Assembly (NCBI GenBank): GCA_009783755.1
Contig: WRCW01000004.1
Location: 1 to 34,339, forward strand
Length of the DNA stretch: 34,339 nt
Direction: 5' to 3'
Origin: Spirochaetaceae bacterium
GTDB lineage: Bacteria > Spirochaetota > Spirochaetia > CADAEX01
Shown here: one piece after another, positions 1 through 34,339 of the stretch
Position numbering within the stretch: position 1 is the stretch's first letter
Layout of the letters: each line of letters starts with the position of its first letter
Notes under the pieces: generated by a model
Databases searched by the model: none
The model's input: only the letters and a program-made list of their open reading frames with translations
Told to the model about the DNA's origin: nothing
Program-made: the position numbers and the translations under genes

Positions 1-87
1 AAGATCGAAGAAATATTTATTTCCAGTGTGGAATTTGAGTATCTGTTTTGGGATATGGCTTATAAACAACAAATGTCATATATGTAA
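1..87 (+). CDS. C-terminal end of a TenA/thiaminase II-like protein (5' truncated by window edge)
   Basis: Frame 1 reads KIEEIFISSVEFEYLFWDMAYKQQMSYM* ; resembles the TenA C-terminal pattern (E-IF-x-S-x-x-(Y/F)EY-x-FWDMAY). Not in the supplied ORF track because it has no start in the window. Confidence 0.6.
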   Translation, partial: KIEEIFISSVEFEYLFWDMAYKQQMSYM

Positions 88-103
88 TTTTTTAATAAAT
101 GCT

Positions 104-130
104 GTTGACATAATTTTTATTGCTTATTAT
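104..130 (+). promoter_or_regulatory. Possible sigma70-type promoter (TTGACA, about 17 bp, AT-rich -10-like)
   Basis: Consensus TTGACA at 104-109 followed by AT-rich TATTTT/ATTATT; very AT-rich background makes this weak. Confidence 0.25.
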
Positions 131-139
131 TTTGTCTCT

Positions 140-943
140 ATGGCTGTAAATAATATTATTTATGTTTTTCATATCAGGAAGCATAATGGCGGTGGAGTCT
201 ATCTCCATCCATTTAAAGAGTTTGATAAAGTGATATCAAGCGGAAATTCTTTTCAACTTGAAGGGCGTTATGGGGAAGAACCTGTAATTGAAAGCCTTAC
301 AGCTTTTAGAAATGAGCTTTATAGGATTGTAGAAGAATCTGTTAATAACTGGGTAAGTGAATCTAAATTTATCCCAAGATTTCTAATATCTGCTTTTGTT
401 TTTCTTGTTGCTTATTTTTTCTTTTCTTTTGCAATAAAGATTCCAATTCCTATTGTTGTTGATAAAATTATACTTGGAATCGTATCTGCTGTTATATGTT
501 ATAATTATTTAGGGCGTAAATACAGAAAAACAACAACTGCTTCAAAACTTCGAGCCCATTACAGAGGAATAGTCGATAGAATAGTTTTTAGCAAAAGCAG
601 TTTTATTGTTGCTCTTGAATCTTTTCTTGTTCAAATAAATGGGAAAAATGTGGAAGATATTATTTTGAATAGCGTAGATTATAATGAATTTAGCGAAATG
701 ATATCTGAAGAAAATATGGAAGAAAGAAATCAATTTCTTTTATATATTGAAAGATTATTAAAAAAACAACTTTCAGGACAACAAAGAAAACTTGTTAATA
801 AAATAATTATGATGAGTATTGAAAAAACCAGTGCATTAATTAAAGAAATTGATTTAATTAATATTGTGGCTGAAGTAGATACAAATTTATTTATTTCCTA
901 TCTTTTATTAAAACAAAAAAGCAGCAAAAAAACTAACTATTGA
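140..943 (+). CDS. Hypothetical membrane protein with two closely spaced transmembrane segments
   Basis: ORF 26..943; the listed start lies inside the tenA-like tail, so a downstream start (ATG at 140) is more likely. Hydrophobic stretch FLISAFVFLVAYFFFSF...IILGIVSAVICYNYLG. Confidence 0.5.
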   Translation: MAVNNIIYVFHIRKHNGGGVYLHPFKEFDKVISSGNSFQLEGRYGEEPVIESLTAFRNELYRIVEESVNNWVSESKFIPRFLISAFVFLVAYFFFSFAIKIPIPIVVDKIILGIVSAVICYNYLGRKYRKTTTASKLRAHYRGIVDRIVFSKSSFIVALESFLVQINGKNVEDIILNSVDYNEFSEMISEENMEERNQFLLYIERLLKKQLSGQQRKLVNKIIMMSIEKTSALIKEIDLINIVAEVDTNLFISYLLLKQKSSKKTNY

Positions 944-1054
944 ACATATATTAGATATTTTGTATATTGTTAATATAAAAAGATTTTGACCCAGGAAATA
1001 AGTGATCTTTTTCCAAAGTCTCAAAATTAAAATCTGATCCTAAGGAAGTTTCTG

Positions 1055-2086
1055 ATGGAAAAGAGAACTTTAATTGATAGTTTAAATAATAACGAAACTG
1101 AAGAGATTATAAATTATTACAAAACAGCCGAAACCGATGAACTCTGTAAAAAAGCAGCTTCTATTTGTGAAAACATACATGGCAAAGATATTATTTTAAG
1201 AGGACTCATTGAATTCACAAACTACTGTAATCAGGATTGTCTTTACTGCGGCATAAGAAAAAGCAACTTAAGTGCTGTAAGATACAGAATAGATAAAGAT
1301 GAGATAATAAAAACAGTTATGATAGGCTATAATTCAGGGCTTAGAACTTTTGTACTCCAGGGCGGCGAAGACCCATTCTATACATCTGATAGAATTTGCA
1401 GAATACTGGAACAGATAAAAAAAGTAACGGAATATAATGCTTCAATAACTTTAAGCATAGGAATCAAAAGCAGAGAAACCTACAAAAAATTTAAAGAAGC
1501 AGGCGCAGACAGATATTTACTAAGATTTGAGACATCTGATCCAAAACTATATCAAAAGATTAAAATAAATAGTCCTTTTGAAAGAAGAATTACTGCAATT
1601 CTGGATATTAAAGACCTTGGTTATGAAACAGGATCAGGATACATGACAGGACTTCCCGGGGAGACAGAAGATACAAGAATCAACAATGCTCTTTTATGTA
1701 AAAAACTTGATCTTGATATGGTGGGAGTAGGTCCTTTTATTCCGAGTAATAATACTCCTCTTGCCGAAAGCCCAAAAATGCCGCTTGAATATAGCATAAG
1801 GGCTACAGCTCTTCTCAGGCTTCTTTTGCCAAAAGCGCATATTCCCGCAACAACAGCTGCAGGGACTATTGATCCATTTGGCAGGGAAAAAATGGTCAAA
1901 GCAGGGGCAAATGTCCTTATGCCTAATATCACGCCTGTTGAACAAAAAAAACATTACCTTATTTATCCTGGCAAAATATGCCTTGATGAAAATGGAAATG
2001 AGATCATAAAAGATCTTGCATTGCGCATGTCATCAATAGACCGAAAAATAACATTTTCGAAAGGGAGTGCGCTCCGTTTTTCATAA
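1055..2086 (+). CDS. hydE: [FeFe]-hydrogenase H-cluster radical SAM maturase HydE
   Basis: Radical SAM motif CNQDCLYC (CX3CX2C), BioB/HydE-like body (LQGGEDPFY, TGLPGETEDT, GVGPFIPSNNTPLA), followed by hydF; RBS AAGGA upstream. Confidence 0.9.
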   Translation: MEKRTLIDSLNNNETEEIINYYKTAETDELCKKAASICENIHGKDIILRGLIEFTNYCNQDCLYCGIRKSNLSAVRYRIDKDEIIKTVMIGYNSGLRTFVLQGGEDPFYTSDRICRILEQIKKVTEYNASITLSIGIKSRETYKKFKEAGADRYLLRFETSDPKLYQKIKINSPFERRITAILDIKDLGYETGSGYMTGLPGETEDTRINNALLCKKLDLDMVGVGPFIPSNNTPLAESPKMPLEYSIRATALLRLLLPKAHIPATTAAGTIDPFGREKMVKAGANVLMPNITPVEQKKHYLIYPGKICLDENGNEIIKDLALRMSSIDRKITFSKGSALRFS

Positions 2087-2135
2087 ATTCTTAAAAGGAG
2101 ACCCATGAGAAATATATCTCTGGGAAGGAGGTTAA

Positions 2136-3401
2136 ATGAAAACAGCTGATGCACTGCGAATAAGAATTGTTTTACTTGGACTCAGGAATGCGGGAAAATC
2201 TTCCCTTATGAATAATCTATTTGAAAAAGATGTTTCTATTGTTTCTGAGATACCAGGAACAACGACAGACCCTGTTGCCAGAGCAATGGAACTTGATGAT
2301 CTTGGCCCTGTTTCTATAATTGATACTGCAGGGCTTGATGATGAAGGGGATATAGGGAAAGAAAGAATAAGAAAAACAGTTGAAAGAATTGAAAATGCAG
2401 ATATTCATGTTATTGTAAGCAGGATAGATAAAGAACCTACAGAATCTGAATTTTCAGTAGCAGAATCTATTTTGAAAAAAAATGGTGTTTTGGTTATTGC
2501 CCTTACTTTTGCAGATAAAACTGCAGATAATTCAAAACTTGAATGGGCAAAAAAATACCAATATTGCAGTATAGATAATTTATCTAAAAACGGAATAGAA
2601 AGTTTTAAAAAGACACTTATTTCATTAAAGGAAAAAATTACTTTTGAGGCAACTCCTCTGGATGGAATTGTTAAAGAAGATGATCTGGTTCTTATGGTTA
2701 CACCTATTGATACTGCTGCTCCAAAAGCACGACTTATAATGCCGCAAGTAGAAACAATCAGAGATTGCCTTGACAAAGATTGCGGCGCTCTGGTCATTAA
2801 GGAGAATAAGGTTAAATGTTTTTATGATGCTTTAAAAATAAAACCAGCTCTTGTAATTACAGATAGCCAGGCTTTTCACAAAGTAGCTTTAGATATTCCT
2901 CAAAAGCAGATGCTTACATCTTTTTCAATACTTTACGCAAGAAAAAAAGGGGACCTTTTGGAGTTTGTTAAAGGTATTGCAGCTTTGAAAAAATATATTG
3001 ATAAAAAGAAGACGAGTTTGGAGACAGATAAGCAAAACACACAAAACACCAGAGTCCTTATTCTTGAAGCGTGTTCTCATCACAGAAAAGAAGAAGATAT
3101 AGGTACTGTAAAAATACCTGCTCTTTTTCGAAAGCTTATAGACAAGAACGCAGAATTTGATTTTTTAAGAGCTCTTCCCAATGAAGAAGATATATTAAAA
3201 TATTCGGCAATTATCCACTGCGGGGCATGCATGATAACAAGAACAACAATGCTTACCCGCCTTGAAAAAATAAAAGAGTCAGGAATACCAGTAATAAATT
3301 ATGGACTTTTTCTTGCATGGGTAAATAACCTTTTACCAAGGGCTTTAGAACCTTTTACAGAAATATATTCACAATGGAAAGATTTTGAGTTTAGCAAATG
3401 A
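2136..3401 (+). CDS. hydF: [FeFe]-hydrogenase H-cluster maturation GTPase HydF
   Basis: P-loop GLRNAGKSSLMNNLF, PGTTTDPV, DTAGLDDEG; cluster-binding region CSHH...HCGAC; RBS GGAAGGAGG 5 nt before ATG. Confidence 0.93.
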   Translation: MKTADALRIRIVLLGLRNAGKSSLMNNLFEKDVSIVSEIPGTTTDPVARAMELDDLGPVSIIDTAGLDDEGDIGKERIRKTVERIENADIHVIVSRIDKEPTESEFSVAESILKKNGVLVIALTFADKTADNSKLEWAKKYQYCSIDNLSKNGIESFKKTLISLKEKITFEATPLDGIVKEDDLVLMVTPIDTAAPKARLIMPQVETIRDCLDKDCGALVIKENKVKCFYDALKIKPALVITDSQAFHKVALDIPQKQMLTSFSILYARKKGDLLEFVKGIAALKKYIDKKKTSLETDKQNTQNTRVLILEACSHHRKEEDIGTVKIPALFRKLIDKNAEFDFLRALPNEEDILKYSAIIHCGACMITRTTMLTRLEKIKESGIPVINYGLFLAWVNNLLPRALEPFTEIYSQWKDFEFSK

Positions 3402-3450
3402 TTTAAAAATCAGGGAATTAAAAATAGTGTCATGAGAGATGGCTGTCTAG

Positions 3451-4686
3451 TTAGTTTATAGTCTGTATTGACCGCATTTCATCAACTACCTGCAATGTCC
3501 TGTTTACTGTTTCAAGGTTTAATATTGCAGGAGAAAATCCTGGATCAAGTTCAACTGCTTTTTCCCAGTTAAATGCTGCTTCTCTTAGGTTGCCTTCTGC
3601 ATACGCAAGAAGTCCGGCAACGTAATACTCATCGACCTGCATGGCAATAAGACCTCTTCCCTTATCCCCAAGATTAAGAGAAGAAACAATGCTAAATCTG
3701 TCAAGGCCAGCCTGGGTTGTAAGGTCTAATGTATAGTTAAAATTAAAGCTTATATTATTAAGGTCAAGTTTGCTTCCAACAGAAACCCTTGGGTTTGAAC
3801 CTCTGTATCTGAAACCGCACTGAACAGAGAAAAAGTCTGTAAAAACCACATCTGTACCTACTGCAAAACCCCAGTGTTCTGCTGGTTGTTCTGACTGGTT
3901 AAGTGAAATTGGATATATAAAATCAAAAGCAAGCAGCCATGGTCTTAAAGGGGAATATGCAATTCCTGCTACTGCTTCAAGCGGGAGAGGATCATCCAAC
4001 TGAGCAATACCCAGGTTCTTTAAAACAATGCCAAAAGATGCATTCTTTTCCCTTGCTTTATAGAATTTAAGAAAATTAAATCTTGTAAGAGCTCCAAGAT
4101 CCAACATTGCAGAAACAGCTGATTGCCCTTCATAGATTTCAGCAGGAATATAGCGGTAAGCAACTTTTAAGTTTGTACCAAGAGAAATTCCCCAAAAATT
4201 GTAACCAGGCAAAAATCTATATGATAGGTTAACTATTCCAACAGATTCAGAATAGTATCCACGTGATGTTCGTTCACCCCAAAGACCATATCCTGTAAAA
4301 GGAACATAAAGAAATTTTGCCCCTAAACCAAAGCCTAAATTATTATGTCTTGTTGTAAAAACAATACTTTCGATATTTGTATCTGCTATCCAGTCATTAT
4401 GGTAAAAAGAGAGTTCTGTATATCTGAGGCTTGAACTTCCTGCAGGGTTAGCTTCAATAAAGCTTGCATCATCAGCAACTGCTGTAAATGCAGTACCCAT
4501 TGCCTCATATCTTCCTCCCAAAGGTATAAGAAGAGTTGGAAATGCAGTAAGTCCTGTATTAGGGTCAGAAAGAGAGTCCAGGAAATTGTCTGCTTTGTAG
4601 TAAAAATCAGATATATCAAGCGCTGATATGGAAAATGAGGCTAATAATATGAATAAAATTATATACAAAAGTAGTTTTTTTGCCAT
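3451..4686 (-). CDS. UPF0164 / PorV-PorQ-like outer-membrane beta-barrel family protein
   Basis: Signal peptide; GGRYEAMGTAFTAVADDASFIEANPAGSSSL motif typical of PorV/UPF0164 proteins; C-terminal TPR-like segment. Confidence 0.7.
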   Translation of the reverse strand: MAKKLLLYIILFILLASFSISALDISDFYYKADNFLDSLSDPNTGLTAFPTLLIPLGGRYEAMGTAFTAVADDASFIEANPAGSSSLRYTELSFYHNDWIADTNIESIVFTTRHNNLGFGLGAKFLYVPFTGYGLWGERTSRGYYSESVGIVNLSYRFLPGYNFWGISLGTNLKVAYRYIPAEIYEGQSAVSAMLDLGALTRFNFLKFYKAREKNASFGIVLKNLGIAQLDDPLPLEAVAGIAYSPLRPWLLAFDFIYPISLNQSEQPAEHWGFAVGTDVVFTDFFSVQCGFRYRGSNPRVSVGSKLDLNNISFNFNYTLDLTTQAGLDRFSIVSSLNLGDKGRGLIAMQVDEYYVAGLLAYAEGNLREAAFNWEKAVELDPGFSPAILNLETVNRTLQVVDEMRSIQTIN

Positions 4687-4959
4687 TTTTCCCTATAATA
4701 ATAGCATAAAATCATAAAAAAGCGAGCTATTTAAATAGTCGGAAAATTTTTATGTTTAGTTTACTAAGTACTTATTTTAATATGTTTTTTTGCTGCCGAT
4801 AATATAGTAAGATATTGAAGTATCTGAACAAAGTCGATTGGCTATATTTGCAGCCTTTATTTCTGTTTTTTCTTGTTTAAAAGCTTTAAAATGGCTAAGA
4901 AAATGCAGATTTTAAGGTCTATAATTATGTAATTTCAAGAAGAGGGGTGGATTACAAGC

Positions 4960-7900
4960 ATTAGAACACTTTTTACCTTAAAAAAAGTATTATTTTATTT
5001 ACTCTTTATTTTTTGTTTAGCTGCTCAAATTTTTGCTAGTGGTAAAAAAGAAGATTCACTGCCTATTGCAAAACAGCTTATTGAAGAAAAAAAATTCAAT
5101 GAAGCTATAAAAATTCTTGCTGATATTGTAAAAAAAGAGCCTCACAGGCTTGATGAAGTTGAATCTTTAATGGCTGTTGTCAGAAATGTACGCAATCAAT
5201 ATAACAATTATTATGAAAATTTGATGAATCTTCTTCGAAAAGAAGACTTTACAGACAAAGACATAGCAGAAGGCTATAAGCTTATTAATGATATACAGGC
5301 AATGGATTCTAATCCGGATCAGTTGGCTCTTTCTTTACTGGCAACAGCACGAATAACAATTGTATTCAGATACAATGACAACCTGTTCAGGGATATAATG
5401 AACAGGGCTTTGGTGCTCATTCAGGGGAAAAAATATTGGGAAGCAATTGCATTGTATAAAGAGGCTATCGGGTTCCATAGGGAAATGTTTGCAGAAGAGT
5501 TCCCGGAAAATATAATTCATGAGGCAGATGATTTAGGCTTAAAGTTAAAAGAAAGAATAGACACATTACTTGCATACCAAAACACTTATCCGCAAGCAGC
5601 ACAAAGAGCAACAAGAGAATCATCCAGAGAGATACAATCAGTATTAAATAACAGAGAATATGATGATCTTCTAAATATTATTGGAAGAATGGCTGTAATA
5701 CGGGAAGAAATATCAGGTGTGGCAACTATTTCTGATCAGAGAAAAGAGAAGTTATTGCGACCTGGTGAATATGATATCCCATTTCTTTCCACATTTAATG
5801 CAGTTATAAATGGGAGAGCAGCAAGCACTGTAGAGGAAGGCATTTTAGCTGCGATTGATCATCTATGGAATGATGTTATTGATGAGAATGCAGTTCTTCT
5901 TGCTTCACGTTCAGATCTGTTTTTTAACAGAGGAAAAATACTGTTTGGTGAAAAACAATACCAAAATGCTGAAATTAATTTTGAAATTGCAAAAAACTAT
6001 AGTGAAATTGGAAATAGTCTTATTACTTTAAAAGGGTATAGTATAAGCCCATCAAGAGGTTTTGATTTCTCCGGATGGACAATGAATAAGTTACAAAACT
6101 ATATACCCAAGTATTATGAATCAGAAAAGAAAATAAAAGCAAGTAACGATTATTTATTATTGTCTCAAATTATGCAAAGGATAAATGTAATTGAAAACAA
6201 TTACTCCAGAGAAACAGTTTTTAATAATATCATTACCTACAGGAATCAGATAATAACTGATAATGTAATGATTTCAATAAACCATACAGTGTGGAAAGAA
6301 AATGAAGAATCCATGGCACGGCTTAAAGCATCAGATTTTTCTGTAGATACTGCATTAAATCTTTCTACAGATATGAAAAATCTTTTTGGAGAACATGAAA
6401 CAAAGGTTAATTTGCTTGCAGTTTCAATTGTCAGGGCAGCAATAGATATTACTTATTTGCCAATATCAGAACGGCTTCAGACTCAATTGAAAGAAGCAAA
6501 ATCTGGATTTGAAATGGTTGATGGTATTCAAACAACAATAGGACAGGGAGAGGGTTCCTACACAGTTATTGCACGGTATCATCAAAGAGCAATGGATACT
6601 TTTACAAGAATATTGGCAGGACTTCCCGGGATAGAAAATGATCTTAAAAATGTTTTAACAACCGTATCCAAAGAAGGCGGTGAATATTTATCAAATCCTG
6701 TTGTAAAAGAGAGCGCGGAAAATGTTGATAATGATTTAGTTACTATTGTATCACTGCGTAACGAAATAAACAAATATATGCAGACCTCTCAGGAACTTCT
6801 TACCCGTTCTGAAGTCTTTAGGAATCAGGGTAACAGATATATTTCAGAAGCAAGAACTAATCTTGCCAGAAATAATTTTGATGCAGCGCGACAAAATTTA
6901 CAGCAGGCAAGAGAGAGTTATGTTAATTCACTCAATTTAAATGAAGATCCGGGGCTTAGAACAAACAGTGACAGGGAAATATTTATGTTGTCTGATGAAA
7001 TATTAAACAAGCAGACAACTATTGTAATTGAAACAGTCAGAAAAAATCTTAATGAAGCAAAAGATCTTTATGCAAGAGAAAGATTTGGAGATGCTGAAAA
7101 CCTTCTTTTAAGTTCGCAAACATTATGGCGTACTGTAAACCATGAAGATAATAACACAGAGCTTGAATTCTGGCTTGGTCTTGTGCAGACAGCTCTGTCA
7201 GTCAGGACAGGCAGAGTTATTACAGAAACAGATCCTCTTTACAATGAGATGACTCAAATATTAAATCTTGCAAGAGGCGATTATCTTAGTGCTGTTTCTG
7301 CAAACCAGCAAGGCAACAGAACAGAAATGTTGAGCCATCTTGGGCGTGCAGAAGAAAAACTTCTTCTTGTAACTATACCTTTTCCTTTGAACCAGGAAGC
7401 AAGTGTTCTTTCTCTTAGAATTATGCAGCTTAAGGACCAACAAAACTTTAATGTATTGTTTAGAGAACGATATAATTTTGCAGTACAAATGATTGATGTT
7501 AACCCTGCTGAAGCATATATAATCCTTAATGACCTTAGAGTTATAGAGCCTAACTATCCTGGAATAGCGCAAGTAATCAATAGAACAGAAATCAGGCTTG
7601 GTATAAGGACTGCACCTCCTGATCCTGCAAAAATCAGAGAAGCAGAAACTCTATATCAAAGAGCTTTTACAATTGTTTCAAGCAATGTTAGAAGCAACTT
7701 CCCCACAGCGCTCGCATATCTTAACAGAGCATTTGAGCTAAATCCAAATGATAACAGAATAACAACTCTTAAAGACAGGGTGCAGACAGAAATGGGCGGA
7801 TCAGCAACTGTTGTTCTTTCAAATGATGCACAGCAGCAGTACAGGCAAGCAGAGCAGGAATTTGTTAATGGAAATTTCTATGTTTCTCTTACAATTGTTG

Positions 7901-7980
7901 AAAGGTTGCTTCAGGATCCAAGAAATAGAAATTATACACCTCTTCTTGAGCTTAAAAGGAGAATTGAATCAAGAATATGA
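4960..7980 (+). CDS. Large periplasmic/secreted helical-repeat (TPR-like) protein; start probably ATT (4960 or 4951) rather than ATG 5170
   Basis: ORF is open from 4933; upstream of ATG 5170 it encodes a signal peptide (IRTLFTLKKVLFYLLFIFCLAAQIFASGKKED) and SD-like AGAGGGGTGG at 4941-4950; repeat segments such as ALYKEAIGFHREMF, ALAYLNRAFELNPNDN. Confidence 0.7.
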   Translation: MRTLFTLKKVLFYLLFIFCLAAQIFASGKKEDSLPIAKQLIEEKKFNEAIKILADIVKKEPHRLDEVESLMAVVRNVRNQYNNYYENLMNLLRKEDFTDKDIAEGYKLINDIQAMDSNPDQLALSLLATARITIVFRYNDNLFRDIMNRALVLIQGKKYWEAIALYKEAIGFHREMFAEEFPENIIHEADDLGLKLKERIDTLLAYQNTYPQAAQRATRESSREIQSVLNNREYDDLLNIIGRMAVIREEISGVATISDQRKEKLLRPGEYDIPFLSTFNAVINGRAASTVEEGILAAIDHLWNDVIDENAVLLASRSDLFFNRGKILFGEKQYQNAEINFEIAKNYSEIGNSLITLKGYSISPSRGFDFSGWTMNKLQNYIPKYYESEKKIKASNDYLLLSQIMQRINVIENNYSRETVFNNIITYRNQIITDNVMISINHTVWKENEESMARLKASDFSVDTALNLSTDMKNLFGEHETKVNLLAVSIVRAAIDITYLPISERLQTQLKEAKSGFEMVDGIQTTIGQGEGSYTVIARYHQRAMDTFTRILAGLPGIENDLKNVLTTVSKEGGEYLSNPVVKESAENVDNDLVTIVSLRNEINKYMQTSQELLTRSEVFRNQGNRYISEARTNLARNNFDAARQNLQQARESYVNSLNLNEDPGLRTNSDREIFMLSDEILNKQTTIVIETVRKNLNEAKDLYARERFGDAENLLLSSQTLWRTVNHEDNNTELEFWLGLVQTALSVRTGRVITETDPLYNEMTQILNLARGDYLSAVSANQQGNRTEMLSHLGRAEEKLLLVTIPFPLNQEASVLSLRIMQLKDQQNFNVLFRERYNFAVQMIDVNPAEAYIILNDLRVIEPNYPGIAQVINRTEIRLGIRTAPPDPAKIREAETLYQRAFTIVSSNVRSNFPTALAYLNRAFELNPNDNRITTLKDRVQTEMGGSATVVLSNDAQQQYRQAEQEFVNGNFYVSLTIVERLLQDPRNRNYTPLLELKRRIESRI

Positions 7981-10900
7981 TTTCATATAAGCAGGGCCAC
8001 CACAGGGATGCTGTAGAGCACTCCTGCGCTGCAGCACCGCGATTTCATAAATATATACTTCCTCTTATAATACTCCTTTTATTTTTCATACCTTCATCAT
8101 TGTTTTCTGTTGATATCTACTGGGATGCTCAAAAAGTTATTGTTCCCTCAAATGGAAGATTCCATACAACTGCTTTTGGCGGTGGAACTACTGCTATAGT
8201 GTGGCATGAGTTTGTGAAGCATGATGAAAACAGAGGTGTTGTATTTTTGTCTATTGCTACAACAGCAGATGGCATAGAATGGGTGAGGAATGAAAGATTT
8301 GCAGGCCCTTTTAATTATGCAGGCGATGAGGTTGCAATTTGTTCGCTTGCTGTTAAAAGCAATGGTGATATATACATAGCTGCTTCAATAAGCGCTAACA
8401 GTGTAAGAATCTTCTCATCATCCGACAGTGGAAGAAACTTTAGAGAGACAACACATCAAGCTACTTTTACCATGGCTGTAGGACCAAGATTATTTATAAA
8501 AGAAGATGGCAAATTCATAATGTTTGTAACAAAAGAGCAGGGAAATAATCTTTCAATATCTTATTCCCTCTCAGACGATGGACAGAGATGGGGAGAATTT
8601 GTACAACTTGTTCAGGAATCTAATCTTGCGCTTAATTTTCTTCCTCACTTTGTATCAAAAAATGGTGTTGAATATGTTATATTTCAATCTTTTATAATAT
8701 TAAGGCGTTCAGCATATCAGCTATATTTTAAGAAAAGCACTGATGGCGGAAGAACATGGAGCAGTTCAAAAAGAATTACAGATTTTAATGAAACTATTTC
8801 AGGGAGATCATTAGAATCCGGCGAGTTTGATAACCAAAGACCCAATTTTATTATTGAAGACAATATGATAAAGCTTGCCTGGGAAAGAAGAAATATAAAT
8901 GAAGCAAACCCTCAAATCTATTATCTCCAACTTGATCTTAATGGAAATATTCTTACTTCTGCTGAAAGAATATCTAGAGGAAACAGAGCTTGTAATTATC
9001 CCAGAGTGGCTTCATATATGGGGACAACTGTTCTTACCTGGTTTGATAACCGTATGGGAGATAACAGCATAATTTTTGCTGATTTTAATGGAATTCTCTG
9101 GAGAGAAAGAGATCTTTCTGACATGAGAGGGAATTCAACATTCGGACAGATGATAGATGCAGGGGAGACAATGTATATTTTCTGGGAAAACAGAGTTGGA
9201 AATGTCTCAAGAATAATAATGATCGCTCCTGACAAAACAGTTGATACTCCTGTTATTACACCAACAAATTTTATAGCTAATAGAAGAACATCGTTTGATA
9301 AATATACTTTTTCATGGAATCTTCCTGAAGACTCTTCGGGTATAGCCGGGTTTAGTTATTCGGTTGGAAGAGATATAAATGGAGAACCTCCCAGAAGAAT
9401 AATGAATACTTCGCGTCAGCTAAGGGGAGAAGTAACTATTAAAGAGGATGGGCAATGGTATATATATCTGGTTGCAACAGATTATGCAGGCAACTGGTCT
9501 AAACCTGCTGTAATGCCCATATACAGAGATACGCAGCCGCCTGAAAAGGTTATAATCGAAGATTTTATTAAAGACGATAATGGATTCTTATTATCAAATA
9601 ATATCAGGATAAAATGGAGACCATCGGATAACGAACCGCTTTCAGGTTACATATATACTATTCAACATCTTGATGAAAACTATCGCAGAGATATAGATGA
9701 AAACACATATATGAGAAGGATTAGAAATCCGGACAAAAAAAATGTTATTAAAAACTCATATTTCGATGCAAGCGGTATGGATAATGGAATATGGGGTTTT
9801 TCTGTTGCAGCAGTTGATGAAGCAGGCAATATTGGAGAACCAGTACAAACAATTTTCAGGCTGAACAAATATGTGACTGTAACATATATTACAGCTATAA
9901 ATGCTGTAAAAGATCAGCTTGATAGAATAAATATTACTTTAACCGGAAGAGGTTTCTCTGTTGGCGGAAATATACATACCATTATCCTTGACAGGGATGG
10001 AGAGGAACCATGGGATTATACTTTTTATCTTAATGAAGGCGCTTATAATGTAGAAACCGACAGGCTTATAAAAGATTTTAATCTATTCGATATTCAGGAA
10101 GGAGAATATAGGATAGGACTTATTCATCCGACACGTGGTCTTTATTTTAGCAAGCCTGCAATCAGGCTTGAACCTTCAGGTAATGTAAAATTTGGATATT
10201 TTATTTCTGATCAGGAAACAGTTTGGAAACCTGCTAAACGTAAAATGTTTACATTTAGTTTAGGCGGAGCAGGTTTTTATTTTATTCTTGCATTCTGTTT
10301 CCTTGTAATAGTTGTTTCAGTTTCCAGAATTAAAGCAGCTTATAATGAACGAAGACAACTAAATAAAGATATTTACGCCATAATGAAAGGTATTCCTATT
10401 TACAGCAAGGAAATAAAAGAGGGGATTATGAAAATCAAAAATAAGGGAATGGGGTTAAGATTAAAATTTACACTTTTTGTAATATCTATTGTTTTTGCTG
10501 TTGTTTTGATGATAGCTCTCCCGCTTGGAAGATTCATGTTGGAGACAGAAAGGAAGAATCTTGTTATTTCACTTCAGCAGCAAGTAGGAGTATTACTGGA
10601 AAGTCTAACATATGGTGCAAGATCATACTTGCCCAGTGCGAATATGATCGAACTTGGACTCTTGCCATCACAAAGAGAAGCTATGCTTGATTCCAGATAT
10701 GTAACTATAACAGGAAGAAGTTCAAGAAATGAAATCGGACATGATTTCTTATGGGTAACTGATGATCCAAATATATATTCCAAAATTAGTGCCAGAGAAA
10801 TAATCCCTGGAAGAGAAAGAGTTGTTGATGCTGTGTCTGCTATGATATCAGATCTTGAAGGAAAAATAAATACTGAAGCTTCATCAGGAGTTTCAACTTA

Positions 10901-12578
10901 TTCTAAGGAAGTTGACAGACTTGGACAGCAGGCAAGAAGCCTTATTGGCAGGGCAGGAAACGAAACAACTCTGCAGGAATTGCAAAATCAGATAAGGGAG
11001 TATGACCAGGCAATAACTAAAACACTAAGAGATATTGGAAAAGATGTATATAGCTATCCACATTTGGATACAGAAACATATAATATCCAGGACATGGTTT
11101 ACATTTTTTATAAACCTATTATTTATCGACAGCCAGGAGAAGATATATATTTTAGAGGAGTTGTCAGGATTGGAGTATCAACCAGCAGTATCATTACACA
11201 AATAAGAAACGCAAATATTGCTCTTATAAAACAAACTGTTGTAATTGCTGCAATTGCAATTACATTTGGAATGATTGGAGCTCTTGTTCTTGCAGCGATC
11301 ATTATTAGCCCTATCCGCAAGCTGGTAAAAGGACTTGAGGTTATCCGTGATACTGAAGATAAAGAGACATTAAAAAACCACGTTATAACAATAAAATCGA
11401 GGGATGAAATATTCCTTCTCGCAGAAACAGTTAATCAGATGACCGAAGGTCTTGTAAAAGCAGCAGCAGCAGGTAAAGACCTTACTGTTGGAAAAGAGAT
11501 CCAGAAGATGTTTATTCCTCTTGAAAAAGATAGCAACGGAAACAAACATACAACAGGAAAAGAGGTCACAGATAAATTTGAATTCTTTGGATATTATGAA
11601 GGTGCAAAAGGTGTATCAGGCGACTATTTTGATTATTTAAAACTTGATAATGATAACTTTGCAATCATAAAATGTGACGTTGCAGGAAAAGGTGTACCTG
11701 CATCATTGATCATGGTGGAAGTTGCTACAATTTTCTTGAACTATTTTAGGCATTGGAACAGTAAACAAAAAATCAATCTTTCTGAAGTAGTAATAAACAT
11801 TAATGACATGCTTGAGGAACGAGGATTTAAAGGCAGATTTGCAACATTAGTACTTGCTATAGTTAATGTAAGAACAGGAGAAAGTTATTTATGCAATGCT
11901 GGTGATAGTATTGTCCACTTTTACAGCAAAAAAGAAAATAGAATGAAACAGATAACACTTCCTGAATCTCCTGCATCAGGAGTTTTCCCATCAGTAATGG
12001 TTTCTGATAAATTCCAGCAAGTTAAAATGAAAGTTGAAAGAGGAGATGCTTTCCTGTTTTTTACTGACGGTATAGAAGAAGCTAAAAGAATGTTTAGAAA
12101 CAGCAGGTTCGAACAGATAGTATGCAGTGAACCTGGATTAAAGGAAGGGGAGTTGCATGACAATCATGCGGTTGGCGCAGGAAATGAAGAATTTGGAATA
12201 AAAAGATTGTATGATATTTTAAATGCAGTCTTTAATAAATCAACTTATAAACTTGAAAAACATCACAATCCTATTGAAAATGAACTGGTTACATTTGATT
12301 TTACATCATGTGAAGGAACAATGGAGCAAGCTATTATGGCAATGGTTTCTGTGGAAAAAATGTTTAGAATAATACTTGATCCATCTGCAAGATCTGATAA
12401 TAAAATTACTATAGATAAAAAAGTAAATAATTTTTTAAAACAATACTTTGATCAGTATAGACGTTATTTTGCATACCCAATAGAAACAACAGATAATCCT
12501 GGATATGATATTTATTCAAATCTTAAACAAGATGAACAGTATGATGATTTAACAATTCTTGCATTCAGGAGAAAGTGA
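7977..12578 (+). CDS. Transmembrane signalling protein: N-terminal BNR/Asp-box sialidase-like propeller + FN3/Ig-like segments + TM/periplasmic sensor + HAMP + SpoIIE-type PP2C phosphatase
   Basis: ATGA overlap with previous gene; Asp-box strings SSDSGRNF and STDGGRTW; TM segments; HAMP-like IISPIRKLVKGLEVIRD; SpoIIE/PP2C strings GYYEGAKGVSGDYFDYLKLD, KCDVAGKGVPASLIMV, FFTDGIEEAK, DDLTILAFRRK. Confidence 0.85.
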   Translation: MISYKQGHHRDAVEHSCAAAPRFHKYILPLIILLLFFIPSSLFSVDIYWDAQKVIVPSNGRFHTTAFGGGTTAIVWHEFVKHDENRGVVFLSIATTADGIEWVRNERFAGPFNYAGDEVAICSLAVKSNGDIYIAASISANSVRIFSSSDSGRNFRETTHQATFTMAVGPRLFIKEDGKFIMFVTKEQGNNLSISYSLSDDGQRWGEFVQLVQESNLALNFLPHFVSKNGVEYVIFQSFIILRRSAYQLYFKKSTDGGRTWSSSKRITDFNETISGRSLESGEFDNQRPNFIIEDNMIKLAWERRNINEANPQIYYLQLDLNGNILTSAERISRGNRACNYPRVASYMGTTVLTWFDNRMGDNSIIFADFNGILWRERDLSDMRGNSTFGQMIDAGETMYIFWENRVGNVSRIIMIAPDKTVDTPVITPTNFIANRRTSFDKYTFSWNLPEDSSGIAGFSYSVGRDINGEPPRRIMNTSRQLRGEVTIKEDGQWYIYLVATDYAGNWSKPAVMPIYRDTQPPEKVIIEDFIKDDNGFLLSNNIRIKWRPSDNEPLSGYIYTIQHLDENYRRDIDENTYMRRIRNPDKKNVIKNSYFDASGMDNGIWGFSVAAVDEAGNIGEPVQTIFRLNKYVTVTYITAINAVKDQLDRINITLTGRGFSVGGNIHTIILDRDGEEPWDYTFYLNEGAYNVETDRLIKDFNLFDIQEGEYRIGLIHPTRGLYFSKPAIRLEPSGNVKFGYFISDQETVWKPAKRKMFTFSLGGAGFYFILAFCFLVIVVSVSRIKAAYNERRQLNKDIYAIMKGIPIYSKEIKEGIMKIKNKGMGLRLKFTLFVISIVFAVVLMIALPLGRFMLETERKNLVISLQQQVGVLLESLTYGARSYLPSANMIELGLLPSQREAMLDSRYVTITGRSSRNEIGHDFLWVTDDPNIYSKISAREIIPGRERVVDAVSAMISDLEGKINTEASSGVSTYSKEVDRLGQQARSLIGRAGNETTLQELQNQIREYDQAITKTLRDIGKDVYSYPHLDTETYNIQDMVYIFYKPIIYRQPGEDIYFRGVVRIGVSTSSIITQIRNANIALIKQTVVIAAIAITFGMIGALVLAAIIISPIRKLVKGLEVIRDTEDKETLKNHVITIKSRDEIFLLAETVNQMTEGLVKAAAAGKDLTVGKEIQKMFIPLEKDSNGNKHTTGKEVTDKFEFFGYYEGAKGVSGDYFDYLKLDNDNFAIIKCDVAGKGVPASLIMVEVATIFLNYFRHWNSKQKINLSEVVININDMLEERGFKGRFATLVLAIVNVRTGESYLCNAGDSIVHFYSKKENRMKQITLPESPASGVFPSVMVSDKFQQVKMKVERGDAFLFFTDGIEEAKRMFRNSRFEQIVCSEPGLKEGELHDNHAVGAGNEEFGIKRLYDILNAVFNKSTYKLEKHHNPIENELVTFDFTSCEGTMEQAIMAMVSVEKMFRIILDPSARSDNKITIDKKVNNFLKQYFDQYRRYFAYPIETTDNPGYDIYSNLKQDEQYDDLTILAFRRK

Positions 12579-12893
12579 GTGTCAAAAAAAAGAGAGTTTG
12601 TCTGTCAAAATTGCGGAAAAACAGTTCCTGCAAATAAAGATAAATGTCCTTTCTGCGGAAGGTTTTTTAAAGGAGTAAGGTGCCCCAAGTGTTTTTATGT
12701 AGGTGAAACAGATGATTTTACTAAAGGGTGTCCTTCATGCGGTTATCTTGGAGATGAATCGGAAAATAGCAATTCTGATTTAACAGAGAATATTAAAAAA
12801 CCAAAAAATATACCATCATGGTTTTTAATGGGTGCAGCAGTTTTTCTTTCTCTTGCAGTAATAATTCTTTTGATTGTTTTATCAAGAATATAA
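12579..12893 (+). CDS. Zinc-ribbon protein with C-terminal transmembrane helix
   Basis: GTG start immediately after upstream TGA; CxxC pairs CQNC, CPFC, CPKC, CPSC; C-terminal hydrophobic helix. Confidence 0.75.
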   Translation: MSKKREFVCQNCGKTVPANKDKCPFCGRFFKGVRCPKCFYVGETDDFTKGCPSCGYLGDESENSNSDLTENIKKPKNIPSWFLMGAAVFLSLAVIILLIVLSRI

Positions 12894-12916
12894 AGCTAAT
12901 TTTTAATACCACGAAA

Positions 12917-12945
12917 TTGAGATTTTACGCTTATGGACATATATA
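12917..12945 (+). promoter_or_regulatory. Possible sigma70-type promoter for the lipoprotein gene (TTGAGA - 17 bp - TATATA)
   Basis: Hexamers read directly; AT-rich context limits specificity. Confidence 0.3.
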
Positions 12946-12967
12946 AAATATATGATATACTTAAACT

Positions 12968-13669
12968 GTGAAGAAAAAGATAATTTTAATAATTCTAATA
13001 TATATATTTTTGGCAATATCCTGTAAGCGCGAAAAAGAAGCATCACTGCAACAGGAACAGAAAGATGAAAATATTAGCACAGAATATAATAAAGATTCTA
13101 AACCTGATGAAAAAAATAATGATAAAAAACCTATAGCGCCTAATCCTTCAGAGTCTATGTTTTCTTCAAATCAAAAAAACAGACCAGCACCAGCAAGAGT
13201 AGAAAGCACCCATTATCTTTTATGTGAGCAAAATATTGGTATTGTAACACCAGAGGATTTCGAAATAGGATCGCTTCTTGTTATTTCAAATAAGGCAGGA
13301 GATGAAGTTAAAAATAAATTATATAGAGATTTTATAAATAAATTTTTTAATGAACTTAGAAAAGATAATATACCTTCATCTATAATATCAGAAGAAAATC
13401 ATTTTTTTCTTAAAAATATCTTTGATTCATATATAGAAAAGGAGCAAATTCCGGATAATATCAGAATAGGCAGGGTAATTCGTACTAAAGATGGCCTAAG
13501 ACTAAATTTGCGAATGTACAAAGACAACAACAGAACAGAAGGATCAATTCTCCTTTTAGAAACAAAAGATGGTTTTGAGGTAAAAGAATTTTATGGGGAT
13601 CTTGGAATGCTTGATGTTGAATACAGCAGAGGCGATGAAAAATTTGAGCCAGAGATCTATAAATTCTGA
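12968..13669 (+). CDS. Putative lipoprotein
   Basis: GTG start; signal peptide KKKIILIILIYIFLAISC with lipobox-like LAISC; no recognised domain. Confidence 0.65.
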   Translation: MKKKIILIILIYIFLAISCKREKEASLQQEQKDENISTEYNKDSKPDEKNNDKKPIAPNPSESMFSSNQKNRPAPARVESTHYLLCEQNIGIVTPEDFEIGSLLVISNKAGDEVKNKLYRDFINKFFNELRKDNIPSSIISEENHFFLKNIFDSYIEKEQIPDNIRIGRVIRTKDGLRLNLRMYKDNNRTEGSILLLETKDGFEVKEFYGDLGMLDVEYSRGDEKFEPEIYKF

Positions 13670-13798
13670 TATAATCAATATACCTCGATCAAAAGCTCAA
13701 GTACTGCAAGTGGCTGGCAGAAAGTATATTGTTTTGACAGGTATGGATTATGATGTGCAGGTTTAAGACTAATTTAGTATTATAAGGCAGGTAATAAA

Positions 13799-15049
13799 TT
13801 GGGCATTGAAACAAACAGAATAGAAACAGAATTTATTTTAAAATCAGTTTTAGATAAGGAAATTCCTGTAAATATACAAATGAAGAAAAAAAATATTGCA
13901 GGAAAGCTAGTAAGTTATAATCTTGAAAAAAATGTAAAAATTGAGCTTTCAGAAGAAGATATAAAACTGTTTACTACAAATGATAAGATTGCTATATATT
14001 TTTCATATTTTAGCCATGTAATGAATTTTTCTGTAATAACAACTGAAATAACAAATAATCAGATTGTTGTTTCTTATCCAACAAAAATATATAAGAATTT
14101 AAGCAGAAAATATATAAGAGTAGTTCCTCCTGAAAATTCCAAAATTGTTTTTAATATGAAAGGGGAAAAATTCCAACTCGATTTTCCTAAAACAGAAGAA
14201 TATAATGCTGTTGATTATCCTGAATTTAATACAGAAGAATTCCCGGTAAATGATATCCAGCAACTGGTAAATGATTTCAGAAAAAAAATACTTGAATCTG
14301 TAAGTAATGTCAATATCATAACATATCGCAAGCAGAAACCTGACTCTATAGAAGAGAAATTACTTGCTCAATCAGGGAAGGTTTTATATATTCCATCTGT
14401 CAATAAAGAGTTACCTCAATTTTTGGAAATAGAAAATATTCCAATAATCACAATAGATAATATAGATAGCTATATTCCCGATGCAAATAAGCTGCTTAAG
14501 ACAAGTAATGCTGAAAAATATTTAAAAGGTGTTCATTCAGAACTATATTGCCCTATCTTATATCTTGAATATGTAGTAGGACATATACATCTTCAGAATA
14601 AAGGGATAAAGCAAACTAAAATAAAAGAAGATATTCTTGAATATGCATATCAATTTTCAAAAGTTCTGGCATTTTCACTTAAGGTTAGCGGGTATTTTAA
14701 TCAGGGAAAAATGGAAGTCCAGGAAAAATATGAAAACACAATAGTCGATATAAGTGCTTCCGGACTTTTATTTGAATCAAATTCTAAAAAACTGGAGAAA
14801 TCAATTTTTCTTTATTCAGATATAAAAATTGATCTTATCCTTGGTTCAACGACTATACCAATAATTAGCAGGGTCATGAGAAAATTTAGAAATGGAGATA
14901 GTATCTTTTTTGGTCTTATTTTTCTTGAGCTTGATCCTAAAGATTTTGAATATCTCTTTTCATTTGTATATGAAAGGGAAATTACAGAAGATGATATTGA
15001 GAAATGGGAAGGGGGATCATCTCCGCCACAAGTCAATATGAACCAATAA
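13799..15049 (+). CDS. PilZ domain (c-di-GMP binding) protein with N-terminal extension
   Basis: TTG start with AAGGCAGG upstream; RxxxR-like string SRKYIR and D-I-S-A-S-G motif (DISASGLLFES). Confidence 0.65.
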   Translation: MGIETNRIETEFILKSVLDKEIPVNIQMKKKNIAGKLVSYNLEKNVKIELSEEDIKLFTTNDKIAIYFSYFSHVMNFSVITTEITNNQIVVSYPTKIYKNLSRKYIRVVPPENSKIVFNMKGEKFQLDFPKTEEYNAVDYPEFNTEEFPVNDIQQLVNDFRKKILESVSNVNIITYRKQKPDSIEEKLLAQSGKVLYIPSVNKELPQFLEIENIPIITIDNIDSYIPDANKLLKTSNAEKYLKGVHSELYCPILYLEYVVGHIHLQNKGIKQTKIKEDILEYAYQFSKVLAFSLKVSGYFNQGKMEVQEKYENTIVDISASGLLFESNSKKLEKSIFLYSDIKIDLILGSTTIPIISRVMRKFRNGDSIFFGLIFLELDPKDFEYLFSFVYEREITEDDIEKWEGGSSPPQVNMNQ

Positions 15050-15626
15050 ATAGTCCCCAAAAAATTAGATTTATTATTATAAAAAAAAGTATCTGTTTTA
15101 AGCCAGGTTTTATATTAAAAGAGTGATTCTTTGTTTTGCCTGCATGGTCAATAGAAGTCGATTTTTCAATTTCAATAAGTTTGAAATCTATCTGTTCTAT
15201 AATATTTTTATTAAATTTTAAATTAAGTTCAGTTAACTTTTCAAAATAAAAAAAGATCCTATAAAAGAGAGCACCGGTTTTACCTGGAAATACAAGTTCT
15301 TTTCTGACTGAAAATCTCGAAATATATACCGAACCTATCAGTAATAAAGTTTTTTTTAAACCAGAAAATATTGCCCCTTGTGTAATATAAAAATGGCCAA
15401 CTTCAAAATAAACTTTGCCATCAGGCGGATAAATATTTGCAATCATTATTGCCAATAAAAGCAATATATTAGGTAAAATGCGAAATCTTCTTTCTGTTAA
15501 AATATTTAGAATAATAACAATAAAAACAAAAACAGATCTTATAATTAAATTACTTGTAAAGAGAAAAGGGAAAAAAATCGCTACTCCGGTTAAGAAGCAG
15601 ATACCTGGCTTAATATTTTTAAACAT
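15033..15626 (-). CDS. Integral membrane protein, co-operonic with Gx transporter
   Basis: Multiple TM segments; 8-nt overlap with upstream Gx transporter gene. Confidence 0.6.
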   Translation of the reverse strand: MFKNIKPGICFLTGVAIFFPFLFTSNLIIRSVFVFIVIILNILTERRFRILPNILLLLAIMIANIYPPDGKVYFEVGHFYITQGAIFSGLKKTLLLIGSVYISRFSVRKELVFPGKTGALFYRIFFYFEKLTELNLKFNKNIIEQIDFKLIEIEKSTSIDHAGKTKNHSFNIKPGLKQILFFIIINLIFWGLFIGSY

Positions 15627-16167
15627 GCTGACCTTTATTATTCAATAACTTTGTTTTTAACCATTGTGATTTTAAAATAAACAATTCTGCAAAAATACCT
15701 ACAAAAACAGAAGTTACTGTACCTATAAGAATAATAGGCGGTCCCATAATTATTGCAGCTTTTCCGAATATAAAATATTTTGCGACAATCAGCTGGATAA
15801 TATTGCTTGCAAAAGCGCCTGCGACAGAGACTCCTACCATTGTAATTTTATCTTTGAATATTTTATAAATAAATATCATTGCAAGTCCGCTTGCCAGAGA
15901 ACCTGAAAAAGAAAATAAAAATATATAAGAAAAAATAGTCCCTGTTATTATTCCTTGACCTATAATTTTTAACAAAACAAGAATCATTGTCATACCAGGT
16001 GAAAATATTTTCAAAGAAATCATAATAGGTATGTTGGCAATTCCATATCGCATAAAAATAATTGGTTTTGGGATAATATACTCAATCATGGAAAGAAATA
16101 TACAACATGCTGCAAGAAGCGGCAGTGTTTCTTTATTCTCAGTAAGAGAGTGCATCAATTTTTTCAT
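15619..16167 (-). CDS. Gx transporter / heptaprenyl diphosphate synthase component I family membrane protein (EetB-like)
   Basis: RYGIANIPIMISL, GQGIITGTIFSYIFLFSFSGSLASGLAM, GVSVAGAFASNIIQLIVAKYF pattern typical of the family. Confidence 0.75.
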   Translation of the reverse strand: MKKLMHSLTENKETLPLLAACCIFLSMIEYIIPKPIIFMRYGIANIPIMISLKIFSPGMTMILVLLKIIGQGIITGTIFSYIFLFSFSGSLASGLAMIFIYKIFKDKITMVGVSVAGAFASNIIQLIVAKYFIFGKAAIIMGPPIILIGTVTSVFVGIFAELFILKSQWLKTKLLNNKGQHV

Positions 16168-16522
16168 TTTCTGTTTTTACCTTTTCTTCTCCTATAATTC
16201 TTATAAAAATCATATTGGGAAGACAACCTGCCCATTCTCCTGATTTTACAAGATCTCCTGATTTTACACATAACTTATCAGGACAGGGTGAGTATTGGAA
16301 ATATGCCTGTTTGCTTTTAATAATAATTGTGGAGTTGCCCCGAGGCCCTTTTACATAAATATCTTTATCCTGACTAAGTGGATAAACCAATGTACCATCA
16401 CGATAAGATATTTCAAGAAGTTCAGGGGGGGAGTAATTACCATATATAATATAAATTGCAACGAATGCTACTATCAAACAAAGTAGTATCGCAATAATAT
16501 CTGCTGCTTTAAATTTTATCAT
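16139..16522 (-). CDS. NusG domain II-containing protein (EetA-like)
   Basis: N-terminal TM; SPCPDKLCVKSGDLVKSGEWAGCLPNMIFIRI signature. Confidence 0.8.
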   Translation of the reverse strand: MIKFKAADIIAILLCLIVAFVAIYIIYGNYSPPELLEISYRDGTLVYPLSQDKDIYVKGPRGNSTIIIKSKQAYFQYSPCPDKLCVKSGDLVKSGEWAGCLPNMIFIRIIGEEKVKTENEKIDALSY

Positions 16523-16528
16523 TCGATA

Positions 16529-16617
16529 TACAATTTATCCTATTTAAATAAAAAATCAATAGAGGTGAAATTGTAATTTACCCTATTTAAATAAAAATCG
16601 AAATAGGTGAAATTGTA
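16529..16617. repeat. Intergenic repeat: about 42-bp unit repeated twice in tandem, each containing matching inverted arms
   Basis: CAATTTATCCTATTTAAATAAAAAATCAATAGAGGTGAAATTG then TAATTTACCCTATTTAAATAAAAATCGAAATAGGTGAAATTG; TACAATTT..CCTATTT is complementary to AAATAGG..AAATTGTA. Confidence 0.8.
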
Positions 16618-16697
16618 AATTTTTGTTGGAATCATATCGCAAAATAACCTGGTTTGTGGTAAGATATTAATTAAATAAATATTAAAGGAGCCGTATA

Positions 16698-18347
16698 ATG
16701 CTCAAACCTCTTACAAAAAAGACTAATTTTACAAAAAGAAAAGGACCTGTTGTTCTTGTTATTATGGATGGCGTAGGTTTTGGTAAATATAAAGAAGGAG
16801 ATGCTGTAGCTGCAGCTCTTATGACAAATTTTGACTTAATAAAAAGTACTTATCCTTTTGTAAAGCTTAAAGCGCATGGGACAGCTGTTGGGCTTCCTGC
16901 AGATGACGATATGGGGAACAGCGAGGTAGGCCACAATGCAATGGGATGCGGCAGAGTCTATGCGCAAGGGGCAAAGCTTGTCAGCGGATCAATTGAAACA
17001 GGAAAAATGTTTAAAGGAGATATCTGGAATAAACTTGTTTCCAATGTAAAAACAACAGGTAAGACACTTCATTTTATAGGACTATTTTCTGATGGAAATG
17101 TTCATAGCAATAATAATCATCTTAAAGCAATGATCACTAAAGCAAAAGAAGATGGCGCTTCTAAAGTGCGTGTTCATATTCTCCTTGATGGAAGGGATGT
17201 AGGTGAAACATCTGCTTTGGAATATATTGATCCTTTTGAAGATTTTCTATCATCTCTTAGGAACAGCTCTTTTGACTGCGCAATTGCTTCTGGCGGCGGC
17301 AGAATGGTTATTACAATGGATAGATATAACGCTAATTGGAGTATGGTTGAAAAAGGGTGGAAAACCCATGTTCTTGGAGAAGGGAGAATGTTTAAATCAG
17401 CGCATGAAGCTGTTGAAATACTCAGAAAAGAGACAGGAGCTATTGATCAGGATATTCCTGCGTTTGTAATTGAGAAAGATGGAAAACCAGTTGGCACTAT
17501 TGTGGATGGAGATTCTGTTATATTTTATAACTTCAGAGGTGACAGATCTCTTGAAATCACAGAAACTTTTGAGAAAGAAGATTTTAACCGTTTTGACAGA
17601 AAGAGATATCCAAATGTCGAATATGCAGGGATGATGGAATACGATGGTGATGCCCATGTACCAAAACAATTTCTTGTAAACCCTCCATCGATAGACAGGA
17701 CAATAGGCGAGTATCTTGTTTCAACAGGAGTAAAGCAGTTTGCAATAAGTGAAACTCAAAAATTCGGTCATGTAACCTATTTTTTTAATGGCAACAGAAC
17801 AGGAAAATTTTCAGAAGAGCTTGAAGATTATGTTGAGATCACATCAGATATTGTTCCATTTTCACAGAGGCCATGGATGAAGTGCGCAGAGATTACAGAC
17901 AAAGTAATTGAAGCAATAAAATCAGATAAATATGGCTTTATACGACTTAATTTTCCTAATGGTGATATGGTAAGCCATACTGGTATTTTTGAGGCTGCTG
18001 TATGCGCAATGGGAGCTCTTGACATTTGTCTTGGCAGATTGATGAAAGCTGTTGAGGAAGCAAAAGGGATAATGGTTGTTACAGCAGACCATGGGAATGC
18101 TGATGATATGTATGAACATGAAAAAGATGGAAGAGTTAAAATAAAGGAAAATGGAAAACCAAAAGCAAAGACAGCTCATTCGCTTAATCCTGTACCCTGT
18201 ATAATATTTGATCCTGAATATAAAGAAGAATATGGCAGGCAGTTAAGAGAAGGGCTTGGAGTAAGTTCCATTGCAGCAACATGTATAGAGCTTTTAGGAT
18301 ATAATCCACCGGAAGACTATAATCCTTCGGTATTGATCTGGAAATAG
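16698..18347 (+). CDS. gpmI: 2,3-bisphosphoglycerate-independent phosphoglycerate mutase
   Basis: VVLVIMDGVGFG, DDDMGNSEVGHNAMGCGR, LLDGRDVGETSALEY, TADHGNADDM; RBS AAAGGAG. Confidence 0.93.
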   Translation: MLKPLTKKTNFTKRKGPVVLVIMDGVGFGKYKEGDAVAAALMTNFDLIKSTYPFVKLKAHGTAVGLPADDDMGNSEVGHNAMGCGRVYAQGAKLVSGSIETGKMFKGDIWNKLVSNVKTTGKTLHFIGLFSDGNVHSNNNHLKAMITKAKEDGASKVRVHILLDGRDVGETSALEYIDPFEDFLSSLRNSSFDCAIASGGGRMVITMDRYNANWSMVEKGWKTHVLGEGRMFKSAHEAVEILRKETGAIDQDIPAFVIEKDGKPVGTIVDGDSVIFYNFRGDRSLEITETFEKEDFNRFDRKRYPNVEYAGMMEYDGDAHVPKQFLVNPPSIDRTIGEYLVSTGVKQFAISETQKFGHVTYFFNGNRTGKFSEELEDYVEITSDIVPFSQRPWMKCAEITDKVIEAIKSDKYGFIRLNFPNGDMVSHTGIFEAAVCAMGALDICLGRLMKAVEEAKGIMVVTADHGNADDMYEHEKDGRVKIKENGKPKAKTAHSLNPVPCIIFDPEYKEEYGRQLREGLGVSSIAATCIELLGYNPPEDYNPSVLIWK

Positions 18348-18536
18348 TTTAAAACAATGGTTTTTATCATTGCTTGTAAGCTTGACTGACCAGGCAATCC
18401 TTGTGCTATGGAATTTCAAAAATATAAGCTAACCCTGCTATAAATATTGCAAAAAAATTCAAAATAGAGGTTATTAAATATTTAACTTTTTTGATATTTA
18501 TATTATAAAAAAATAAATTTAATTTAGGAGAAGTTT

Positions 18537-19658
18537 GTGTTAAAGACAGGTTTTGTAGGTTACAGAGGAATGGTTGGCTCTGTACTAATGAAAAGAATGG
18601 TAGAAGAGGATGATTTTAAAGGTTTTGAAAAAATATTTTTCTCAACTTCGCAGGCAGGTAAAAGCGATGTAATAGCAGGCGGAATGAGTACAGGCATTAT
18701 AGAAAATGCTGAAAACATAGACAAATTAAAAGCAATGGATGTTATTGTAACATGCCAGGGTGGAAGCTATACTGAAAAAATATATCCACAACTTTTGGCT
18801 ACTGGCTGGAAAGGGTACTGGATAGATGCTGCATCCACTTTAAGAATGAAAGATGATGCAATCATAATCCTTGATCCTGTAAATAGAAATGTTATAGATG
18901 AATCTTTAGCAAAAGGGATCAAATGCTATGTAGGTGGAAACTGTACAGTAAGCCTTATGCTTATGGGTATAGGACCGCTTTTTCAAAATAATCTTGTTGA
19001 ATGGTTAAGCACCATGACTTACCAGGCATCATCAGGAGCAGGCGCGCTTAACATGAAAGAGCTTCTTGCTCAGATGGCAGCTCTTGGTACTGTTGCAGGA
19101 GATAAGATTTATGACCCCGCATCTGCAATTCTTGAAGTTGACAGGCTTGTTACAGAAAAAATGAGAAGCAGTGATTTCCCTGTTGAGAATTTCAAAGTTC
19201 CATTAGCTGGAAGTGTTATTCCCTGGATCGATAAAGCTCTTGAAAATGGGCAGTCAAAAGAGGAATGGAAGGGAATGGCAGAGACAAATAAAATACTTAT
19301 GACAAAAAAACAGATACCTATAGATGGAATCTGCGTAAGAATCGGAGCAATGCGCTGTCATAGCCAGGGAGTTACAATAAAACTTACAAAAGATGTTCCA
19401 ATCAAAGATATTTATGACATGATTGCAGCAGGCAACGAATGGGTAAAAGTTGTTCCAAATGAAGTGGATGCAACAATAAGACAGCTTACCCCTGCGGCTG
19501 TTTCAGGAACTTTAACAATACCAGTTGGAAGAATAAGAAAGATGACTATTGGCAATGAATACTTAACTCTTTATACAGTAGGCGACCAGCTTCTTTGGGG
19601 AGCAGCAGAACCTGTAAGAAGAATGTTTAATATTGTCAGGGAGCATCTTGGTAAATAA
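18537..19658 (+). CDS. asd: Aspartate-semialdehyde dehydrogenase
   Basis: [52 protein letters not shown] (active-site GGNCTV), [14 protein letters not shown] start, RBS TTAGGAG. Confidence 0.93.
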
Positions 19659-19673
19659 TCTGAAAGGCTGATG
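19615..19673 (+). repeat. Direct repeat copy 1 (native 3' end of asd plus flanking 15 nt)
   Basis: 59 bp TAAGAAGAATGTTTAATATTGTCAGGGAGCATCTTGGTAAATAATCTGAAAGGCTGATG; matches 26787-26845 with 3 mismatches. Confidence 0.95.
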
Positions 19674-19691
19674 AGTAAAATGGAATAAAGT

Positions 19692-19726
19692 TAAAAAGCC
19701 AATTTTGAAAAAAGATTGGCTTTTTA
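19692..19726 (+). terminator. Rho-independent terminator downstream of asd
   Basis: 12-bp perfect inverted repeat TAAAAAGCCAAT / ATTGGCTTTTTA with 11-nt loop and T-run in the 3' arm. Confidence 0.85.
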
Positions 19727-19983
19727 TAATATAGTATCTTTTGAACCTATCTGAATAAAATTTATTTTATTTCTATCAATAAATTTATGAGAAATTCAAT
19801 CATATAAAATAGAAGGCAAGAAATGTAATATTTTATATTTTTTTGATACCAATATTTGTTAGAAGAGATTTAATAAATCATTTTATCTGTTTTAAAATGA
19901 ACTTTATTTAAAAATAACAAATAGATTTTTATAATAAAATAGGTTATTCTGAACTATCAACTAAATAGCTAGGTTTTTAGAGT

Positions 19984-20157
19984 TTATTTTTTTATAAGGT
20001 TTTTATCTAATAGTTTTGTAGTATATTCTGCGATAAGCACAGATGATAGATTTTGCTTTGATGCATATCTAACCAACTAATCATCTTTATCTGCACATAA
20101 GATAATCCAGTCAACTGGATTTTTATTTATGGTCTCTAGCAAATTCTTTAAAATTGG
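19984..20157 (-). pseudogene. Decayed gene fragment, resembling the C-terminus of a DUF1016/YhcG-like PDDEXK nuclease
   Basis: (-) frame reads CPILKNLLETINKNPVDWIILCADKDD*LVRYASKQNLSSVLIAEYTTKLLDKNLIKK* with one internal TAG; resembles the (I/L)ILC-x-D-K-x(n)-V-x-YA...AEY C-terminal pattern of that family. Confidence 0.4.
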
Positions 20158-20173
20158 GCATCATTTTTTGAGA

Positions 20174-21391
20174 TTAATCATTTAATTTTCTGTATATCAA
20201 AATGTACTCATAGTTCATAGAATTGACTGGTTTCTGATATACATTTGATGTGAGTTTTGGGGTTCTTTTTCTTGGGATAGCTCTTCTGGTAGAATCAATA
20301 TTTATAAAGTTGTTTTCTTTTAAATAATTTTCAGTAATTGACACAAGATTAATATTAATCCTATCAACGGTTCTATTTCCTAATGTCAATATAATGTATT
20401 TTTTTGTAACCCTACATAATTCTTTTAGGAAATAAAAATAATCTTTAAAATACCTGATGATTTTTCGTTGTTTGGATATTGAAATTACAGTCAAATAATA
20501 TTCTATTAAGGACATTTCAAAATCACTAAGTAGGCCATATTTGTCTGCTCCTCCCATACTATGATTATCAATTGAGGAATAATTTCTTAATTCCCACCCC
20601 TCAAGGTTTAAATCATATTTTGGAATCGTGTAAAGAGTAAGCATTGAGAATTCTCCATAAGGTATAGTAGTTTTATTATCACCATAGGGTGGAGAAGTGA
20701 TAGAAATATCAAAGCTATTTTTATCATATTGTTTTATTACATCAAATATATCATTTTTATGAAGTATAAAATTATCAGATCTGTGTTTAAATTTATCAAT
20801 ATATTTTTTAGCATTATTAATAAAAGTATTTACAACAGTATCTTCCATGTTTTTTATTTTAATATTATCTTTTATATGTAATTTATATGTTGAACTTCTT
20901 GTATTACTATTGTACCTTATCACATCAGATAAAATATACCAAAAATATAACCTATTTTTTTTGCTTTTTATATTTATAATTGCTGTACGTAATAATGCTA
21001 AAGAATAAATCACATTTGGCTTGAGCCACTTTTTCATATTTGGAAAAGAATAATCAAAAATGAATGATGAATTGAGGATATAATCTTCGATTCTTTTTAT
21101 ATCACATAATATATTTTTACTCACACCTTGAAGTTTTACTCGAGTAATCAAATTAGCAAGTGGATTTATATCACATCCTACTAATTGAATATTTTGTGAA
21201 ATTTCAAATGCTTCATAAAGAGCTGTACCAGAACCATGGAAAGGATCAAATATTGATTTTATATTATCTTTTAGAATTATAGTTTCTAGTATTTTTTTTT
21301 GTACCGGAGCGACCATTATACCTGGATATAAAATTGTACCATGAATATCATTTTTTTTATTATATTCTTTATATTCAATATTACCAAACAT
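20174..21391 (-). CDS. DNA methyltransferase (N4-cytosine/N6-adenine type, motif I before SPPY)
   Basis: Motif I SIFDPFHGSGTALYEAF...GCDINPLA, motif IV ITSPPYGDN, YIILTLGNRTV. Confidence 0.85.
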   Translation of the reverse strand: MFGNIEYKEYNKKNDIHGTILYPGIMVAPVQKKILETIILKDNIKSIFDPFHGSGTALYEAFEISQNIQLVGCDINPLANLITRVKLQGVSKNILCDIKRIEDYILNSSFIFDYSFPNMKKWLKPNVIYSLALLRTAIINIKSKKNRLYFWYILSDVIRYNSNTRSSTYKLHIKDNIKIKNMEDTVVNTFINNAKKYIDKFKHRSDNFILHKNDIFDVIKQYDKNSFDISITSPPYGDNKTTIPYGEFSMLTLYTIPKYDLNLEGWELRNYSSIDNHSMGGADKYGLLSDFEMSLIEYYLTVISISKQRKIIRYFKDYFYFLKELCRVTKKYIILTLGNRTVDRININLVSITENYLKENNFINIDSTRRAIPRKRTPKLTSNVYQKPVNSMNYEYILIYRKLND

Positions 21392-21408
21392 ATTTTGTCC
21401 TTCAAACG

Positions 21409-23505
21409 CTATGCAATATTTTTATTATTTATCATTTCATTTGTTATTATAATAAATATACTTAAATATTTGATAATATAATGAATGTCATTTTCACATA
21501 TATATGTTGTAGATTTATGAGAGCTAAGATGGGTTTTGCCTATCACTTTTTCATAATCGCTAACGGATAGCAATTTATCTAGACTTTTATATTCTATTTT
21601 TGTTTTATTTGAAATCTCTGTTTTATAGTTTTTGTTACTTTTTATATAGTTTATAATTTTTATAACTTTTTTTTCAAAATCATTTATACCATTAAAGATG
21701 TTTGAGTATTTTTTTGATTTACTTATTGTATCAATACTTAATTCAAAAAGAACTCGTAATGAACATGAAATAATTTCCATGTATTTATTTAGTGGTAATA
21801 TATTTATTTGTTCTATTAGTTTATTTAAATACTGATTATATTTTATTAAATAATCTTCTTGGGCAGGTATAGTGAATAAACTTGATATTTTTTTTATTTT
21901 AATATTTGCTATAGGTTTAATAAAATTAAATATTAATCTTTCTATAACAATCCCAGTCTTAGAGTCAGAATAATTATAGTCTATTTTTATCTGACATGGT
22001 TTGTTAATACTAGATAAAATACCGTTTTTATTAATTTTCCCATTAACTCTAATAATAATATTATTATTATTTACTGATTCGCCATTGCTATTATAAATTG
22101 AATCAATATATTTTCTTAAATCAATCTGATCAGATGGTATTTCAATATTCAATTCATTGTTACAATTAAGATGGATTTTAGCTGGAAATGGTTCGTATTC
22201 ACTATTATATAAATTATCTTTCTCTTTATCATTCTTTATTAATAAAGTAGCTGTTTTACCAAACAGTGAATATGTTACCCTCTCTTTACAAATTTTAATT
22301 TTCACTTTATCTTTAAATGAAAAATCCTCTTTAATTATATCTCTATATTTAGAAACAGCATTTTTTATTTTATACTCAGACGATATATATTTTTCTTTCA
22401 ATATGTTAAAACCAACTAAATGCTGCTTATTTTTTGAACCAATTTCTTGGATTTTTTTGTTTATATTATATAGAAAATCTATTATAGAATCAGTTAATTC
22501 ATTCTGTAAAAATTGAGAACGATCTGAGTTAAAATCTATAAGAGTATTTTCGCTTAAAATTCGAATAAAACCAATCATTTGATTCATTACTTGGCTGGTT
22601 TTAATATTCCGCATAATGTTTGGATCAAAAATAGTGTAATTATTGAAAAGATTACTATTATAGTAAATCAATGGTGTTATATCATCAATGGAATTAAAAA
22701 ATAATTTATCAATTTTTTCTTTTCCATGAGATCTTAGCTGGAATGTTAATAATTCAATATCAATGCTGACATCTTCAAAAGGATATTTATATGTTTCCGT
22801 TAAAACAATTCGATTATTATACTTAAATAATATTTCCTGTGTATTATTGTTGTATGAAATATAAAATAACTGGAAATCTTTTCCATTATTAAGCAATGGG
22901 ATTAGTTTGTTACTTGAATATGTTTTTTTATCTATTATTAGAGTAATGTTAAAAAGTTTATCATCAAAAGAATGTATTATTTTTTTGTAATTTTTTTCTA
23001 AAGAAAAATATTCGCATATTGACTTAATATTATAGTCGTCAAGTGTTATGATAATCTCAGTACCTTTAGAAATATTATTATCTTCGATTAACTCAATCTC
23101 ATATTTTGATATATCCTCTGACGCAATAAGTTGATCAAAATCAAGACAAAATATAAAACCTTTATTCTTTTTCGTTTTCCACTTAACCATTCTCCCAAAC
23201 TTAAAAACTGATAAAAATCCAAGTCCTTTGGACCCTTGTGTTATTCTACCATTTAGATTCTTTTTACCATGAATTTTTGAACTCTTTGAAATATGGAATA
23301 ATGTATCAATATCACTTTTATCCATTCCAAAACCATCATCAACTATACGAAGTAGTTTTTCTAATGTATTTATTTCGATTGTAACAAAAGAAGCTTCAGC
23401 ATCATAAGAATTCTTAATTAATTCATTTAGGGCAATGATGTTTGTAGGAATTTTTTCAGAAAGTTCACTTATTATATTGCCACCAACTCGAATAATAGTT
23501 TTCAT
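21409..23505 (-). CDS. GHKL-fold (HSP90/MutL/MORC-like) ATPase
   Basis: N-box ALNELIKNSYDAEA, G1 VDDGFGMD, G2 TQGSKGLGFLSVFKFG; C-terminal helical region without an evident nuclease motif. Confidence 0.85.
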   Translation of the reverse strand: MKTIIRVGGNIISELSEKIPTNIIALNELIKNSYDAEASFVTIEINTLEKLLRIVDDGFGMDKSDIDTLFHISKSSKIHGKKNLNGRITQGSKGLGFLSVFKFGRMVKWKTKKNKGFIFCLDFDQLIASEDISKYEIELIEDNNISKGTEIIITLDDYNIKSICEYFSLEKNYKKIIHSFDDKLFNITLIIDKKTYSSNKLIPLLNNGKDFQLFYISYNNNTQEILFKYNNRIVLTETYKYPFEDVSIDIELLTFQLRSHGKEKIDKLFFNSIDDITPLIYYNSNLFNNYTIFDPNIMRNIKTSQVMNQMIGFIRILSENTLIDFNSDRSQFLQNELTDSIIDFLYNINKKIQEIGSKNKQHLVGFNILKEKYISSEYKIKNAVSKYRDIIKEDFSFKDKVKIKICKERVTYSLFGKTATLLIKNDKEKDNLYNSEYEPFPAKIHLNCNNELNIEIPSDQIDLRKYIDSIYNSNGESVNNNNIIIRVNGKINKNGILSSINKPCQIKIDYNYSDSKTGIVIERLIFNFIKPIANIKIKKISSLFTIPAQEDYLIKYNQYLNKLIEQINILPLNKYMEIISCSLRVLFELSIDTISKSKKYSNIFNGINDFEKKVIKIINYIKSNKNYKTEISNKTKIEYKSLDKLLSVSDYEKVIGKTHLSSHKSTTYICENDIHYIIKYLSIFIIITNEMINNKNIA

Positions 23506-23520
23506 AATATCTCCGAATAT

Positions 23521-26448
23521 TTATTTATTACCATACAACCTCTCCACAATTTTTTCCATCTCCTCTTCAAGAAAAACAGCATCCTTGAAACTTTTTTCCT
23601 CTTTCCTGTTTTTTAGCTCAATAATTTGCTGTACCATAACTTGAATTTTATCAATATCAGCTTGGTTCATCGTTGTCGGCTTAACAATGGGTAACTGCTC
23701 CAGATATTGCCGGTTACAAGACCAGAAGCCACCACGGAAAGGAGTAGATATTTTTGAGAGATATTTTGATAAAAGATTTGAGTTAAGCAGACCCACTATA
23801 TAATAATTCAAATGCTGATATTCTTTCTTGAGAATAACCCCGCCTACATCAACATTGTCCAAACACCATGCACCGGTTTCGTCGTATATTGCCTGAATTT
23901 CCTGTACTAAACGAGGTACGCAAATTTTGGCTTTGTCTTGAAGACTAATATTTTGATTTCGCCCAAATTGATACCAACCTTCTCCTTTGAACTTTCCTTT
24001 TTCTCGGTTTTCCAAAACCTTCTTGTTTTCCAAAAGGTAGTTCCATACTTTGGGAGATTTTTCTTCAAATACTTTTTTATTCACTAAAACTGGCTTCCCA
24101 TTCACTATATCATATGGGAATATTACCAACTGTCGTTTTTCAGGGCAAAGATATTTTTTGACATCTGTGCCGGAAATAATATGACGAACCCACTTCTTTT
24201 CAAGTTGTATGCTTGCATTAAATATAGTCGATTTCCCGGTAAAAAAAGTATTATTTTCACCTTCATATTCCAGAATAAAAACCTTGTCGGCACTGGTCTG
24301 AACTCCAACAAAAATATTATCACAAAATATGCTTAACTTTGGGTGGAGATTAAGCGTATCGAAAAATGCAAGATCATCCTCGCTATGCAATATCCATGGT
24401 GTTGCGGAAATTCGAAATGTATCAATACTGTTAAACTCCACATTTATATCTGCATTTTTACATTCAGCATAATTAAAAGTGGTATTCTTCTCTTTAGATA
24501 GAAACAAGAGACAAGTATAAGTTGTAGCCCCTTTGAAGACCTGAAAATCCTTGAAATTAACCAGCTTGTAAAGGTTACCACTGGTGGAAATTTGGGAGCG
24601 AATCATCTCACCATATTCCTGCTGCATGAATTTATTCGGCAAAATCATACCCGTAAGACCGGCCGGGGACAAAAGGGAAAGGGCTTTTTCTATGAATATA
24701 ACATATATATCATAATTTTTCGCTGAACTTGCTTTATAAAGTTCCCTGTACAGTTTTACAGTCTTAGGCGCCCATTCCTGCATTTCCTGAATCCGTATAT
24801 ACGGTGGATTTCCAATAATTACATCGAATCCTATAGAATTGAATTCATACCAATCAAAAGGGTTTATATCGGGATCGCCGAAGAAGTCATAATCAAAAAG
24901 CTGTTTCCGATCGATAAGAGAATTGCCACATTTGATATTTCCCGCCATGTCCGGCAGGATATGCCCTCGAATAAACAACTCGCCTTGGCCTTTGTCATAA
25001 CCTTCGTCAAGAATTTTAAGATACAAGCTCATAATGGCAACTTCGGTCGCTTCGCGGTCTATGTCAACTCCAAAAATATTATTTTTCAATATCTCCGCTT
25101 TCTTTTTTAGGGTTAGCTGGACTTCATTGTCTGCATTGGCAAAAAAATCATCTCGGTATTTCCTTTGTATTGCCTGGCTTGCACAAGCATACCATTTACG
25201 GTGATATTCAATCAGGTAGTGAAAAGCCCCAAGTAGAAAACTGCCGGAGCCGCAGGCTGGATCGCAAATTTTAATGGGTTCTATTTCATCAGGAGATTTA
25301 CCATTTATCTTTACGCCAACCGTATTTTCCACAATATAATCAACAACGTACTGTGGTGTATAATAAACACCTCCGGCATGGCGTACTTCAGGTTTTTCCT
25401 CCATCTTAGCCTGAAGATTATCTGTAAGACGTATCTTGCTTCCCAAAAAACGCTCATAAATGCGGCCCAATATTTCAGGTTCAATCATATCAAATTCATA
25501 CGGTGAGTGGGGGGGGCATAATTGCTTTATAATAGTTTTAATAGTCGGATCATCTATATTTACAGTTTCTGAAAAATGTTCTTTGAAAAGCAATCCGTTA
25601 AATTCTGCATCAAGATCTCTGAAAAGGGGAATTAAGTGAAGATATATATTTTCTTTTACTTTGAGAATTGAAAGAAGGGTATTTTCACTTTTTATTTCCC
25701 GGTCTTCAAGATTACGGATAAAAATCAACCTATCCAAAATACGCTGTATCGTTTCGTTTATATGATCCACAGAAAGACCTTTATTCCGCAGCGCGACATT
25801 CCTGGCTAGTGTCTCCCGCAAAGCGGAAATGTCAGATAAAAATTCATCATCAAGAGATTTAGTATTTCGGCTCACCTTCCCGATTAACCGCTCAATACTC
25901 CCTTCTGTCACCGCTTCTTTAGAAAAAACATCCCAGATTGAGTCCCATGTATCTAGATAGGCATGATACTCCAAATCAAGCCCTTTAATCAGACCTTGTA
26001 GAGGGTTCTCGTACACAGGTTTTTCTAAGCCGTTAAATACTCTTAGAGTTTGAAAATCAGTAAGAATAACGATGGGAGTCTTTCCATGGGAGGAAAAAGC
26101 ATAGCGCTTGGCCTGGAAAACTGGAATATTTCCTGTCAAGTCAACCCAGGGGGCTTTTGCCTCTACAAAAAATTTTTCTTTGTATTTTAAACCGTCTTTA
26201 ATCCGAAAAGCGTAGTCCGGTTTTTTAGTAGTCGAATTATCTCGTTGGCTGAATTCACGATGAACATCCCAAAATTTTCTGGCTATGCCGGTTTGGTGAA
26301 AATCCCAGCCCAAAGCGGTAAAGAAGGGGTCTATAAATCGACTGCGAGTCTCAGTTTCCTGAAAGTTTTTTGACATATACTGCTGTTCGTTTTTTTCGAA
26401 GTCATTTACTAGATTATGTATTGTTTCTTTTCCAGTTTGTCTTGTCAT
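23521..26448 (-). CDS. Eco57I-like type IIG restriction-modification protein (N-terminal nuclease-like region, methylase, C-terminal specificity domain)
   Basis: N-terminal PDYAF...FFVEAKAP (PD..ExK-like), motif I DPACGSGSFLLGAF, motif IV NPPYIRIQ, TaqI/Eco57I-like C-terminal region. ORF opens with TTG at 26487; ATG at 26448 (MTRQTGKE) taken as the start. Confidence 0.88.
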   Translation of the reverse strand: MTRQTGKETIHNLVNDFEKNEQQYMSKNFQETETRSRFIDPFFTALGWDFHQTGIARKFWDVHREFSQRDNSTTKKPDYAFRIKDGLKYKEKFFVEAKAPWVDLTGNIPVFQAKRYAFSSHGKTPIVILTDFQTLRVFNGLEKPVYENPLQGLIKGLDLEYHAYLDTWDSIWDVFSKEAVTEGSIERLIGKVSRNTKSLDDEFLSDISALRETLARNVALRNKGLSVDHINETIQRILDRLIFIRNLEDREIKSENTLLSILKVKENIYLHLIPLFRDLDAEFNGLLFKEHFSETVNIDDPTIKTIIKQLCPPHSPYEFDMIEPEILGRIYERFLGSKIRLTDNLQAKMEEKPEVRHAGGVYYTPQYVVDYIVENTVGVKINGKSPDEIEPIKICDPACGSGSFLLGAFHYLIEYHRKWYACASQAIQRKYRDDFFANADNEVQLTLKKKAEILKNNIFGVDIDREATEVAIMSLYLKILDEGYDKGQGELFIRGHILPDMAGNIKCGNSLIDRKQLFDYDFFGDPDINPFDWYEFNSIGFDVIIGNPPYIRIQEMQEWAPKTVKLYRELYKASSAKNYDIYVIFIEKALSLLSPAGLTGMILPNKFMQQEYGEMIRSQISTSGNLYKLVNFKDFQVFKGATTYTCLLFLSKEKNTTFNYAECKNADINVEFNSIDTFRISATPWILHSEDDLAFFDTLNLHPKLSIFCDNIFVGVQTSADKVFILEYEGENNTFFTGKSTIFNASIQLEKKWVRHIISGTDVKKYLCPEKRQLVIFPYDIVNGKPVLVNKKVFEEKSPKVWNYLLENKKVLENREKGKFKGEGWYQFGRNQNISLQDKAKICVPRLVQEIQAIYDETGAWCLDNVDVGGVILKKEYQHLNYYIVGLLNSNLLSKYLSKISTPFRGGFWSCNRQYLEQLPIVKPTTMNQADIDKIQVMVQQIIELKNRKEEKSFKDAVFLEEEMEKIVERLYGNK
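25509..25516 (-). repeat. C8 homopolymer inside the type IIG coding sequence (G8 on + strand)
   Basis: gtgagtGGGGGGGGcata; coding strand TGC CCC CCC CAC (CPPH). Confidence 0.95.
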
Positions 26449-26641
26449 CGTAATGATTAGTATGAGGTTGGGTTGGTTTTTTGTCAATTATTTATTAAAA
26501 ATCAAAAAATACAAGAGATAAAAAGTATCCTTACCAATTAACACTAAGAAGGGTAAAATTTAAAATGACCATTTCTAGTTTTTAATTATAGGTAAAACAT
26601 ATCTAATTTTATAGATATACTGCTTATGCGTAATAAGTCTA

Positions 26642-26777
26642 TTATAATCGAGCAACAATTTTCTCAAGTTTTAGACCTCTTTCAATAGCTCTTTTCAAGA
26701 TGGTATCTGTAAAGATAATTCATTACAACCATATCAAATTGAGTTGTTGTTGTAGTTTCTTTTAAAACCTTTTTCAA
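26642..26777 (-). pseudogene. Decayed fragment resembling the C-terminus of phosphoketolase
   Basis: (-) frame reads LKKVLKETTTTTQFDMVVMNYLYRYHLEKSY*; resembles the phosphoketolase string [20 protein letters not shown]. A second frame continues KRAIERGLKLEKIVARL*. Confidence 0.5.
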
Positions 26778-26786
26778 GAAGACTAT

Positions 26787-26845
26787 TAAGAAGAATGTTC
26801 AATATTGTCAGGGAGTATCTTGGTAAATAATCTGAAAAGCTGATG
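26787..26845 (+). repeat. Direct repeat copy 2 (orphan copy of the asd 3' end)
   Basis: TAAGAAGAATGTTCAATATTGTCAGGGAGTATCTTGGTAAATAATCTGAAAAGCTGATG; 56/59 identical to 19615-19673; reads [13 protein letters not shown] versus [13 protein letters not shown] in asd. Confidence 0.95.
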
Positions 26846-26856
26846 TATAATTTTTT

Positions 26857-26898
26857 CCATACCTGTTAAGTTTCTGCCAGGAAATAGAACAGGTGTGG
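26857..26898. other. Extended imperfect hairpin immediately 3' of the VanY-like gene
   Basis: CCATACCTGTT ... AACAGGTGTGG (11-bp arms, one mismatch/wobble) enclosing a second TTTC ... GAAA stem. Confidence 0.55.
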
Positions 26899-26899
26899 A

Positions 26900-27727
26900 C
26901 TAGTTTTTGATCTGTAGTCTATCCAAAAAAAAACTTTCGTATTCTGCAAGATAGTTTAAAAAAAGGTATTGAAGCCCATTAAAAAATACTTTTTCAACCA
27001 GAGCCCCTTCTTTTGTTATATATCTGTAATGCCATGGCTCATAATTGTACCCGGTTTCTTCTTCATAATTTAAAGGATATGATAAGGAAAAGCCATATTT
27101 CCATCCATTTTCTTTGATCCATTTCCCTTCAGGAGTATCCTGAAATGCAAGTGTTATTGATCCAAAATCCACTACTGTTCCAAGCTGGTGTTGTGATGCT
27201 CCAGGCAAAGCAGAATATTTATCTGCTTTTTCTTTTCCATGGATACTTATGTAGTAATTATAAAGATTTTTCTGATATTCATAAGATCTGAAAGCAGATG
27301 ATACTAAGAGCTCTATTATGTTTGCAGTAGCATCAGCGTTCATCTCTTTAAGCGCTGTAATTGCATTTGCCCGTAATTGCATCCCTTTTTTATTAACAGA
27401 AAAACCTTCTTTATCTAGTTCTTTTAGATCAGATGGAGTGAATTTATCTGATAAGTTTCTTGTTTTATCTACAGGGAAAAAAATAAAATTATTATCCTGA
27501 TCAGAAATAATAATAAGCCTTTCAATATAGGAAAGAAAAACAGCTCTATCTTTAAGAATATTTTCTTTAATATCAGGAGGAAGGTTCCTAAGAGTTTCTG
27601 TAAATTCTTTTTGAGTGATTTTTATATTTCCTTCAACATATTTATCATCGCTGTTTGCTTTAACGCATGAAATCATAAAAAGAGATAAAGACGCAATAAT
27701 AACAAAATGATAAATAAATGATTTCAA
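26900..27727 (-). CDS. D-alanyl-D-alanine carboxypeptidase (VanY/M15 family), lipoprotein-like
   Basis: Signal/lipobox FMISC; SSAFRSYEYQ, SQHQLGTVVDFG, EPWHYRY metallopeptidase motifs; 4-nt ATGA overlap with lon. Confidence 0.85.
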   Translation of the reverse strand: MKSFIYHFVIIASLSLFMISCVKANSDDKYVEGNIKITQKEFTETLRNLPPDIKENILKDRAVFLSYIERLIIISDQDNNFIFFPVDKTRNLSDKFTPSDLKELDKEGFSVNKKGMQLRANAITALKEMNADATANIIELLVSSAFRSYEYQKNLYNYYISIHGKEKADKYSALPGASQHQLGTVVDFGSITLAFQDTPEGKWIKENGWKYGFSLSYPLNYEEETGYNYEPWHYRYITKEGALVEKVFFNGLQYLFLNYLAEYESFFLDRLQIKN

Positions 27728-30063
27728 AATATTAACTCAATTACACTATCAAAAGTATCTACAAGATAAAACTTGATCCCTTTCTTTACATGTGCAGGAA
27801 TTTCTACAAGATCTTTTTCATTCTGTTTTGGAATTATTATATTTTTTATATTGTTTCGTCTTGCTGCAATTGTTTTTTCTTTTAGTCCGCCTATTGGAAG
27901 CACACTACCTGTAAGTGAAAGTTCTCCTGTCATTGCAAAATTCTTTTTGATCATTTTCTTTCTTATAAGAGAGAGCAAAGCTGTTGCCATTGTAATTCCT
28001 GCAGAAGGACCATCTTTTGGAGTAGCTCCTTCAGGGATATGGATATGAAAAATATTTTTTTCAAAAAAATCTTTTTGAATTTTAAATTTGGGAGCAATTG
28101 TTCTTACATAAGTATAAGCAATTGTTGCAGATTCTTTCATTACATCTCCCATCTGGCCTGTCATTTTAAATCCACCTTTCCCTGAGCTATACACAGATTC
28201 TATCATCAATGTATCGCCTCCAAAATTTGTCCAGGCAAGTCCTATAACCATACCGGGTTTCGTAATCTTTTTTATTTCTTCTGGACGGAATTGCGGAGGT
28301 CCAAGATATGTTTCAATCTCTTTTGCTGAAATAGTAACAGGAGGTTTCTTTCCATCAAGTACAATCTGCTTTGCAATTTTACGATCTATGCGATCAAGAG
28401 CTTTTTCATAATTTCTGACTCCTGCTTCCCTTGCATACTGATCTGCAATTTTCGTAAGAGCATCAGAAGTATAGATAACATCTTTCTTTGTAAGTCCAGC
28501 TGCAGCAAGAGTTTTTGGGATAAGATATTTTTTTGCAATTGCAATTTTTTCTTCTTTTATATAACCGGAGAGCCTTATTATTTCCATCCTGTCCCGTAGT
28601 GGACCTGGAATCGTATCGAGTATATTTGCTGTTGTAATAAAAAGAACATGGGAAATATCAAAAGGAAGATCAAGATAATGGTCTCTGAATGCATAATTCT
28701 GTTCAGGATCAAGGACTTCAAGAAGTGCAGATGAAGGATCTCCCTGGAATGAAACACCAAGCTTATCAATTTCATCGATCATGAATACAGGGTTTTTGCT
28801 TTTTACGATTTTAAGCCCCTGTATAACTTTGCCTGGCATTGCACCTATATATGTTCTTCTATGCCCTTTGATTTCTGCCTCATCCCTCATTCCGCCTACA
28901 GAAAATCTAAAAAATTCTTTGCCCATTGCTTTTGCAATAGATCTTCCGATCGAAGTTTTTCCAACTCCCGGGGGACCTACAAGACAAATAATAGAACCTT
29001 TTGTATCTTTTTTAAGTTTTCTTACAGAAAGATATTCAATAATTCTTTCTTTTACATCTTCAAGACCATAATGATCTTTATCAAGAATTACTTTTGCTTT
29101 TTGCAGATTAAGATCTTCTGGTTTGGGATCATTCCATGGAAGTGAAATTATTGTATCAATATAGTTGCGTGTAACTCCAAATTCTGCTGATATTGGTTCC
29201 ATAAGGGAGAATTTTTGCAATTCCTGTTCAACTTGTTCTTTTGCTTCTCCATGTAAATTAAGTTTTTCAATTGCTTCCTTAAATCTTAAATATTCACTGC
29301 TTTTTGAATCTATGGGCATTCCAAGTTCTTTTTTTATTGCTTTTAGTTCTTCTTTAAGGAAATACTCTCTCTGGCTTTTTTCTATTTTTTCATTTAATTG
29401 TTTTTGTATTTTTTTCTGTATTCTAAGGAGCTCTTGTTCTTTTTTGATAAAAATAAAAACCTGTTCTATTCTTTTTTTTACATTAAGAGTTTCAAGTATT
29501 TTCTGCTGTTCTCCTCTTTCTATATTGATTATCGATGCTACGAAGTCTGCGATTTTTCCGGGATTATCTATGTTGACCATATTGAGCCGCATCTCCTCGG
29601 AAAAGAGAGGATTATTTTCAGACAATATTTTCATTTCTGAAATAATAGAACGGGTAAGAGCTTTTACCTCATTACCTTTTTCAGCTTCATCATCAAGGAA
29701 TTCAATATCAGCAGAAAGAGGTATTTGTTCTGAAATATAGTGCTTTACTCTGAACCTTTTTAATGTGGAGATAAAAATATTCATTCCTCCATCAGGGAGG
29801 TTTATTTTCTTTATTATTTTAGCTGCAGTACCTATAGAATATAGATCATTTGATGTAACTTCTGTTGGAGGATCTTCATCCTTAAGCATTATAAGGCCAA
29901 GCATATTGTCTTTTTGCATGGATTGTTCAACAACTTCTATATCTTCTCTTGTAATTATCATAAGAGGGGTAAAAATACCAGGAAAAATCGGTTTCCCTGA
30001 AAGAGGAATTATAAACAATTTATTTGGTATATGCTGTCCTGCGGGAACTATTTCCTTTTGCAC
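27724..30063 (-). CDS. lon: ATP-dependent endopeptidase Lon
   Basis: Walker A GPPGVGKTSIGRSIAKAM, GGMRDEAEIKGHRRTYIGAMPGK, catalytic PKDGPSAGITMATAL; GTG start with AGGAG RBS. Confidence 0.96.
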   Translation of the reverse strand: MQKEIVPAGQHIPNKLFIIPLSGKPIFPGIFTPLMIITREDIEVVEQSMQKDNMLGLIMLKDEDPPTEVTSNDLYSIGTAAKIIKKINLPDGGMNIFISTLKRFRVKHYISEQIPLSADIEFLDDEAEKGNEVKALTRSIISEMKILSENNPLFSEEMRLNMVNIDNPGKIADFVASIINIERGEQQKILETLNVKKRIEQVFIFIKKEQELLRIQKKIQKQLNEKIEKSQREYFLKEELKAIKKELGMPIDSKSSEYLRFKEAIEKLNLHGEAKEQVEQELQKFSLMEPISAEFGVTRNYIDTIISLPWNDPKPEDLNLQKAKVILDKDHYGLEDVKERIIEYLSVRKLKKDTKGSIICLVGPPGVGKTSIGRSIAKAMGKEFFRFSVGGMRDEAEIKGHRRTYIGAMPGKVIQGLKIVKSKNPVFMIDEIDKLGVSFQGDPSSALLEVLDPEQNYAFRDHYLDLPFDISHVLFITTANILDTIPGPLRDRMEIIRLSGYIKEEKIAIAKKYLIPKTLAAAGLTKKDVIYTSDALTKIADQYAREAGVRNYEKALDRIDRKIAKQIVLDGKKPPVTISAKEIETYLGPPQFRPEEIKKITKPGMVIGLAWTNFGGDTLMIESVYSSGKGGFKMTGQMGDVMKESATIAYTYVRTIAPKFKIQKDFFEKNIFHIHIPEGATPKDGPSAGITMATALLSLIRKKMIKKNFAMTGELSLTGSVLPIGGLKEKTIAARRNNIKNIIIPKQNEKDLVEIPAHVKKGIKFYLVDTFDSVIELIF

Positions 30064-30175
30064 CTTTTATCTCCTGAAAAGATTATCTTAAAATGATATT
30101 AATTCTTATTATAACATTAATATTATCTTAAAGCTAATTATTATATATACTTAGGTCAAGGAAAAAAATCTATTT

Positions 30176-30952
30176 ATGGAAAAAGTCCGTCAAATAAAAA
30201 GAAATCTTAAACTGGAAGGAATTATAATCCGTAATTACAGAATACAGGATTACCATAAAGGTTTGGTTATTTTTTCTCCTGATATTGGTATTTTTCATGC
30301 AATCGCATATGGAGGATACAAAGGAAAGAGTAAGATTGGTCCTTCTGTTCAGCCTCTGTGTAAAGGTAAATTTGATATTTATCAGGATCCTGTTAAAAAA
30401 AGCAATAAAATATTGGAATATGAACCTTATGTTATTTATGAGAATATAAAAAATGATTTAAAAAAATATTTTACTGCATTAACATGGCTTGAAATAATTG
30501 TAAAGTCTCACGGAGGAGGGGAAAGCACAACAGATTTTTATTATTTGCTTTCTGAATCTCTTGGTACTCTTGAACAAATACCTGAAATATTGATGGATCG
30601 CCTTATTGTACAATTTCTTTTGCGAACAGCTATTCTCCTTGGAGGGAACATGAATCCATCTGAGTGCGGTTTATGTGGAAGCAAAATTAGTATTGAGGAA
30701 CCATTATATTACAGTAAATCAGATAGTTGTTTTACCTGTAGCAGATGTTTTAGCCACAACTCTGAGCAGATTGCTGCTGGTTTAAAAAAATATATCGAAT
30801 ATTCACTTCAAAACAGCCTTGAAATATCATTAAAAGTAGTAATTGAAAATAATTTATTGAAGTATTTTAAATCTTTATTATATAGTATCATACAGGAGTA
30901 TCTTGAAGAAAATCTCTTAACACTTAAGGCAGGTAAAGATTATCTTGTATGA
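30176..30952 (+). CDS. recO: DNA repair protein RecO
   Basis: N-terminal LEGIIIRNYRIQDYHKGLVIFSPDIG, CGLCGS...CSRC zinc motif. Confidence 0.85.
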   Translation: MEKVRQIKRNLKLEGIIIRNYRIQDYHKGLVIFSPDIGIFHAIAYGGYKGKSKIGPSVQPLCKGKFDIYQDPVKKSNKILEYEPYVIYENIKNDLKKYFTALTWLEIIVKSHGGGESTTDFYYLLSESLGTLEQIPEILMDRLIVQFLLRTAILLGGNMNPSECGLCGSKISIEEPLYYSKSDSCFTCSRCFSHNSEQIAAGLKKYIEYSLQNSLEISLKVVIENNLLKYFKSLLYSIIQEYLEENLLTLKAGKDYLV

Positions 30953-30991
30953 TTTTCTTTATGATTCACTGATTTTGGATAAAAATATTTA

Positions 30992-33115
30992 ATGAAATAT
31001 AATAAAAAACAGATCGACACAGATTTAGTAAAGGAAATATCAGCAAGGTATAAAACTTCTCTTTTGCTTGCTTCAATACTGGTCAGAAGAAATATAACAA
31101 ATCCCGAAGATATCATGTTTATTCTTGAAAATGATATGAAATATATGCACAATCCATTTCTTTTTTATGAAATGGAAGATGTTGTAGACAGGATACGCTC
31201 TGCAGCAGATGAAGGTGAAAAGGTAATAGTATTTGGCGACAGAGACACAGATGGGATAACATCAACAGTTCTGCTTGTAAATAGACTAAAAGAAATGGGC
31301 ATTGATGCAAGCTGGTCGCTCCCATCAGGTGATGATCCTTATGGATTTACAGATAAAAAAGTTGAAGATTTCGCAAAGCAGAGTGGTTCTCTTATTATTA
31401 CTGTTGATTGCGGTATCTCAAATATAAAGGAAATAGCTTATGCTTCGACTCTTGGCATAGACACAATAATAATCGATCACCATATGCCTGGAGAAAATAT
31501 TCCCGATGCTTTTGCAATAATAAATCCAAAAATGGAAGATTGCGGATACCCTTTTCGTGATCTTGCTGCTTGTGGTGTTGTTTCAAAAGTTATCTGGGCA
31601 CTGGCATTTTCAGAAACAGAATTATATAAAAAAGAGATTTGTCTTTTGAATATAGTGCCTGGAAATGGCAATACATATATAGCGGAAGCGCAAAAATTAT
31701 TTAATCTTGTAAAAACAGAAGATCCTGTAAGAGAAACATTTGTAACAGGAATTATTAGTGATCCCAATAAAACTTCCATTATAAAATATATATCAAATTC
31801 TATTATCATAGTTTATTCAGCCAAGCAGCAGAAACATTTTTTTTCACAAATATTTGGAAATAATATAGATCTGGGCGTTGTTGATATTGCCTCAGAAAGC
31901 GATCAACTTTTTAAAAAACTAAAAGGGTTAAGCCTTTTAAAAATGAGAGAAATCAGCAAGGATGCAAAATATTTTGATAAATCCATAACTGAATTTGATG
32001 TGCTTTGTAATCTTTTTAGAGCAGTTATCATAAAGAAAAATAATTTGCTCAATGAAAAATTTGAAAACATGGCAGATTTTGTTACGATCAGTTCAATAGC
32101 TGATATGATGCCTTTAGTAAATGAGAACAGGATAATAGTCAGACATGGGATAGATACTATCCAAAAAACTTCAAATAAAGGGCTGCACGAACTTCTTTAC
32201 AGGCAAAAACTTCTTGATAAACCAATTTCAACTTCAGATATAGCATGGAATATAACCCCTTTGATAAATGCAACAGGGAGGCTCGGAGTCCCTGAAAAAG
32301 CTGCCCAGCTTTTCTTTTCTGATGATATCGATGAGATAAGAGTTCTTGCTGATGAAGTAATAACATTAAACAAAGAAAGAAAAAAACTGGGAAATAACCT
32401 GTGGGATAGTCTTTTTGATTCTGCAAAAAAAAGTTTTGAAGAGTTAAATAATTCTTTAGTGTTTACAGGAGGCAAAGAGGTAAACAGAGGAATTACAGGA
32501 ATACTTTCAGCAAGGTTTGCTTCCTATTTTAATGTCCCTGCTGTGGTTTATACAATTCTTGAAGAGAGGATCGTTGGCTCTATAAGAAGTATTGGAAATT
32601 ATCCAATAATGGAAATGATGAATAAAAGCAGCGAGCTTTTTATAGATTTTGGAGGACATGATTATGCAGGTGGTTTTTCTCTTGAAATAAGTAACCTGGA
32701 TAAGATGAAAAACCAGTTTTCAGAATATGTTAAAAATAATTCTGTAGTAACAGAAGAAAAAGGTATTGAAATAGATGCAGAACTTCCTGAAGGATATTTA
32801 AATCAGGATGTTATTGATGCAGCAGAAACACTTAAGCCTTTTGGAGAAGGGAATCCTGATCTTGTTTTTCTTGCAAGATCATTAAAAATAAAAACTCTTG
32901 AAATTATAGGCAATAAGCAACCTGGACATATTAAACTTGTTCTTGAATCTAAAGGGGTTCCCTGGCCAGCAGTTTTTTGGAATGCAGCTGACAGGGTAGG
33001 AAAAGATATTTCGCTTGAAAATAAAGTAGATGTGCTTTTTAAAATAAAAAATAATTTTGTTGCAAATAGTAGTATTCCGCAGCTAGATATAATCAATATG
33101 GAACGGGTAGTTTGA
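30992..33115 (+). CDS. recJ: Single-stranded-DNA-specific exonuclease RecJ
   Basis: DHH-family motifs VIVFGDRDTDGITST, VDCGISN, IIIDHHMPG, SSIADMMPLVNENR; DHHA1-like GGHDYAGGFSLE. Confidence 0.9.
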   Translation: MKYNKKQIDTDLVKEISARYKTSLLLASILVRRNITNPEDIMFILENDMKYMHNPFLFYEMEDVVDRIRSAADEGEKVIVFGDRDTDGITSTVLLVNRLKEMGIDASWSLPSGDDPYGFTDKKVEDFAKQSGSLIITVDCGISNIKEIAYASTLGIDTIIIDHHMPGENIPDAFAIINPKMEDCGYPFRDLAACGVVSKVIWALAFSETELYKKEICLLNIVPGNGNTYIAEAQKLFNLVKTEDPVRETFVTGIISDPNKTSIIKYISNSIIIVYSAKQQKHFFSQIFGNNIDLGVVDIASESDQLFKKLKGLSLLKMREISKDAKYFDKSITEFDVLCNLFRAVIIKKNNLLNEKFENMADFVTISSIADMMPLVNENRIIVRHGIDTIQKTSNKGLHELLYRQKLLDKPISTSDIAWNITPLINATGRLGVPEKAAQLFFSDDIDEIRVLADEVITLNKERKKLGNNLWDSLFDSAKKSFEELNNSLVFTGGKEVNRGITGILSARFASYFNVPAVVYTILEERIVGSIRSIGNYPIMEMMNKSSELFIDFGGHDYAGGFSLEISNLDKMKNQFSEYVKNNSVVTEEKGIEIDAELPEGYLNQDVIDAAETLKPFGEGNPDLVFLARSLKIKTLEIIGNKQPGHIKLVLESKGVPWPAVFWNAADRVGKDISLENKVDVLFKIKNNFVANSSIPQLDIINMERVV

Positions 33116-34137
33116 AAACCTCCTTACGTATTATTAAAAAAATATATTCATATAAATTGTTATTTTGTAGTGTAACTCTATTCTTTATACTCTCAATATC
33201 AATCAATGCTGAGATCATAATAGAGTGCGAAACAAAGACTTTTCCAGGGGGATTAATAAGGGTCTTTGCAGTGGCAAATGAGAAAATTGAAAATTTGTAT
33301 GTTTTGCTTAATACAGAAAAAGGAGAAAAAATCGCAAGATTTGAAGGGTTTAAATATAATCCGGAACAAATAATCGGATATACAAATAGATCAAATATCG
33401 AGTGTATGGTTGCCATTATTAGCACCGGATCTACAATAAAATATGGTAAATATATAGCTGCTGTTTATATAAATAATGAAGATTCTTCCATAAAAGAATT
33501 TCCTCTAGTTATTGAACAAAAAGAATTTATGAGAGAAACAATAACTCTTAATGAAAATCTTTCTGATTTAAGAAGTGATAATTCTGAAAGAAGAGAAAGA
33601 GAATCAAAAGAACTTAGCAAGCTTTTATCAATTTTCAATAAGGAAAATGTTTTTACAGAAACATCAGTTATAAAACCTGTTATTGCAGAACCATGCTATA
33701 TTACCTCAAGGTACGGAGATATAAGGAAATTTGTTTATAAAGATGGCGGAACAGAAGGTTCTATTCATAATGGGATAGATTATGCAGCAGCTGCAGGTTC
33801 ATTCATTTTTTCTGCTGCTGCTGGAAAAGTTGTTTTAGCTGGAGATCGCCTTATTACAGGCAACAGTGTAGTAATTGAGCATTTACCTGGTTTATACTCG
33901 CTATATTATCATCTTGATAAATTATATGTAACTGAGGGGATGTTTGTATCAAAAGGGGCAACAATAGGCAGTTTAGGGAGTACAGGGCTTGCAACAGGCC
34001 CCCATCTTCATTGGGAGATAAGAAATCAGAGAATAACTATTGACCCTGATTTTCTTATAGCAAATCCAATGATTGACAAAGATAAAATAATAAGTATCAT
34101 AAAAAATAGTTTTACGGATATAGCCGAAGGGAGGTGA
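33112..34137 (+). CDS. M23 family metallopeptidase (LytM-like)
   Basis: Signal peptide; [21 protein letters not shown] motifs; TTG start overlapping recJ stop. Confidence 0.88.
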
Positions 34138-34142
34138 TTTTT

Positions 34143-34339
34143 ATCGCTTTTGTAAAAGTAGATGAGACTGAACCATTGGAAAAAGCTCTTAAAAGGTTTA
34201 AAAGAATGGTTGAAAAGGAAGGAATAATAAGAGAATGGAAAAAAAGAGAGTATTATGAAAAACCTTCGACTATAAATAATAGAAAAAAGAAAACTATCAT
34301 AAGAAAACAGCAGAAAAAACTAAGAAAAATACAAAATAC
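34143..34339 (+). CDS. rpsU: 30S ribosomal protein bS21 (truncated by window edge); apparent AUC start
   Basis: Frame reads (M)[76 protein letters not shown] at 34130-34139. Not in the ORF track. Confidence 0.88.

Follow-up and report, generated by a model that had tools for sequence, protein, structure and literature searches.

MORC-like (paraMORC) ATPases were predicted in restriction-modification (R-M) loci by Iyer et al. 2008 (PMC2292703). Within R-M neighbourhoods, Anantharaman et al. 2013 (PMC3710099) described paraMORC ATPases that end in a HEPN domain, and proposed these fusions as analogues of PrrC/RloC. A third lead is PD-lambda-5, described as RM+Abi, which confers phage protection on E. 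coli (Vassallo et al. 2022, PMC9519451). We analysed a 34,339-nucleotide stretch of a Spirochaetaceae contig (hereafter the window), in which a DNA methyltransferase (MTase), a GHKL ATPase and a type IIG enzyme are encoded in a row (Table 1). A first-pass annotation of this stretch had cited the 2008 study, which is apt; the 2013 study is closer still.

Table 1. Positions of the three genes and of the flanking features of the island in the window
Feature	Position	Strand	Description
asd 3' end, left copy of island-flanking direct repeat	19615..19673	+	
Decayed YhcG/DUF1016 PD-(D/E)XK nuclease gene, C-terminal fragment	19999..20160	-	PF06250
DNA methyltransferase	20174..21391	-	405 aa; MvaI/BcnI lineage, TSPPY motif, probably N4-cytosine
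GHKL (MutL/Hsp90-like) ATPase	21409..23505	-	698 aa; S5 domain, beta-rich middle region, C-terminal helical domain
ATPase C-terminal domain, residues 545-698	21412..21873	-	Helical, HEPN-like (predicted); R584, E588, H663 invariant
Type IIG restriction-modification enzyme	23521..26448	-	975 aa from ATG 26448
asd 3' end duplicate, right copy of island-flanking direct repeat	26787..26845	+	

The three ORFs are intact and co-directional, as the first-pass annotation had reported, and the gaps of about 15 and 17 nt that it gave agree with our measurements (15 nt for ATPase/type IIG, 17 nt for MTase/ATPase). Both downstream genes are preceded by plausible Shine-Dalgarno sequences (GAAGGA and GGAG), no terminator-like site was found in either gap, and a motif check found the catalytic motifs of all three genes intact. 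The arrangement is not a product of chance, since another locus (L090) has the three genes in identical order, in one continuous block that aligns over 6337 bp at 74% identity. Inside this apparent operon the GC content breaks sharply between the type IIG gene (37.7%) and the ATPase (23.0%), with the MTase at 25.0%. Directly after the MTase lies the YhcG_C fragment, which contains one internal stop and matches PF06250 at E 1.5e-5, below the family cut-off; intact YhcG genes, matching PADLOC PDC-S02, occupy the same slot in L090 and in a further locus (L087). The direct repeat copies that flank the island are identical at 56 of 59 positions. We interpret the island as a horizontally acquired defence island in which two separate systems are stacked.

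One of these systems is the type IIG gene, whose sequence identifies it as a plain member of the Eco57I-like enzymes. Its product matched PADLOC REase_MTase_IIG (PDLC03604, E 1.8e-208) and the Pfam families Eco57I (3e-38) and TaqI_C (5e-13), and carries the motifs PDY/EAK, DPACGSG and NPPY. A single chain holds an N-terminal PD-(D/E)xK-like region, an Eco57I/N6 methylase and a TaqI_C specificity domain. A longer mechanical ORF starts at TTG 26487, but the start of the L090 orthologue corresponds to ATG 26448. Of 393 genomes of the same phylum, 65 contain homologues, and only the window's genome among these 65 has the ATPase; no second ATPase was found in the 393 genomes searched. Viral contigs scanned with either the type IIG enzyme or the ATPase as a single protein yielded no match.

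The ATPase matches Pfam HATPase_c_3 (1.2e-16) and displays the motifs ELIKNSYDA, DDGFGM, QGSKGLGFL and GT. Its AlphaFold2 model has a mean pLDDT of 79.6, and its Foldseek matches are to Hsp90/TRAP1/MutL LN40 (E 1e-11 to 1e-9). Under the family profile, orthologues score 510-1001 bits and the next GHKL protein 89, pieces of broken copies left out. Finding these orthologues required alignment with distant plasmid GHKL proteins; tblastn against plasmids and phages gave N-terminal GHKL similarity only. GHKL proteins of Hymenobacter and Rhizobium were rejected as orthologues, as only about residues 2-154 align and the C-termini differ.

The C-terminus of the ATPase had been described in the first-pass annotation as helical and devoid of an evident nuclease motif, which is correct as far as it goes but overlooks a conserved and recognisable domain. 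In the window and in relatives alike, the PADLOC PD-Lambda-5_A models match the ATPase only at this domain (residues 544-642 in the window, 4e-5; 1.9e-14 in the orthologue of locus L063; 9.6e-20 in the best orthologue), and these matches cover the C-terminal 90-145 residues and never the full length. An alignment of 14 orthologues showed R584, E588 and H663 (R-x3-E and H) to be invariant. AlphaFold2 predicts an all-helical fold for the domain (pLDDT 88.5); HEPN domains give its best Foldseek matches at a TM near 0.5, but no Foldseek match of the domain is significant (E above 1, best 1.3-1.8), and a sequence search returned no solved relatives. A canonical HEPN nuclease was rejected because the Rx4-6H motif is absent from 13 of the 14 C-terminal domains. 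Judging from the model, we describe this region as a predicted HEPN-like helical domain. A PD-Lambda-5_A-like protein encoded in the same phylum (L240) differs at the N-terminus, has an R-x3-E helix that matches, and is encoded next to a D12-class MTase; hhalign of the C-terminal domain against one L240 sequence gave E 7e-4, at a probability of only 26%.

The MTase (PADLOC MTase_II PDLC03322, 5.5e-54; motifs FDPFHGSG and TSPPY) belongs to the MvaI/BcnI lineage and is probably an N4-cytosine enzyme. Relatives on plasmids adjoin MvaI/BcnI endonucleases. An MvaI/BcnI R-M system was rejected for the window, as no candidate endonuclease ORF lies beside its MTase; among the loci with an ATPase orthologue, such an endonuclease occurs in L063 only. 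With the exception of L063, ATPase-linked MTases stand apart in the MTase tree from those beside MvaI/BcnI endonucleases, suggesting that the ATPase takes the place of the endonuclease.

Besides the window, we identified 16 ATPase loci in five named phyla (13 complete, three decayed or truncated). An MTase of the same family directly adjoins the ATPase in 14 of them and lies within 5 kb in the other two. The order is ATPase-MTase in seven loci and MTase-ATPase in others, and because it flips, the genes seem to be maintained as a pair and not inherited as a single operon. Their GC contents mostly agree within about 3 points (maximum 5), and both genes fall below their surroundings in 13 of the 14 loci measured, by up to 25 points. 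An orthologue of the type IIG gene is present in only two of the 16 loci. The possibility that the trio is conserved nowhere else did not materialise: it recurs as one block in L090 and L087, one Spirochaetia MAG and one Bacteroidales MAG. Across these three genomes of two phyla, the block retains 71-74% DNA identity and an ATPase-MTase spacing of 14-18 nt. The MTase and ATPase trees agree for this group, placing together the window, L090 and L087, then L088, then L089. The three loci with the trio fall into one clade, which points to a single joining event; the stack travels but is not obligate. The pair is a self-standing mobile cassette, modular relative to the type IIG gene.

The earlier suggestion of two stacked systems is thereby supported, except that it is too simple to call the effector of the pair missing or decayed, as this option had it: both genes are intact, and their pairing is conserved across at least five phyla. 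It was found in named isolates of Enterococcus, Gilliamella, Photorhabdus and Lutispora, and in several loci its neighbours are defence genes (type IIG, single-chain ResIII+Eco57I, type I, PstI-like and BcnI systems). The first-pass annotation had allowed for a described standalone system; the pair does stand alone, but no system in PADLOC 2.0 matches it, and we found no published description in the open-licence literature. It looks like an apparently unlisted self/non-self defence system, partly related to PD-lambda-5.

Our best explanation, to which we assign a probability of roughly 0.6, is that the locus combines a type IIG system with a separate MTase-guarded defence pair, in which an ATPase clamp controls a C-terminal effector. 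The MTase would mark host DNA, and an ATPase dimer would clamp DNA that lacks the mark or has been altered by phage. The ATP cycle would then switch on the effector, which is likely the ATPase's own C-terminal domain. Its action would most likely be of an abortive RNase type, as proposed for paraMORC-HEPN proteins, and less likely that of a DNase. More tentatively, we suggest that the pair might represent a distinct form of MTase-guarded immunity not described before: unmodified phage DNA would be sensed by a MutL/Hsp90-type DNA clamp, which would activate a HEPN-like effector of a non-canonical type, its active site formed by R-x3-E...H. This effector domain would be common to unrelated sensors (the GHKL clamp and the PD-lambda-5 N-terminus) and to unrelated MTases (N4-type, and D12 class in L240).

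The two genes could instead make up an R-M system in which the ATPase acts as the restriction subunit, scanning DNA at the expense of ATP and cutting it with its C-terminal domain or middle region while the MTase protects the host. This reading differs from our best explanation only in the target of the effector, DNA and not RNA. Identical gene content would be expected from it, including from a cryptic DNase activity; MTases of the MvaI/BcnI lineage are normally paired with a DNase, which the ATPase replaces; GHKL-nuclease fusions exist in phage defence (VcSduA, PMC12137116); and several orthologues give matches to PADLOC REase_II models in their GHKL region. We consider it unlikely, given a C-terminal fold predicted to be all-helical and HEPN-like and 14 orthologues in which no DNase family (PD-(D/E)XK, HNH or other) was found. 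The first-pass annotation had offered, as one option, a composite system with the ATPase licensing or regulating restriction. In such a three-gene system the ATPase would control the type IIG enzyme and the extra MTase would broaden protection. The linkage of the trio has outlasted its sequence divergence, so some cooperation is conceivable, and other complete R-M systems also adjoin the pair. Such a composite is nonetheless improbable: the type IIG orthologue is missing from most loci of the pair, 64 genomes of the phylum carry a type IIG homologue without the ATPase, the GC break falls between these two genes, and the trio goes back to one joining event.

Two further readings strike us as very improbable. 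The MTase might be an orphan, left over from a decayed MvaI/BcnI R-M system after loss of the endonuclease, and the ATPase a passenger; indeed, among the loci examined in the phylum, 8 have an endonuclease of this type beside an MTase relative. Yet every major lineage has an intact ATPase adjoining a same-family MTase, both gene orders occur, and ATPase-linked MTases form lineages of their own. The paraMORC ATPase might also serve signalling or gene regulation, like HEF_HK/Response_reg_2 pairs, a view that draws on sister MTases (L058 and similar) whose linked GHKL proteins bear a second HATPase_c domain at the C-terminus. It is hard to maintain for a window with no response-regulator neighbour, and an HEF_HK element was rejected, as neither the window ATPase nor its 13 orthologues matched the Pfam HEF_HK family.

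Should the pair prove to be a defence system, three separate leads would come together: the predictions of MORC-like ATPases in R-M loci (2008) and of ATPase-HEPN fusions as abortive effectors (2013), and PD-lambda-5, which was found by experiment. It would then become testable how a clamp of the MORC/MutL type reads DNA modification, with a bearing on eukaryotic MORC proteins. In practical terms, the pair consists of two compact genes, present in named isolates, with specific residues available for mutation.

Among known systems, Eco57I-like type IIG R-M includes the third gene as a plain member, which differs in nothing except its neighbours. The pair shares its MTase family with MvaI/BcnI type II R-M, in which an endonuclease stands where the pair has a GHKL ATPase. 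HEF_HK/Response_reg_2 elements (Bellieny-Rabelo et al. 2021, PMC8011034) likewise consist of an MTase followed by a paraMORC-like GHKL protein, whereas the window lacks an HEF_HK match, a second HATPase_c domain and a response-regulator gene. In the GHKL-Shedu protein VcSduA, a GHKL N-terminus is also proposed to control a C-terminal phage-defence effector, but the pair has its own MTase and no DUF4263 nuclease; GHKL-type Shedu was rejected, as none of 14 orthologues has a DUF4263 Pfam match. The resemblance to the paraMORC ATPases of Iyer et al. extends to the GHKL motifs, the S5 domain, a C-terminal extension, the R-M neighbourhood and the link to a DNA methylase, and that to the paraMORC-HEPN(Ymh) fusions of Anantharaman et al. 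to the predicted HEPN-like tail. Unlike either, the pair comes without a helicase or separate endonuclease and without the canonical HEPN motif, and Pfam Ymh was not detected. From PD-Lambda-5 the pair differs in its N-terminus, a GHKL-S5 ATPase and not that of PD-Lambda-5_A, and in its MTase, which is of the MvaI/BcnI lineage and matches MTase_II models, with no match to the models of the MTase partner PD-Lambda-5_B in the window. What the two have in common is an MTase beside a protein with the same C-terminal helical domain.

The three minus-strand genes are present as the first-pass annotation had described them, co-directional and separated by 17 and 15 nt. Plausible ribosome sites were found for them, neither intergenic gap contained a terminator-like site, and every catalytic motif is intact in the methyltransferase (MTase), the GHKL ATPase and the type IIG restriction-modification (R-M) enzyme. 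The ATG at 26448 is most likely the type IIG start, because the closest relative, locus L090 (Spirochaetia bacterium MS502-68), begins at the equivalent residue.

Features of the island in the window
Feature	Position	Strand	Remarks
MTase	20174-21391	-	
GHKL ATPase	21409-23505	-	
Type IIG	23521-26448	-	
Decayed YhcG_C fragment, after the MTase	19999-20160		E 1.5e-5; one stop; under the family cut-off
Direct repeat of asd 3' end, bounding the island	19615-19673 and 26787-26845		56/59 identical

The ATPase and MTase form a system of their own. A profile from two distant plasmid proteins led to two full-length orthologues on viral contigs, which were then used to search about 85,000 genomes; all resulting counts are lower bounds, and locus-scan E-values are scaled to the candidates only. 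Combined, profile and scan yielded at least 13 complete and at least 3 broken or truncated ATPase orthologues, derived, among the matches listed, from Bacteroidota, Bacillota, Spirochaetota, Pseudomonadota, Verrucomicrobiota and the two viral contigs. Complete orthologues were 26-62% identical to the window ATPase and, together with the truncated L096, scored 510-1001 bits on the family profile; the next GHKL protein reached 89 bits, pieces of broken copies set aside. An MTase of the window's family directly adjoins the ATPase in 14 of 16 loci among the matches listed, and lies within 5 kb of it in L063 and L094. Either gene may come first (ATPase in L062, L087-L091 and L097; MTase in L092, L093, L095, L096, L098, L099 and L100). 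Their GC contents are alike in every locus. Of the 14 loci measured, 13 have both genes below the surroundings, with differences reaching 25 points; the exception is L092, where MTase GC equals the surroundings. The ATPase and MTase trees are concordant in the window's group, which unites the window, L090 and L087, then L088, then L089.

Related genes also occur in other arrangements. A sister lineage of the window MTase is linked to GHKL proteins (L058 4929-8831, L064, L105, L123, L130), several with a second C-terminal HATPase_c-like region, in a parallel two-gene arrangement. In Colwellia (L094 2962-11064), a single MTase, a GHKL protein of this second kind carrying a frameshift, and a window-type ATPase are consecutive, adjoining genes that are TniQ/TnsD-like by eye. 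On a Lactobacillus iners plasmid (L056 6392-9794), a related MTase precedes three genes lacking Pfam matches above cut-off or PADLOC matches, which are possible unknown effectors. Close to an ATPase orthologue, a viral contig (L168 5294-10610) carries four genes or gene fragments, all on one strand, for MvaI/BcnI-like endonucleases.

The type IIG gene, meanwhile, is ordinary, with a full-length match to PADLOC REase_MTase_IIG (1.8e-208) and Pfam matches to Eco57I and TaqI_C. Homologues (E 1e-100 or better) occurred in 65 of 393 same-phylum genomes, a subset of the phylum, and among these 65 the ATPase (threshold 1e-15) was found in the window's own only; the type IIG enzyme therefore does not need the ATPase. 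Conservation of gene order, a check proposed in the first-pass annotation, was borne out by L090 and L087 (Bacteroidales Cd354_bin6). A single 6337-bp block shared with L090 (74%) spans the whole trio, and 4191 bp align with L087 (71%), up to its contig end within the type IIG gene. Protein identities to the window (L090/L087) were 82/77% for type IIG, 62/61% for the ATPase and 73/72% for the MTase. Since these three are the only listed loci with a type IIG orthologue and form one clade in both trees, type IIG and the pair would most simply have been joined once and later moved between phyla as a unit. All three retain a GC break between type IIG (38-45%) and the pair (23-31%), which is what modules of separate origin would show. 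An architecture of two modules, type IIG and the pair, is very probable.

Other complete R-M systems lie beside or near the pair in L097 (single-chain ResIII+Eco57I protein), L092 (PstI-like fused R-M), L091 (type I genes) and L063 (BcnI-like genes), and none was seen nearby in most other pair loci. Such company fits defence islands as well as a companion role, and does not demonstrate cooperation.

Intact YhcG genes occupy in L087 and L090 the slot of the window's decayed fragment, so that the ancestral order was probably IIG-ATPase-MTase-YhcG. The island was probably acquired, since two same-genus genomes possess asd without the trio behind it; no integrase was found near the island in the window. 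The asd repeat resembles an integration or duplication footprint. Positions 26561-26791 hold a 3'-end remnant of a gene intact after asd in the relative L207 (6575-8950), phosphoketolase-like by eye.

In the AlphaFold2 model of the ATPase (mean pLDDT 79.6, pTM 0.54), GHKL and S5 domains are followed by a beta-rich stretch (about 400-530) and then a helical C-terminal domain (559-693); Foldseek matched the ATPase to Hsp90, TRAP1 and MutL LN40. The best-fitting PDB and viral matches of the C-terminal domain, modelled alone (pLDDT 88.5), were HEPN domains (TM about 0.45-0.58, no significant E-value). Across 14 orthologues, R584, E588 and H663 never vary, and the canonical HEPN Rx4-6H motif is missing from 13 of the 14 C-terminal domains.

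Alongside the pairing, mobility, intact motifs and architecture seen in these loci, we propose a mechanism modelled on known families. The MTase, whose product is predicted to be N4-cytosine from its TSPPY motif and family knowledge, would mark self DNA; a GHKL dimer would clamp DNA in the manner of MutL and MORC proteins; and, where the mark is lost or absent, the ATP cycle would release the C-terminal effector. We assign this overall account, two modules with an MTase-guarded ATPase-effector mechanism, a probability of about 0.6. That the effector is of RNase type is a tentative proposal, at slightly under even odds.

No description of the pair was found in the literature searched; its individual pieces had been foreseen. 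ParaMORC-HEPN fusions were proposed as PrrC/RloC analogues (Anantharaman et al. 2013, PMC3710099). The defence-model search suggested in the initial annotation gave a divided answer: PADLOC PD-Lambda-5_A models match the C-terminal domain only, in the window ATPase and several orthologues, but the pair itself is no PADLOC 2.0 system. In a PD-Lambda-5_A-like protein of the same phylum (L240 3770-5946), the R-x3-E helix matches and the N-terminus is unrelated, and a D12-class MTase adjoins it; comparison with the window therefore indicates one tail on different sensors beside different methyltransferases. That N-terminus is ParB-like by eye, with no Pfam match. PD-lambda-5 protects E. coli and was termed RM+Abi (PMC9519451); it has the tail in common with the window pair and likewise an MTase partner.
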